From: Methanofervidicoccus sp. A16
Lineage (GTDB): Archaea > AGJL01 > Methanococci > Methanococcales > Methanococcaceae
Reading direction: 5' to 3'
NCBI RefSeq assembly: GCF_003351865.1
Contig: NZ_CP022242.1
Span: forward strand, 620,001 to 684,000
DNA length: 64,000 bases
Shown one piece after another: positions 1 to 64,000 of the stretch. The notes under the pieces are model-generated. The model saw only the letters and a list, made by a program, of their open reading frames with translations, was not told the DNA's origin and ran no database searches. The stretch's first letter is position 1; each line of letters starts with the position of its first letter. The position numbers and the translations under genes are program-made.

Positions 1-587
1 TTAGAAGATACATAGGATATTATCCTTATCAACTTTGATGCCACTTTGTAGGGGAGGGATCTATGCATTATAATATATACACTGATAACCATGAGGACAC
101 CTATTAATAACCACACTACCACAAGTTCTTCTACAAGGGGGATACCTTCTATCAGAAAGTACAGAATCACAAGAAGGGACAATACTAAAAAGGCAACAGT
201 GTCTAAAACCCTTTCAACTATAACACTAGAGAAAGATATAGATTTTGGGATATTTTCCAACTTCGAGAGATAATAGGCTCTAAAAGGTTCACTCCCTCCT
301 TTCATAGATGGGGTTATATTGTTTATAAACTGTCCCATCATAATCAGTAAAAAGAGGTTTTTAGAAGATGCTCTACAATTACTTATAGACAGGATAGTTT
401 TCCATCTTAAAGTAAGTATATAACATCCTAAAAAATAGAGAAGTACCGCCAGTAAAAAGATAAGAGGGTCTGTAGATAGTAGTACAGATACAACCTCGGT
501 GATTCCAACGTGTATGATTATGGCAAGAATAATAGTTAGCCCTAAGAAATATAGAAGAAAGGTTACTATCTTTTTCCTTAGACCCAT
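1..587 (-). CDS. Flippase-like integral membrane protein (UPF0104 / LPG synthase TM family), partial
   Basis: The reading frame is open from an ATG at 587 to the window edge, so about 195 N-terminal residues are seen and the C-terminus lies outside. The start reads MGLRKKIVTFLLYFLG and is followed by hydrophobic segments near residues 8-28, 37-57, 80-90 and 130-180. A conserved-looking loop with N-N-I-T-P-S-M-K-G-G-S-E-P-F-R-A matches the family signature of the lysylphosphatidylglycerol synthase transmembrane region (UPF0104), proteins thought to move or modify lipids or lipid-linked sugars. In archaea a role in glycan or lipid export is inferred, not shown. No clear ribosome binding site stands before the ATG. 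Confidence 0.75.
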   Translation of the reverse strand, partial: MGLRKKIVTFLLYFLGLTIILAIIIHVGITEVVSVLLSTDPLIFLLAVLLYFLGCYILTLRWKTILSISNCRASSKNLFLLIMMGQFINNITPSMKGGSEPFRAYYLSKLENIPKSISFSSVIVERVLDTVAFLVLSLLVILYFLIEGIPLVEELVVVWLLIGVLMVISVYIIMHRSLPYKVASKLIRIISYVSS

Positions 588-820
588 TCTATCCCAATAA
601 CACTGTATTAAAATTTAAAAAATAAAAATAATTTTACTTAAAAATCCCTTAATTATGATTTTTAATCCACTCCTTTTCTTTAGGAGTATTTTTTCACCAT
701 ATAGTTTAATTTAAAGTATTTAAAACTTACTCTATCTTAGTATCTTAAAAAGGTGGAATTTTAGTAAATTGGTTTATATGGCAGAGGCTATAGTATCGGA
801 ATATTAATTTCCAATACCTT

Positions 821-1381
821 TTACATCAATTCATCTACAGTAATTAAAGGTATTAACTTAACACCTATTTTTTCTAAGTTATCCTTGGCTCCCTCCCCTC
901 TATCCACTACTACAAATACCCTATCAACAACTCCTCCCATGGATCTAATCTCCTCTACAGCCTTTATAACATTCCCTCCTGTGGTGGTAACATCTTCAAC
1001 TAGGATAACCATATCCCCCTCTTTCAAATCCCCCTCTATCTTACTTTTAGTACCATAGTCTTTGGATTTTTTACGTATTATTATTAACTCCTTTTCTGTT
1101 TCAAGAGATACTGCAGTGGCTATTGGTACAGAACCTAATTCAATCCCTCCAATCTTTAAGTTTTTATTTTTTAACTCCTCATCTATATAATTACTTATCA
1201 TTTTTGCGATAGTTTTTAATATCCTTGGATCTGTAATGGCCCTTTTAATATCTATATAGTAGTTACTCCTCTTTCCAGATGAAAGGATGAAATCACCAAA
1301 TTTGATACAGCCTCTATTCTTTAGAGCATGTATTAACTCTTCTTTCAACTTTTTTATATCCTTTTCTTCTCTATCACTCAA
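821..1381 (-). CDS. pyrE: Orotate phosphoribosyltransferase
   Basis: PyrE joins orotate to PRPP to make OMP in pyrimidine synthesis. The protein has the N-terminal core GCIKFGDFILSSGKRSNYYI seen in archaeal PyrE and the PRPP-binding loop VILVEDVTTTGG. The open frame extends to an ATG at 1450, but that extension is hydrophobic and not family-like. A TTG at 1381, preceded by GGTGAG at 1385-1390, gives about 186 residues, the expected size. It is divergent from the S-layer-like gene, with about 90 bp between the starts. Confidence 0.9.
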   Translation of the reverse strand: MSDREEKDIKKLKEELIHALKNRGCIKFGDFILSSGKRSNYYIDIKRAITDPRILKTIAKMISNYIDEELKNKNLKIGGIELGSVPIATAVSLETEKELIIIRKKSKDYGTKSKIEGDLKEGDMVILVEDVTTTGGNVIKAVEEIRSMGGVVDRVFVVVDRGEGAKDNLEKIGVKLIPLITVDELM

Positions 1382-1469
1382 TCTCTCACCTATATTATAT
1401 TCACATAAATAAAAAATAAATAACCTCTTTATTATTAATATTATACTCATAAATTAAATGGTGATAAGT

Positions 1470-2774
1470 TTGAGATGTATTGAAATAGTTAAGGTAATGG
1501 CGGTAGTTTTTCTAATACTTCCTTTAAGTTATTCCCTATCGATAACCTCCACTCCAGCCTTGGTGATATCCAACAAGGATACTCCAGATGTAGAGTACGC
1601 TAAGATGATTATGGACAAGTATTACTTAAAAAGGAAGATCCAAATCTTGAATGAGAGTGCAGTGGATATTCTAGAAAGAAAAGTAGAATATGTACCTATA
1701 CTTGACAATAAAAACCTTTCTTTGGATAAAGGTAGATATAAATTGTATATAGAATATGAAATAGAGAACAATAGTAAATTAAGATATAAAGAAATAATTC
1801 TTTCATTTAAGATAACTAACGATAATGAAATAGATTTCTTAGGTAAAAAATATGAGGTATTAAATAGAGATGACAAGAAATTGATTCTATACACTTCAGT
1901 AAAAAAGATCGCTACTAATTCCTCTTTCAACTATAGTGATTATAGAATAATTCCAAAGTTAGTATCTGTCGATAATCAGGTATTAATTGTTGATATTTGC
2001 AAGGGTAATACATCGGTAGAAAAAAATGTAAAATTAAGAAAGGGTAAGATTTGTTATTTAGATGAAAAGATAGCCCTACTTTATGAGGGAGTAGATAAAA
2101 GGAAGTTTATAATAAAAATATACAACATCGCTATCCTAGAAGATGGTAAAGATTTTTCCCTCAATAGGAATTTTACAGTATCTTTATCTGAAGATAAAAT
2201 AAATTTGATTTATAGAGATCCAGAGAATGTTAAAGGGCCTCTTAGTATATACAACTACCATATTAAAATGGTAAACAGTACACTTTTTAAATACTTTAGG
2301 ATAACTTACATCAACAACTACAAGGTAAGTCTTGAAGATAGGGATATGGTAGATTTTGGAGAAGGTGCTTACTTAATAAAGAACGACAGTGAGATGTTCA
2401 TCTTGAAAGATGGAAAAGTATTTAACAGAAGTTTAGTGGAATACTATACTCCAAATGTCCTTTTAGATAGTGAAAACCTACTAACAGTAAATTGTAACAT
2501 TATTCTAGTAGGAGGACCTGAAGCAAATAAACTCACCAAAGATATTTTAAAGTATCTGAAGGTACCAATAACTAGAGAATATCCTGGAAAACATGTAGGT
2601 GTAATACAAACTATAGAGAACCCCTACAATCCAAACTACTCCATAATGGTAGTTGCAGGTTCAGATAGATGGGGTACCAAGGCCTCTGTAATGGCACTAG
2701 TAGATGGTGTATACAGAGAAGGAGATGTTATCTACGTTGAATGGATAAACAATACCTATAGAGTTCTAAGTTAA
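1470..2774 (+). CDS. Secreted S-layer-related protein
   Basis: The product has an N-terminal signal peptide (hydrophobic stretch [14 protein letters not shown]) and a long beta-rich region rich in Asn, Lys and Tyr with several N-x-S/T sequons. Its C-terminus carries the motif [16 protein letters not shown] and then [17 protein letters not shown], a pair typical of archaeal S-layer-related domains. At about 434 residues it is shorter than a main S-layer protein, so it may be a minor cell-surface component. An ATG at 1458 is in frame, but GGTGAT at 1462-1467 positions a TTG at 1470. The stop overlaps the end of hemA by 9 bp in a convergent arrangement. Confidence 0.7.
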
Positions 2775-3938
2775 AGATCTTTCCCTATCTTTTAACAAGG
2801 CAACTATGGTCTTTATAACCTCTCTATCTACATCACTACTGTAGATAATCTCTATAAAGTCATGGAGCAGCCTCTTTGCAAAAACCTCTGAAAACTTAAC
2901 TAAAATCTCCTCTGGGTCCTTTCCACATCTTATTTTTTTCAGAGCCTTTTCCAACTCCCTATTTCTTATACCCTCTATATAACTTCTATAATCTTTTATT
3001 AGATATTCAAGGTTAAGTTTTTCAAGTTTTTTTCGAAGGATAGGGAACTCCTCTTCTATGATCCTCTCTACAGCAGGTATCTCTCTCTTTCTCCTCTCTA
3101 AATTTTCCTTAGATACAAGTCTTAAGTCGTCTATAGTGTACAGTTTAACATTTGGAAGTTCCTTTACGTTATCATCTACATCCCTTGGATTGGCAATATC
3201 TACAATGATCTTCTCTCCTTTAACATCCTTAAGTATCTCCTTATCCAATATCTTATGAGGAGATGCTGTGGCACATATAATTACATCGCAGAAGTTGAGG
3301 GCCTCTTTCAATTTATCAAAATGTACAGCCATGCCTCCCAGTTTCTCCGCAAGCCTTTCAGCCCTCTCATAGGTCCTATTTGCAACGAATATAGCCTTGA
3401 TGTTTTTCTCTATAAGTACCTTACCTACGAGGGTCCCTATCTCCCCAGCACCTATAACTAATATATTTTTATTATTCAGTCCTACAGTCTTCTCCAACAG
3501 TTCTATAGCAGCACTTGCTATGGATACTTTCCCTTTATTTATTTTAGTCTCAGACCTTACCCTCTGGCCTATATGGATACTCTTTAGGAACACTATATCT
3601 AGATACTTTGTAGTTTTTCCATACTTCTTTGCAGTATGATAACTCCTTTTTATCTGCCCAAGTATCTGATCCTCTCCAACTATCATAGACTCTAGTCCTG
3701 CGGCTAACCTCAGGAGGTGGATAATGGCGTCATCACCCTCTATCAATTCAAAGTCTTTAAAATCCTCTTTAAGATCTTCCAAGTTTGTAAAGTTTGGATC
3801 AAAGTATGCCTCCACCCTGTTACAGGTTTGTAGCAGTACACAGTGATTATATCTCTTATAGAAGTCTTCTTCCTTAAATCTCAGTTTCTCTAACTGGGGA
3901 ACAGAATAATTTTTATAATCGGCCTTAAACAGTATCAT
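2766..3938 (-). CDS. hemA: Glutamyl-tRNA reductase
   Basis: HemA reduces glutamyl-tRNA to glutamate-1-semialdehyde with NADPH, the first step of tetrapyrrole synthesis. That pathway feeds cofactor F430 and corrinoids in a methanogen. Residues 33-42 read [10 protein letters not shown], with the catalytic cysteine at about C39. The segment [17 protein letters not shown] is the family signature. A Rossmann domain follows with [15 protein letters not shown], and a helical dimerisation tail ends the protein. The length of 390 residues is normal. GGGTGCA lies just before the ATG at 3938. Confidence 0.95.
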
Positions 3939-4129
3939 AATTGCACCCTAAAATATTCTTTATTCTATTTCTAGTGAAATAATATTTAACTTATTTATCC
4001 ATAACTTTAATTTCCTTTAGTTAGTTTTCGATCTATTTATTGTTATAATGATTAAATATTATGGGACATCTATAATTTTACCTACATATCCATACTTTTT
4101 TATATTCAAATTAAGTGATTATAGAAAAG

Positions 4130-4138
4130 TTTATATAC
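4130..4138 (+). promoter_or_regulatory. TATA box for tRNA-Ile
   Basis: TTTATATAC follows a purine-rich GAAAAG that could be the BRE. A TG initiator lies about 25 bp downstream, near 4159-4161. Transcription from there would leave a leader of about 21 nt before the tRNA at 4181. Confidence 0.7.
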
Positions 4139-4180
4139 TACTTTGACTTATTAAATTTTGCACAATTTGGAGAAAAAAGT

Positions 4181-4258
4181 AGGGCAGTGGCTCAGCCTGG
4201 TTAGAGTGCTCGGCTGATAACCGAGTGGTCCGGGGTTCAAATCCCCGCTGCCCTACCA
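4181..4258 (+). tRNA. tRNA-Ile (GAT anticodon)
   Basis: AGGGCAG at 4181-4187 pairs perfectly with CTGCCCT at 4248-4254. The anticodon arm is CTCGG-CTGATAA-CCGAG, giving anticodon GAT. The T arm holds GGTTCAAATCC. The discriminator A and CCA (4255-4258) are encoded. No intron is seen. This tRNA reads AUU/AUC; the AUA reader needs TiaS, which is encoded at 52171. Confidence 0.98.
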
Positions 4259-4260
4259 TA

Positions 4261-4266
4261 TTTTTT
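4261..4266 (+). terminator. Oligo-T terminator after tRNA-Ile
   Basis: A run of six T starts three bases after the encoded CCA, in keeping with archaeal T-tract termination. Confidence 0.5.
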
Positions 4267-4347
4267 AATATCAACTGTATTTATTTATTTAAATATTTAG
4301 ATTACCTTAAACAATTAAAATAAAAAATATTATATTTTTTAAATTTC

Positions 4348-4950
4348 TTAATCTTTAATCTCCCTCTGTTTCTCAAGTTCTTTCCTTAACTTTAGATTTT
4401 CAACGAAGGTAACTATATCTCCGTAGGTTTTTTCTAGGATACCTCTACATATGTCCTGCTTCTTCCTTAGACCTTCAATTACATAATAATAGTCATACTT
4501 TATTACTTCATCGTATATTTTCTCCATAAATTTATAGTACCTTTCAGCACTTTCAATATCGTCCTTTTTTATAGACTCTAATACCATCCTTCTCAACTCC
4601 CCCACTACATCACAGATCCCTAGAACGTAGTTCTCAGGTTTAACCTCTACCTCCAGTTCATGGTAATCTAAATATCTTCCCTCAAACACTATACTGTAAA
4701 ATACCTGAAATTCCACATACTCCTGTTGAGGCAGATTTAGATACTTTCCGAAATCGTAGTACTCCTCTGTTAACTCCTCCAACTTTTTAAGTTTCTCTAC
4801 CACTTCAAAGGAGATCTCATCCCTCTTCATCTTTTGAACGTGGCGGATATTCATGGCACAATCTCTTACTATCTCCCTGGAGATCTTCAATATCTCTTCT
4901 CTGGTACTATCCTTTTTTTCAAAGTACTTCATTAAGTCCATCCCTTTCAT
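4348..4950 (-). CDS. Translin family protein
   Basis: The 201-residue product is mostly helical and has the translin signature E-N-Y-V-L-G-I-C-D-V-V-G-E-L-R-R near the middle, with Y-x-F-x-K-Y-L and E-Y-V-E-F-Q-V-F earlier. Translins are ring-forming nucleic-acid-binding proteins; some relatives have RNase activity. The frame is open upstream to 5001, but GGTGAG directly before the ATG at 4950 fixes the likely start. It is divergent from the ribosomal operon. Its archaeal role is not known. Confidence 0.8.
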   Translation of the reverse strand: MKGMDLMKYFEKKDSTREEILKISREIVRDCAMNIRHVQKMKRDEISFEVVEKLKKLEELTEEYYDFGKYLNLPQQEYVEFQVFYSIVFEGRYLDYHELEVEVKPENYVLGICDVVGELRRMVLESIKKDDIESAERYYKFMEKIYDEVIKYDYYYVIEGLRKKQDICRGILEKTYGDIVTFVENLKLRKELEKQREIKD

Positions 4951-5028
4951 AACCTCACCAAAAATTTTATATACTATTCTTAAATTTATCCTTATGGGCA
5001 TTTCAAGGTTATTAATATTTATGGGTTA

Positions 5029-5040
5029 AGTATATATAAG
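5029..5040. promoter_or_regulatory. Candidate TATA box between translin and the L3 operon
   Basis: AGTATATATAAG is nearly symmetrical and could serve either strand. Leaders would be about 55-60 nt for translin and about 100 nt for rpl3. Other AT-rich candidates exist closer to rpl3. Confidence 0.4.
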
Positions 5041-5163
5041 AAGACTCTGTAAAGAATACAAGTATTATTCCATCTCTATCCTCTTTTTAAATTCTTTAAA
5101 AACACATTCTTCTAACAATTTTTGTAATTATATTAATTAAATTAAAATTTGGAGGTTATACCT

Positions 5164-6165
5164 ATGGGTATGAATAGAAATAGACCTCGTAGAGGTTCTT
5201 TGGCCTTTAGTCCAAGGAAGAGGGCTAAGAGACCAGTTCCAAGAATAAGGTCCTGGCCAGATGAGGAGAGAATTAGACTCCAGGCTTTCCCTGTATATAA
5301 GGCAGGAACTACACACGCTCTAATTAAGGAGAACAATCCAAAAAGCCCAAACGCTGGACAGGAGGTATTTACACCTGTAACCATATTGGAGGCTCCCGAT
5401 ATTAACGTTGCTGGCATCAGAGTCTATGAAAGGACTACAAGGGGTTTAAAGACGTTAACTGAGGTATGGGCTGATAACTTAGATAAAGAACTGTCTAGAA
5501 AAATAACCCTTCCAAAGGAAAGAGAATCTGACGTGGACAAGTTAGATAAACTTGTAGATAAGATAGTTGATGTAAGGGCCATAGTTCATACAAATCCCAA
5601 AAATACATGCCTCCCAAAGAAGAAGCCTGAGATACTGGAGATAAGAATAGGTGGTAAAAACATCAACGAGAGACTCTCCTACGCCAAGGAGATACTAGGT
5701 AAATCAATGTCTATAAAGGATGTATTCTCAGAGGGCGAGTTTGTAGATACAATAGGTGTTACAAAGGGTAAGGGGTTCCAGGGACCTGTTAAGAGATGGG
5801 GGGTAAAGATACAGTTTGGAAAACATAAGAGACAGGGAGTAGGTAGACACGTAGGTTCTATAGGACCCTGGACACCTAAGAGAATTATGTGGACAGTACC
5901 AATGGCTGGACAGATGGGGTATCACCAAAGGACAGAGTACAACAAGAGGATACTGAAGATTGGAGATAACGGAGAAGAAGTAACTCCTAAGGGAGGGTTC
6001 CTACACTACGGAATAATCAAGAACAACTACGTAATCCTTAAAGGTTCAGTTCAAGGTCCTCCAAAGAGGCTTATTGTATTGAGAAGTGCTATAAGGTGTC
6101 CAGAGGATAAGTTTGGACTACCTGAGATAACCTATCTAAGTAGGGAGTCTAAACAGGGCAATTAA
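5164..6165 (+). CDS. rpl3: Ribosomal protein L3 (uL3)
   Basis: The protein starts [20 protein letters not shown], the typical archaeal/eukaryotic L3 opening, and contains [17 protein letters not shown] and the [15 protein letters not shown] loop that approaches the peptidyl transferase centre. It is 333 residues long. A TTG at 5149 is in frame, but GGAGGT at 5151-5156 lies seven bases before ATG 5164. It is the first gene of a five-gene ribosomal operon with spacings of 12-22 bp. Confidence 0.95.
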
Positions 6166-6187
6166 AAAATAATTTTAAGGTGTTAAT

Positions 6188-6946
6188 ATGAGAACTAAAG
6201 TATACGGTGTAGATGGCTCTGAAAAGGGGGAGATAGAATTACCATATGTATTTGAAACTGACTATAGACCTGACTTAATTAGGAGGGCTTTCCTATCTGC
6301 ATTTACTGCAAGGTTGCAGCCAAAGGGAGTAGATCCAATGGCAGGTAAGAGGACCTCTGCAAAGTCCATAGGTAAAGGACATGGTATGGCAAGGGTTAGG
6401 AGAACAAGAGAAGGTAAGGCTGCATTTGTGCCCCAGGCTGTAGGAGGTAGAAGATGTCATCCTCCAAAAGTGGAGAAGATACTCCATGAGAGGATAAACA
6501 AGAAAGAGAGGATAAAGGCATTAATGAGTGCTATAGCAGCCTCTGCCAACTCTGAGTTGGTAAGGAACAGGGGACATGTTGTAGAGGATGTACCTTCTAT
6601 TCCATTAGTTATAGAGAATGAATTTGAAGGTGTATCTAAGACCAAAGAGGTATTTGAGATATTTAAAAACTTAGGTTTAGATAAAGACGTTGAGAGGGCG
6701 AAAAACGGTATTAAGATCAGGGCTGGAAAAGGTAAAATGAGAGGTAGAAGATATAGAAAACCTAAGAGTGTATTGGTAGTTGTAAGTGATCTCTGTAATG
6801 CTGTTAAAGGTGCCAGGAATCTACCAGGTGTAGATGTGATAACTGTAGATAGTTTAGGAATACTTCATATAGCACCAGGAGGAGATGCTGGGAGGTTGAC
6901 ACTCTGGACTGAGGGGGCTATAGAGAAGTTAAGGGAGAGATTTTAA
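6188..6946 (+). CDS. rpl4: Ribosomal protein L4 (uL4)
   Basis: This is a large-subunit protein lining the exit tunnel. [11 protein letters not shown] and [16 protein letters not shown] form the extended loop of archaeal L4. The C-terminal half has the Rossmann-like part ending [10 protein letters not shown]. At 252 residues it has archaeal length. AAGGTG precedes the ATG. Confidence 0.95.
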
Positions 6947-6958
6947 TGAGGTGGTTCT

Positions 6959-7219
6959 ATGGATGTTTTTGATATTATCAAGATGCCTGTAGTAAGTGAA
7001 AAGACTATGAGACTTATCGAGGAGGAGAACAAGTTGGTGTTCTACGTAGATAAGAGGGCTACTAAGGGAGATATTAAGAGGGCTGTTGAGGAACTCTTCA
7101 ACGTAAAGGTAAGTAAGGTAAATGTACTTATTACACCCCAGGGAAGAAAAAAGGCCTATGTGAAACTGAAGGACGAGTACGACGCTGGAGAGGTTGCAGC
7201 CAACTTAGGTATCTACTAA
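6959..7219 (+). CDS. rpl23: Ribosomal protein L23 (uL23)
   Basis: This 86-residue protein starts [15 protein letters not shown] and includes [20 protein letters not shown] and F-N-V-K-V-x-K-V-N, the L23 core. It sits at the tunnel exit, where signal recognition particle docks. It is 12 bp after rpl4. Confidence 0.95.
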
Positions 7220-7241
7220 TTAATTTCTTTTAGGTGATAAG

Positions 7242-7967
7242 ATGGGTAAAAGGCTGATATCCCAGAATAGGGGTAGAGGTACTCCAAAGTACACCTCACC
7301 TACCCACAAGAGAAGAGGAAAGGTTAAGTATAGAAAGTTTGACGAATTGGAGAAAAAAGATAAAATTGTCGGGATAATAACAGACATACTACATGATCCT
7401 GGAAGAAGTGCCCCAGTGGCTACTGTAAAGTTTGACAACGGTGAAGAGAAACTGATGTTAGTCCCTGAGGGTATGAAAGTTAACGACAGGATAGAGTGTG
7501 GAGTGAAGGCAGAGATAAAACCTGGAAATGTACTACCAATAGGCCACATACCTGAAGGTATTCCTGTATACAACATAGAAACTATACCTGGAGATGGTGG
7601 TAAGTTAGTTAGATCTGGAGGAAGTTACGCCTATATAATTGCCCACGACAGTGAAAAAACTATGGTAAAACTTCCTTCAGGACAGATAAAACCTTTACAC
7701 CCCATGTGTAGGGCTACAATAGGTGTTGTAGCAGGAGGAGGGAGAAAGGAGAAGCCTTTCACAAAGGCTGGTAAGAAGTACCACGCTATGAAGGCTAAGG
7801 CAGTAGTATGGCCAAGGGTAAGAGGAGTTGCAATGAACGCAGTAGATCACCCATTCGGTGGAGGTAGGCACCAGCACACTGGTAAACCTACAACAATTTC
7901 AAGAAATGCACCTCCAGGTAGAAAGGTTGGACATATTGCTGCTAGAAGAACAGGTAGAAGGAGGTAA
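7242..7967 (+). CDS. rpl2: Ribosomal protein L2 (uL2)
   Basis: L2 is an OB/SH3 rRNA-binding protein required for subunit joining and peptidyl transfer. It begins MGKRLISQNRGRGTPKYTSP. The C-terminal part has the signature A-M-N-A-V-D-H-P-F-G-G-G-R-H-Q-H, including the conserved histidine. It is 241 residues and complete. GGTGATAAG precedes the ATG. Confidence 0.97.
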   Translation: MGKRLISQNRGRGTPKYTSPTHKRRGKVKYRKFDELEKKDKIVGIITDILHDPGRSAPVATVKFDNGEEKLMLVPEGMKVNDRIECGVKAEIKPGNVLPIGHIPEGIPVYNIETIPGDGGKLVRSGGSYAYIIAHDSEKTMVKLPSGQIKPLHPMCRATIGVVAGGGRKEKPFTKAGKKYHAMKAKAVVWPRVRGVAMNAVDHPFGGGRHQHTGKPTTISRNAPPGRKVGHIAARRTGRRR

Positions 7968-7989
7968 AAAAGTATAAAACGGTGAAAAC

Positions 7990-8466
7990 ATGGCTAAAAA
8001 ATCTGGAGGAAGAAGGGCAAGGAAGAAAAAACAGGAGACTCTAAGGAGGAGAGGAGAGTTTAAGTATAGGGGCCATACTCTAGAAGAACTCCAAAAGATG
8101 CCACTGAAAAAATTTGCAGAACTTCTCCCAGCAAGACAGAGGAGGAGTTTATTAAGGAGTTTGGCAAGGGGCATAAACCCAAAGCATAGAAAGTTGTTGA
8201 AGAAGATTAGAAGGGCTAGAAGGTTATTAAACAGAGGTAAAGAGCCTAAGGTAATAAGGACCCACTGTAGAGACTTTATAATTATTCCTGAGATGGTAGG
8301 ATTAACCATTGGAATACATAACGGACAGGAGTTTAAGGAGGTAAAAATAGTAGAGGAGGCTATTGGAAGGTATCTAGGAGAGTTTGCCCTGACAAGACAG
8401 ATCGTTAAACATGGTGCTCCAGGAGTAGGAGCAACTAGAGGATCCATGTTCGTGCCTATTAAGTAA
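7990..8466 (+). CDS. rps19: Ribosomal protein S19 (uS19)
   Basis: S19 lies in the head of the small subunit. The C-terminal domain has [20 protein letters not shown] and ends with G-E-F-A-L-T-R and the [12 protein letters not shown] tail. The basic N-terminus ([14 protein letters not shown]) is an archaeal extension. It is the last gene of this block. The usual next genes (L22, S3, L29) are found instead at 62.4-63.8 kb. Confidence 0.95.
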
Positions 8467-8488
8467 GATTATATATCCTTTATTTTAT

Positions 8489-8506
8489 CTTTTTTACCTT
8501 TTTTAC
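8489..8506 (+). terminator. T-tract terminator after the L3-S19 operon
   Basis: Two T6 runs, TCTTTTTTACC and TTTTTTACTG, begin about 20 bp after the S19 stop and are followed by more T-rich sequence to 8580. No stem is needed for archaeal termination. Confidence 0.45.
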
Positions 8507-8625
8507 TGTAAATTTTTATAATTTTTATTATAATTTTTAATTTTTTAATTACTGTTTTTATTTTTTTAAATTATTTTTTAAACTACAAGATCTATACTAA
8601 TTTTATAAAAGAACAAATAAAACAA

Positions 8626-8634
8626 TTTATATAT
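8626..8634 (+). promoter_or_regulatory. TATA box for the lipoprotein gene
   Basis: TTTATATAT lies about 30 bp before the ATG at 8661, after an A-rich stretch. The leader would be very short and would just include GAGGTG at 8650-8655. Confidence 0.55.
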
Positions 8635-8660
8635 CCTCTTATAATAATTGAGGTGTATTT

Positions 8661-9824
8661 ATGTTATACAGCCAGATCCAGAAGATATGGGTCGTCCTTG
8701 TTTTAGCACTCTCAATAATCCTCACTGGATGTATAGAACAACAGGCAACTCCAGAACAGATTCAGATATCAACTCCGCAACAGATAACTCCAAAACAGGC
8801 CCAGACCTCAACTATCAAACTTGAAACAACAACTATTTATTACGAACCCTATCCCTTAGCCTTTTACAATGCTTTTTATGAACTTGGATTACCTGATATA
8901 ACTTTCGAGATAAAAAATCCAATGGACATTCCAGTAACAGTTAAACTAACATCTGAATATCAGTCCTACAGTAATCCAGCAATAACAACAGTAACAGTAA
9001 TGCCAGGAGAAACTAAGGTAATAAATCAGACTATTCCTCTAATCAGGGAAAAGATTGAAGATGTTAAGACAAAGACCAAGTTTAGTTTACATTATAAGAT
9101 CGAGTATGAAAAGAATGGAGAATGGAAGGTTTGGGATGAAGAAACTACTATGATCGATGTCTATCCAATGGATACAATGGTTTGGGCAATAAAAGATAGC
9201 AAGGGTAATCTATGGCCAATGTATGAATATATCGCTGTTTTTGTAACTCCAAAGGATACATCAGTACAATATCTACTTGCAGTAGCCAAGGAGTATGCAA
9301 CTGACGATCTTTACAGAAGTTATGGACTTTACAGAAGTCTTCCTGGATACCAGTACCCTGGAGATTCCATAGAAGAGTGGAGGGTATATACAGCCCTACA
9401 AGTTAAGGCCATATACAACACCTTACAGGATGCTGGAATGTCCTACGTTAATACTCCAATTGCCTTTGGAGAGGATTATGTTCAAAAAGTGAAACTACCA
9501 AGGGAATCTTTGGAAACACTTTCTGGTAACTGTATCGATGGAGCAGTTCTTTTCGCCTCAGCCATTGAAGCTTTAGGAATGCACCCCTATATTATAATAG
9601 TTCCTGGACATGCTTTTGTAGCATGGGAGGTTAAACCTGGAAGTGGTATCATCGACGCACTTGAAACAACCCTGGTTGGAAGTTCAAGTTTTGAAGAGGC
9701 CTGGATAAGTGGAAACCTACAACTGGAAGAGTATTGGAATGTTCTCCAGGACGATAATCCATGGAATGGTATAATAGTGGATATAAAAACCTGTAGGGAC
9801 GCTGGAATATTGCCAATGGAGTAA
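8661..9824 (+). CDS. Lipoprotein with transglutaminase-like domain
   Basis: The protein has a lipobox signal (hydrophobic stretch ending LTGC, C24) and should be lipid-anchored outside the membrane. A Thr/Gln/Pro-rich linker follows, then a beta-rich domain. The C-terminal part has a transglutaminase-like triad: C291 in SGNCIDGA, H317 in PGHAFVAW and D332 in I-I-D-A. Archaeal members of this fold are thought to be peptidases or amidases, so the substrate is unknown. It is monocistronic, with its own TATA box. Confidence 0.75.
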   Translation: MLYSQIQKIWVVLVLALSIILTGCIEQQATPEQIQISTPQQITPKQAQTSTIKLETTTIYYEPYPLAFYNAFYELGLPDITFEIKNPMDIPVTVKLTSEYQSYSNPAITTVTVMPGETKVINQTIPLIREKIEDVKTKTKFSLHYKIEYEKNGEWKVWDEETTMIDVYPMDTMVWAIKDSKGNLWPMYEYIAVFVTPKDTSVQYLLAVAKEYATDDLYRSYGLYRSLPGYQYPGDSIEEWRVYTALQVKAIYNTLQDAGMSYVNTPIAFGEDYVQKVKLPRESLETLSGNCIDGAVLFASAIEALGMHPYIIIVPGHAFVAWEVKPGSGIIDALETTLVGSSSFEEAWISGNLQLEEYWNVLQDDNPWNGIIVDIKTCRDAGILPME

Positions 9825-10022
9825 GGTTTTTAATAAAATGTTAAAATAGTAAAATATTTCATCAAACAATAGCCACTGAGAAATTTGATAAAAATTATAA
9901 TAAATAAAAAATAATTAACAAAAATCAAAAAAGTTAGGGAATTGAAAGATATTTAATATCTTAGGTAAAAGAGTAAATTTTTTCATTTTTTATCTTATTT
10001 TTTTAATTATTATTTTCTGAAA

Positions 10023-10765
10023 TCAAATCATCTCAAAGAGTTCTCCATAGGTAATTTTCCTCTCTGTTTTAACTAACTTAGGAATCCTTCCCACCTTACC
10101 AGCGTACTTTCCAACAACTACAAAGACCCCGTCAATACCTTCAATACACTCTGCCCTTTCCAACGACCTGTTTATAGCCTCCTCTGGAGAGCCGACTGCA
10201 AAGTTTCCTATACTGGTAGCAGCCCCATCTGCAATACTGCTCTCTTTTGCAAAGACAACTACAGCATCTGCATTCCCAAAACTTACAGAGTGGCCTACAG
10301 TTCCAGCGGAGGTACATACACCATAACCGTCAATTGTCCGATCCCTATCTATCTTAAATCCAACCTTGGCGGAGAGTGGCGAATTCCCAGCATACAATCC
10401 AACAACAACATCCTCAGTGGACCTCAATGCTATATCTCCTCCGTTGTTAGAGATAATATTTCTACATCCGTAGTTAGAGAGGTCCTCAACGATTATCTGG
10501 CTGATAGATCCTGCAACTGCTGCCATAGGGCCGACATCTGCATTCTCCCCAGATCTCGCCATAAGTTTTACAACCCTTGGAGCATCCTCTTCAACTTCTA
10601 AAGGCTCATAACTTGTTAAAAACTCTGGATGTTTTCTGATATAATTCTCAAGAAGTAGCCTCTCCCTAAGGAGTACACTCTTAGCTATTTCGATATACAC
10701 CTTATTCTCTGTTTTTATCAGTATATTGGACTCCTTAATGGAAATTTTTTTTTAAACTTGAACAT
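10023..10765 (-). CDS. UPF0280 family protein (ApbE-like fold), frame broken near the start
   Basis: Residues encoded downstream include GENADVGPMAAVAGSISQ, NNGGDI and DGYGVCTSAGTVGHSVSFG, which mark UPF0280, a family related in fold to the FAD:protein transferase ApbE but without assigned function. The long frame is open from about 10754 to 10023, and the only in-frame standard start is a GTG at 10700. An ATG at 10765 follows G7 and the stop of the upstream DUF354 gene, as expected for the second gene of an operon, but it is out of frame. A run of nine A (10745-10753) lies between them. One extra A would join the ATG to a normal N-terminus (MFKFKKKISIKESNILIK). A sequencing error, transcript slippage or a real mutation are all possible. 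Confidence 0.75.
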
Positions 10766-10777
10766 AGAGCCCCCCCT

Positions 10778-11800
10778 TTATCTTTTTAAGTATTCACATA
10801 CCCTCTCAAACATCAGATCTGTAGGATCCTCCAAATTTATACTGTTGTTCCTCTTTCCAATGTTGTCCTCTATATAATTTACAATCTCCCTAACAGATAG
10901 TAGATGTACCATCCTGCCCATTTCTATCAGATAGTTATCTACACCGAGAATACGTTCAGGATAGCATGAAACAGTAGGTACTCCTATAACTGCAGCCTCC
11001 CTATTCATCGTACCTCCTGCACCAACCATGGCATCTGCATAGTAAAGTAAAGATATGGAGTCTACAACCTCAGGTATGGTAACTCCTAGAGGGGAATATA
11101 CCTTCTTCTGTTTCTCACTCCTTGGAAATACTACGATATTGCAGTCCATGATCCTCCTTAACTCCTTTATTATATAGGGCAGTATATCCCTTTTACCGTT
11201 ACAGTAGGAGGAATTTGGACAGGGCCTCATAACTATAAGAGGGAGATCCCTACTTAGCCCCATCTTCTCTACTATCTCTCTATCCAAGGGTAGTACGTTG
11301 TTCAACCGGGAATTGATATGTGCCACCTCACAGGTGCCATCAAAGGTTAAAAAATCTCTACCGCCCTGATTTCTTAAAAGATCCTTGTTGGTGCCCTGGG
11401 GGGATATTATTTCATCTACTAGTGGTAATGTCAGCCTATTCTGGGCCTCTGCATACTCGTTATCTACTACGAATATAGAAGGGATATTTAAACCAAATGC
11501 CACTCTTGGAAGTTCAACTGAGTGTTTTGCAATAGCCACCTGAGGTTTATTTTTCATTACTATTTTAGTCAGTTTAATAATCCTATCTGCAGAGTTAATA
11601 AGTTTTTCATCCAATTCCTCTCCATGGGATCCCACCAGTATAGGATGGGAGTTATAATTGTAGAGTTCAACTATAGATTCAAGATTTTTAAATCTCCTGT
11701 AGGTTATGATGTACTCAATCCCCTTCCTTTCAAACCTCTTTATAAGTTGCGAAAAATAATGAACATGAGGCGAATTTGTAAAATCTATCCATACATCCAT
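10778..11800 (-). CDS. DUF354 protein (GT-B-like, UDP-GlcNAc epimerase/transferase fold)
   Basis: The protein opens MDVWIDFTNSPHVHYFSQLI, the DUF354 signature, and later has G-A-G-G-T-M-N-R-E-A-A near residue 265, the donor-binding-type loop of GT-B glycosyltransferases and epimerases. A role in surface sugar or glycolipid synthesis is inferred. The frame reaches 11809, but GGTGGT places the start at ATG 11800. Its stop is about 12 bp before the ATG of the UPF0280 gene. Confidence 0.8.
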   Translation of the reverse strand: MDVWIDFTNSPHVHYFSQLIKRFERKGIEYIITYRRFKNLESIVELYNYNSHPILVGSHGEELDEKLINSADRIIKLTKIVMKNKPQVAIAKHSVELPRVAFGLNIPSIFVVDNEYAEAQNRLTLPLVDEIISPQGTNKDLLRNQGGRDFLTFDGTCEVAHINSRLNNVLPLDREIVEKMGLSRDLPLIVMRPCPNSSYCNGKRDILPYIIKELRRIMDCNIVVFPRSEKQKKVYSPLGVTIPEVVDSISLLYYADAMVGAGGTMNREAAVIGVPTVSCYPERILGVDNYLIEMGRMVHLLSVREIVNYIEDNIGKRNNSINLEDPTDLMFERVCEYLKR

Positions 11801-12038
11801 TGATACCACCAGTTGTGAGTAGATGATACTATAAATATTATAATAATATAAAAATTATTTAATTAATAAAAATAGTAATAACCAAAAATTATTTTAAACA
11901 TATAAATTAAAATAAATAGATAATAAAAAATTATTAAAAATTCTTTTATATACTATCAAGATATCTTTAAAAGAATTTTAATATAAAAGAGTTTTGTTTA
12001 AGAGTGTAATTAGAGTAAAAAAATGAAAAATTTCACAA

Positions 12039-12059
12039 TTAAAAGATTCACTCTTTTAA
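12039..12059 (-). terminator. Hairpin terminator after the 724-residue secreted protein
   Basis: TTAAAAGA and TCTTTTAA form a perfect 8-bp stem with a 5-nt loop, about 12 bp beyond the stop on the minus strand. T-rich sequence (TTTTTCATTTTTTT) follows on that strand. Confidence 0.45.
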
Positions 12060-12070
12060 GGGGGGAGGAA

Positions 12071-14242
12071 TCAGTTTATAATATAGGCCCCTCCTGGGAG
12101 GTATAGAACTATTTTATTCAACTCCTTATTGTATTCTTCAACAGATACGTTCTCTGGGTAGACAATACCCTTACTATATACAGTTACCTTCATAGGAATA
12201 TTTGACTGTAGGACTATACTGTTGTTTCTTATATAGATATTACTTTTTATGTAGTTGTCTATCCATCGAGAGTAGTCTCTAAATGAGCAGATCCAGGTGT
12301 AATTATCTTTCCAATGGTACAGGATGCTATAGTTATATTCAACTATATCTCCTATATATACACCAGGTGTTTCATCCTCTGGAGGGACATAACATTCTTT
12401 TATAAAGGGTACCCCATAGAGATCTTCAAATATGCCAGGTACTTTAAGTATTGTGATATTATCTTCTATAGTAGACTTCCCTTTTCCAGGTATTACAATA
12501 TACTCTACATTATCTTTTATATTCAACTTCCAATTTAACTCCCTATTGTTCCTTCCAAGTATCGCATCTAAGAGGTACTTATCACTTGAAGGTAGTAACA
12601 ACCCATCTACTCCCTTGGCTAAGGCGTTGCCGTAGTTCTTTACAAACCAGTGATTAAAGTATTTGTATTTGTCCTCGCTTAACTTGGAATCTGTAGTTAA
12701 AGGTACAGATTTTCCCTGATAGTACCAGAGGGTAATACCACCATCTTTATCTGTACTAGGTTCATCCTTTATGTAATGATAGTACTCGTTTTCAGAGGTT
12801 ATTTCCTTTCTCCAGTACCCCTTTTTAACAGTTCCTACGTAAGATACTGTTTCTGGATAGAAACCTCCCACAGGATCATTTTTAAAGGTTTCAGGTGCCT
12901 TATGGACGTATATAGTTGGATAGTAACCCATGGATAGGATATCTAAATCTTTCGAGTAGTATCCTTTATTGAGGGAACTTACATAGGTGTGGAAGTAAGT
13001 ATCCTCATGCCATTTCCTGAACCAGTAGTCGTTAAGTAGTTCTTCCAACTCATTTTTATCTATATCACTCTCTTCGACAACATCTAGAAGTTCAGAACCT
13101 GTGGAGATATATGTAATGTTTATATTCAGGAGTTTTGAAAGTGCCTTTAGATGTTTTATCTTTTTATTTATTAGTTTATCATCTCTCCAATCTACCTTTA
13201 ATTTACGTCCTGCTACTTCTATTATATAATCTCCCTTATCATCTAATACAGCCCTCTGTACAGCCACACCTGTTATAAGGGTGTGTCTATATCTGGGAGG
13301 TACTTTATTTATATAGGCGAAGATTCCGCTGTTCTTAGATACATAGTATCCTAGGAAGTCCAGTATCTCTTTGTCATCTGGATCTATGTGGTGGGTTATA
13401 AGCACCTTTTTAGGTCTGATTTCAAATATACCTCTCTCGGCATCTATTACCCTTGTACTGATGTTGTATATTGGAAGATCCTCCTTCACATCTACAGGTG
13501 GATTGTAGATCAGTACACCATCTTCAGTTCTTACAATGTATTTCTTGGGGTATATTATAAATATATCTTCAGTAGGAACCAAGGTATAGTTGTAGTAGTC
13601 TGGAGTTTTGTTAACTGTATATCCATACACCTCTCGGTATTCAACATCTTCACTAGAGTTCATAGGTGGATGGTAGGTTAAAACACCGTCCTCTCTTCTA
13701 ACTACGTACTTCTCAGGGTAAAGTATGAAGGTACCATTGGTTATTACGGCATAACCGTCATATCTTGGAATCTTGCCTGGTACCTCTACATATGTAGGAG
13801 GTACATGTTTAGCGATATACTGAGTATTATTTACAGGTTTCGGTGGACAGTATATTAGTCCTCCGTCATTATCACGGAGAACATACTTTGTATTTGTAGT
13901 GGATGTAATAAAATCTTCAGGATAGAGTACTATACTGTTCCCCAAGTCTACAAAGATATACTCCCCATAATCTGGAATCTTTTCTGGGACAACTCTAGTT
14001 ATATTGAGTTTGTAGAGTTTCCAGTCATTCCTCCTCCTGTTAAACTTATCGTCTATGTAAAAAACAATTATATCATCGTTTTTTAGGTAGTAGTTCAACT
14101 GGTCTTCACTGGTAATGGAGGAGAGAGGAACGTAATGGATGGGTATTGTTGAAACCCATTTGTATTTTGTATCTATAGCATGACAACTTAACAATAAGAT
14201 AAAGGTAATAAAAATTAGGGTAAATAGATTCCTAGTAGACAT
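12071..14242 (-). CDS. Large secreted protein with internal repeats, unknown function
   Basis: I do not recognise a family. A signal peptide (NLFTLIFITFILLLSCHA) starts the 724-residue protein. Residues about 85-300 hold three to four degenerate repeats of some 60 residues, with units such as YPEKYVVRREDGVLTYHPP and YPKKYIVRTEDGVLIYNPP. The rest is rich in Tyr, Asp and Asn with several N-glycosylation sequons. No membrane anchor is seen at the C-terminus. ATG 14242, after GGTTGAT, is preferred over ATG 14251. It lies 35 bp behind cofA on the same strand, so it could be co-transcribed, though no functional link is evident. Confidence 0.7.
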   Translation of the reverse strand: MSTRNLFTLIFITFILLLSCHAIDTKYKWVSTIPIHYVPLSSITSEDQLNYYLKNDDIIVFYIDDKFNRRRNDWKLYKLNITRVVPEKIPDYGEYIFVDLGNSIVLYPEDFITSTTNTKYVLRDNDGGLIYCPPKPVNNTQYIAKHVPPTYVEVPGKIPRYDGYAVITNGTFILYPEKYVVRREDGVLTYHPPMNSSEDVEYREVYGYTVNKTPDYYNYTLVPTEDIFIIYPKKYIVRTEDGVLIYNPPVDVKEDLPIYNISTRVIDAERGIFEIRPKKVLITHHIDPDDKEILDFLGYYVSKNSGIFAYINKVPPRYRHTLITGVAVQRAVLDDKGDYIIEVAGRKLKVDWRDDKLINKKIKHLKALSKLLNINITYISTGSELLDVVEESDIDKNELEELLNDYWFRKWHEDTYFHTYVSSLNKGYYSKDLDILSMGYYPTIYVHKAPETFKNDPVGGFYPETVSYVGTVKKGYWRKEITSENEYYHYIKDEPSTDKDGGITLWYYQGKSVPLTTDSKLSEDKYKYFNHWFVKNYGNALAKGVDGLLLPSSDKYLLDAILGRNNRELNWKLNIKDNVEYIVIPGKGKSTIEDNITILKVPGIFEDLYGVPFIKECYVPPEDETPGVYIGDIVEYNYSILYHWKDNYTWICSFRDYSRWIDNYIKSNIYIRNNSIVLQSNIPMKVTVYSKGIVYPENVSVEEYNKELNKIVLYLPGGAYIIN

Positions 14243-14277
14243 TACTATCAACCTTTTTTATTAACTTTTTTAATTTT

Positions 14278-15678
14278 TTATCTAATATTTTTTATTATAA
14301 TAGTTTTTATCTCAGTCATCTCCTCTACGGCGTACTTTACACCTTCCCTTCCTAAACCACTTTTCTTAATACCTCCAAATGGCATGTTGTCTACTCTGAA
14401 TGTTGGACTATTGTTTATCACCACTCCCCCATACTCCAGTTTATCTGCTATTTTGAATGCCTTATTTATATCCTTTGTAAATATTCCAGCGTGTAATCCA
14501 TATATTGTATTATTACTTATCTCTATAGCCTCCTCTATATTTTCTACTCTCACTATAGGTAGTACAGGTCCAAATACTTCTACCTCACACAGTATATTGT
14601 CGGCATCTACCTCCATAACTGTTGGATATACTATATTTCCTTCCCTCTTCCCTCCATAGAGTAATTTACCACCTTCTTCTAACCCCTGCTTTATTAGACT
14701 CTCCACTCTTTCAGCACTTTCAGGCGTGATAAGAGGCCCTACATCAGTCTCCCTTATTAAGGGATTTCCAACTTTCAATTTCTTCGTTTCCTCTACCACT
14801 CTTTCTATAAACCTATCTGCAACCTCTTCTTCAACTAACACCTTACCTACAGATATACATACCTGACCAGCGTTTAAAAACTTTCCTTTAACTGTAGATT
14901 TAGCAGCCATCTCTATATCGGCATCCCTGAGCACAATGGTGGGATTGTTACCTCCTAATTCCAAAGTTATCTTTTTAAATCCTGCATTCCTTGTAATGGA
15001 CTCCCCCACTTCAACACTTCCTGTAAAAGACACCATATTTACCTTTTCATTTCTCACTATTTCGTCTCCAACTATATCCCCTCTACCAGTTAATAGGTGA
15101 AATACACCTAAGGGGATATTCTTTCTTTTAAGTATACTCTCTATAATCTTGGTTAGTTCAATCGCCACCATTGGAGCCTTAGAGGAAGGATGGAGTACCA
15201 CTACATTACCAGTTGCTATGGCAGGGGCTACCTTATGAGCCACTAAGTTTAACGGGAAGTTAAAAGGAGTTATGGCACCGATGAGTCCAACAGGTTCCCT
15301 CTTAGTTAGTATTATCCCATCTTCCAAGGGTATAGTTTCTCCTCTCATCTCCTTAGCGTAGAAGGCTGCAAGTTTAAACACACCTATGGATCTATCCACC
15401 TCTATTATAGACTGTCTTATAGGTTTCCCTGCATCTAAGGATATGATCTTCGCAAGTTCTTCTTTCCTTCTCTGGATCTCTCTTGCTATATTCATAAGGA
15501 TGCTGTACCTCTGAGAGGGAGACAACTCTTTCATAGTGTCTTTATGCTCCTGGGCTATAGATATAGCCTCTTTAACCTCTTTTCTACTTAAGGATGGTAT
15601 ATATCCTATAACTTCCAAATTGTAAGGATTGAAAACTTCTAAATCGTTTCTAAATATCCACTCACCATTAATAAACAT
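14278..15678 (-). CDS. cofA: Lactaldehyde dehydrogenase of coenzyme F420 synthesis (ALDH family)
   Basis: This is a 466-residue NAD(P)-dependent aldehyde dehydrogenase. E240 in TLELGG and the nucleophile C274 in NAGQVCISVG are present, as are the cofactor loop FTGSVEVGE and the E-V-F-G-P-V motif. It strongly resembles the Methanocaldococcus CofA protein (MJ1411, from memory), which oxidises lactaldehyde to lactate for the F420 side chain. Related enzymes act on glyceraldehyde-3-phosphate, so the substrate rests on similarity. It is divergent from isopentenyl phosphate kinase. Confidence 0.85.
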   Translation of the reverse strand: MFINGEWIFRNDLEVFNPYNLEVIGYIPSLSRKEVKEAISIAQEHKDTMKELSPSQRYSILMNIAREIQRRKEELAKIISLDAGKPIRQSIIEVDRSIGVFKLAAFYAKEMRGETIPLEDGIILTKREPVGLIGAITPFNFPLNLVAHKVAPAIATGNVVVLHPSSKAPMVAIELTKIIESILKRKNIPLGVFHLLTGRGDIVGDEIVRNEKVNMVSFTGSVEVGESITRNAGFKKITLELGGNNPTIVLRDADIEMAAKSTVKGKFLNAGQVCISVGKVLVEEEVADRFIERVVEETKKLKVGNPLIRETDVGPLITPESAERVESLIKQGLEEGGKLLYGGKREGNIVYPTVMEVDADNILCEVEVFGPVLPIVRVENIEEAIEISNNTIYGLHAGIFTKDINKAFKIADKLEYGGVVINNSPTFRVDNMPFGGIKKSGLGREGVKYAVEEMTEIKTIIIKNIR

Positions 15679-15768
15679 AGTTCCACCATACTTTATATTT
15701 GTATATAAAATAAGGTTATTATAATAATATTGTCAATAAGTTATAAAAAATTGTACTATGGTATGAAC

Positions 15769-16539
15769 ATGTTTGCAATTCTTAAGATTGGAGGTAGTGT
15801 ACTCTGTAATAAAGATATTCCCTACTCTATTAAGTGGGATAACTTAGAAAGAGTTGCAAGAGAGATCAGGGAGGCTATGGATTATTACTTAAATAAGGGG
15901 GAAGAGTTGAAATTGGTACTTATTCATGGAGGAGGTTCCTTTGGCCATCCTGTGGCAAAGAGGTATATTAAAAATGGCAGATTCGAAAATATGGATAGTG
16001 GCTTTTGGGAGATCCAGAAGGTTATGAGGAGGTTCAACACCTTACTGATAGATGTCCTTCATGAATATGGTATTCCAGGGGTTTCTATCCAACCCTCTTC
16101 CTTTGTGGCCTTTAGAGGTGAGAGGATCCACTTTGATACCTACGTAATAGAGGGCATGCTGAAGAGGAGATTGGTGCCTGTAATTCATGGAGATATTGTA
16201 ATCTCTAACGAAGAGGACTATAAGATATTTTCTGGAGATCATGCACTACCTTATCTAAGTAAAAAGTTGAAACCAGATATAAGCCTCCACGCTTCTGATG
16301 TAGATGGGGTATTGGATCCCAAGGGTAGGGTTATAAAGAGTATCAACTCAGAGAACATCGAGGAAGTTATAAACTATTTAAAACCCTCTAAAAAGAATGA
16401 TGTGACTGGGGGTATGTATCTTAAAGTGATGGAGGCTTATAGGTTAGGGGTTAAGGTGCTCATATTCAACGGGAATAAAAGAGGTAATATATACAGGGGT
16501 TTAATAGGGGATTATACTATAGGAACTAGTATAAATTAA
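15769..16539 (+). CDS. ipk: Isopentenyl phosphate kinase
   Basis: This amino-acid-kinase-fold enzyme phosphorylates isopentenyl phosphate to IPP, the last step of the archaeal mevalonate pathway to ether lipids. MFAILKIGGSVLCNKDIPYS and L-I-H-G-G-G-S-F-G-H-P carry the nucleotide site and the family histidine. S-G-D-H-A-L-P-Y and A-S-D-V-D-G-V follow. The start is ATG 15769; ATG 15763 is the alternative. Upstream pathway genes lie at 44240-46477 and possibly 30131. Confidence 0.9.
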   Translation: MFAILKIGGSVLCNKDIPYSIKWDNLERVAREIREAMDYYLNKGEELKLVLIHGGGSFGHPVAKRYIKNGRFENMDSGFWEIQKVMRRFNTLLIDVLHEYGIPGVSIQPSSFVAFRGERIHFDTYVIEGMLKRRLVPVIHGDIVISNEEDYKIFSGDHALPYLSKKLKPDISLHASDVDGVLDPKGRVIKSINSENIEEVINYLKPSKKNDVTGGMYLKVMEAYRLGVKVLIFNGNKRGNIYRGLIGDYTIGTSIN

Positions 16540-16666
16540 ACACATATTAATTCTAGTTTTTATAAATCTAATAATTAATAAAAATAGTTTAAAAAATTGA
16601 TTAATGTAGTTAAGGTATTTAAAAATAGTTTAATTTATTATTACAATTATAATAAAAAAGGTGATT

Positions 16667-17524
16667 ATGGTGGAATGTGATAGAAAACATGATACATGTT
16701 CATTGAAGGACAGTTGTAGTAAGAGGATAGTGGAGATGCAGGATGAAAAAATAAGAGAAAACATGAGTAAGATAAAGCATAAGATAGGAATACTAAGTGG
16801 TAAAGGAGGTGTTGGAAAATCCACTGTAACTGTAAATTTAGCCACTGCATTAAACTCCATGGGAAAGAAGGTAGGTATCTTAGATGGAGATATACATGGT
16901 CCAAATATTCCCAAGATGTTAGGGGTGGAGGACGTTCAACCTTATGCAGATGAGAATGGTATCTATCCCATCACAACACCTGAGGGGATAAAGGTTATCT
17001 CTATAAGTTATTTCCTTCCAGATAGAGATACTCCTATAATCTGGAGAGGGCCTAAGATAAGTGGAGCAATTAGACAGTTCCTAAGTGATGTAATATGGGG
17101 AGAGTTGGACTATCTACTTATAGATACACCGCCAGGGACTGGAGATGTCCAACTTACTATAATGCAGTCCATCCCTGACATCGATGGAGTAGTTATAGTT
17201 ACAACACCTGAGGAGGTTGCCCTCTTAGATGCAAAGAGATCTGTAGGTATGGCAAAGATGCTAAATATACCAATACTGGGATTGATAGAGAATATGGCGG
17301 GGTTTGTATGTCCCTACTGTAAGAAGGTGGTGGACGTATTTGGAAAAGGAGGAGGAGAGAGGGCAGCGAAGGAGTTAGGTATAGACTTTTTAGGGAGAAT
17401 ACCATTAGATGTAAAGGCAAGGGAGGCATCAGATAGAGGGGTACCTATGGTACTCTTGGACTGTCCAGCCTCCAAGGAGTTTAAAAAGATAGTTGAAAAG
17501 ATCGTCAAAAAGTTAGAGGGATAA
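16667..17524 (+). CDS. Mrp/NBP35 (ApbC) family Fe-S cluster carrier ATPase
   Basis: This is a P-loop ATPase that binds and transfers 4Fe-4S clusters. The deviant Walker A is SGKGGVGKS. The C-terminal CPYC motif near residue 220 is the bridging cluster site. The N-terminus has a cysteine cluster (C4, C10, C16) like the ferredoxin-type extension of NBP35. GGTGATT directly precedes ATG 16667. The next gene, hpt, begins three bases after the stop. Confidence 0.9.
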
Positions 17525-17526
17525 AT

Positions 17527-18081
17527 ATGAAGATGTTGATAGAGACGTTGAAATCCTCCCCTGTTGTAAAGAGAGGGGATTATCATTACTTTGTACATCC
17601 TATATCAGACGGTATTCCTCTGGTAGATCCTCATCTACTTAGAGAGGTGGCAACCTATATTATAAAAGTTTGTGATCTTGAAGATGTGGATAAGATCGTT
17701 ACGGCAGAGGCTATGGGTATACCTTTGGCAACCATTCTCTCCCTATACACAGATATACCTTACGTTATTATGAGGAAGAGGAGTTATAACTTAGAGGGGG
17801 AGATACCAGTCTATCAGGAGACAGGATACAGTAAAGGCAATCTCTATCTAAATGGGATTAAGAAGGGAGATAAGGTTATAATTGTTGACGATGTAATATC
17901 TACTGGCGGTACTATGGTGGCAATGATCAAAGCCTTAGAAAGGGCAGGAGCAGAGATAAAAGATATTGTATGTGTAATAGAGAGGGGAAGAGGTAAGGAA
18001 GAGGTAAAGGAAAAAACTGGATACGATGTTAAAACCCTTGTTAAAGTTGATGTGGTAGATGGTAAAGTGGTTATTTTGTAA
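17527..18081 (+). CDS. hpt: Hypoxanthine/guanine phosphoribosyltransferase
   Basis: This is an archaeal purine-salvage PRTase of 184 residues. The PRPP loop [14 protein letters not shown] and EAMGIPLAT at the N-terminal side match the archaeal Hpt group (MJ1655-like, from memory). It makes IMP and GMP from the free bases. It directly follows the Mrp gene and is probably co-transcribed. Confidence 0.9.
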
Positions 18082-18320
18082 TATAATATTTTTAATTTCA
18101 GTCCCAATTTAAAATACAGTTAAAAAATTAAATAAAAATAATTTTGAATAAAAAATTAGTGAAATATTAGTTAAAGGGAGGAGAAAGTGTCTATATCTAC
18201 CTTCTCATTTCTAACTCCAACCTAAATTTTTAGATTTTTTAGATTGATTTTAACAAACTCATCAATCCCATACTTTTTAATATAGGAAAAATAATTCTTT
18301 ATCTATTACTAATAGATGAT

Positions 18321-19511
18321 CTATTCCTCATCCTCTTCGCCGATAAGTTTCTTTAATTCTCTGATTATTATTCTCTTTTCTCTTTCTAGTATTTCTTTTT
18401 CTAATTTTTTAATCTTGATCAGGAGATAGGGAATTTTTATAATGTAGTATATTGTTGCTAAACTGATTATTATTACTACAGGTGATCTCCAGTCCCAGTT
18501 TAAAATTAGGATCAGTATTACCTGGATGAGTATAAGGATGAATATGAGGGTGATGTTTTGTTTGATTTGGTTTTCATATTCTTCGATTTCATTTTTACAT
18601 TGTTTGATTTGGTTTTTCATTTCCAATATTAACATTGCCTGTGGTGAGGCGAAGAGGTAGACATGTTTATCACCACTTCCAGCAACCACATACTCCCCAT
18701 CAGGAGTTATGGAGACTGAGTTAACAATACCATCTGTCTCATACTTCCACAACAACTCTCCTTCTTTGTTGAAGAGGTAGACATGATCATCCCTACTCCC
18801 AGCAACCACATACTCCCCATCAGGAGTTATGGAGACTGAGTTAACAATACTATCTGTCTTATACTTCCACAACAACTCTCCTCTTTTGTTGAAGAGGTAG
18901 ATATAATATCTACTCCCAGCAACCACATACTCCCCATCAGGAGTTATGGAGACTGAGTAAACACTACCTGTCCAATACTTCCACAACAACTCTCCTCTTT
19001 TGTTGAAGAGGTAGATTCTCCATCCACTCCCAGCAACCACATACTCCCCATCAGGAGTTATGGAGACTGAGTAAACACTACCACCTGTCTCATACTTCCA
19101 CAACAACTCTCCTCTTTTGTTGAAGAGGTAGACATATCTCCAACTCCCAGCAACCACATAATCTCCATCAGGAGTTATAGAGACTGAGTAAACCCAACCA
19201 TCTGTCTCATACTTCCACAACAACTCTCCTCTTTTGTTGAAGAGGTAGACATGTTTATCCTCACTCCCAGCAACCACATACTCCCCATCAGGAGTTATGG
19301 AGACTGAGTAAACACTACCACCTGTCTCATACTTCCACAACAACTCTCCTCTTTTGTTGAAGAGGTAGACATACTTACCATACCAACCCCCGCTCCCAGC
19401 AACCACATACTCCCCATCAGGAGTTATGGAGACTGACCATACGCTATCATCTGCCCTATACTTCCACAACATACAATAACCTTCATTCCTCCCATCTCTA
19501 TCAAAATCCAT
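18321..19511 (-). CDS. Seven-repeat beta-propeller protein with C-terminal coiled coil and membrane anchor
   Basis: After a short lead (FDRDGRNEG) the protein has seven repeats of 38-43 residues with the pattern LLWKYETGGSVYSVSITPDG then EYVVAGS..VYLFNKRGE, as in PQQ/WD40-like propellers. Seven units fit one seven-bladed ring. A helix rich in Glu, Lys and Asn follows, then two hydrophobic segments (LIFILILIQVILILIL and PVVIIISLATIYYII) and a charged tail. There is no signal peptide, so the propeller is probably cytoplasmic and tethered to the membrane. The start at 19511 is favoured by GGGGTGAT; ATG 19514 is the alternative. The partner is unknown. Confidence 0.75.
   Translation of the reverse strand: MDFDRDGRNEGYCMLWKYRADDSVWSVSITPDGEYVVAGSGGWYGKYVYLFNKRGELLWKYETGGSVYSVSITPDGEYVVAGSEDKHVYLFNKRGELLWKYETDGWVYSVSITPDGDYVVAGSWRYVYLFNKRGELLWKYETGGSVYSVSITPDGEYVVAGSGWRIYLFNKRGELLWKYWTGSVYSVSITPDGEYVVAGSRYYIYLFNKRGELLWKYKTDSIVNSVSITPDGEYVVAGSRDDHVYLFNKEGELLWKYETDGIVNSVSITPDGEYVVAGSGDKHVYLFASPQAMLILEMKNQIKQCKNEIEEYENQIKQNITLIFILILIQVILILILNWDWRSPVVIIISLATIYYIIKIPYLLIKIKKLEKEILEREKRIIIRELKKLIGEEDEE
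18655..19445 (-). repeat. Tandem coding repeats of 114-129 bp in the propeller gene
   Basis: Seven units differ mainly in short stretches at the blade tips. The block CCCCATCAGGAGTTATGGAG (plus strand) is identical in six of seven units, and the block encoding NKRGELLWKY is nearly so. Identity at synonymous sites points to recent amplification or ongoing gene conversion. Confidence 0.85.
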
Positions 19512-19610
19512 CATATCACCCCACCTAATTAATTATAAATCTAAAAGCAATATTAACTGTTTTCATTATAATAATTATTATTCTAATTTTCATCAAAGTA
19601 ATAATTATTT

Positions 19611-20306
19611 TCATCCCCTAAATTCACCTAACAAACTACCTAACCTCTCAAAATCCTCCTCCCTATGTCCCACATTTATACTAACCCTTATCCTCTCGAG
19701 ACCCTTAGGTACAGAGGGATACCTGATCCCTGGAGCGTATATCCCATTCTTAAGTAGATACTCAGAAACCTCCATAGTTCTATCTCCAAGTATTACAGGA
19801 TATATAGGTGTTAAACTATCCTCCTCAATTAGATTGTACCTCCTAAATATCCTATTTGCACTCCTTATATTCTCCTGTAACTTCTCAGTTAAATGGCCCT
19901 CCTCTATCAACTCTAAACTCTTAAGGGCTCCAGAAACCAGTGAAGGAGGTAGAGCAGTTGAGTATATGAAACTCCTTGAGGTGTTTATTAGGTACTCTAC
20001 CACCTCCTCTATTCCACATACAAAGCCCCCCAACCCCCCAAATGCCTTAGACAGGGTGCCTATCTGGATGATGTTATCTGAAGGTTTTAAGTTGAAGTGT
20101 TTCAAGGTACCTTTACCTTTGCCTAGTACTCCGGTACCGTGGGCATCGTCTACTATAACTACACCGTTGTACTCGTCTGCAATTCTCTTTATGTCCTTCA
20201 GTGGCGCAATATCCCCATCCATGGAGAAGACTCCATCTGTGATAATGAATATATTGTTGTAGTTCTTTACTTTCGCCTCTAGGGTATTTATAAAATGATA
20301 AAAGAA
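19611..20306 (-). pseudogene. bioF: 8-amino-7-oxononanoate synthase, N-terminal part missing
   Basis: BioF makes the first pimeloyl-derived intermediate of biotin. The remaining sequence matches the C-terminal part of the family: IFIITDGVFSMDGDIAPL, VIVDDAHGTG, then GTLSKAFGG with the PLP lysine, and the C-terminal domain. An intact BioF is about 375-390 residues; here the frame is open for about 231 codons. It is closed upstream by TAA at 20307-20309 with no standard start before ATG 20222. The first part (substrate- and glycine-rich region) is gone. The divergent RraA-like gene starts 26 bp beyond. It is probably a decayed gene, unless a short remnant is translated from ATG 20222. Confidence 0.8.
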
Positions 20307-20334
20307 TTAAAATAAAAAATCCCAAACGATCACC

Positions 20335-20916
20335 ATGATGATCCTAAAAGATGTCTCAGTTCCAAACCTCTCTGACGCTGGAGCGAAGGTACTTAAAGGT
20401 ATAAAACCTGTGGATAACATTCGGGGTGTGGTATTTGGAGAGGCCTTTACAGTTAAAACATCTTCAGAGGATTGGGGCACAGTTGTAAAATCTATCTCCT
20501 ACAGTAGGGGGAAAGTTATAGTTGTAGAATGTGAGGGAGAGGAGTGTGCAGTATGGGGAGGTTTAGCCTCATTAAATGCTAAGTTAAAGGGGGTTGTTGC
20601 AGTGGTGATAGATGGTTATGTAAGGGATCTGGAAGACATTAGGAGGATCAGGTTTCCAGTATTCTCAAGGGGATATACACCTAATGCTGGGAGTCCTTTA
20701 GATAGGGGAGTTATGGGAGTACCTGTGAAGTGTGGTGGCACTACTGTAAAACCTGGGGATATAGTAGTTGGAGACTGCAACGGTGTTGTGGTTATAGAGA
20801 GGGAGAGAATTGGGGAAGTGCTTGAGAGGGTTAAGGAGATTAAGAGAAAGGAAGGTAAGATAAGGGATAGGATTATGAGGGGGGTGGATCTAAGGGATAT
20901 TTTGGGATTGGAGTAA
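20335..20916 (+). CDS. RraA family protein (aldolase/decarboxylase-like)
   Basis: The 193-residue protein has the RraA / HMG-CHA aldolase fold motifs: VVIDGYVRD, FSRGYTPN, VPVKCGGTTVKPGDI and GDCNGVVVI. Members act as class II pyruvate aldolases, oxaloacetate decarboxylases or RNase E inhibitors; no RNase E is expected in this archaeon. Two ATGs stand in tandem (20335, 20338) without a GGTGA site, so it may use a very short leader. A TATA-like TTTATAAA at 20287 lies inside the bioF remnant. Confidence 0.8.
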   Translation: MMILKDVSVPNLSDAGAKVLKGIKPVDNIRGVVFGEAFTVKTSSEDWGTVVKSISYSRGKVIVVECEGEECAVWGGLASLNAKLKGVVAVVIDGYVRDLEDIRRIRFPVFSRGYTPNAGSPLDRGVMGVPVKCGGTTVKPGDIVVGDCNGVVVIERERIGEVLERVKEIKRKEGKIRDRIMRGVDLRDILGLE

Positions 20917-21072
20917 AATAATGATAATAAAAATTACCATAAAATGAGATAAAACAAAAAAATAAAAAAATTCCTAAAAAAGGTTTAACAGGAATTTATC
21001 ATACTTTTATACTTTTAAGCACTGCATAATGAAAAATAAAAAGTTAAATCCTAATATTGTAATATATAAAAG

Positions 21073-21382
21073 AACCTTAGTTCCCACCAAGTAGTGATTA
21101 AAAGAACAGTGAAAAATGATAATTATTATAATAAAAATCATAATTAAAATAATCAGTATAAAATCTATATAAATAAAACTATTAAACATTCTAGGATCTT
21201 TCCGAACCCTTAGATAAGATAGGGGATCCTATTCTGAATCCCTATATTAAAAGATATTCAAAGGATCATTTTTCTTCAATCTTCTTTTTAAATTTTTCTG
21301 TTTTTTAAACATTATTCTTTATTTTTTATTTTTATAATTATTTTTATTATTTTTTAAACTATCCTTTTGATGGGAACTAGGG
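21073..21382. mobile_element. MITE-like element, copy A
   Basis: The left end is AACCTTAGTTCCCACCAAG followed by TAGTGATTAAAAG. The right end is TTTTGATGGGAACTAGGG preceded by AAACTATCC, an imperfect inverted copy. ATAAAAG flanks both sides (to 21072 and from about 21384), consistent with a 7-bp target duplication. The interior of about 250 bp is non-coding. The ends match those at 56916-57154 in the opposite orientation. Confidence 0.6.
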
Positions 21383-21607
21383 TATAAAAGATATTAAGAT
21401 CAAAGATAAATAATCCCCCTGGGATGTTATAAGATACTATATATCAAAGAATAATAATGATAATTATGAAAATAATAAGAATAAAAAATAAATGAAAATA
21501 TTCAAAAAAACAAAAAACTTATATCATCTTAGATTACAATTCCCTGATACATAAAAATAAAAAAGGATTTAAGGAGAACGATCCTCTATATAAATCCTCT
21601 ATCTTAT

Positions 21608-21626
21608 CTTGGTGGGGAGTAAGGTT
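21608..21626. repeat. Solo element end
   Basis: CTTGGTGGGGAGTAAGGTT is the reverse complement of the left end of copy A with two differences in 19 bases. Confidence 0.55.
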
Positions 21627-21710
21627 TATTTTTTTATTTATATCTTCCCAGCATTTTACATTATTGTTGTTATTACTCTTAAGATTTTTATTATTATTTT
21701 TATTATTCTT

Positions 21711-21740
21711 CTAATCACTCTCTTGATGAAAACTGAGATA
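21711..21740. repeat. Solo element end, right type
   Basis: The reverse complement reads TATCTCAGTTTTCATCAAGA and continues into AATAATAAAAATAATAATAA. It aligns with the right ends at 21356-21384 and 56916-56947. Confidence 0.45.
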
Positions 21741-21782
21741 AAAAAGTTAAATATAAATCCACCATTGAGACTATTTTTTTTA

Positions 21783-23657
21783 TTAACACTTATATATTAC
21801 CTCCCCACAGTTTGAAGGTTTTTTAAAGGGCAGATCTACTCTCTTCAAGGTTTCAATAAATCTCATAACATCTTCATCCTCTAACTTCTCAGATCTAATA
21901 AGAAAATCATAATGCTCCTCACCTATAGGTATAAACCTCAAGTTATACTGCTTAGCAACAGTTTCAATACCTACCCCTATATCTGCCCTACCTGTGGCAA
22001 CTGCCATTCCAACTGCAGAGTGGGTTTTCGCCTCTATGTTATAACCTTTTATTTTACTCCTATCAATGCCTCTCTCCTTTAGAAATTTATCAAAGAGTAT
22101 CCTTGTACCTGAGCCCTTATTCCTGTTTATAAATTTATATTTATCAATGTTTTCTAAGATATCCTCCAAGGTTTCTAATGGGAGATCCCTTCTAACTATA
22201 AAACCCTGTCTCCTTATATACCCTCTAACAAGTACTGCATCTTTAACATTATATCTCTCTAAGAAGGGGATATTGTACTCCCCATTCTCCCCAAGTAAAT
22301 GTATCCCTGCAATATCTCCCTCACCTCTCTTTATAGACAACAACCCACCTATGGAACCTACGTTGATAGTCTTTGCATAGATGTTACCCTCCCTAAGTAT
22401 AATATCCACACCTATACAGTGACTACCTACTATACTAAGTCCAAACTTTATATTCCCAAAGAGACATACCTCAACAGGCTCGTCCTCCAGTATCTCCTTA
22501 CTCTCCTCTATAACAACGTACCCATCACTGTAAGTTAGGGAGGTAATAGCACCACTACCCTTGAGAATAGGATAAACAGTGTATCCCTCACTACCTCTAA
22601 CTACAGATACAGGTAGATACTCCACCCTCCCCTTTGCAGACATATATCTAAGTGGGAAGTGTCCCCTTATACTCCTCTCCTCCCCTCCAAAGAGTACGTT
22701 AAACACTGTTAAACAGGATGTAGGATAACCTGGAAGTCCTAGAATTAACTTAGGAGTACCATCCCTTCCAGGCACAGTGCCTATTACAGTTGGCTTCCCA
22801 GGTTTTATCTTCATCCCATGGATGTGTATCTCCCCTCCAAGTTTCTCTATTACCTTGGCAGTTAGATCTCCCCTTCCAGCAGAGGTGCCACCACTTAGGA
22901 TCACTATATCGTTGTTATCCTCTATAGTTCTCTTAACAGTTCTTATAAGATCCTCCTCTCTATCCCTTACAATGCCGTAGAATTTGAAATCCCAGCCCCT
23001 CTCCCTTATGGAGGCTGCCAAGGTGTAGGTATTGACGTCGTATATCTTGTAATCCTCCAGAGGTTTTCCAGGATCTATTAACTCATCTCCAGTGGATATC
23101 AACGCTACTCTCAACCTCCTCTTAACCTTTACCCTCCTCCTCCCTATAGCCGCCAATGCTCCAATATCCCTTGGAGACAGTAATGTGCCCCTCCTCAACA
23201 CAAGTTCTCCAGCCATGATGTCGCTACCACAGTACTGTATATTCTCATGGGGTGCAACGCCCTGATATATCTTTACACTGTCTCCATCCCTCTCTGTATA
23301 CTCCACCATAACTACAGCATCACAGCCCTTAGGTATAGGTGCCCCAGTTGCTATCTCCACAGCCTCCCCACTTTTAACCTCAATATTTGGAGAGTCTCCG
23401 GCCCTTATACTCCCAACAACCTTAAGTATCACTGGATTGTCTTCATCAGCCAGATAGGTATCCTCAGATCTAACAGCATAACCATCCATAAGTGCCCTAT
23501 CAAAAGGAGGTACGTCCATCTCTGCAACAACATCCTCTGCCAGTACTCTATTTACAGATTCGAATAGATCTACCTCTTCCCATCCTATTTTCTCCAAGAA
23601 TTTTTTTATTATTTCCTTTCCCTCCTCTATAGTTGAGAGTTTTAAAAACCTCTTAAT
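21783..23657 (-). CDS. moeA: Molybdopterin molybdenumtransferase MoeA fused to a periplasmic-binding-like domain
   Basis: MoeA inserts molybdate or tungstate into molybdopterin. Residues about 20-400 are Moe[23 protein letters not shown] and [12 protein letters not shown]. The last 200 residues are a PBP-like domain ([29 protein letters not shown]), a known archaeal fusion thought to bind the oxyanion. An in-frame TTG at 23597 would cut off the normal start of helix 1. Upstream the frame reads [19 protein letters not shown], as MoeA proteins begin, behind AGGGGGAT. The only codons available there are ATT at 23657 and 23660. An ATT start is therefore proposed; TTG 23597 is the fallback. Confidence 0.85.
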
Positions 23658-23681
23658 AATATCCCCCTGAGGTAGTTATAA

Positions 23682-23708
23682 AAGATTTTATTTCGGAGAT
23701 AAAATCTT
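23682..23708. repeat. Perfect inverted repeat upstream of moeA
   Basis: AAGATTTTAT and ATAAAATCTT are perfect 10-bp arms around a 7-base loop. It lies 25-50 bp before the proposed moeA start and overlaps or adjoins a TATA-like TTTTATAA on the minus strand. It could be an operator or a leader hairpin. Confidence 0.5.
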
Positions 23709-24138
23709 ATTTCAATTATTGTACATTATTATATTACTTGTAATTTATAGTTTAAAATTATGGTAATTAAAAAAATGTAAAATAAGGATAACAACCTAAA
23801 AATCAGAAAATAGATATCTCCATAAAAATACCTAAAAAGAGTAGTTCTTGTAAAGGTGTGAATTTCACAATTTATCTCTTGAAATACTCTAAAACACTGG
23901 AAAAAGGTTATTTGGATGCCTACTGGGTATTATTTTTAAAAGTTCTATTTTTTTATTTTTTATTCACTAATTCATATAATATTTTTCATCGAGATTCACA
24001 GGATTACCTTTTAGTATAGATGGTTTTTATTTAAAACTATAAAAATACTAAAAATTGATGAATCTGAAGAATATTATACTAAACTTTTATATAACTATTA
24101 TTTTTTATTCAAAAAGAGATATTAAGAGGGGTGAATAT
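23709..24138. other. Intergenic region before ilvE
   Basis: No gene is seen. At 23878-23907 lies TCTTGAAATACTCTAAAACA, one instance of a core motif also found near 57523, 60618 and (inverted) 51056. An AT-rich promoter for ilvE is likely near 24020-24050. Confidence 0.5.
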
Positions 24139-25002
24139 ATGAAGGTGTATTTAAATGGTAAGTTTGTAGATAAAGAGGATGCTAAGATATCTATCTACGA
24201 TCATGGTCTTCTCTATGGAGATGGTGTATTTGAAGGTATAAGGGCGTACGATGGGGTTATCTTTAAATTAAGGGAGCATATAGATAGGCTCTACGACTCT
24301 GCGAGGTCTATTCTTTTAGAGATACCTCTCTCTAAGGAAGAAATGGAGAGAGTGGTGGTTGAGACTGTAAGAGTAAACAACTTGAGGGATGCCTATATTA
24401 GACTGGTGGTTACTCGAGGGATTGGTGATTTAGGATTAGACCCTAGAAAGTGTTCTAATCCAACTGTATTCTGTATAGCGGAACCTATGAACCCCCTACT
24501 TGGAGAGAGTGGTATAAGGGTTATAACATCCTCAATTAGAAGACTACCTGTAGATGTACTAAACCCTGCTGTAAAATCCCTAAATTATCTAAATAGTATT
24601 CTGGCAAAAATTCAGGCGAACTATGCAGGGGTTGACGAGGCTTTCCTACTGGACAGTGAGGGGTATGTGGTAGAGGGAACTGGAGATAACATATTTGTAG
24701 TAAAAAATGGTATTATAAAAACTCCTCCAGTGGCATCTAGTATACTTAGAGGTATCACAAGGGATACAGTTATAGATATAGCGAGGGAGTTGGGCTATAC
24801 AGTTGTGGAGGAAAGACTTACCCTCCACGAGTTATACGTTGCAGATGAGGTGTTTATAACAGGCACCGCTGCAGAGGTAGTACCTGTCGTAGAGATAGAT
24901 GGAAGGGTAATTAACAACGGTAAAACAGGGAAGATAACAAGAAGGTTAAAGGAGGAATTTGATAGAGTAAAAAGGATTTTGGGTACAAGAGTGTACGATT
25001 AA
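24139..25002 (+). CDS. ilvE: Branched-chain amino acid aminotransferase
   Basis: This is a fold-type IV PLP aminotransferase for the last step of Val, Leu and Ile synthesis. [20 protein letters not shown] starts the protein. [17 protein letters not shown] carries the substrate-loop residues, and [13 protein letters not shown] holds the PLP lysine. E-G-T-G-D-N-I-F and F-I-T-G-T-A-A-E follow. An upstream in-frame ATG at 24055 adds a non-family extension; GGGGTGAATAT before 24139 decides the start. It has 287 residues, as expected. Confidence 0.92.
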
Positions 25003-25277
25003 AAGACCCTCATATAGAAAAGATATACCCATAACATCATTAGGATCAGTATTAGGACAGAGAGAATGACTAATGTAGGTGAATTCCCGACAACGATAGG
25101 AATGGGACCGATCATAATAATACCTGAAAAAGAAACTTCACTTTCCTCCTTTTTATCTATCCTATCATCTATCTTATCTTTATTTTGAATCCCATATGTG
25201 ATAACTCCAAAGGATACTAAGAAAAAACCGATAAATATTAGAAATATGCCAAGATGTATAAGGAGTAGTCTATCCAT
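24999..25277 (-). CDS. Small membrane protein, TIGR00304/DUF131 family
   Basis: This 92-residue protein has three hydrophobic segments: residues about 5-28, 48-62 ([13 protein letters not shown]) and 66-90. The G[10 protein letters not shown] motif marks this archaeal family of unknown function. The charged loop near residues 32-46 ([13 protein letters not shown]) is probably exposed. Its stop overlaps the ilvE stop by 4 bp in a convergent arrangement. Confidence 0.7.
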
Positions 25278-25366
25278 AATAATCCCTTTTTTGATTATTT
25301 AAATAAAAGATTAGTTTAAAAGTAGATAAATCTTATATGTTGGGTATTTTTTATTTTAATTTTTAT

Positions 25367-25393
25367 ACCTTTAGTTCTCATTAAAAAGTCTAT
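25367..25393. repeat. Solo element end, degenerate
   Basis: ACCTTTAGTTCTCATTAAAA followed by A/T-rich AATAATAATAAAAATAATAA resembles the ends of the intergenic elements. No partner end was found before thpR. Confidence 0.35.
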
Positions 25394-25488
25394 CTTGATA
25401 AAATAAATAATAATAAAAATAATAAAAAATTTTTTAAAATAATTTAAAATTAATTAGATAAAAAATAATGATTAAAGAAATAAACTTA

Positions 25489-26010
25489 TTAAAAATCCCA
25501 TCTCTCAAGTACCTCATATATTGGCCCACTCCTTGTTAAGGTACTTTTCATCAACACTATACTATCTACATAGAGAGTCCCTAGATCTATATCTCTATAT
25601 TTTTCTATCCTCTCTTTAAGGAGTTTCCTATCTTTAAGAAACTTCACCCTCCCTATGGTTATATGTGGCACGTACTCCCTCTCCCTTTTAAAGTTCAGAT
25701 CTTGAAGTCTTTTATCTACCTCCTCAAAGAGAGGTACAAGGTTAGATGCACCTACCCAGATAACCCTTATATAGTTCTCGCTGGGAAACACTCCTAAACC
25801 CTTTATACGACTCTCAACAGGTTCTAAGGATAGATCCATACTCTTAATATCTTCTACAGTTTTCTCCTCTATCTCTCCAAGAAATTTAACTGTAATATGG
25901 AGATTCTCCTTCTCAACTAATTTGATACCATCTATCTTGAAGTTTCTTTTTAAATCCTCCAGTCCCTCAACTATCTCATCACTTAACTCAATAGCCAGGA
26001 AGCACCTCAT
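25489..26010 (-). CDS. thpR: RNA 2',3'-cyclic phosphodiesterase (LigT/ThpR family)
   Basis: This 2H phosphoesterase opens RNA 2',3'-cyclic phosphate ends. Two H-x-T/S-h motifs are present: NLHITVKFLG near residue 38 and VPHITIGRVK near residue 120. The protein starts MRCFLAIELSDEI and has 173 residues. It is the last gene of the apgM-purB-trm112-thpR operon, 4 bp after the Trm112-like stop. Archaeal members can also ligate tRNA halves in vitro. Confidence 0.9.
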   Translation of the reverse strand: MRCFLAIELSDEIVEGLEDLKRNFKIDGIKLVEKENLHITVKFLGEIEEKTVEDIKSMDLSLEPVESRIKGLGVFPSENYIRVIWVGASNLVPLFEEVDKRLQDLNFKREREYVPHITIGRVKFLKDRKLLKERIEKYRDIDLGTLYVDSIVLMKSTLTRSGPIYEVLERWDF

Positions 26011-26014
26011 AGTT

Positions 26015-26176
26015 TCACTTTCTTAGTAATATAGGTATATCATCTACTATAGGATATTCCTCCTTACATCTTTTACATAGAAGTTTATATCCCTTATACC
26101 TCTCCTCCACAAGTTCCAACTCTCCTCCACAGGATGGACACTGGAGTATATCTAAGTACTTCCTTACCCAGGTCAT
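26015..26176 (-). CDS. Trm112-like zinc-binding protein
   Basis: This 53-residue gene reads MTWVRKYLDILQCPSCGGEL, with a second pair LLCKRCKEEYPI and the end I-P-I-L-L-R-K. It matches the Trm112/UPF0434 family. In eukaryotes and some archaea Trm112 activates rRNA, tRNA and translation-factor methyltransferases. The start ATG overlaps the purB stop as ATGA (26173-26176), which implies coupled translation. No methyltransferase partner lies beside it. Confidence 0.85.
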   Translation of the reverse strand: MTWVRKYLDILQCPSCGGELELVEERYKGYKLLCKRCKEEYPIVDDIPILLRK

Positions 26177-27516
26177 CTCTTCAACTCCCTTATAACGTTA
26201 TCCACGATCTCTGGGGCTAGTCCTATATAGGTGGAGTAATCAAATAACTCCTCCAACTCCTCCTCACTGAGATACTTCATAACCTCATCGTCTTCCCTTA
26301 GAACATCCTTCAAATGTCTATCCTCCTCGTATGCCCTCATGGCACATCTTCTTACTACCTCGTGGGCTCTCTGTCTTCCCATGCCCTTTTTAGCAAGGGT
26401 TATCATTACCCTCTCAGCCATTATAAGTCCCTTTGTCAGTTCCAAGTTTTTCTTTACATTCTCCTTATTTACCTTCAACTTCCTAATACCCTTTATACAT
26501 AAATTTAATATGTGATCCAAGAGTACACAGGATTCTGGGAAGAGACACCTCTCTGCAGAGGAGTTTGTCAGATCCCTCTCCTCCCATAGAGGAATGTTGT
26601 CAAATTCTGCAAGGGCATTTGCCTTGATTACTCTTGAGAGGCCACAGATCTGTTCGAAGGTTATTGGGTTTCTCTTATGGGGCATTGTGGAACTTCCAAC
26701 CTGTTTCGTAGGATCGAACTCCTCCTCCAACTCTCCAATCTCCGTCCTCTGCATGTTTCTAACAGTTACCCCTATCTTGTTTAGGGTCTGGGCAATAAGG
26801 GCAAGAAGGGCCAGAAACTCCCCATGTCTATCCCTCTGGATAACCTGGTTGGAGATAAGAACTGGTGTCAATCCTAAGATCTCCCCTACCCTCTTATGTA
26901 CCTCCATACCCTTCTCCCCAAGTGCTGCCATGGTACCTACAGCCCCAGTAACCATGGAGACACAGAGTCTCTCTCTACACTCCTTAAGTCTGTCTATATG
27001 CCTCTGGATCTCAGATGCCCAGAGGGCGAACCTCATACCGTAGGTTGTAGGGATGGCATGTTGTCCATGGGTTCTTCCGATACAGACGGTGTATTTATGC
27101 TCCTCTGCCTTCTTAAGTAGTTCCTCCTTTAACTCCTCCAACTTTCTAAGTAGAATGTCTATAGTTTCCTTGAACTGTAGGGACTGGGCAGTATCTACTA
27201 TGTCGTTGGAGGTTACACCAAAGTGGATGTACTCTCCAGCATCCCCCTCACACACCTCTGCAAGAGCCTTCACCATAGCCATAACGTCATGTCTTATCTC
27301 CCTCTCGATCTCCTTAACCCTCTCTAACTTCACGTACTTTGTAGAAGCCTTCCTACAGATCTCCATCGCAGCCTCCTTAGGTATAATACCAAGTTCCCCC
27401 TGAGCCTTTGCAATGGCACCCTCTACCTCAAGCATCTTCTGTAGTTTATTCTCCTCGTCCCAGATCCTCTTCATCTCCTCGGAACCGTATCTGTAGTCTA
27501 TAGGATGCACTGCCAT
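26173..27516 (-). CDS. purB: Adenylosuccinate lyase
   Basis: PurB cleaves SAICAR and adenylosuccinate in purine synthesis. It begins MAVHPIDYRYGSEEMKRIW. It has TSNDIVDTAQ, the G-R-T-H-G-Q-H motif with the catalytic His, and the signature GSSTMPHKRNP with the catalytic Ser loop. The frame is open to 27537, but GGGGGTATTAAAT precedes ATG 27516. It has 447 residues. It lies 13 bp after apgM. Confidence 0.95.
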   Translation of the reverse strand: MAVHPIDYRYGSEEMKRIWDEENKLQKMLEVEGAIAKAQGELGIIPKEAAMEICRKASTKYVKLERVKEIEREIRHDVMAMVKALAEVCEGDAGEYIHFGVTSNDIVDTAQSLQFKETIDILLRKLEELKEELLKKAEEHKYTVCIGRTHGQHAIPTTYGMRFALWASEIQRHIDRLKECRERLCVSMVTGAVGTMAALGEKGMEVHKRVGEILGLTPVLISNQVIQRDRHGEFLALLALIAQTLNKIGVTVRNMQRTEIGELEEEFDPTKQVGSSTMPHKRNPITFEQICGLSRVIKANALAEFDNIPLWEERDLTNSSAERCLFPESCVLLDHILNLCIKGIRKLKVNKENVKKNLELTKGLIMAERVMITLAKKGMGRQRAHEVVRRCAMRAYEEDRHLKDVLREDDEVMKYLSEEELEELFDYSTYIGLAPEIVDNVIRELKR

Positions 27517-27529
27517 ATTTAATACCCCC

Positions 27530-28750
27530 TTAAGCACCGTACTTTTCAGATCTATTTATAAGATCTAGGAGTATAGGCATAATGTACTTACCCCTTATCC
27601 AGGATAAACCCCCCTTGTAGGTAGAAAATTCATCAAATCTATCTACATCGTCTGTCCTAACACCTTTACCCCATATCACTATAGGGACAGGATCTGCAGA
27701 GTGATCCCTAACCTCTATGGGAGAACTGTGATCCCCAGTTACTACAATATAAACCTCCTCCCTATCTACGTTATCCAGTATATACTCTAACATCCTATCT
27801 ATGTTCTCAAGTACCTTTACCTTCGTCTCGTAGTCTCCATCATGGGACGCCTCATCTGCACCTTTTACATTAACCATTATAAAGTCGTAATTCTTAATAT
27901 TCTCTACAACAGCCTTAGCCTTGCCCATGTAGTTTGTAGAGGGAGTACCTGTAGCACCCTCCACAGGTATAAAGTCTAACCCTACCATCTTCCCTATACC
28001 CTTTATCAACCCAGTACCTGCAATACAGGCACCCCTTAACTTGTACCTCTCATAAAATGGCTCTATATAAGGTACCACCCCTCCCCCTCTCGGTAGGATA
28101 ATATTTCCAGGAGGTAATCCCTTTCTCCTCCTCTCCTCATTTACTGGGTGATTGTTCAACCTTTCATAGGAGATCTTTATCAGTTTATTGAGAACATCTG
28201 CAGTCCTTCTTGCCTCCTGAGAACTATCCAAGGGCTTAACCTCAGGTACCTTAACACCTTCTTTATGAGGATCTCCATCTGAAACCTTATCACTTAACCC
28301 CTCTCCCCTTAGAACAAGTGCAGCCCTATAACCTCCAGATTCCTTAAATATCACCTTAACCCCATCTATCTCCAGCCCATCTATAACCTTCTCAAGTTCC
28401 TTAGTTTCCCTTATCCTCCCTGCCCTCCTATCTAAAACCTTGAAGTTCTCATCTACAGTGGCAAAGTTACACCTAAATGCAACATCTCCCGGTTTCACCT
28501 CTATACCTACACCTGCAGCCTCAAATGGGCCCCTTCCAGTGTAATATTTATATGGATCGTATCCAAGGATGGCCAAGTGGGCGGTATCACTTCCAGGCCT
28601 CACCCCTATATCTATGGCACTCATTATTCCACAGATACCTTCTTTCGCCATCCTATCTAAGGTTGGAGTATTTGCCTCCTTTAAAGGTGTATTTCCCTTG
28701 GAGTTTGGTCTATCTCCCAATCCATCGATAATAAAGAGTATTATTTTCAC
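27530..28750 (-). CDS. apgM: 2,3-bisphosphoglycerate-independent phosphoglycerate mutase, archaeal type
   Basis: ApgM is a metal-dependent mutase of the alkaline phosphatase superfamily that interconverts 3- and 2-phosphoglycerate in gluconeogenesis. [14 protein letters not shown] starts the enzyme, [14 protein letters not shown] holds the nucleophile, and V-T-G-D-H-S-S-P with H-S-A-D-P-V-P bind metals. A GTG at 28750 after GGTGAT is preferred to ATG 28795, whose extension is not family-like. It has 406 residues and is first in a four-gene operon. Confidence 0.92.
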
Positions 28751-29004
28751 AGATATCACCAAAAGGTTGTAAATTACAGGATAATAAAGTTTCACTATTT
28801 TTAATATTTATAAGTTGATATAAATTTATTAACAACACCATACACGACCATCTTAATTCTTATTTTCTTATTTAAATATTAATTTAAAAAATTATAATAA
28901 AAATTTTTAATTAAATTAATCAATAAAAATAATATGAAGTTGTTAAAAGTTTTTTATATTTTAAAACTTCCTTATTTTTATAAATAAAAGTTTAATGGTG
29001 AACT

Positions 29005-30153
29005 ATGTATCCCAGAGATACTACCTATCTAAAATCCCACTTCCTATACGGTGAGGACTTCCAATACAGAAAAGGTATTCTTGTAATAGAGGATGGTATA
29101 ATAAAGGGATTTACAGGGGAACATATAAGGGAGCCTGTATTTCATAAAGGTGTTGTAATACCTCCTCTTATAAACGCCCACACCCATATCGGAGACAATA
29201 TTATAAAGGATATAGGGATAAATAAAACCTTAGATGAACTTGTAAAACCTCCTCATGGACTGAAACATAGGTTTCTAAACGCCTGTAGTGATGAAGAATT
29301 AATAAACGGGATGGTAGATGGATTGGAGGAACTTAGAAACAACGGTATAACTCACTTCTGTGATTTTAGAGAGGGAGGATTAAAGGGGGTGAATCTTTTA
29401 AGAGAGGCATACAGTAGATACAACAGGGAATTTCCCCATCCTATAATATTGGGAAGACCTACAACTAACAATAGAGAAGATCTGAAAAATGAGATAAGGG
29501 AGATCCTGAAGGTTGCAGATGGGATAGGGCTAAGTGGATGCAACGAGTACTCAGATGAGGAGTTGAAGACTATCAGAAAGTTAGATTACAAGATATTCTC
29601 CATCCATGCCAATGAACATAGAGGTTCTATAGAGTACTCCAAAAGTACCTACGGGATGAGTGAGATAGAGAGGATAGTAGATCTAAAACTCCATCCCACA
29701 TTTATTATACATGCCACCTATACAACACCTTACGAGGCACAACTTCTAAGGGAGTACAATATACCAGTTGTTGTATGTCCAAGGGCAAATGCCTCCTTCA
29801 ACGTAGGACTACCTGATATTAAGAACCTACTGGATAATAATGTACTTGTTGGATTGGGAACTGACAACTTTATGGCCAACTCTCCATCTATATTTAAGGA
29901 GATGGATTTTATATACAAAATATACCATATAGATCCAAAGGAGATACTTAAATTCTCTACGATAAACAACTGTAGAATACTGGGACTTGAAGGAGTTGGA
30001 CTAATTGAAGAGGGCTATAAGGGAATATTCACCTTCATAAGGGACTGTCCCTCTATAAGGTACTCCAAGAATATAACCGCCTCTGTAATAACGAGATGTG
30101 AAAAGGGAGATATTGTAATTTACGGGGGAAATGATGATAAGGGATCTTATTAA
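29005..30153 (+). CDS. Amidohydrolase superfamily protein
   Basis: This metal-dependent hydrolase has H59 and H61 in NAHTHIGD, H-A-N-E-H near residue 205, a further H in F-I-I-H-A-T, and G-T-D-N near residue 293. This is the set seen in cytosine/guanine deaminase and chlorohydrolase-like enzymes. The exact substrate is not clear from sequence. It is 382 residues. The stop overlaps the start of the UbiD-family gene by 23 bp, so the two are translationally linked. Confidence 0.75.
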   Translation: MYPRDTTYLKSHFLYGEDFQYRKGILVIEDGIIKGFTGEHIREPVFHKGVVIPPLINAHTHIGDNIIKDIGINKTLDELVKPPHGLKHRFLNACSDEELINGMVDGLEELRNNGITHFCDFREGGLKGVNLLREAYSRYNREFPHPIILGRPTTNNREDLKNEIREILKVADGIGLSGCNEYSDEELKTIRKLDYKIFSIHANEHRGSIEYSKSTYGMSEIERIVDLKLHPTFIIHATYTTPYEAQLLREYNIPVVVCPRANASFNVGLPDIKNLLDNNVLVGLGTDNFMANSPSIFKEMDFIYKIYHIDPKEILKFSTINNCRILGLEGVGLIEEGYKGIFTFIRDCPSIRYSKNITASVITRCEKGDIVIYGGNDDKGSY

Positions 30154-31405
30154 CTCCATTGAAAAGATAGAAGTACCCTCTGCAGATAGGAGATTCGGTA
30201 TAACTAGGATACTGAAAAAATACGATGGAACCCCTGTATATATAAAGGATGTAAATGGCTACGAGGTTATAGGGAACCTCTGTAATAGGGAGACGATATC
30301 TAAAAGTTTGGGAGTTCCTGTAAAGGATCTTATGAGATATATGTTAAGTTGTATGGAGAGGGAGAAGGAGGGAGAGTTAGTTATAAACAATAAGTTAAAG
30401 AAAGAGTACATAGAGGACGATCCCAGTGAGATAAACAACTATCCAATACCAATATACTACCCCAAGGATGGGGGACCCTACATTACCTCAGGTGTTGTAA
30501 TTGTAAAAGATAAAGATTACGGAGTTAATGCCTCTATACATAGGATACTTGTAAGGGAGGATCATCTAGTAATTAGAATGGTAGAACAGAGACATCTCCA
30601 CTGTATATATACCAAGAATATCAAAGAGGGGGAGGTGGATGTCGCCATAGTAATAGGTGTCCATCCTGCCATACTCCTAGCAGCCTCCACCTCTGGAGAT
30701 ATCACATTTAACGAGTTGAAGTACGCCTCTGTCCTGATGGGGAGACCCTTAGAACTTATAGAGTGCGATACTGTAGATCTAGAGGTGCCTCCTGGGGAAT
30801 TTATCATAGAAGGTAAGATCACTGAGGAGATGGAGGATGAGGGGCCCTTTGTAGATATCACTGGCACCTACGACAAGGTTAGAAAACAGCCAGTTATAAG
30901 GATAACATCCCTGAAGAGGAAGGAAAATCCTATATTCCACGCCCTACTACCTGGAGGAATAGAGCATAAGGTACTTATGGGACTACCTCAGGAACCTAGG
31001 ATATTCAAAGGCGTAAGGAATGCAGTACCCACTGTAAAGGACGTCGTATTAACAGAGGGGGGATGTTGCTGGCTACATGCTGTAATTTCCATTGAAAAGA
31101 GAACTGAAGGGGATGGAAAGAACGCAATACTCGCAGCCTTAGCCTCCCATCCAAGTTTAAAGCATGTGGTGGTTGTAGATGAGGATATAAATATATATGA
31201 TCCCAAGGATGTGGAGTACGCCATAGCAACGAGGGTACAGGCAGATAGGGACGTGATTATAATAAAAGGAGCTAAAGGATCTTCTTTAGATCCTTCCATA
31301 GATGAGGATAAAACAACTGCAAAGATGGGAATAGATGCCACTATAAGTTTAAGAAAAAATAGGGAGGATTTCATTAGGGCAGAGGTGCCTGAAGGTGATA
31401 AATGA
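30131..31405 (+). CDS. UbiD family prenylated-FMN decarboxylase
   Basis: This 424-residue UbiD protein has GPFVDITGTYD near residue 240, P-G-G-x-E-H-K-V-L-M-G near 280 and E-G-G-C-C-W-L-H-A-V, the core of the family. Archaeal UbiD relatives include the trans-anhydromevalonate 5-phosphate decarboxylase of the archaeal mevalonate pathway, which precedes isopentenyl phosphate kinase. That assignment is attractive here but unproven. UbiX, needed for the cofactor, is not in the window. The start overlaps the amidohydrolase gene; the stop overlaps the next start as ATGA. Confidence 0.8.
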   Translation: MMIRDLINSIEKIEVPSADRRFGITRILKKYDGTPVYIKDVNGYEVIGNLCNRETISKSLGVPVKDLMRYMLSCMEREKEGELVINNKLKKEYIEDDPSEINNYPIPIYYPKDGGPYITSGVVIVKDKDYGVNASIHRILVREDHLVIRMVEQRHLHCIYTKNIKEGEVDVAIVIGVHPAILLAASTSGDITFNELKYASVLMGRPLELIECDTVDLEVPPGEFIIEGKITEEMEDEGPFVDITGTYDKVRKQPVIRITSLKRKENPIFHALLPGGIEHKVLMGLPQEPRIFKGVRNAVPTVKDVVLTEGGCCWLHAVISIEKRTEGDGKNAILAALASHPSLKHVVVVDEDINIYDPKDVEYAIATRVQADRDVIIIKGAKGSSLDPSIDEDKTTAKMGIDATISLRKNREDFIRAEVPEGDK

Positions 31406-31614
31406 TGTTAAAAATTAACGAAAAACAGGCTATGTTAGTAGTGTATGCGTTATCAACAGTTGTAGCTATGATACTTATGCTCTATCTTCCAAGGTTAGGA
31501 TACGATATAAGAAAAGATTTTATTTTTATAGCATTAGTTTTATTTTCAGCAGCCTTCGGAGTTTATTTAATAGGGATGGCCATCCTTGTTAAATTTAGAA
31601 TATTGAAATTATAA
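31402..31614 (+). CDS. Small membrane protein with two transmembrane helices
   Basis: I do not recognise this 70-residue protein. Hydrophobic segments cover residues about 10-30 and 41-63, with a short basic loop between (PRLGYDIRKD). It starts at 31402, overlapping the UbiD stop as ATGA; ATG 31405 is the alternative and GGTGATAA stands before both. The tight coupling suggests it belongs to the UbiD/amidohydrolase operon. Confidence 0.6.
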   Translation: MMLKINEKQAMLVVYALSTVVAMILMLYLPRLGYDIRKDFIFIALVLFSAAFGVYLIGMAILVKFRILKL

Positions 31615-32356
31615 ATTAAAATATTATAATAATTATAGATAAGAATAAAACAACCTTATTGTAATAATGAAAAACCCTAATTCCCATCAAAGTAGCTGTT
31701 AAAAATATTAAAAATGATAATAGAAAATAATTACAATAAAAAAATCTAATCTAAAAAATAATAACAAAAACACTTTGAAATAAGATGGAAAGTTCTGCTA
31801 TAGTATAAATTCTGTTAGGAAGGATCGCCCTCTTTTCAATATTTCGGAAATAGAGAAAAATCCTCTTGTTTGCACTTCCAAAAATTTGTATCCAAGATAA
31901 ACATAGAGTTTTTTATTTTTATAATCAACCTCTCTATTGTTTTTTATTTTATTTTTTATAATAATCATTTTTTTATAGAATTTTTGTAATGAGAACTAAT
32001 GTAATAAAAAATTAAAAATTGCCGATATAAGAAAATATTAAGTAAAATTCCACCATTATCTTTTCTAGTTTACATAAAACTGTAAAGAAACATGATAAAG
32101 GATTTATTAACTCTTTTATAGTTTTTATTTATTGTTAATTTTTAAATTTAGTAATTAAATAAAAAAGTGGGAAAATATCAACAACAAAAATATATTAACA
32201 ATAAGAATTTATAATCCCCTTGTTAAGAAGGATTCTCTTCACCCTTTTAGTATTGAGAAAATAAAGGAAAATATTCCTATATGAATCTCCAACTGTGTCT
32301 TTAAAATTTATTTTAAATTTTTGATAATAATTTTTATTATTTATTTTAAAAAGTTA
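31615..32356. other. Intergenic region with element copy B
   Basis: These 742 bp are AT-rich with no gene. They hold a degenerate inverted-end element (31673-32005). The remaining stretch toward L10e (32006-32356) shows no clear feature beyond T-rich termination signals. Confidence 0.6.
31673..32005. mobile_element. MITE-like element, copy B (degenerate)
   Basis: The left end is AACCCTAATTCCCATCAAAG followed by TAGCTGTTAAA. The right end, inverted, is GTAATGAGAACTAATGT. Inside, TCTAATCTAAAAA followed by ATAACAAAAACACT recurs almost unchanged in the element at 60721. A GATCGCCC and ATTTCGGAAA core lies centrally. Flanking repeats are not clear. Confidence 0.45.
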
Positions 32357-32887
32357 TTATTTTTTAGAGGATGTCTTATCCTTATCCTTTATCTCCACAA
32401 CTATTCTACACTTAGCAGGTATCTTCATGGCACATCTTCTTAGAGCCTCTTTGGCGTCCTCTATCTTGTCTGGATTGGTATATATAGTAATAATTTTCTG
32501 TCCCTTTCTTACCCTTGCTGCAGTACCGATAGGTTTTCCAAATGCAAGTCTCATCCCATCGGAGATTCTATCTGCCCCAGCACCAGAGGCCATCTTATTT
32601 TCCCTAAGTATCTGATGCGGGTACACCCTAATCAACATCCTGTACCCCATCCTACCACATTTACTCTGGATATACTTGTTTCCTATAACTCTCGCCGCCT
32701 CTAATGCATTATGTCTTATCTGTACATCGTTCTTAGATACTAGATGAACCTCTACTGGGAACTCTCCACTTAGGTTACCCATTACGAAATGGACTATCTT
32801 AGGCTGTGGAACTCCTCTAACATACTCCTTTCTTGTATATGGAGGCTTATCTACATCTCTATAACACTTACCTGGTCTCAGTCCCAT
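32357..32887 (-). CDS. rpl10e: Ribosomal protein L10e (uL16)
   Basis: This is the archaeal homologue of bacterial L16, near the A-site t[23 protein letters not shown] starts the protein. [20 protein letters not shown] and [15 protein letters not shown] are signatures. The length is 176 residues. GGAGTGATAGC precedes ATG 32887. Confidence 0.95.
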
Positions 32888-32960
32888 GCTATCACTCCAT
32901 TTATTTTTATTGTTCTTAACCTTTTAAGGGATTTTATTATATAAAGTTTTTGAGAACATA

Positions 32961-35000
32961 TTATTTTTTACTACTATCGTATTCAAATACTAAAGGTATT
33001 ATCTCATCTAACCTCTTGGCAGGAATGATCTCGATACCTCTATCGTCTATCACATCTACTAGGTTGGACTCTGGAATGATAACCCTCTTAAATCCATACT
33101 CCCTTGCAGCGTTTATCTTTTCGTTTATACCTCCAACAGCGAGAATATTGCCATTTAAGTCTAAACTTCCAGTTATTGCAAAGTCCTGTTTTAAAGGTAT
33201 CTCAAGGAGGGCAGATATAATACTGAGACATACTGCAGCAGTTGCACTGTCTCCATCTATCTTTGAGTAGGACTGACTGAATTGGATGTATATCTCCTTT
33301 CTATTTAGATCTATATCCTTCTCTGGTTTCAGTGGCAACTTACCTTCAGATATGTACTTCTTAGAGAGGGCAGATGCCAAGGTAATACTGTGTTTTGCAA
33401 TATCTCCACTTATATTTAAGAGATGGGTACCAGGATTCTTGGAGTCTACTATCTGGGTGATGATCTTCGTTACATCTCCCATACCATCTGAACCTATTAC
33501 TGCCAACCCATATATAACTCCTATCTTTGGTGTGTCATTTGGGACTATGTGTTTATACCTCTTAAACTCCCTAAGATAGTCTATAGCAACCTGTTTTGAC
33601 ATACTATATATACCACTTTCCATAACTTTACGGATGTGTTCCACGTCTATATATACCTTCTTCTCTATTTTCTCTATTATTGTATTTTTATCCTTAGGTT
33701 TCTCCTTCTTTTTATCCTTTTCACCAATCTTTAACGCCTCTATAATGCTCTTTAACTTATCCTCTTTTTCCTCCTTTTTAATCGTATCTTCGTCCCCAGA
33801 GAGTTCCTCCACTATCTCCTGAATACTCTTACCCATCGCAATATCGTTTGCCATCTTTATTATGTTAGAGAGTTTCCTAAGTCTCAAGGTTAATTTATCC
33901 TTGGAACCTGCAAACAACTGGGCTATTCTAACTATCTCACAACATGCCTCGTAAGTCATGTGATTTAAGTTGTTGTTTCTTATCTCCTGTACTATGAACT
34001 GTAGAAGTTTATCCCTGTTCTCCTGAGTGTTATCCATTTTGTTTCTCAGTACAATCTTGTAGTCTATTCTATCTAAAAGTGGTGCCCTTAAGTTGTTGAT
34101 GTCGTCCATGTTTCCAGACATGATGAGGATAAAATCACATGGTATTGGATTTGTCTCTACTGTTGCACCACTGGAGTTCGGATTTCTACCACTTATAGAG
34201 AGACATTTGTCCTGAAGTGCAGTTAGGATATAGTCCTGCACCTCTGGAGGCATGGTTTTTATCTCGTCTACGTAGAGGATACCTTTATGGGCTTCATGGA
34301 TAGCACCTAGGATTATCCTCTTATGTGGTGGTGTTCCAAGAGGAGGTTTGCCCCCTAGTGGACAGTGTCTAACATCTCCAAGTAACTTCGTTACGTTATA
34401 GGCACTGGCCTTGACTACAGGCCTCTTCTTACATTCATAGAGTACTACAGGTTTTAAATCCAATGGACTAACAGTGTTTGACATGGCTCCCCTTGTAGCC
34501 CCGAACATGGCCAAAAATACCACTACAAATGCCAGAGCGAAGGATACAATGGCAGTAGTAGTTATTACAGCGAGAAGATGCGTCTGGGAGATACCTCTTA
34601 CCAAGTATGACATGATCAGCGTGAAGAATATCATAATCAACATTAGTGTTAGCAAACCTGGAGGTTGTTTAATTACCTTTGGTTTAATATCCTCTACATC
34701 CTCCTTATAAGTACCCTCTATCAACTCTACTATAGGTTTCTCAGGATTTTTTAGATTAGGTTTTGATATTATCGTATAAGGTTTGAAATCACTAGAGGGT
34801 GATTTTTCAATAAGTTCTCCTACAGCCTTCACTATCATAGATTTACCTACTCCAGGATCTCCCAGGAGAATAACGTGCCTTTTGTTCTTAACTGCACTTA
34901 ACACGATACTAAGAGCCTCATCCTGTCCAATTATCTGGTCTATTAACCTTGGAGAAGGTTCAGGCAATTCCTCGGTAGTTTTAAATTTAACGGAGAACAT
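32961..35000 (-). CDS. lonB: Archaeal membrane-bound Lon protease (LonB)
   Basis: This ATP-dependent protease degrades misfolded proteins at the inner membrane face. Walker A is GDPGVGKS (47-54). Two transmembrane segments follow near residues 111-133 and 140-165, inside the AAA+ module as in LonB. Walker B is ILYVDEI. The protease domain has the catalytic S585 in GDSATAAV and K628 in INEKINAA. A charged insert rich in Lys and Glu lies near residues 405-455. There is no intein, unlike Pyrococcus LonB. AAAGGTGATCTC precedes ATG 35000. Confidence 0.95.
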   Translation of the reverse strand: MFSVKFKTTEELPEPSPRLIDQIIGQDEALSIVLSAVKNKRHVILLGDPGVGKSMIVKAVGELIEKSPSSDFKPYTIISKPNLKNPEKPIVELIEGTYKEDVEDIKPKVIKQPPGLLTLMLIMIFFTLIMSYLVRGISQTHLLAVITTTAIVSFALAFVVVFLAMFGATRGAMSNTVSPLDLKPVVLYECKKRPVVKASAYNVTKLLGDVRHCPLGGKPPLGTPPHKRIILGAIHEAHKGILYVDEIKTMPPEVQDYILTALQDKCLSISGRNPNSSGATVETNPIPCDFILIMSGNMDDINNLRAPLLDRIDYKIVLRNKMDNTQENRDKLLQFIVQEIRNNNLNHMTYEACCEIVRIAQLFAGSKDKLTLRLRKLSNIIKMANDIAMGKSIQEIVEELSGDEDTIKKEEKEDKLKSIIEALKIGEKDKKKEKPKDKNTIIEKIEKKVYIDVEHIRKVMESGIYSMSKQVAIDYLREFKRYKHIVPNDTPKIGVIYGLAVIGSDGMGDVTKIITQIVDSKNPGTHLLNISGDIAKHSITLASALSKKYISEGKLPLKPEKDIDLNRKEIYIQFSQSYSKIDGDSATAAVCLSIISALLEIPLKQDFAITGSLDLNGNILAVGGINEKINAAREYGFKRVIIPESNLVDVIDDRGIEIIPAKRLDEIIPLVFEYDSSKK

Positions 35001-35045
35001 GAGATCACCTTTAAAAAATTAAAATTAATAAAAATAATAATATTA

Positions 35046-35597
35046 TTATTGTTTTTCTAAAATAGAATCTATTATATCTATTAAAATTCTTGTAAATTCT
35101 AAACTTATCCTGTAAATTTCCCCTGACAACTCCTCTACTCCAAAATCCAAATTTTTAGGTTCCATGCCTACTATAAATATTTCACTGTCTATATACCTCA
35201 TTAAGTATTTAACCATTACGTTAAGTGGTAAGGAGTGTGTTGAAAATCCTACACTATGTATATTCTCCACATCTATCAACTTTATAGTTCCAGGTTTCTC
35301 CCCCATTACTGCAGCATCTATAATAACTATTTTATCAGGTTTTTCCTCCTTTAAAATATCTGTAAAGTTTTCAGGAACAGTTCCACAGTTTATCAGTATT
35401 ACCTTATCGAAAATCTTATTTACTTCCCTGTTTATATTTAAATTTTGCTGGGGATATTTATTTGTATAATGTTTTACTATACTCTTTATGATAAATACAC
35501 CTAAACCGTCGTCCCCTCTTATGGTGTTTCCTATACCTAAAATTGCTAACTTTCTACAGTTTTTCAGTTGCTTTTCTAGAATATTTAAATTGTCCAA
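35046..35597 (-). CDS. hycI: NiFe hydrogenase maturation protease (HycI-like)
   Basis: This endopeptidase removes the C-terminal tail of the NiFe large subunit after nickel insertion. LAILGIGNTIRGDDGLG, I-D-A-A-V-M-G-E-K-P-G and S-T-H-S-L-P-L carry the nickel ligands of the family (first Glu replaced by Asp-type positions, as in HycI). Start is a TTG at 35597 after GGTGAA. It lies between lonB and the ehb cluster and points away from ehb. Ehb is one possible substrate; F420-reducing hydrogenase or Eha are others. Confidence 0.85.
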   Translation of the reverse strand: MDNLNILEKQLKNCRKLAILGIGNTIRGDDGLGVFIIKSIVKHYTNKYPQQNLNINREVNKIFDKVILINCGTVPENFTDILKEEKPDKIVIIDAAVMGEKPGTIKLIDVENIHSVGFSTHSLPLNVMVKYLMRYIDSEIFIVGMEPKNLDFGVEELSGEIYRISLEFTRILIDIIDSILEKQ

Positions 35598-35952
35598 GGT
35601 TTCACCAGATATTATAAATTATAGTAATAATAAAATAAAAAAGAGAATACTAAAGGGAGAAATAATATGCACACCTGTTAAGAAAAACTATCTATAACCC
35701 TTAAGAGTAGGATCAAATATATAAAATTAAAGATACTGTCTTTAGTATTGTATGTTTATGTTTATATTGTATGTTTGTTATTTTATCATATTTTTTAATA
35801 TGCTAGTAATTATTTAGTTTTTGATTGTCATTGATTGATCGATTTGAACAGAGTCTATTCTCCTTTATATAATTTATCATTATAATTAATGACAAATTAT
35901 ATATATTAGTGATAATAACATTTTCATTAACCTCAACCCTTTAGGTGGAAAT
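35598..35952. other. Intergenic region between hycI and ehb
   Basis: It contains the ehb promoter region and its palindrome (35869-35906). The rest is AT-rich, with a TTGATTG repeat near 35820-35840; no gene is seen. Confidence 0.5.
35869..35906 (+). promoter_or_regulatory. Palindrome and TATA box upstream of the ehb operon
   Basis: ATAATTTATCATTA (35869-35882) and TAATGACAAATTAT (35887-35900) are inverted copies with 13 of 14 pairs matching and a 4-bp spacer. A TATA-like ATATATATT (35898-35906) begins at the right arm, about 50 bp before the first ehb start. Placement over the BRE/TATA region would suit a repressor site. It is not the NrpR consensus GGAA-N6-TTCC. Confidence 0.5.
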
Positions 35953-36312
35953 ATGGATCTACAACTTGCATCCTTTATAACTGCGGGGGCTTTGGTTGTC
36001 TTGGGATTGTACGGTTTTTTCTTCGTAGATAATGTGATCAAAAAGATCATTGCCTTATCAATTATAAGTAACAGTGTTAACCTTACATTGGTGGCAATGG
36101 GGTATAAGGAAGGGGGATACGTCCCTATATATATCCCTACTGTTGAGTTTCAGATATTCTCTAAGGAGATGGCCTATCCCCTTCCCCAGGCACTTGTTCT
36201 AACTAACATAGTTATTGGAGCCTCAATGTTGGCGGTGATGTTGGCCCTATCTATAGTCTTTTATAAGAAGTATAAAACACTGAAAACCTCTGTTATCCTA
36301 AAGGAGGACTAA
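35953..36312 (+). CDS. ehbE: Energy-converting hydrogenase B, MrpC/NuoK-like subunit (EhbE type)
   Basis: This 119-residue membrane protein has three helices (about 8-26, 33-50, 78-104). IIALSIISNSVNLTLVAMGY and PLPQALVLTNIVIGASMLAV are typical of MnhC/NuoK. The subunit helps couple ion flow to H2-dependent ferredoxin reduction for CO2 fixation. The letter E is assigned from gene order. Start ATG follows TTTAGGTGGAAAT. Confidence 0.8.
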   Translation: MDLQLASFITAGALVVLGLYGFFFVDNVIKKIIALSIISNSVNLTLVAMGYKEGGYVPIYIPTVEFQIFSKEMAYPLPQALVLTNIVIGASMLAVMLALSIVFYKKYKTLKTSVILKED

Positions 36313-36323
36313 ACGGTGGAAAG

Positions 36324-37784
36324 ATGAACCTTCTCCCCTTGATAGTAGTTGTCCCTCTCATTATGGCGATAATTTTTAGTTATATCTACAGGAGTAAATA
36401 TGTCAGATCTCTTACACTTTTAATGGCATTGGTTCTCCTTATTCTCCCCTTCCTTGGAACCTACGGTCCCTACTTCTTCGGAGGACATGGTATAACATTC
36501 ATAGAGGGCATTCCCCTTGTATCTGGGATCCTCTATACATTAAATCCTCTAAAGGAGATCCTGCTATTTACACTGATGTTGATAGGTTCCTTAGTACTTA
36601 TACTATCCACCAAGGAGAAGAATCTAAGTGGAGTTTTCACATCCTTGGTGTTGATGGGACTTGCAAGTGTCTCTGCAGTGATACTAACTGAGGATCTCTT
36701 CAACCTATATGTATTCTACGAGATTGCGGCAATTGCACAGGCAGGTTTGGTTATTTTAGCAGGTACAGAGAATGCCTACAGATCTGCCTTTAAATATCTC
36801 CTAGTTGGAACTATGGCAGGATCTATACTACTTCTGGGAGTAGGACTCCTACTATCTGCAACTGGTACCTTGAATATAGGGGATATGGGGAGGTATCTTG
36901 CCCTTAATCCATTAACTCCTACTGTATATGGAGGTTTATTGATGTTAATAGTTGGTTTAGCCTATGGAGGAGGACTTCCTCCCTTTCATACCTTAAAGGT
37001 GGATCTGTACGCCAGGGCTAAGCCTTTTGTATCTGCTATACTTCAAACCTACTCAAAGTTTGTACTTATTGCACTAATGTTAGTTATATTGAAGTTGTTT
37101 GGAAACCTCCCTATCTTCAACACTATCCGAGGGGTGTTGATAGCGCTCTCTGTAATTGCCATGGTATTTGGGACAGTTATGGCACTACTTCAGGAGGACT
37201 ATAGAAAACTTCTGGCCTACCATACTATAAGCCAGGGAGGTTATGTTGCATTAGGATTGGCCCTTGGAACTCCTTTAGGTATTGTAGCAGGGATATTCCA
37301 CGGGATAAACCATGCCCTCTACAAGAGTGCCCTCTTTATCGGCGCCCATATTGTGGATAAGGTAAGATCCTCAGACATGAGAAAGGTTGGGGGACTACTA
37401 TTAACCATACCCATCGTAGCATTTCTAATGTTATTTGCCAAGTTTGCAAGTATTGGAATTCCGCCCTTTAACGGCTTTCAGAGTAAGTTACTACTTGCAG
37501 AGGCTGTAATGGGTGCAAATATACCAGAACTTGTAGTTCTAATGTTGATCGTCAGTATAGGTACATTCCTCTATATGATGAAGGCATTCTATCTCATATT
37601 CTTGAAGCCCTGTGGTGAGGAGCAACTTAAGGAGTACAGGGATGTTAAAATTTCGAAATATCATATATTTTCCTTGGGGTTGTTGGTTGTACTCTGTTTA
37701 ATACTTGGTGTCTATCCTGACATAGTATTGGATAGGTTGTATCCTATAGGTGAGGAGATCGGTATTAGTTGGGTTTTAAGATAA
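36324..37784 (+). CDS. ehbF: Energy-converting hydrogenase B, antiporter-like subunit EhbF (MrpD/NuoM)
   Basis: This 486-residue polytopic protein has about 13-14 helices. FEDLFNLYVFYEIAA-like motif TEDLFNLYVFYEIAAIAQAG carries the conserved Glu, and a Lys in the broken helix region (YLLVGTMAGS) follows. L-L-A-Y-H-T-I-S-Q-G-G-Y is the family motif. It is expected to move H+ or Na+. It lies 11 bp after ehbE. Confidence 0.9.
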   Translation: MNLLPLIVVVPLIMAIIFSYIYRSKYVRSLTLLMALVLLILPFLGTYGPYFFGGHGITFIEGIPLVSGILYTLNPLKEILLFTLMLIGSLVLILSTKEKNLSGVFTSLVLMGLASVSAVILTEDLFNLYVFYEIAAIAQAGLVILAGTENAYRSAFKYLLVGTMAGSILLLGVGLLLSATGTLNIGDMGRYLALNPLTPTVYGGLLMLIVGLAYGGGLPPFHTLKVDLYARAKPFVSAILQTYSKFVLIALMLVILKLFGNLPIFNTIRGVLIALSVIAMVFGTVMALLQEDYRKLLAYHTISQGGYVALGLALGTPLGIVAGIFHGINHALYKSALFIGAHIVDKVRSSDMRKVGGLLLTIPIVAFLMLFAKFASIGIPPFNGFQSKLLLAEAVMGANIPELVVLMLIVSIGTFLYMMKAFYLIFLKPCGEEQLKEYRDVKISKYHIFSLGLLVVLCLILGVYPDIVLDRLYPIGEEIGISWVLR

Positions 37785-37833
37785 AAATAATTAAAATAAT
37801 AATTATTAAAATAACAATAATTATGGGATATTT

Positions 37834-38148
37834 ATGGATTATGACAGATTTAAAAAGGAAATGGAAAAAGAGGTCTGTGGGGACAATATATTTACAGGTG
37901 CAGGCTTAACTGGGGAGTTTATACTCTACGGGTTCTTAGTTGTAGGTCTCTTTCTTCTTTCCAGGGTGTTTGGAAAGGTACTTCTTGCCATAGTGGGATT
38001 ACTTGCAATAGGTATTGGGCTACAGGTTATGCCTATGGTATTTAAATTTAAGAGGGAGAATTCAAACAATATAGTCCTCCAACTCTTCTGGATCTCCATG
38101 TTCTTAGGTGCCATATCTATGATAATATTTATTACAGGTTCTTGGTGA
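37834..38148 (+). CDS. ehbG: Energy-converting hydrogenase B small membrane subunit (EhbG type)
   Basis: This 104-residue protein has a charged N-terminus (DYDRFKKEMEKEV) and three hydrophobic segments (about 27-44, 46-64, 83-102). Its only link to Ehb is position between ehbF and ehbH, which matches the order known in methanogens. Start ATG follows a weak GGGATATTT. Confidence 0.65.
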   Translation: MDYDRFKKEMEKEVCGDNIFTGAGLTGEFILYGFLVVGLFLLSRVFGKVLLAIVGLLAIGIGLQVMPMVFKFKRENSNNIVLQLFWISMFLGAISMIIFITGSW

Positions 38149-38152
38149 TGTT

Positions 38153-38920
38153 ATGAGGATCTCTGTAAGTAGGGAGGTTGCAGTTTCCCTATCCTTTCTC
38201 CTCTTTGGTGCAGGTGTATTTTACTCCATCTACAGTATTGATGTAGTTGAAGGTGTGAATGCAGTATATACTAATACCTTGATAATTCCCAACTTTGTAA
38301 GTGCTGTACTCTTCGATTGGAGGGGATTCGATACCCTTGGGGAGTGTCTAATACTGATAACTTCAGTGTTAGTTACTGGGGTGGTATTTGGAAAGGGACT
38401 CTTTAACAGGGATTTCCTTAAAGAGATATATAGTAATGAGGATTGTAAAGATGTTGATCTGGGATTTACTCCTATAATAAAGGTCTTGGCAGTACCTATG
38501 GGAGTTTTACTTATGGCCTTAGGGATCGTTGTAATACTTGGGGGACATATTACACCTGGAGGAGGATTTCAGGGGGGTGCCTTGATATCTGCAGGGTATA
38601 TTTTAACTATGGTGGCATTTGGTAGGAAGGATTGTCCAGTGAGATTCTCCCATAAGTTCTTGGAATCCCTAGAGAGTTTTGGAGCCCTCCTGTTCCTTAT
38701 ACTGGGATTGATAGGCATTATAATTTCAGGGTACTATCTGTTTAACATCACTGATATCTATGGGATAAATCCCTTTCCCTCTCCTTCAGGGATAGGAGAT
38801 GTAGGTATTATTCCCTACTTAAATATAGGAGTAGGTTTGAAGGTACTTGCAGGGTTATCCACAATAACAACCCTCCTTATCTCCCAGAGGATTATTTTAA
38901 AAAACATAGGGAAGGGATAA
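38153..38920 (+). CDS. ehbH: Energy-converting hydrogenase B, MnhB-like subunit EhbH
   Basis: In this 255-residue membrane protein GGHITPGGGFQGGALISAG is the MnhB/MrpB signature. An N-terminal part of about 100 residues precedes it and resembles the antiporter accessory region. About seven helices are present. The start is 4 bp after the ehbG stop. Confidence 0.85.
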   Translation: MRISVSREVAVSLSFLLFGAGVFYSIYSIDVVEGVNAVYTNTLIIPNFVSAVLFDWRGFDTLGECLILITSVLVTGVVFGKGLFNRDFLKEIYSNEDCKDVDLGFTPIIKVLAVPMGVLLMALGIVVILGGHITPGGGFQGGALISAGYILTMVAFGRKDCPVRFSHKFLESLESFGALLFLILGLIGIIISGYYLFNITDIYGINPFPSPSGIGDVGIIPYLNIGVGLKVLAGLSTITTLLISQRIILKNIGKG

Positions 38921-38924
38921 CGTG

Positions 38925-39143
38925 ATGAATTATTTCTTTCTACCATTTACAGGGATGGTATTAGGGTTTATCTTAGGTAGGAGGATAACTGCTAAGTTAA
39001 ATATATGGTTCTATTTAGTGATAGGGCTAGTTGTTGGATACCTCTTAGGATCACTGCCCTACTACAACTTTCCAATATCCTATTCATTTCTCTTCTCCCT
39101 AGTAGGACTCCTAATTGGAAACCTCACTGTTAGGAAGAAGTGA
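38925..39143 (+). CDS. Energy-converting hydrogenase B small membrane subunit (EhbI/J position)
   Basis: This 72-residue protein has two to three hydrophobic segments (FFLPFTGMVLGFILG, WFYLVIGLVVGYLLG, FLFSLVGLLIGNL). Gene order suggests EhbI or EhbJ. The sequence alone is not diagnostic. The start is ATG 38925; an in-frame codon at 38922 is less likely. Confidence 0.55.
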   Translation: MNYFFLPFTGMVLGFILGRRITAKLNIWFYLVIGLVVGYLLGSLPYYNFPISYSFLFSLVGLLIGNLTVRKK

Positions 39144-39148
39144 TACCT

Positions 39149-40615
39149 ATGATAATAACAGATGTATTCAAGTGTCTGAAGGATGAGAGATGTACAGAGG
39201 GATCTAAGGATAAAAATACGCCTATCTGTGTTGAGGTATGTCCTACCGGTGCTGTTGTTATAATAGATGATAAATCTTACTCCTGTATAACTTGTGGTAC
39301 CTGTGCAAGGGAGTGTCCAAATAAGGCTATTAAAAAAAACAAATTTGGAGGTTATTACGTAGATAGGAGAAGGTGCAACGGATGTAGAACCTGTGAGATT
39401 CTCTGTCCCATTGGTATAATAAAGATGGAGAAGGAGGAGAAGGTAATTAATAATAGGAGGAAGGAAGTAGTCTATCCTAAGGGTATCTGTGTAATGTGTG
39501 GTTTATGTGTAGAGGTGTGTCCCCATAGTGCCAGGAGATTCTTCTACAGTGGAGATCTGAAGGATAGAAAGAACAGGGCACTTCTAGATAAATATATACA
39601 GATACTGGCTAGGATTGGAAAAAAGGAGAAACTGCCTATTGAAGAGAAGGGAGAATTAAAACCTAAGAGGGTTTCCAACCTTAGAACATCTATATACATA
39701 GATAGGGATCTCTGTAAAAACTGTGGTAGATGTATCTATCTATGTCCAAGAGAGACAATATTAGAGAAGGATACTGTAGATGGCTGTACAAGATGCAATA
39801 TATGTGGTGATGTATGCCCAAAGGGTGCTATAGTTGAAGGAGTGGTAGATGAGGAGAAGTGTGTCCTATGTTGGAACTGTATAAGGAAATGTCCCAAGGA
39901 TGCTCTAAGGATAGAGAACTTCAAGGTAGTTAAAGTTAAAGATGATAAAAAAACCATACCATCGAGGTACTGTATAAACTGTGGGTTATGTGCAGATAAC
40001 TGTCCAAGGGGAGCCTTAAGGGTTAAGGACGGTAGGATCCTCTACGACGAGAGTATATGTGATCTATGTGAAACCTGTGTAAAGGTATGTCCTCAGGAGG
40101 TTAGGATAAAGAGAGATAAAAAAATCACTGGAGCCTGTACCCTCTGTGGTATATGTATAGAGGAGTGTCCAGAGAAAGCAATATCCTTTAAAAAGGTTGA
40201 GAAGTTCCAGGTTATCAGAGATGAGAGATGTATATATTGTGGCACCTGTGGAGATGTATGTCCAGTGGACGCCATAACTGTAAAGATAAAACTTAGAAAG
40301 GGAGATAAGGATACAGGAGAGGTAATTTTTAACGAGAACTGTGTAATGTGTGAGAAGTGTGCAATTCACTGTCCAAGGGATGTTATACCAAATACTACAG
40401 GTTATAAAAAAGTTGTAGATAGGGAGAATTCCTACATCTGGACAGACTTTGATCTCTGTATTAGATGTGGGTTGTGCAACAGGATATGTCCAGTGGATGC
40501 TGTAGATATGGGAGACATAGATGAGGAGAGATGTGAATACTGCTCCGCCTGTGCAAATATATGTCCTACCAATGCTATCAACATCTACAGAACCTGGGTG
40601 GAGAAGAAGATGTGA
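39149..40615 (+). CDS. ehbK: Polyferredoxin of energy-converting hydrogenase B (EhbK)
   Basis: The 488 residues hold 13 canonical C-x2-C-x2-C-x3-C-P motifs and one atypical N-terminal set (KCLKDERC...CVEVCPTGA), so 13-14 [4Fe-4S] clusters are possible. Examples are SCITCGTCARECP and RCEYCSACANICP. It would carry electrons between the NiFe centre and soluble ferredoxins. A linker without cysteines (about 145-180) splits clusters 4 and 5. ATG 39149 after AAGTGAT is preferred to the codon at 39140. Confidence 0.9.
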   Translation: MIITDVFKCLKDERCTEGSKDKNTPICVEVCPTGAVVIIDDKSYSCITCGTCARECPNKAIKKNKFGGYYVDRRRCNGCRTCEILCPIGIIKMEKEEKVINNRRKEVVYPKGICVMCGLCVEVCPHSARRFFYSGDLKDRKNRALLDKYIQILARIGKKEKLPIEEKGELKPKRVSNLRTSIYIDRDLCKNCGRCIYLCPRETILEKDTVDGCTRCNICGDVCPKGAIVEGVVDEEKCVLCWNCIRKCPKDALRIENFKVVKVKDDKKTIPSRYCINCGLCADNCPRGALRVKDGRILYDESICDLCETCVKVCPQEVRIKRDKKITGACTLCGICIEECPEKAISFKKVEKFQVIRDERCIYCGTCGDVCPVDAITVKIKLRKGDKDTGEVIFNENCVMCEKCAIHCPRDVIPNTTGYKKVVDRENSYIWTDFDLCIRCGLCNRICPVDAVDMGDIDEERCEYCSACANICPTNAINIYRTWVEKKM

Positions 40616-40629
40616 GGTTTAAAAATACT

Positions 40630-40851
40630 TTTACTTCCCAATTAAAATAGTAATTAAAATAATAATAATTATAATAAAAATCCTAATGAAAAGGACGTTT
40701 TCGAATACTGAAAAATGGGGAGAATCTTACGGTATCAACACCTGTCTAAGATATTTAGGGGACCATCCCTTCAATCTCCTTATAATAAGATTTTACTATC
40801 TCTGTACTAACTCTTTATTAACTATTTCTTGAGGAGAGAGTAACTAAGGTG
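40630..40851. mobile_element. Degenerate MITE-like element between ehbK and ehbL
   Basis: The left end ACTTCCCAATTAAAATAGTA then ATTAAAATAATAATAATTAT resembles other element ends. The right end CTTGAGGAGAGAGTAACTAA with AGGTG resembles the inverted left end CTTGGTGGGAACTAAGGTT. The last bases AAGGTG form the ehbL ribosome binding site. The match is weaker than in copies A and C. Confidence 0.35.
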
Positions 40852-40856
40852 TAATT

Positions 40857-41360
40857 ATGGATCAATCCCTTAAAAACCTCGCCAAACTGGTGATCCTAGG
40901 TGCCTATAAAAACATAGAGAGGATACTCTTAGGTACAGATACCTACACCTCAAGGGAGATGAGGAAGGAGATACTCTCAGGGGTGAAACTACCAAGGTAT
41001 ATTTTAGAGGATCTCTGTATCGGATGTGCAGGGTGTGCCAATGCCTGCCCGACAGGATGTATCCAGATGAAAAAGATCGAACCTGTTAAGTTATCTGACA
41101 ACTATGTGAAAAAGAGTATTCCTGTAATGGACCCTACAAAGTGTATATACTGTCTATACTGCCATGACTTCTGTCCCGTGTTCTCCATATTCAACGAGAT
41201 ATCCCCTATACATCCAAGGGATGTAGGAGAGGAGTACGTAGAGGTGGATCTCTCCAAGATCTTTGAGAAGCCTGTAGATATTCCTGAAAGTCAGTTGAAA
41301 AAGATCGCCAGTATCCTCTCTATAAATCTTAGAAAGTTGATGAAAGATAGGGGGAAGTGA
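40857..41360 (+). CDS. ehbL: Ferredoxin-type subunit of energy-converting hydrogenase B (EhbL)
   Basis: This 167-residue protein has two [4Fe-4S] motifs: [15 protein letters not shown] and [15 protein letters not shown]. The N-terminal 60 residues and a C-terminal tail of about 50 residues resemble NuoI/HycF-like partners of NiFe complexes. AAGGTGTAATT precedes the ATG. A 241-bp gap separates it from ehbK. Confidence 0.85.
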
Positions 41361-41361
41361 T

Positions 41362-41805
41362 ATGATAAAGGAATATGCTAGAAAAAAGTGTATCCATGTT
41401 ATGCTGGCATATACAGGGGGATGTAACGGTTGCGATATCGAGACAGTTAACTGTTTCCTCTCCCCCTACTATGACGCAGAACAGTACAACGTCTTTTTAA
41501 CCTGGAATCCAAGGGAGGCAGATATACTAATTGTAAGTGGCTGTGTTACTAAGGTTATGAAGGAACCATTAAGAAAGATATACGAGAGTATCCCAGAACC
41601 AAAGGCTGTAGTTTCTATAGGTTGCTGTGCTCTGATGGGAGGGGTTTATGGAAACATAGGGGGCTACTTAGGTACCTCGGATTTTATAGAGGGTCCTGTA
41701 GATAGAATAATTCCAGTGGATGTTAAGGTACCTGGATGCCCACCGAGGCCAGAGGATATTATAGACGGTATAATAAAGGCTATTCCGAAGATAGTTAAGG
41801 GATAA
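41362..41805 (+). CDS. ehbM: NiFe hydrogenase small subunit of Ehb (EhbM)
   Basis: This 147-residue NuoB-like small subunit binds the proximal [4Fe-4S] cluster. [10 protein letters not shown] carries the CxxC pair. [15 protein letters not shown] and V-P-G-C-P-P-R-P carry the others. It directly follows ehbL. The large subunit that would bind nickel is not next to it, nor anywhere in the window. Confidence 0.9.
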
Positions 41806-42090
41806 TTGATTTTTAAAATAAAATAATGATTATAAAAAGAATAATTAAAATAAAAATATTAAAAACTTATAAATAAAGAATAAATTCGGCGAATAAAGTA
41901 AAATATAGGTCCTATCTCCTGGACTACACTATATACTGGAGAAGCAGGGGGGATTTATTCCTTAGCATCTGGAAAAGTATAGGGTTTTCTGTCATAATTA
42001 AAAATTAAAAACCTCAAAGGAGGCGAGTTCATTTTGATAAGATATTAATGTGTAGTAATATTTTAAAGTACAATAGTAAAAGGTGTGCCT

Positions 42091-43077
42091 ATGGTTATCG
42101 ATCTATCACTTATAGAATTCATACTCTCAATAGTAGGTATTCCCCTTATAGCCTTTGCAGTCTCTACACTGATCCCAGGGATACAGAGGAAGATCCAGGC
42201 GAGGATTCAGAGGAGAATAGGTCCCTCTATCTTAACACCTGGGTTGTGGGCACTCTTTAAATTTCTGGCTAAGGAGGTAAAGAGGCCCTTCAGTGAGATG
42301 CCTAGATTGTATAACTTATTAACAGTCCTTGGTTTCCTTGTAGTTTGGGTTATTTTAGCCGCTACTACAGTACCTCATATACATGTTGTTTCTAATATTG
42401 TATTTATCACAGGTCTCCTGAAGGTTAAAGAGATGCTATATATTATCATGGGGTCCCTAAGTAGTTCCATCATGGGAGTTAGGATGCCTATCTCTGATAT
42501 CTGTAAAGGTAGTAATTTTACAGATATATTGAGAATGTCTCTTGAACAACTTGGGGCACTTAGGGCATACAAGTTAATTACAGTGGGGTCCTTTCCCCTC
42601 TATATAGGAATAGTACTTCCCTTCATCTCCAAGAAGAGTATATTCTTAGATAGTATAGTTGGGAGTAATTTTCTATTCACCCTTCCAGGTATCTTTGGAG
42701 CGATAGCATACTTTATAGGCTATGTTGTACTAATTGGAGAGTATCCATTTTCCATAATGCACACAAAGGCTGACGTTATCGAAGGTCCTACCTTGGAGTA
42801 CTCTGGTAGATACAGGGCGATATACCTATCATTTAAGGAGTTACTTATGATAACCTTAGGAAGTTTATTTGCAACACTCTATTTAGGAATATATCCCGAT
42901 GTAAACAGCCCAATAACCATTGTTATAAACTTTGGAGTGGCATTTTTAATATCTATCTTAAGTAGTATCTTAGGGGCATACTCTCCAGTGCTAACCTTCA
43001 GGCAGATATATCCTATATCTCTATATACTTCTGCAGTGGGATTTGTTGGGGTTCTACTTGCACTGTTAAGGATTTAA
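42091..43077 (+). CDS. ehbO: NuoH-like membrane subunit of Ehb (EhbO)
   Basis: This 328-residue HycD/NuoH-type protein has about eight helices. QARIQRRIGPSILTPGLWAL and the later E-Y-P-F-S-I-M-H-T-K-A-D-V-I-E-G-P with acidic residues are the quinone/ion-channel-like motifs of the family. It links the hydrogenase module to the membrane arm. ATG 42091 after GGTGTGCCT is chosen. It is separated from ehbM by a 285-bp gap with no gene. Confidence 0.88.
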   Translation: MVIDLSLIEFILSIVGIPLIAFAVSTLIPGIQRKIQARIQRRIGPSILTPGLWALFKFLAKEVKRPFSEMPRLYNLLTVLGFLVVWVILAATTVPHIHVVSNIVFITGLLKVKEMLYIIMGSLSSSIMGVRMPISDICKGSNFTDILRMSLEQLGALRAYKLITVGSFPLYIGIVLPFISKKSIFLDSIVGSNFLFTLPGIFGAIAYFIGYVVLIGEYPFSIMHTKADVIEGPTLEYSGRYRAIYLSFKELLMITLGSLFATLYLGIYPDVNSPITIVINFGVAFLISILSSILGAYSPVLTFRQIYPISLYTSAVGFVGVLLALLRI

Positions 43078-43502
43078 AATATTTAAAATAAGAAATTTAA
43101 TATTAAGCCTCGAAAGAAACAAGTTCATATATTTGTTTTAAGTGATGTATAAAATAAAAAATCCCTATCTATCTAAAATATAAGTTTTTTAAAAGTCCAT
43201 CCTCTAGACATTAGAGAAGAGAAAGAAATGGTCCTCTTTTATAGAATTTCATATTATAACAAATTTCTCACTTTATTTTCTAGTTTTCTGTATTTTTAAT
43301 TAGATTTTTATAATTTTAATAATTATTTTTTTAATTTTTTTAACTACGTTGACAAAAAACTATGACTCTCTATTATAACCATTACCAAGTCATTTTAATA
43401 GATATTGCTAATTTTTACGAGAGTTTCTTAAATCGACAAATGTCTAAATAAACTTTATTCTAAATCGAAACTTTTATATAACTATAATGAAAACCATAAA
43501 CC
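43078..43502. other. Intergenic region before the mevalonate operon
   Basis: These 425 bp are AT-rich, with T-rich termination for ehbO near 43260-43340 and the promoter at 43472. AAATCGA occurs twice (about 43430 and 43463). No gene is seen. Confidence 0.5.
43472..43480 (+). promoter_or_regulatory. TATA box for the HTH-HMG-CoA synthase operon
   Basis: TTTTATATA lies after the purine-rich CGAAAC. Transcription would begin close to 43500, and the ATG is at 43503. No GGTGA precedes it, so the first gene may be leaderless. Confidence 0.6.
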
Positions 43503-44231
43503 ATGGATAAAATAAAAAAACATATCATTGGAGACATCGCTCTATCTGAGGATATTGGAAAGGGTCTAAAAAAATGGAGGGAGATATTCAACATCCCCCA
43601 AATAGAGGTGGCTAAGTACCTTATGGTCTCTCCTTCTGTGGTAAGTGACTATGAGACAGGTAGGAGGAAAAATCCAGGTGTAAACATTATAAAGAGGTAC
43701 GTAGATGCCCTGGTGGATATAGATAGGAGGAGGGGAGGGGGCACCATAAGGGCTCTCCAGAGGATACTAAACCCATTTTCCATGGATCCCATCCTTCAGA
43801 TAAAGGAGTACAACAGCCCAGTTAGGATTTTAGAATTCCTGGAAATAATAGAGGGAGAACTTCCAGAGAGCCCTAATAACGAAGAGGTTCAAAATTATCG
43901 TAAAGAGATGGAGGAGAAGTTAAATAACCACATATTTGGCCATACAGTTGTAGATAGCGTAAAGGCCATATTGGAGATGAGTGGACAGGATTTTTTGAAC
44001 CTCTACGGTTGGACAACTGAGAGGGCTCTGATATTTACAAATGTATCCACAGGTAGGAGTCCTATGGTTGCCATAAGGGTAAGTTCTATAAAACCTAGGT
44101 TGGTGGTCTTTCAGGGAGTATCTTACTTAGATAAACTGGCATTGAAGTTGGCTGAGATAGAGAGTATCCCACTTATCCTTACGAAACTTTCAGTGGATGA
44201 GTTGTTGGAGAGGTTAAGTAAGATAAATTAG
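43503..44231 (+). CDS. XRE-type HTH transcriptional regulator
   Basis: This 242-residue protein has an N-terminal Cro/C1-type HTH at about residues 20-70 ([29 protein letters not shown]). A C-terminal domain of about 90 residues ([20 protein letters not shown]) may sense a ligand. It is 8 bp before HMG-CoA synthase in one operon, so it may control lipid synthesis and itself. Position after ehbO also makes an EhbQ-like role conceivable. The ligand is unknown. Confidence 0.8.
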
Positions 44232-44239
44232 GTGATCCG

Positions 44240-45286
44240 ATGAAGGTTGGTATTGTAGGTTATGGGAGTTATATTCCCAAGTACAGGATAAAGGTAGAGG
44301 AGATTGCTAGAGTTTGGGGAAAGGATCCAGAACCTATAAAGAAGGGTCTTGTAGTGTATGAGAAGAGTGTCCCAGGTCCAGATGAGGATACTGCCACTAT
44401 AAGTGTTGAGGCTGGTAAAAATGCTCTGAAAAGGGCTGATATAGATCCTAAGGATATTGGCGCCCTCTATATAGGTAGTGAGAGTCATCCCTACGCAGTA
44501 AAACCTACCTCCACCATAGTTGCAGAGGCTTTAGGAATTACACCAGATCTAACCTGTGCAGATTTAGAGTTTGCATGTAAGGCTGGGACTGCAGGTATTC
44601 AGATGTGTATGGGACTTGTTGGAAGTGGGATGATAAAGTACGGAATGGCAATTGGGGCAGATACTGCCCAGGGAGCACCTGGCGATGCCCTTGAATACAC
44701 CGCTGCGGCAGGGGGAGCCTGTTATATAATAGGGAGCAAGAGGAAGGAGATAATAGGAGAGATCAACGGCACTTACTCCTTTACAACAGATACTCCAGAT
44801 TTTTGGAGGAGGGAGGGGAAACCCTATCCAAAACATGGTGGTAGATTTACAGGGGAGCCTGCCTACTTCAGACATGTGATAAGTGCTGCAAAGGGTTTAA
44901 TGGAGAAGATGGGTACAACTCCAAGGGATTACGATTACTGTGTATTCCATCAACCTAACGGTAAGTTCTACATAAGGGTTGCCAAGTACTTAGGGTTTAA
45001 GGAGGAGCAGTATAAAGATGGATTACTTACTCCCTATCTGGGAAATACCTACTCCGGCGCTGTGCCCTTGGGACTATCTAATATTCTAGATAAGGGTAAA
45101 GAAGGGGATAGGATACTTGCAGTATCCTATGGAAGTGGAGCAGGAAGTGATGCCTTCGACATTACTCTTACCGAGAGAATAGAGGAGGTAAAGGATAGGG
45201 CACCTAAAACCATGGATCTACTTAACAGGAAGGAGTACATAGATTACTCCATATATCTCAAGTACAGGAGAGGTATAAAGGTATAA
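44240..45286 (+). CDS. Hydroxymethylglutaryl-CoA synthase, archaeal
   Basis: This thiolase-fold enzyme condenses acetyl-CoA with acetoacetyl-CoA to give HMG-CoA for ether lipid synthesis. The probable catalytic residues are E81 (SESHPY), C113 (EFACKAG) and H237 (VFHQPNGKF). It has 348 residues, archaeal length. In Methanothermococcus the synthase, thiolase and DUF35 form one complex that passes on acetoacetyl-CoA; the same three genes lie here within 2.9 kb. Confidence 0.95.
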
Positions 45287-46477
<1,191 letters not shown>

Positions 46478-46485
46478 GTGAAAGG

Positions 46486-46659
46486 ATGTGCAACCTCAAC
46501 CTCTATTTAAATGATGAATTGGTTATGGAGGATGTTATGCTTGTAGAAAAAAGAGGGGATAAGATCGTTGCCACAGATCTCTTCGGTGAGAGTAAGGAGT
46601 TTCAGGGGGAGATCGTTAAGGTGGATCTAAATAACAACAGGATACTGATAAGAGGTTAA
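46486..46659 (+). CDS. CooT family small protein (putative nickel-binding)
   Basis: This 57-residue gene reads MCNLNLYLNDELVMEDVMLV and ends D-L-N-N-N-R-I-L-I-R-G. Cys2 and the short beta-rich fold match CooT-like proteins; CooT of Rhodospirillum binds Ni(II) through Cys2 for CO dehydrogenase. GGTGAAAGG lies just before the ATG. It sits 8 bp after the thiolase and 12 bp before DUF35. A metal role in this operon is not known, and the fold may serve another purpose. Confidence 0.75.
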   Translation: MCNLNLYLNDELVMEDVMLVEKRGDKIVATDLFGESKEFQGEIVKVDLNNNRILIRG

Positions 46660-46671
46660 TTTGGTGATACC

Positions 46672-47064
46672 TTGGTAGTGAGAAGTTGGAGACATATAAA
46701 GGAGAGGTACTGTCTCATTGGGACTAGGTGTAAAACCTGTGGTAGGATATTCTTCCCATCTAGGAATATATGTCCCTACTGTAGAAGGAAGGGAGAGTTG
46801 GAGGAGTATAAACTCAGTGGAAGGGGGAAGGTATATTCTTACTCTGTAGTGCATACACCACCTAAGGAGTTTGAAAGGATAGCACCTTATGTAATTGCAA
46901 TTGTAGAGTTGGAGGAGGGCCCAAGGATAACAGCCCAGATAGACTGTAAACCAGATGAGGTATATATTGACATGCCTGTAGAGGTTGTATTTAGGAGGAT
47001 AAAGGAGGATGGAGAGGACGGAATAATCCATTATGGGTATAAGTTTAAACCTGTGGAGGGTTAA
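46672..47064 (+). CDS. DUF35 zinc-ribbon/OB-fold acyl-CoA-associated protein
   Basis: A zinc ribbon with C20, C23, C34 and C37 (RCKTCGR, ICPYCRR) precedes an OB fold (GKVYSYSVVHTPP, E-G-P-R-I-T-A-Q). In the archaeal thiolase/HMG-CoA synthase complex DUF35 bridges the two enzymes and shapes a shared CoA site. GGTGAT at 46662-46667 supports a TTG start at 46672; GTG 46678 is the alternative. It is the last gene of the operon. Confidence 0.9.
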   Translation: MVVRSWRHIKERYCLIGTRCKTCGRIFFPSRNICPYCRRKGELEEYKLSGRGKVYSYSVVHTPPKEFERIAPYVIAIVELEEGPRITAQIDCKPDEVYIDMPVEVVFRRIKEDGEDGIIHYGYKFKPVEG

Positions 47065-47446
47065 TTTTTATTAAAAAAATAATAATTATAAAAAAGATTA
47101 TAATAAATAAAATAAAAAAATAAAAAGAATAAGAAGTCCTAAAAAATAGAGTTAGCAAAATCCAATCCCTTCTTAATGTCCAGTGTAAGTTAAGAGAACA
47201 ACAGCAAGATTTACTCTTTCGCCTAATTTTAATTATAATCATTATTATTTCTATTAATCTAGGTTCTACTTCATAGTTTGTAGTTTATTATAATTATCTT
47301 TGTTCCTGTCCTATATTTTTAACTATAATCATAAATAAATTTATTATAATAATTATAAAAATCAGGTGAAAAAAAGATCAGGACATATAAAAACCTCTTA
47401 GATTATCTTATGACAAAAACATCACTAATCATAAAAACTCTAAAAG
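47065..47446. other. Intergenic region
   Basis: These 382 AT-rich bp have no gene. GTCCAGTGTAAGTTAAGAGA near 47178 weakly resembles the inverted core motif of the intergenic elements. Confidence 0.4.
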
Positions 47447-48379
47447 GTGAGCCCTACGAGATGGGAGATCACCTTTGAGGGGATCACTTACCAATGTATT
47501 AGATGTGGATACTGCTGTAGTTGTAGAAATTGGAGGATATACCTTCCATACTTTGACTATATAAAATTGAGGGAGAACTACTCTGAATATATCGAAGATA
47601 GTGAAGGGTCTCACTTCCATAAGAGGCTAAAGATCGATAAAAGAGGGTGTGCCCTATTGACAGATAACAACCTCTGTAAAATCCAGATAGAAAGAGGGTA
47701 CACCTATAAACCTACAATGTGCAAACTCTTTCCCTTCAGTTTCAGGGTAAAGTGGAATGGGGATCTTCTACTTACCATTAAACATTACTGTAGGGGTATC
47801 AGAATAGGAGAGTGTAATAGGGAGATAATCAAACATGCTATAGAGTGTTGCGAGGAGTTGTATCTCGATCAACTGGAGAGGATAAGAATTATGGGGATGG
47901 AAACCTCTACAAGGTGTAGGTTGGATGAGAAGGAGTACATTACATGGGAGGAGAGGGAAAAGTTCGGAAGATACATATTCAGTAGTTCTAACTTAGAAGA
48001 ACTCTGTAGAAAGTACATGGAGATAGTAAATCTTAACGTGTCTAAGGATATTGCCTATATTAAGAGAAATATAGAGGGAAGTATTGTTAAGGGTTATAAT
48101 AGTTATAACTACAACTATTTTATCAACAGTGGTATAAAATACGCTTCCAAAAAGAGAAAGTATAAAGAGACCAGTAGAATTAGATTTGTAGAAAGGGAGA
48201 TTATAAGATACTTAGGAGAGTTGAATAAGAGGGAGATTTTTAGAAAGTTATCCTTTAAAGAGGAATTATACAGGTTGATTATAATTGGTAAGAAACTTAG
48301 TAGATACAAAAATATCTTAGAGGGAGAAGGAATAATTGATCTTGAACTTACTATAAACGAATCTTCACTAATTAAGTAA
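47447..48379 (+). CDS. YkgJ-type cysteine cluster protein
   Basis: The N-terminal third has YQCIRCGYCCSCRNW, then G-C-A-L-L, N-N-L-C-K-I and KPTMCKLFPFSF, the metal- or Fe-S-binding pattern of the YkgJ (UPF0153) family. The remaining 190 residues are helical and basic, longer than the minimal family. The role is unknown. The start is uncertain: GTG 47447 is the only standard codon before the first motif, and GGTGAG overlaps it rather than preceding it. Confidence 0.75.
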   Translation: MSPTRWEITFEGITYQCIRCGYCCSCRNWRIYLPYFDYIKLRENYSEYIEDSEGSHFHKRLKIDKRGCALLTDNNLCKIQIERGYTYKPTMCKLFPFSFRVKWNGDLLLTIKHYCRGIRIGECNREIIKHAIECCEELYLDQLERIRIMGMETSTRCRLDEKEYITWEEREKFGRYIFSSSNLEELCRKYMEIVNLNVSKDIAYIKRNIEGSIVKGYNSYNYNYFINSGIKYASKKRKYKETSRIRFVEREIIRYLGELNKREIFRKLSFKEELYRLIIIGKKLSRYKNILEGEGIIDLELTINESSLIK

Positions 48380-48691
48380 AAAATTTTCAATGTTCAGTTA
48401 TATTTCGTATCTATACGGATTTATGAGATCTATCTCCTATTTTATTTCTTGTTAAATTACTGTATTCTCTTATTCTTCCCTTTTCAGAAGGTGGAATTTC
48501 ACTGTAGAATTCTTTTCTATGGAGAGATTCTAATAAACTCTCTAATTTAAATATTTAATTTTTTCAAATATTCAAGATAAGGATTTCTTAAAATAATACT
48601 CAATAAAAATAAAATAAAAAATATATAATGTATTTTATATAGAATTAGATATTATAAAGGGTATAGGAGGTATAACGTCAATTGGGAAACT
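48380..48691. other. Intergenic region
   Basis: These 312 AT-rich bp have no gene or clear element. AGGAGGT at 48666-48672 stands about 20 bp before the next ATG. Confidence 0.4.
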
Positions 48692-49162
48692 ATGGAAAAA
48701 GAATCAATAATACTTACTATAACAATAATCCTAGTGGCTATACCTATAACTTGGCTTATTCAGTACTATCTTTCAAGTTCTGAAGATGTTTTAGCGAAGT
48801 ACGATGTTCATCATGTGGAGTTTACTACTATCAACGGTAGAAATGTCTCGATAGTGTATCAGATTAAAAATTTAGAGGATCCAAGTAGTGTTAAAGGCAA
48901 GTTAGATGTACAGACTAAAACTGAAATTTGTTATATTGTATGGTATATATTCAATAAGTATCCTAACGTTGACGAAGTTCAGATAATATCTTACTATAGT
49001 CATGAAGGAAGATTTATCGAATACTACAAATTTAAAATAGATAGAAGAAATGCTGAATTAGCAGGTCTATTGAACATTTCCAAGGAAGATTTGGCAAACA
49101 ACATATACCACTATTACAACAAATTAATTAAACTGGGTAAATTAAAAGTGCATAGTGAATAA
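48692..49162 (+). CDS. Hypothetical protein with N-terminal membrane anchor
   Basis: I do not recognise this 156-residue protein. One hydrophobic segment (residues about 6-27, IILTITIILVAIPITWLIQY) would anchor it, with a soluble alpha/beta domain of about 120 residues outside or inside. EVQIISYYSHEGRFIEYYKF looks like paired beta strands, as in small NTF2-like or cystatin-like domains, but this is a guess. The ribosome binding site is too far upstream (20 bp); a GTC at 48677 at normal spacing is in frame. Confidence 0.6.
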   Translation: MEKESIILTITIILVAIPITWLIQYYLSSSEDVLAKYDVHHVEFTTINGRNVSIVYQIKNLEDPSSVKGKLDVQTKTEICYIVWYIFNKYPNVDEVQIISYYSHEGRFIEYYKFKIDRRNAELAGLLNISKEDLANNIYHYYNKLIKLGKLKVHSE

Positions 49163-49245
49163 GGTTTTTATCTCTTTATTGAAAAGAAAATAATAAATAT
49201 AAAAAATTTTTTAAATAATTATTAAACTTTAAATAGGGGATAACT

Positions 49246-49821
49246 ATGGTAACGATAGTTCCTATCTCTGAAGAGGAAAAAATGAGTATATTAACGGGAC
49301 TTAGAAGTCGAGTACCTGCTACAAAATTGGTAACTTTAAAAAAAATAGCAGATATAGCAGATCTACGTCCAGAATCCCTACAGTACTTGGAGATGGTAGA
49401 TAAAAGGAGTATGCAGGAGATAATCCAATCTATTGAAAAAATATACGAGATGGAACAGGACGAAATAATAAAGAGGGAAGCGTTAATAACCCTTCAAAAG
49501 GTAAAAAAAGCCTTAGGTTCTAAATTCACTATAGAAGTACCTCGATGTAATAAGTGTAATGAAGTTATAGATCTAGGATGGAACTACTGTACCAACTGTG
49601 GTTCCGATATTGACAAAATGGTCTTTGAAAATTTTAATAGATGTAGTAACTGTAATAAGTATATCTTAGAGAATTGGACATACTGTGCCCACTGTGGTAC
49701 TCAGTTAAAGGAGAAAAAGGAGAGAACACCAGTATGCCCACAGTGTCGAAGACCTATAGATCCCTCCTGGATGGTATGTCCCTACTGTGGTCATAGGTTA
49801 AGGAGGATAAAGAGGAGTTAA
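49246..49821 (+). CDS. Protein with three zinc-ribbon CxxC pairs
   Basis: The first 100 residues are helical (about 20-95). Then come three double-pair ribbons: CNKCNEV with YCTNCGS, CSNCNKY with YCAHCGT, CPQCRRP with VCPYCGH. Each ribbon shares the spacing L/P-x-W-x-x-C-x-x-C-G, as in double-zinc-ribbon (DZANK) proteins. A scaffold or nucleic-acid role is possible. The stop is 5 bp before the TctA-like permease, so the two are probably co-transcribed. Confidence 0.7.
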   Translation: MVTIVPISEEEKMSILTGLRSRVPATKLVTLKKIADIADLRPESLQYLEMVDKRSMQEIIQSIEKIYEMEQDEIIKREALITLQKVKKALGSKFTIEVPRCNKCNEVIDLGWNYCTNCGSDIDKMVFENFNRCSNCNKYILENWTYCAHCGTQLKEKKERTPVCPQCRRPIDPSWMVCPYCGHRLRRIKRS

Positions 49822-49826
49822 TTTTT

Positions 49827-51026
49827 ATGGATGTTATCAATATACTGTTCTTATTTTTTGGATGTTTACTGGGAACCTTCACTGGAATGGTACCTGGAAT
49901 ACATCCCAATACCTTAATACCTCTTACTACTATACTTTACAGTTATCTATCTCCAGGGAATTACCTATACCTTCTAATAGGAATGGTAATTACTCACTAT
50001 TTTGTAAATTACATACCTTCGGCATTTATAGGTGTACCTCAAGATGAGACTGCAGTTTCTGTTCTACCCTTACATCGGCTAACTCTAAATGGTAGAGGGC
50101 ATGAGGGCGTAGTGCTTTGCGGTATTGGAGGTTTCATCGGTGTGCTATTCTCTGTTATATTGGCACTTTTAATTTTTAATATTGGTTTTGATTTAGATGG
50201 ACTCTATTCTCAATTTAAACCTTATATTCCCTATGTGTTGATACTTTTAGTGATTTTATCTTTAATATTTACAGATAATATACTTTGGAACAGTGTTGTG
50301 TTTATTCTCTCGGGAGTATTTGGAATAGTGGTTCTCTACAATCGCCCTCCTGTAGATAACATTCTAACTGCCATATTTACAGGTATGTTTGGAGTGCCTT
50401 TTCTCTTAGAAAATCTAAAGAGTGAGAAGGTTCCTCCCCAGAGGATCACCTATCCAGAGGTTGATATTTCCCTCATAAAGTGTGGATTTGTTGGAACCCT
50501 TGGAGGATTTCTAAGGATATTCCTACCTGCAATTGGAGGAGCCCAGATAAACTTCTTTCTAAGTAAGTTGATAAGAGAGAATAATATAAAGGGATTTTTA
50601 GTATCCCAGGGCGCCATTACCATGTCCAACGAGGTATTCTCTATCCTCTCCCTTCTAATGATAGGTTACGGTAGAAGTGGAACTGCAGTGGCTATAAAGA
50701 ACCTCTCTATACCTTTGGACAGTAGTATCGTTATTCCCTTGGTGGTGGCAACAGGGTTTGCCCTCTATATACTCATTACTTTATCACAGTACATTTTAGA
50801 GTATCTGCCTAGGGTGGATTACGGGAAGATCTCCTTTTATATACTTCTTCTATGTGTATTTATCGTGTTAATTTTAGGGTATTTCTCAGGGTACCTTTTA
50901 TACTACTTTATGGTTTTCTTGGTGTCCTCTACTTTGGGGATGTTGTCCTTGAAATCTAAAGGGAATATGTCTTATCTTATGGGGGTGTTAGTGTTTCCAA
51001 CGATACTCTATTATCTAAAAATGTAA
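49827..51026 (+). CDS. TctA family membrane permease
   Basis: This 399-residue protein has about 10-12 helices. LLGTFTGMVPGIHPNTLIPL, with its Gly-Pro-Gly turn, is the TctA signature repeated in the second half around GTLGGFLRIFLPAIGGAQ. Bacterial TctA works with TctB and TctC to import tricarboxylates; neither is here, as is usual for archaeal members. The substrate is unknown. Confidence 0.8.
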   Translation: MDVINILFLFFGCLLGTFTGMVPGIHPNTLIPLTTILYSYLSPGNYLYLLIGMVITHYFVNYIPSAFIGVPQDETAVSVLPLHRLTLNGRGHEGVVLCGIGGFIGVLFSVILALLIFNIGFDLDGLYSQFKPYIPYVLILLVILSLIFTDNILWNSVVFILSGVFGIVVLYNRPPVDNILTAIFTGMFGVPFLLENLKSEKVPPQRITYPEVDISLIKCGFVGTLGGFLRIFLPAIGGAQINFFLSKLIRENNIKGFLVSQGAITMSNEVFSILSLLMIGYGRSGTAVAIKNLSIPLDSSIVIPLVVATGFALYILITLSQYILEYLPRVDYGKISFYILLLCVFIVLILGYFSGYLLYYFMVFLVSSTLGMLSLKSKGNMSYLMGVLVFPTILYYLKM

Positions 51027-51481
51027 GAGTCTAAATCAAAAAATAGTAATATTTCTTTTCCTCCCAGTGTTTAGAAGTAACGATAAGATCAGATTTTTTA
51101 AAGTTTAAAAAATATAAAAAAATAAAAATTAAATAAATTATTTATAAAAAAATAAAAATTAAATAAATTATTAATATATTGAACCTTAATAAAAAATAGA
51201 ATCATAAGAAAACCTAATAATAAAAGGAACAATTGCAGGCAAAGAGCAAATCTATAGTTGTCTTTAGAGGTACTTTATATACTGAAAAATACTACAAACC
51301 CTGTTTAATACCTTCTTAGAAATATAAAATTCTGTTTAAGAACATTTTATGGAAAAGATATTTTATCCTATTTTTTGTTTTTATCGCTAATTTATTACTT
51401 TCTAATTTTTATAAATAATAGAGAAAAATTAGTAATTATAACAATAAAAACAAAATACCACAAAAACACTATTGGGATACT
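51027..51481. other. Intergenic region with a 30-bp tandem duplication
   Basis: It has no gene. It carries an inverted core motif (TTTCCTCCCAGTGTTTAGAA, about 51056) and two perfect 30-bp tandem copies (51113-51172). Confidence 0.5.
51113..51172. repeat. Two perfect 30-bp tandem copies
   Basis: Each copy starts TATAAAAAAATAAAAATTAA and ends ATAAATTATT; they abut at 51142/51143. Confidence 0.9.
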
Positions 51482-51922
51482 ATGCTATCTAAAAGAGGTC
51501 AAATCTCCATCGATGCTATATTGGCAATAATCTTTATACTGTTAGTCACTGCAATACTCAGTTATAACGTATTTAACACTTTAGACAATATTAGAGACTG
51601 GGAAATCGTGGAAAGAGGATATTCTATAATGGATGTTTTTGAGAATTACGCTCTAATATCCTACTCGAAGGACGTTGTCCTTTCAACAACCTTTGAACCT
51701 ATAGGGAATATCAGTTATACCATAAGGTTTTCCAACAAAGAGATAGTAGTGGATGATAATACCACTATTATCTTTAGAAGAGAGTACGACGAAAATGGCA
51801 CTTATATAAACATCACTGAAAATAACTTAAGATACACAAATGAAACTTTACCTCCAAATATTGTTAATATCTCCTTTGGAGATTTCTATATAACTAAAAA
51901 TCTATCTGTAAGGATAAGATAA
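51482..51922 (+). CDS. Type IV pilin-like protein with class III signal peptide
   Basis: MLSKRGQISIDAILAIIFIL carries the archaeal class III signal peptide, with processing by EppA expected before QISID. A hydrophobic helix follows for pilus assembly or anchoring. The remaining 110 residues are beta-rich, with several N-x-S/T sequons (NGTYINITE, NETLPP). It is a single gene with no pilus machinery nearby. Confidence 0.8.
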   Translation: MLSKRGQISIDAILAIIFILLVTAILSYNVFNTLDNIRDWEIVERGYSIMDVFENYALISYSKDVVLSTTFEPIGNISYTIRFSNKEIVVDDNTTIIFRREYDENGTYINITENNLRYTNETLPPNIVNISFGDFYITKNLSVRIR

Positions 51923-52170
51923 CTTCGAATTAGGGGCAATATTTCTTCTAAATCATTTTAAGAGAATCTTTAGTTTTTGTATAGAACTTTATTTCTTATT
52001 AACTTATTTTCAGTATTTCAACTATAATAATTAAAATTATTATAATAATCTAAAAGAAGTAAAAAATCCCTCTTCTAGTACCTAAGAGTGCCTAAAATAG
52101 ATTTATTATCTGTTTACTCTCATTTATCTTTTATTTTAGAATTTTAACAATTTACCTCAAGGTGATGCTA

Positions 52171-53418
52171 ATGTTCATAGGTATAGACGATACAGACAGT
52201 AGGGAGAAGTACTGTACTACCTATATTGGTGCCCTTTTAATGGAGGAGTTGGGAAAGAGGTACAAGATGGATACTCCAAAGTTGATTAGGATGAATCCGA
52301 TGGTCAAGTATAAAACTAGGGGAAATGGAGGGGTTTCTTTAAGGGTTCTGGAAAAGGATCTAAAGGATAGTGATATAGATTATATAAAAAAAACTGTTTT
52401 GAAGTACGTAGAAGAGTATTCAGATCTTGAGGATGAGAATACAAACCCAGGAGTTGTTTTCCTCATGGAGGAGGATTATAAGAGAAACAGGAGTATTTTA
52501 AAAAACTACTATAAGAAGGTACTATACGATATAGTGGATCTCCAATATGCCAAGGAGATCGTTGAGAAGGTAGGAGGAGAATACGTGTGTTATAAAAAGG
52601 GCTACGGTGTTATAGGGGCTTTGGGGAGTATAGCATCCTGTGGGCCCTATACCTACGAACTTCTAACTTACAGGAAGAAGGAGAACTGGGGGAGGGAGAG
52701 AATAATCGACGATAAATCAGTTGTAGAGATGGATAGGAAGACATTTCCCTATACCTTCAACAACGTAGATGGAGATAAACAGATAATTGCACCTAACACC
52801 AAGTGTCCAGTTCTCTACGGTATCAGAGGGGTAAGAAAGGATATACTGCGAAAGGCTATGAGGATGGTTAAGTGTGGAGAGGAGATAGACAGGTATATGA
52901 TATTTAAAACCAACCAGGGTACAGATGCTCATCTGAGGCCTATGAAAATAAAGGATATCTATCCAAATACAGGGGTTATCGTTTATGGAGTAGTTACAGA
53001 GGATCCTAAGAATATAAGGGGAGGAGCTGTGGTTTTCAAGGTTAGTGATGGTACTGGAGAGATCTCCTGTGTAGCCTACGAACCTACAAAGAGATTTAGG
53101 GATATAGTAAGAAAGTTAAAAAAGGATGATATGGTGGGTGTGTATGGAACTGTACGGGAGGAACCTTTTGGTATTAATATAGAAAAGTTGAAAGTGGTGA
53201 AGTTAAGTAAGTTATACATTAAGGATAAGAGGTGCTCCTGTGGAGGTACCTTGAAGTCAAAGGGGGTTAAAAGTGGGTACGTATGTAATAGGTGTAAGAA
53301 GAGGATAGATTACAACAGTATAAAACTGATTGAGGTAAAGAGGGACGTCTCAGAGGGATTCTACGAGGTGCCACCCTCTGCAAGGAGACATCTAAGTAAG
53401 CCTCTACTTCTGTTTTAA
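52171..53418 (+). CDS. tiaS: tRNA(Ile2) 2-agmatinylcytidine synthetase
   Basis: TiaS joins agmatine to C34 of tRNA-Ile(CAU) so that it reads AUA. MFIGIDDTDSREKYCTTYIG is the signature start, followed by YKTRGNGGVSLRV. The C-terminal part has an OB fold (GVIVYGVVTEDP) and a zinc ribbon (CSCGGTLKSKG, V-C-N-R-C). GGTGATGCTA precedes ATG 52171. It has 415 residues, the usual length. Confidence 0.95.
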   Translation: MFIGIDDTDSREKYCTTYIGALLMEELGKRYKMDTPKLIRMNPMVKYKTRGNGGVSLRVLEKDLKDSDIDYIKKTVLKYVEEYSDLEDENTNPGVVFLMEEDYKRNRSILKNYYKKVLYDIVDLQYAKEIVEKVGGEYVCYKKGYGVIGALGSIASCGPYTYELLTYRKKENWGRERIIDDKSVVEMDRKTFPYTFNNVDGDKQIIAPNTKCPVLYGIRGVRKDILRKAMRMVKCGEEIDRYMIFKTNQGTDAHLRPMKIKDIYPNTGVIVYGVVTEDPKNIRGGAVVFKVSDGTGEISCVAYEPTKRFRDIVRKLKKDDMVGVYGTVREEPFGINIEKLKVVKLSKLYIKDKRCSCGGTLKSKGVKSGYVCNRCKKRIDYNSIKLIEVKRDVSEGFYEVPPSARRHLSKPLLLF

Positions 53419-53541
53419 AGCCAGTATTTTAACTAGTATTGTCCTCTTAAAATTCTAAAAAGTTTGGAACGTTAAGTACCCTTAATTTTATATTGAGTGT
53501 TCCAACAATTTTAAATAAAAGTAGTAAAATAAAGTGGTGCT

Positions 53542-54183
53542 ATGCTATCAGATATACTTAGAGGAAACATAGAGAGAAAAACCATAACACAGATATACGG
53601 CCCTCCCGGTGTAGGAAAAACGAATATCGCTATCATCTCTACAGTTAATTTTATAAGGAGGGGATATAAGGTAGTGTATGTAGATACAGAAGGAGGGCTC
53701 TCTGTTGAGAGAATAAGGCAGATATCTGGAAGGAATTTTGAAAAAATACTTGAAAATCTGATAATTTACGAACCTGAAACTTTTGAAGAGCAGTCTAGAA
53801 TCCTGGAGAAACTATTCTATATCGAAAATATGGGGCTAGTGGTTATAGACGGGATATCCTCCCTTTATAGATTAGAACTCTCTGATGACGTCCATAGAAA
53901 CACCCTTCTCAACAGGATACTTGGGAAACAGATACTTACCTTGTTAAAACTTGCCAAAAAAAAGAACGTAGGAGTATTATTAACCAACCAGATTAGTGAT
54001 ACCTACAACGGGGTTAGACCTATAGGAGGTATAGTATTGGAGTACTGGAGCAAGACTATTGTAAGGATGGAGAGGATAGATGATATTAGAGAGGCTATTT
54101 TGGAGAAACATAGGTATATTAAGGAGGGTGAGAGAGTTAAATTCAGAATAGTAAATGAGGGAATTGAGATTCTTAAGAGATAA
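53542..54183 (+). CDS. radB: DNA repair and recombination protein RadB
   Basis: This RecA-family paralogue has only the ATPase core. Walker A is GPPGVGKTN (20-28) and Walker B is GLVVIDGISS. LLTNQISDTYNGVRPIGG holds the L2-like region. RadB lacks the N-terminal domain of RadA and acts as a recombination mediator in euryarchaea. It has 213 residues. Confidence 0.93.
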   Translation: MLSDILRGNIERKTITQIYGPPGVGKTNIAIISTVNFIRRGYKVVYVDTEGGLSVERIRQISGRNFEKILENLIIYEPETFEEQSRILEKLFYIENMGLVVIDGISSLYRLELSDDVHRNTLLNRILGKQILTLLKLAKKKNVGVLLTNQISDTYNGVRPIGGIVLEYWSKTIVRMERIDDIREAILEKHRYIKEGERVKFRIVNEGIEILKR

Positions 54184-54411
54184 GATAAAATTAACAATAC
54201 TACAAAGGTGAGGGGAAGTTATAAAATTATTAAGGAATTTTATACCATCTTTTTCATTGATATCATTATATTTTTTATTTTAAAAATATTATTTTTATAA
54301 TTATTATTAAAAAATATTAAAAATAGTCATTATTCCATTCCCAACTCTTTTCACCTAAACCTTATATATTATTTTAAAAATAATTTTCAATACTATCTCA
54401 ACGGTGATATT

Positions 54412-54741
54412 ATGAAAGTGCTCCTCTATGTCTTCGTAGAAACTGAAAATATAGGGAAGGTTATCAACGCTCTATCTGAAGGTGGCATATCTGGGTTTTT
54501 TCTTATGGAGTATAAAGGATTATCTCCTCAGGAGTGGAAAGGTTTTTTAATAGATGAGGACCCTGAAAAGGCTATAAAGATTGTTAACGATATATCTCGT
54601 AATGCTGTAATGATAGGTACCGTAGTAAGTGAGAAAAGGGGAGAGATAATTAAGAGATATATCAAGGAAAAACTATCGAACTGTAGATACACCATAATAG
54701 AAGTACCTGTTGAAAATATCGAAGTTAATATTGTAGAGTAA
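54412..54741 (+). CDS. PII-related protein (MJ1244 family)
   Basis: The 109-residue alpha/beta protein starts [20 protein letters not shown] and resembles nitrogen regulatory PII proteins (Nit_Regul_Hom), without the PII T-loop tyrosine motif. It is first in a three-gene operon with DUF134 and AtwA, spaced 10 and 13 bp. The conserved pairing with AtwA suggests a regulatory role in methyl-CoM reductase activation, which is inference. GGTGATATT precedes the ATG. Confidence 0.8.
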
Positions 54742-54751
54742 TGGGATACAC

Positions 54752-55144
54752 ATGAGATTTAGGAGGAGAAAAGGTCGTCCAAGGATACCTCGATTCATCT
54801 CTGAAATACCGAAAATTAGGGAGTTCGTACCTAAAGAGGGAGTAGAAGATGACAGTGATACTGTAAAACTTACCTACGAGGAGTTGGAGGCTATAAGATT
54901 GGTCGATTATTTAGGGTTCTCTCAGGAGGAAGGGGCTGAGTTAATGGGCGTATCTAGGCGAGTTTTCTGGAATATTCTAAAATCTGCCAGGAAGAAGATA
55001 GGTGACTTCCTGATAAACGGTAAAGTGTTAAGGATAGAGGGGGAAGATTATATATTAAGAGAGTGTGGGATGTGTAAACTATGTGGCAGAATGAGACACT
55101 GTGCCTTTAAACCAAAGGATCACTGTCGTAGATTCAACCCATAA
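54752..55144 (+). CDS. DUF134 family HTH protein
   Basis: The N-terminus is strongly basic ([15 protein letters not shown]). A sigma-70-region-4-like HTH covers about 45-90 ([28 protein letters not shown]). The C-terminus has four or five Cys ([17 protein letters not shown]) that could bind a metal. It is the middle gene of the AtwA operon and may act as its regulator. Confidence 0.85.
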
Positions 55145-55157
55145 AAAAGGTGGTAGG

Positions 55158-56756
55158 ATGATACTGTTAGAGGTTAAGAACGTTTCAAAGAGATTTGGCG
55201 ATAACCTAGTATTAAAGGATATAAACTTTACACTTGAGGAAGGTGAGGTATTAGGTATATTGGGAAGAAGTGGTGCCGGTAAATCTGTACTACTTCATAT
55301 GTTAAGGGGTATGGAAGGATATGAGCCCACAGAAGGTAAGGTAATATATCACGTCACAATGTGTGATAATTGTGGAGAGGTAGATGTGCCCTCTAAAGAT
55401 GGGCAGAGATGTGAGAGATGTGGGGAGGGGGTATTACGTAAAACATCTATAGATCTCTGGGGAGATAATGAAGGCGTCTACAACTTGAAAAGAAAGATTG
55501 CAATAATGCTCCAGAGAACCTTTGCACTTTACGGGGAGAAAAGTGTAATTGAGAACATATTGGAGGCCTTATACTCTGCAGGTTTTGAGGGCAAGGAGGC
55601 TGTTGAGATCGCTCTAAAACTTATAAAGATGGTGAAGTTAGAACATAGGGTCACCCACATTGCAAGGGATCTCAGTGGAGGAGAGAAGCAGAGAGTAGTA
55701 CTTGCAAGACAACTTGCCAAGAAACCTGTAATATTTTTGGCAGATGAACCTACAGGAACCTTGGATCCTAAAACTGCTAAGTTAGTACATGAGACGCTGA
55801 AGAATGCAGTTGTTAAAAAAAATATAAGTATGATAATTACCTCCCACTGGCCAGAGGTAGTTGCTCAACTTTCAAATAGAGTAATGTGGCTGGAAAATGG
55901 GCAAATTAAAAAGATGGGAGATAGTAAGGAGATTGTAGAAGAATTCATGTCATCTCTTAAGGAATTTAAGAAATTTGAAAAGGTAGAAGTAAAAGAAAAA
56001 CAGATCATACTGGAAGATATAGAAAAGAAGTACTGTTCTGTTGAGAGAGGAGTAGTACATGCTGTTAAGGGAGTGTCTTTAGATATATACGAGATGGAGA
56101 TATTTGGTATAGTGGGAACCAGTGGGGCTGGAAAAACTACCTTGGCGAAGATTATAGGAGGAGTTATACCTCCATCTAGGGGGAAGTATCTGTTCAGATT
56201 AGGAGATGAATGGATAGATATGACTAAACCTGGACCTATGTACAGAGGTAGGGCAAAGAGATACATCGGTATGTTATTCCAGGAGTATGCACTATACCCA
56301 CATAGGACTGTACTCTACAACCTTACAGAGGCCATAGGTTTAGAACTCCCTGGAGAATTTGCAAGGATGAAGGCACTATATACGTTGATGTCCGTAGGTT
56401 TCACTGAAGAGGAGGCAGAGAAGATATTGGATAAGTATCCTAGGGAGTTAAGTGTTGGGGAGAGACACAGAGTAGCCCTTGCCCAGGTACTTATTAAGGA
56501 GCCAAGAGTCGTAATACTGGATGAGCCTACTGGAACGATGGATCCATTTACAAGGAACATGGTGGCAGAGTCTATCCATAAGTCTAGGAAGGAGTTAGAG
56601 CAGACTTATATAATCGTATCCCACGATATGGACTTTGTAATGAACGTATGTGATAGGGCTGCCCTTATGAGGGACGGGAAAATCGTTAAGATAGGAAAAC
56701 CAGAGGAGATTGTGAAGATACTCACTGAGGAGGAGAAGGAGGACATGGGACTGTGA
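55158..56756 (+). CDS. atwA: Methyl-coenzyme M reductase activation ATPase A2
   Basis: This double-ABC ATPase supplies ATP-dependent reductive activation of methyl-CoM reductase. Walker A sites are GRSGAGKS and GTSGAGKTT; ABC signatures are LSGGEKQR and LSVGERHR. Inserted in the first domain is a four-cysteine zinc-finger-like motif, C69/C72 (MCDNCG) and C85/C88 (RCERCG). It has no membrane domain. ATG 55158 follows AAGGTGGTAGG; the open frame from 55101 overlaps DUF134. Confidence 0.92.
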   Translation: MILLEVKNVSKRFGDNLVLKDINFTLEEGEVLGILGRSGAGKSVLLHMLRGMEGYEPTEGKVIYHVTMCDNCGEVDVPSKDGQRCERCGEGVLRKTSIDLWGDNEGVYNLKRKIAIMLQRTFALYGEKSVIENILEALYSAGFEGKEAVEIALKLIKMVKLEHRVTHIARDLSGGEKQRVVLARQLAKKPVIFLADEPTGTLDPKTAKLVHETLKNAVVKKNISMIITSHWPEVVAQLSNRVMWLENGQIKKMGDSKEIVEEFMSSLKEFKKFEKVEVKEKQIILEDIEKKYCSVERGVVHAVKGVSLDIYEMEIFGIVGTSGAGKTTLAKIIGGVIPPSRGKYLFRLGDEWIDMTKPGPMYRGRAKRYIGMLFQEYALYPHRTVLYNLTEAIGLELPGEFARMKALYTLMSVGFTEEEAEKILDKYPRELSVGERHRVALAQVLIKEPRVVILDEPTGTMDPFTRNMVAESIHKSRKELEQTYIIVSHDMDFVMNVCDRAALMRDGKIVKIGKPEEIVKILTEEEKEDMGL

Positions 56757-57859
56757 TTTCTTAATTTTTTAACTATTTTTAACTGATCTTAGTAGGAATT
56801 AATAGTTGTTAAAAATAGATAAAAGAGTAATTTACCTTTAGTTTCTAATAAAAAAAGTAATTAAAAAAGTTATAGGTATTATAATAATAAAAATCCCATA
56901 TAAAAAATAAATAAAAACCCTAGTTCCCATCAAAAGAGTAGTTTAAAGAATAATAAAAATAATTATAAAGATAATAATTATAAAATAATAAAAATAATAA
57001 AAAGATTTTAAAATAAAAAACTTCTATAATCTCAGATATACCATTTTAAAAAGAAGATTGGAGGAGAATTTCGGAAAGATCTTGGATATTTAATGATTTT
57101 TATATTGATTGTTTTCATTGTCCTTTTAATCACCACTTGGTGGGAACTAAGGTTAAATAAAAAGGAATTGAAGTTATTAACGATATTAATTTTATAAGTG
57201 TCCTGGACTCTAATGGCAGGATTTAGAAATTCTATTTTGATGGAGGATAGCCAACAGTTATGATTTAGAAGATACGTGGAAAAATCTTTTCTTCTTCCAA
57301 CATCAGGATAAAGTAGAAATACTTTTGTGTTTACAGTATTTTAGTATTTTACTTTCAATATTTTTATAAAGTTTTTAAATATAGGTTTAATATTGATTTT
57401 ATTGAGATTTTGGTAACATTTAGGAGCGTATAATTATAATAATTACTAATAAAATTTTAATTAAAATTTAAAAAATAATAAAAAGAAATTAGATACATAA
57501 AAAACTTAATCCTATTGTTATTTTTCCTGAATACTCTAAACACTAAGAAAGTGAGAAATATATTATAATTTTATCATTTTAATTTAAATTTCAAATATTA
57601 ATAACTAAAAAAATATCCAAATATGAAGATTATTAATTAAAAATAAAATTGTTAAAAAATATTAAAAGAGCAATGTAGATAAAAAATATTTAAAATATAA
57701 CTGTTTATTCTTTTTAGAGTATTGTTCTAAACTATTAAAAAGTAGAATAAAGACCTTACTAACTCTTTTTCATTTCACAAATTTTTTCTGATTTTATCAT
57801 GATTTTAATAGAAAATAGATCTATTGTTGTATAAAGTCTCTAATTAATAAGGTGTCATT
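56757..57859. other. Long intergenic region with element copy C
   Basis: These 1103 AT-rich bp have no convincing gene. They contain an inverted-end element (56916-57154) and a core motif (TTTCCTGAATACTCTAAACA, 57523). Confidence 0.65.
56916..57154. mobile_element. MITE-like element, copy C
   Basis: The left end AACCCTAGTTCCCATCAAAA leads into GAGTAGTTTAAAGAATAATA. The right end CACTTGGTGGGAACTAAGGT is its imperfect inverse. The left end matches the right end of copy A and vice versa, so the element is inverted relative to copy A. AAATAAA flanks both sides. A central TTTCGGAAAGATC matches GATCTTTCCGAA in copy A. Confidence 0.6.
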
Positions 57860-59056
57860 ATGGATAGATCTAAAACATCTGAGGATAAGGTAGTGGTAAC
57901 TGTAGATGAGTTGAAGAAGATGATAAGGAACAATGAAGAAGATAAAATAGACGAGATAGATATCGTTACAACTGCTACCTGTGGAATAATGTCTGGTACT
58001 ATGGCGGTTTTTTATATCCCTATCGCTGAACCTGGAACCTTTAGAAAGGGGGAAAAAATATACTTAAATGGTATAGAAGGACATATTGGACCTTGTCCAA
58101 ATGAGTACTTAGGTTCTGTAGATGTTGTAGTGTACGGTACAAGTTATGTGGGAGACTACGGAGGTGGATTTTTATTTAAAGATCTAGTTGCAGGTAAGGA
58201 GGTAGATGTCCTCTTAGAGAGTGAGGGGAGAACATACAAGAGGACTATAACCTTAGATGATATTCCCACTGCTAGAATGATAGGAACGAGGATGGCATTT
58301 AAAAACTATTCAGCCTTTACCAACTTAGGAGAGGAACCTGTAAGGACTATCTTCCATAGAAGAAAGATGAAAAAAGGAGAGGCCTCCTTCTCAGGATGTG
58401 GTGAATTAAACCCTCTCCAAAATATGTACTGTGATGAAAGGAACCTTCTTGGAAAAAGAGTATTATTAAATGGTGCTGAAGGTGTAATACTTGGATTTGG
58501 GACAAGGAGTTCAAGTGGGAAGGAAAATATTATGATATCTGCAGATATGCACAGTATGGATCCTTACTATTTAGGAGGTTTTATTACATCTGGAGGTGTA
58601 GAGGTATTTAATACAGTTGCAGTACCTGTAGAGGTTGATGAGAAAAATAAAGAGTTCTTAAAGACCTTAGATGAAAATATCCCTTTGCCTCTGGTAAATG
58701 TGGTGGGAAGGAGTATTATAGATATAGGTAACTACGCCCAGGTATGGAAGGATGCTGATTTAAGGCCCAATATAAACATCTACAGGTGTAGAAACTGTGA
58801 TGTATGTATTCCTATGGAAATGTGCCCAACGAAGGCTATAAAGAGAATGCCTCATTTAGGAAATAGACCACTACCAACAGAGGATTGCTTTGGGTGTGGT
58901 ATCTGTACAGGTGCCTGTCCTTATGGGATATACTCCATGAAGTTAAACAGTATCTTGGGAATACCTATAACCTGTAGACAGTCAGACAGGGAAAGGGCAA
59001 TGAGGTTATCTAGAGAACTTAAAGAGAGAATCGAGAAAGGAGAGTTTAAACTTTAA
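57860..59056 (+). CDS. DUF39 protein with C-terminal ferredoxin domain (methanogenesis marker 16 type)
   Basis: The first 320 residues match DUF39 (CGIMSGTMAVFYIPIAEPG, G-S-V-D-V-V-V-Y-G-T-S, FSGCGELNPLQN), the family of homocysteine-forming aspartate-semialdehyde sulfurtransferase. The end has two [4Fe-4S] motifs (CRNCDVCIPMEMCP, CFGCGICTGACP). The fusion and length (398) fit the methanogenesis marker 16 metalloprotein. It may take part in sulfur transfer, inferred. AAGGTGTCATT precedes the ATG. Confidence 0.8.
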   Translation: MDRSKTSEDKVVVTVDELKKMIRNNEEDKIDEIDIVTTATCGIMSGTMAVFYIPIAEPGTFRKGEKIYLNGIEGHIGPCPNEYLGSVDVVVYGTSYVGDYGGGFLFKDLVAGKEVDVLLESEGRTYKRTITLDDIPTARMIGTRMAFKNYSAFTNLGEEPVRTIFHRRKMKKGEASFSGCGELNPLQNMYCDERNLLGKRVLLNGAEGVILGFGTRSSSGKENIMISADMHSMDPYYLGGFITSGGVEVFNTVAVPVEVDEKNKEFLKTLDENIPLPLVNVVGRSIIDIGNYAQVWKDADLRPNINIYRCRNCDVCIPMEMCPTKAIKRMPHLGNRPLPTEDCFGCGICTGACPYGIYSMKLNSILGIPITCRQSDRERAMRLSRELKERIEKGEFKL

Positions 59057-59111
59057 AAGTTTTTAAGTATTAAAGGATTACAACCCTAAGTTTATCCTTA
59101 GAGCGAAGAAG

Positions 59112-60215
59112 TTAGTCATTTTTTAACGCCTTCACTGGATCCAAATTCGCAGCCTTATATGCTGGATAGAGAGACGCAATTACAGATGTTCCAACACCAA
59201 ATAAAAATCCCAAAAATGTATAAATCAAACCCTCCAGAGTTATGTAGGAGTTCAATAAATAATGAACTACTAGATAGCCTATTCCTAAACTTAACAACAC
59301 CCCAACAACACTACCAACAACTCCCAATATTAGAGATTCAAATAGAAACAGCATTAAAATGTCTCTCCTAGACGCTCCTATACTCTTCATGATCCCAATC
59401 TCCTTAGTCCTCTCAACTGTACTCATTAGCATTGTATTTCCAATTCCAACCCCTGCAACTAAAAGAGATATTCCACCTACTCCCATTAAAAAGAGGGATA
59501 TGTTATCTAAAACATTCTCTATAGATCTTAAAATTCTGTCCATGGATAGAACAACAACTTTTTTCTCTTTTTTGTTCATAATTTTCTCTATTTTATTTTT
59601 TATACTGTCAATATCCTCCCTGTTCTCTACGTGGAGTATTATCATGGAGTAGTTGTTATCGTAAAACCTCCTATATGTTTTCTCCGATAAAATAATTGAA
59701 TTCTGAGATATCACAAAAAAAGAACTGTTGTAGATACCAACTATCCTAAAAGATACATTTTTCAGGAGTATTTTATCTCCAACATCTAGATCATAGGTAT
59801 TGGCAAAAAAACTGTCTACATATACTGTTGTATCTGTCAGCTTACCTTCAGTGTCTAAATTTAAATATTTTATTAAGTCTTTCCTTATACCGTATACTGT
59901 TGTATAAGTTTTCCTATTTTTTTCTTTAATATATACAACATCGGTTTTTAAGGATATTGGAATTACAGTACATCTTAATTTTTTCAACTTATCTACGTCC
60001 CTCTTTGTAAAATATAAATAGCCCTCTTCAGGGTTAGGATATACAACGACAAAATCTGCCACACCTTCAAAGTTCTCAAGGATCCTATATTTCAATCCAC
60101 TTCCTAAAATCCCTAAGGAAGAAATAGTCATAACACCTATAACAATACCTAACAACGCCAAAGTACTTCTTAAGATATGTCTCTTTAGGTTTCTCTTTGC
60201 CAGTTTGAGGTACAT
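59112..60215 (-). CDS. ABC transporter permease, MacB/FtsX type
   Basis: This 367-residue protein begins KLAKRNLKRHILRSTLALLG followed by helix 1 (about 14-36). A soluble periplasmic-type domain of about 190 residues follows, then three helices (about 238-262, 285-315, 330-352), with TKEIGIMKSIGASRRDILML as the FtsX signature. No ATPase lies next to it. It could export lipoproteins or peptides. Confidence 0.85.
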   Translation of the reverse strand: MYLKLAKRNLKRHILRSTLALLGIVIGVMTISSLGILGSGLKYRILENFEGVADFVVVYPNPEEGYLYFTKRDVDKLKKLRCTVIPISLKTDVVYIKEKNRKTYTTVYGIRKDLIKYLNLDTEGKLTDTTVYVDSFFANTYDLDVGDKILLKNVSFRIVGIYNSSFFVISQNSIILSEKTYRRFYDNNYSMIILHVENREDIDSIKNKIEKIMNKKEKKVVVLSMDRILRSIENVLDNISLFLMGVGGISLLVAGVGIGNTMLMSTVERTKEIGIMKSIGASRRDILMLFLFESLILGVVGSVVGVLLSLGIGYLVVHYLLNSYITLEGLIYTFLGFLFGVGTSVIASLYPAYKAANLDPVKALKND

Positions 60216-61005
60216 GGTTTCACAGTGGATAACAATGATATTGCTATATAAATTAGGTTTAGTATTAAAATTTTATATTTTTTATAATTTTTACAAAATT
60301 AAAGAATTTAATATTGAAAAAATAAAAATTTACGGTTATAAATAAAAATTATTTATTAAAATAACCAAAGATTCTGATAAAAAATAATTAACTATTATAA
60401 ATATAACGAATAAAGTATTATAACTAAACTAGAAAAGACGAGACGGGATTCCCTACTTTACTATTTTATTTTTTACAGTTTAAGTTTATATAAGTACTAT
60501 AAAATTCAAATATTCAAAATTATATTTTTTATTCAATAGATATTAATTAGTATTGAACATTATGTTCTTGATAATAATAAAAAAGTTAATAATTAATAAA
60601 AAATCTCTCGCTGTTTATTCTCTGAAATGCTCCGAACATTGGGAAAATTAGACAAGATCTTTTTATATTAGAAAATTTTTTACTTTTATTTATTGTGATT
60701 AAATAATTTAATTTATTTTTATCCTAATCTCCATCAAAGTAGTAATTAAAAAATAAAAATCTAATCTAAAAATAACAAAAGCACTAATAAAAAAATAAAA
60801 ATAGAAAATTTATATTAGTAATAATTTTGTTAAAGGCGGATTGTCTATTATATTCAATATTTCAGTAGGCATACTTTTTTCATTTCTTTTTTCTCTGTAT
60901 TAATTCTTATTTCTCTATTTATAAGAACTAAAACATATGAAATTTAGTATATACACCTATATAAGAGAATTGAAAATTTTACCTTTTTTAATTACTGGTG
61001 AAAGT
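60216..61005. other. Intergenic region with repeat elements
   Basis: These 790 AT-rich bp have no gene. They contain a core motif (TTCTCTGAAATGCTCCGAAC, 60618) and element copy D (60721 onward). Confidence 0.55.
60721..60930. mobile_element. MITE-like element, copy D (one clear end)
   Basis: ATCCTAATCTCCATCAAAGT then AGTAATTAAA is a degenerate left end. TCTAATCTAAAAA then ATAACAAAAGCACT follows, shared with copy B. A CAATATTTC core is central. The far end (AAGAACTAAAA near 60921) is weak. Confidence 0.35.
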
Positions 61006-61659
61006 ATGAAAATAGACAATCTCCACCTGGTAAAGATAGGAGGTAGTTTAACCCATCACGTTAAACCTCTCTTAAATACCTTGAAGTCCTTCAGTAGTGA
61101 GGAAAACAGAATAGTTATTGTACCTGGAGGGGGGATGTTTGCAGATGTAGTACGAGACTTAGATCAGGATGTGAGGTTGAGTAATAGGGCATCCCACAGG
61201 ATGGCTTTGATGGCTATGGATATGATGGGTGTTTATTTCTCCGACGTATCTCATATTAAAACTGTTGACAATCTCTACGATACCAAGATTACACTTCTAG
61301 ATAGTAGTATAGTTATACTACTACCCTCTAAGGTTGTACTCTCTACAGATGAACTTCCACACTCCTGGGAGGTTACCTCGGACTCCATAGCCCTCTATAT
61401 CGCCAAACTTCTAAAGTTGAAGAGGGCAATAATAGTTACAGATGTAGATGGCATATATAATAAGTATCCTGGAGGAAAACTGTTAAATATTATAAGTGCT
61501 AAATCCATTAGAGGTTTTACTTCCGTAGATAGTTATCTACCAAAACTTTTAATAAAATATAAAATGGAGTGTATAGTGGTTAATGGAAAGTACCCGGAGA
61601 GGGTTGTAAATATCCTAAAGGGAAAGAAAGATATATATACCAAGATTATAGTAGATTAA
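61006..61659 (+). CDS. mfnE: [5-(aminomethyl)furan-3-yl]methyl phosphate kinase of methanofuran synthesis
   Basis: This amino-acid-kinase-fold enzyme has LVKIGGSLTHH near the start and VPGGGMFADVVRDL and I-V-T-D-V-D-G-I-Y later. It resembles MfnE (MJ0458, from memory), and in M. jannaschii that gene also precedes aEF-1beta and L22. It phosphorylates the furan intermediate of methanofuran. GGTGAAAGT precedes ATG 61006; the frame is open to 60937. It has 217 residues. Confidence 0.85.
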   Translation: MKIDNLHLVKIGGSLTHHVKPLLNTLKSFSSEENRIVIVPGGGMFADVVRDLDQDVRLSNRASHRMALMAMDMMGVYFSDVSHIKTVDNLYDTKITLLDSSIVILLPSKVVLSTDELPHSWEVTSDSIALYIAKLLKLKRAIIVTDVDGIYNKYPGGKLLNIISAKSIRGFTSVDSYLPKLLIKYKMECIVVNGKYPERVVNILKGKKDIYTKIIVD

Positions 61660-61701
61660 TAAAACTGAAGATTTAAAAATACAGATAATTAAGGTGATAG
61701 G

Positions 61702-61866
61702 ATGAAATACATATGTATCTCCTGTAATGCAGAGATAGCACCTAGAGAACATGCTACAAAGTTCCTATGTCCAAACTGTGGAGAGGTTGAGATAGTAAGA
61801 TGTGAAAAATGTAGAAAGTTAAGCAACCTCTATAAATGTCCTTCCTGTGGATTTGAAGGTCCATAA
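61702..61866 (+). CDS. Small double zinc-ribbon protein
   Basis: This 54-residue protein has four CxxC pairs: [22 protein letters not shown] and KCPSCGF. It matches the archaeal HVO_2753-like/DUF1610 group of tiny zinc proteins, which may bind RNA. GGTGATAGG precedes the ATG. It lies 18 bp before aEF-1beta and probably shares its transcript. Confidence 0.85.
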
Positions 61867-61884
61867 AAGTAAAAAGGTGTAAGT

Positions 61885-62154
61885 ATGGCAACAGTTATCG
61901 CAAAGGTAAAGATTATGCCAGTAAATCCTGAAGTAGATAGAGAGAGTTTGAAGGAAAAAATAAAGAAAACTGTAGAAAATATGGGAATAAAGTGCTTAAA
62001 TATTTTAGAGGAGCCTTTAGCCTTTGGACTTTATGCTATCTACGTCCTGGTAGAGATGGAGGAGAAGGAAGGGGGAACTGAACCTCTAGAAAAAGAATTG
62101 AGTAATTTAGAAGATGTAGAAAGTGTAGATGTTGTAGAGGTATCTTTAGCCTAA
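61885..62154 (+). CDS. ef1b: Translation elongation factor aEF-1beta
   Basis: The 89-residue GDP/GTP exchange factor for aEF-1alpha has MATVIAKVKIMPVNPEVDRE, EEPLAFGLYAIYVLV and the C-terminal VESVDVVEVSLA, all typical. AAGGTGTAAGT precedes the ATG. Confidence 0.95.
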   Translation: MATVIAKVKIMPVNPEVDRESLKEKIKKTVENMGIKCLNILEEPLAFGLYAIYVLVEMEEKEGGTEPLEKELSNLEDVESVDVVEVSLA

Positions 62155-62240
62155 CTATTTTATAATAAAAATTTTTATAAATAGTATTATTATAATTATT
62201 GATAATTTTTTTGAATACTATAACTCTTTAGGTTATATCT

Positions 62241-62465
62241 ATGGTAAAGTATATAAAGAAGTTTAATGAATTTAAGGAGTTTGTAGATTTTATAGAAAAA
62301 AAGGGATATACCCTAAGAGTACGTTATAAGAGAGATCTTGTTTTAGAAATAGGTAGTAAAAAACCTAACTTCCTCCTAAAAAACACAGTAGGGAATGTTA
62401 GGGTCTGTTATTTCAACGCTTTAAAATTGATGTGGAAGTTAGGTATCTCAATGATAAAAAGTTAA
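62241..62465 (+). CDS. Small basic hypothetical protein
   Basis: I do not recognise this 74-residue protein (MVKYIKKFNEFKEFVDFIEK...). It is rich in Lys, Arg and Phe with a predicted alpha-beta pattern and no membrane segment. Its stop is 10 bp before the L22 start, so it is probably in the ribosomal operon. GGTTATATCT precedes the ATG. Confidence 0.6.
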   Translation: MVKYIKKFNEFKEFVDFIEKKGYTLRVRYKRDLVLEIGSKKPNFLLKNTVGNVRVCYFNALKLMWKLGISMIKS

Positions 62466-62475
62466 GGTGAGGGGT

Positions 62476-62937
62476 ATGGGAAAGTTAAAGTACAAGATTA
62501 AAACTGATCCAAATAAAACTACAAGGGCTATGGGTAGGGCTCTCAGAATATCTAGAAAACATGCTGTAGAGATATGTAGGGAGATAAAGGGCATGAAACT
62601 TGATGAGGCCATGAGGTACCTAAGGAGGGTAATTGAGTTGAAACAGGTTGTTCCATTTAAGAGACATGGGAAAGAGGTAGGCCATAAGAAGGGTAAGTAT
62701 GGCTGGGGTGCAGGGAGATATCCACAGAAGGCTGCAAGGGAGATACTGAAAGTCTTAGAGAATGCTAAGAGTAACGCAGAGTACAAGGGGTTAAATGTAG
62801 ACAAACTTAGGATAAAACATATCTCCTCAAATAAAGGGTTTACTATAAAAAGATACATGCCAAGGGCCTACGGTAGGGCTACACCTAAGTTCCAGGAAAC
62901 TGTACACATCCAGGTAATATTGGAGGAGTACCAATAA
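62476..62937 (+). CDS. rpl22: Ribosomal protein L22 (uL22)
   Basis: [20 protein letters not shown], with [20 protein letters not shown] and [15 protein letters not shown], marks archaeal L22; the C-terminal loop reaches the exit tunnel. GGTGAGGGGT precedes ATG 62476. It has 153 residues. Confidence 0.95.
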
Positions 62938-62956
62938 ATTAAAGAAGGTGAAGAAG

Positions 62957-63592
62957 ATGATCGAGAGAGTATTTATAAAGGAGCATGTTATTGAGGCACT
63001 TGTAGATGAGTACCTAAAGAACAGGTTAACTAGAGCAGGATACAGCCATATGGAGATGAAAAAAACACCTATTGGAACAAGGATTATTGTATACGCCGAA
63101 AGACCAGGTCTAGTTATTGGTAGAAGGGGTAGACTTGTAAAGGAGTTGACAGAAACAATTGCACAGGAGTTCGGTGTAGAGAATCCACAGATAGAAGTAA
63201 AACAGGTTGAAAACCCTGATTTAGATCCTGCAATTGTTGCCCAGAAGATAGCCTCTGCCCTTGAGAGGGGAATGCACTTCAGAAGAGTTGCCCACGCAGC
63301 AGTTAGAAGGGTAATGGGAGCAGGGGCTAAAGGGGTTGTAGTAATCATCTCAGGAAAGTTAACTGGAGAGAGGGCTAGAACCGAGAAGTTTATGGAAGGG
63401 TATATGAAACACTGTGGAGAGCCCTCTGAAGACCTCGTTAGGAAGGCTCACAGAGTAGCAAAGTTGAAGTTAGGTATAATTGGAGTAACTGTAAAACTTG
63501 TACCTCCAGATGTTATACTACCTGATGAGGTTATTATAAAGGAGGAGGAAGGCAAAAAGGTAGAGGAAGTAAGTAGTGTCGAAGAACAGTAA
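62957..63592 (+). CDS. rps3: Ribosomal protein S3 (uS3)
   Basis: The KH domain [20 protein letters not shown] and the C-terminal S3 domain ([28 protein letters not shown]) are clear. A Glu-rich tail ([17 protein letters not shown]) is typical of archaea. GGTGAAGAAG precedes ATG 62957. It has 211 residues. Confidence 0.95.
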
Positions 63593-63604
63593 AAAGGTGA
63601 GATT

Positions 63605-63814
63605 ATGGCAATACTAAGGGCCCAGGAAATTAGGGAGATGAGTATCTCTGAGATGAAGGAGAAGTTGATGGAGTTGAAGAGGGAACTTCTTAAGGAATAC
63701 ACCAACAAGGCTACTAGTGGTTCTCCTTCAAACCCAGGTAGAATGAGAGAGATAAGGAGAACAATAGCAAGAATATACACCATTATGAATGAGAAGAGAT
63801 ATAAAAAACAATAA
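63605..63814 (+). CDS. rpl29: Ribosomal protein L29 (uL29)
   Basis: The 69-residue two-helix protein starts [20 protein letters not shown] and ends in a basic stretch with [20 protein letters not shown]. It is 12 bp after rps3. Confidence 0.95.
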
Positions 63815-63874
63815 AAGTTATATACCACATCTTAATTATAGAGTAAAAAACACTAATAAATTAGAGGTGCAGTG

Positions 63875-64000
63875 ATGCCCGAGATCTGTCCAAGGTGTGG
63901 GCTACCTAAGGAACTGTGTGTATGTGAGGAAATTGCTAAGGAAGAACAAAAAATAAAAATCTACGTTACAAAGAGAAGGTTTGGGAAGTTAATGACCATT
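63875..64000 (+). CDS. Translation initiation factor eIF1/SUI1, partial
   Basis: [20 protein letters not shown] begins a zinc-binding N-terminus, and [15 protein letters not shown] starts the SUI1 domain; the window ends here at residue 42. It controls start-codon choice. L29 followed by SUI1 is the usual Methanocaldococcus order. GAGGTGCAGTG precedes the ATG. Confidence 0.9.

Follow-up and report, generated by a model that had tools for sequence, protein, structure and literature searches.

A large family of MITEs, very probably moved by an IS982-type transposase, in Methanofervidicoccus sp. A16

Introduction

The window analysed here is a stretch of 64,000 nucleotides (positions 620001–684000) from the one-contig, 1,504,113-base genome of Methanofervidicoccus sp. 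A16. It contains a short stretch of non-coding DNA with inverted ends, here called copy A. A sequence-only reading had described it as a MITE-like element of the window with flanking 7-bp repeats. Is copy A a transposable element, and if so, how large is its family, what moved it and is it still moving?

Results

The boundaries of copy A were set by alignment with its sister copies, and the profile of subfamily F1 matched it across the whole model (nhmmer E=7.8e-82). The element and its borders are as follows:

21074–21383, + strand: copy A, a 310-bp MITE of subfamily F1
21066–21073, + strand: left target-site duplication of copy A, ATAAAAGA
21074–21091, + strand: left terminal inverted repeat of copy A, ACCTTAGTTCCCACCAAG
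21363–21383, − strand: right terminal inverted repeat of copy A, read inward ACCCTAGTTCCCATCAAAAGG
21384–21391, + strand: right target-site duplication of copy A, ATAAAAGA

The terminal inverted repeats are imperfect (ACCTTAGTTCCCACCAAG versus ACCCTAGTTCCCATCAAAAGG). The sequence-only reading had correctly recognised the inverted ends and the non-coding DNA that they enclose, but placed the left boundary one base off. The sequence AACCTTAGTTCCCACCAAG spans 21073–21091, with its imperfect inverse at 21363–21383, and the element starts at 21074 because the sister-copy alignment assigns the first A of AACCTTAGTTCCCACCAAG to the flank. Flanking direct repeats are likewise present, with a length of 8 bp instead of the proposed 7. 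The longest open stretch in copy A has 51 codons, which marks the element as non-coding.

Two genes face each other around copy A. At 21783–23597 (− strand), a frame of about 604 aa resembles, by eye, a molybdopterin enzyme of the MoeA type with a fused periplasmic-binding-type domain; the gene convergent with it, at 20335–20916, encodes an RraA-like protein, and the two genes nearly abut in relatives. Further along, an aminotransferase-like frame (KBL/BioF type by eye; 19611–20325, − strand) seems to continue upstream in another frame (20113–20325), and is possibly a frameshifted gene or a pseudogene. The ORF at 18321–19514 (− strand) encodes 397 aa, with about seven 40-aa repeats (GEYVVAGS...LFNKRGELLWKYETGGSVYSVSITPD) of beta-propeller-like character that correspond to a 120-nt tandem repeat in the DNA, and with a coiled or membrane part at the C-terminus.

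Two subfamilies were profiled, F1 with a length of about 310–360 bp and F2 with about 240–260 bp; across the family the elements span 150–410 bp and are non-coding. The window contains further members:

56917–57153, − strand: copy B, a 237-bp MITE of copy A's family in the opposite orientation
56908–56916, + strand: left target-site duplication of copy B, 9 bp, TAAATAAAA
57154–57162, + strand: right target-site duplication of copy B, 9 bp, TAAATAAAA
21444–21737, − strand: decayed older F1-like copy adjoining copy A (profile E=4e-18), with end remnants at 21608–21626 and about 21722–21746
31674–32002, + strand: diverged copy (profile match), target duplication no longer present
40641–40783, + strand: partial copy remnant (profile E=2.3e-5)

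Evidence that these elements have moved comes from target-site duplications and from sites without an element. Exact flanking duplications of at least 7 bp border 29 of 59 paired elements, against about 0.5 expected from swapped flanks. The direct repeats of the family vary in length between 7 and 11 bp, mostly 8–10 bp, and in a larger set (n=98) duplications of 8, 9 and 10 bp were counted at 14, 11 and 7 copies, respectively. The 14 exact 8-bp duplications are 96% A+T, and each one is different. In L002 (1505–1832) and L030 (1507–1928), the end of another copy lies within or beside the flank. The common clusters of ends suggest that older copies often serve as targets for insertion.

Empty sites were found in related genomes, with exact base-level junctions blurred by divergence. 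The genes that flank copy A lie about 3–20 bp apart with no element between them in three relatives (G011, G012 and G018). In the closest relative, G014, the copy A site has diverged and holds a different old element remnant, so that the empty site there is approximate. The element L073 offers a better empty site: its joined flanks align without interruption in G014 and across a gap in G008, and neither genome has the element there. In G012 and G018, the two genes that border L058 lie close to each other.

Which enzyme moved the elements? IS982 was first guessed from the ACC ends and then tested by DDE_Tnp_1_3 profile matches in the genomes that carry the family. In related genomes, these matches fall between copies of the MITE ends. 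G020 holds complete IS982-type ORFs flanked by MITE-type ends (L093, L096 and L099), and G017 a decayed IS982-type gene flanked by such ends and a 7-bp direct repeat (L091); the MITE ends are shared by all of these transposase elements and by L103. On both sides of the IS982 genes in G020 and G017, the 17-base end differs from the degenerate consensus at one position. L103 and L108 of G020, two identical IS982 copies that look intact, have no clean target duplication. The transposase of the relatives was assigned to IS982 by NCBIfam NF033520 (E=4.5e-37) with 128 bits against a curated cut-off of 130; the scores of the G020 transposases, 128 and 122 bits, fall slightly short of that cut-off, and the relatives' IS982-type transposase matches Pfam DDE_Tnp_1 above its cut-off. 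Pieces of a transposase gene also lie between MITE-type ends in G016 (L110 and L118, about 690 bp) and G017 (L119, about 295 bp). These IS982 derivatives may represent stages of the transition from IS to MITE in sister species.

A transposase gene bounded by the ends of copy A is present in related genomes and lacking in this one: the window has none, in agreement with the sequence-only reading, and no intact one with MITE ends was found in the whole genome. A profile search of the genome covering PF01609 and PF13612 gave no match to DDE_Tnp_1_3 or to DDE_Tnp_1 (PF01609), and the latter was rejected as the genome's own transposase. The single transposase remnant (217981–218344) contains stops, shares 65% identity with the G017 transposase across 81 aa, directly adjoins the end ACCCTAGTTCTCATTAC and ends in the motif GTAATGAGAACTAGGGT. 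Profile comparison of the MITEs with IS982 copies revealed likeness at the ends and adjacent bases only, extending over at most about 100 bp, in G016, and no profile match convincingly inside the IS982 transposase gene. The interior of the MITEs would therefore be captured DNA or have aged beyond recognition. Carriage by plasmids or viruses was considered and rejected: there was no DNA match to plasmids, and viral contigs contained neither the end motif nor a relative of the transposase.

From these sequence comparisons, an IS982-family transposase very probably moved the MITEs. We consider it unlikely that a transposase of another family did so and that IS982 elements merely have similar ends. 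Such a scenario would accommodate the interiors of the MITEs, which are unlike the IS982 copies, and a genome in which no intact IS982 was found. However, it leaves unexplained why a near-identical 17-base end stands on both sides of the IS982 genes in G020 and G017, and why the only DDE-type trace found in the genome itself belongs to the IS982 clade and ends in the MITE motif. Moreover, the conserved ends of IS982 are described as 5'-AC and its direct repeats as variable (PMC7335449).

The size of the family was estimated with the F1 and F2 profiles in 20 evenly spaced 20-kb stretches (400 kb), from which totals were extrapolated. The family covers 5.2% of this sample in 63 tracts, with no matches in the reversed-sequence control, and the 51 paired elements counted there correspond, by extrapolation, to about 190 in the genome. 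A BLAST search with copy A against its own genome returned 101 matches, about 42 of them long. Almost all elements are intergenic, and only 0.08% of element bases in the sample fall inside predicted ORFs. Based on simple ORF calls, 21 tracts lie over the 47 convergent junctions, 29 over the 237 tandem junctions and 8 over the 55 divergent junctions.

This placement raises the alternative that the copies are a repeat selected for a host function, for example to terminate transcription or bind a protein where genes converge, and not a transposon. Virtual absence from ORFs, the tract counts at convergent junctions and well-kept ends all speak in its favour, and the RNA strand folds better than shuffled sequences (z=-2.6). 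Yet the fold is a consequence of the inverted ends, selection against insertions that disrupt genes is expected to produce a bias towards intergenic sites, and an Rfam search gave no significant match, which also removed a known RNA family as a candidate identity. Above all, exact, copy-specific target duplications and element-free sites require transposition, and we regard the host-function explanation as very improbable. Finally, a chance inverted repeat in AT-rich DNA, although copy A is 78% A+T, is practically inconceivable, as end matches with up to three mismatches number four in the window against 0.02 expected from window shuffles and 184 in the genome against none for the control, and the 17-base end motif ACCYTARTTCCCAYCAA with up to one mismatch occurs 348 times in the genome against none for a control pattern, counts far above chance that had already ruled it out.

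Together, the genome-wide end counts, the target duplications and the element-free sites bear out the MITE layout that the sequence-only reading had proposed, and support copy A as a MITE.

Not all members of the family are simple two-ended elements. In L021 and L022, an inserted F1 element interrupts an F2 element, at the same internal position in both, while L008 and L012 consist of the left part of an F2 element and a whole F1 element, with duplications at the outermost ends. Among 152 candidate multi-end units, 20 have exact outer duplications of 8–11 bp, against 0.5 expected, which indicates that elements joined to or nested in one another also moved as a whole. Thirteen of these 20 have a single extra internal end and are most plausibly chimeras that transposed as one unit; some of the 20 are older elements that were interrupted later.

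The copies have diverged considerably. Among 52 of them, identity to the nearest partner has a median of 86% and a range of 78–89%, and no pair exceeds 89%. In the 59-element set, exact duplications are still present in about half of the better-kept copies. With copies 78–89% identical to their nearest partner and about half of the better-kept ones retaining exact duplications, the data fit an old burst, with copies of roughly the same age, after which the family fell inactive; the loss of the transposase agrees with this.

Discussion

We consider it highly likely that the copy A family consists of MITEs that were moved by an IS982-type transposase, multiplied, diversified and then stopped. 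In the mechanism that we envisage, an IS982-type transposase encoded elsewhere would bind the ACC(T/C)TA(G/A)TTCCCA(C/T)CAA ends, excise or copy the element and join it to AT-rich intergenic DNA. Staggered cuts and repair would then leave the 8–10-bp duplications. In this lineage the family would have grown to about 190 recognisable paired elements, or about 5% of the genome, and diversified into at least two subfamilies as well as joined or nested compounds moving as units. Movement would presumably have ended once the autonomous IS982 copies decayed.

More tentatively, and with the balance leaning somewhat against it, end-shuffling may have been the main route by which the family evolved. 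The transposase would accept any pair of outward-facing ends, and insertions into or beside older copies would create three-ended chimeras, such as an F2 end with a complete F1 element. These chimeras would transpose in their own right and give rise to new subfamilies.

IS982 elements of Methanococcales and Thermococcales (ISPfu3, ISTli1 and relatives, with members in Methanotorris and Methanocaldococcus) end in a conserved 5'-AC, are flanked by short direct repeats that vary in length and encode a DDE transposase (PMC7335449). The IS982 copies of the relatives have the same 17-base ends as the copy A family. Whereas IS982 elements are about 1 kb long and carry a transposase gene, the copy A family is non-coding and 150–410 bp in length. 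Among named species genomes, the exact end was found in one Methanothermococcus okinawensis MAG (DQVU01000137.1) and as four isolated matches in unrelated bacteria, which look like chance. The end positions in this MAG coincide with those in G014 contig 87, which by itself places the host very probably within the Methanococcales.

The overall organisation of the family is reminiscent of MITECca01 from Cardinium cOegib, which derives from ISCca4 of the IS982 family, measures about 240 bp and makes up 3.5% of the chromosome with 169 copies (PMC9769881). Both lack a transposase gene, have IS982-type ends, reach very high copy numbers and are mostly intergenic (PMC9769881). However, MITECca01 resides in a bacterial endosymbiont in which intact copies of the parental IS are still there (PMC9769881), whereas the copy A family has an archaeal host, an estimated load of about 5.2%, a presumed parental IS of which a single remnant is left and no clear IS-derived coding remnant inside its elements. 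With prokaryotic MITEs in general the family shares short length, non-coding sequence, inverted ends, target duplications and many copies. What stands out in the copy A family is how often three-ended compounds moved as single units.

In the open-licence literature, we found no IS982-type MITE from an archaeon. The copy A family thus adds a heavily amplified archaeal case to a known kind of element, the IS982-type MITE. A MITE load of about 5% of a small genome appears unusually heavy for an archaeon, and an otherwise unexplained 5% of this genome is now tied to a named transposase family. The family has been caught after its transposase all but vanished, and its nested, chimeric and single copies with readable duplications are good material for placing the burst in time and for tests of how non-autonomous elements give rise to further ones.
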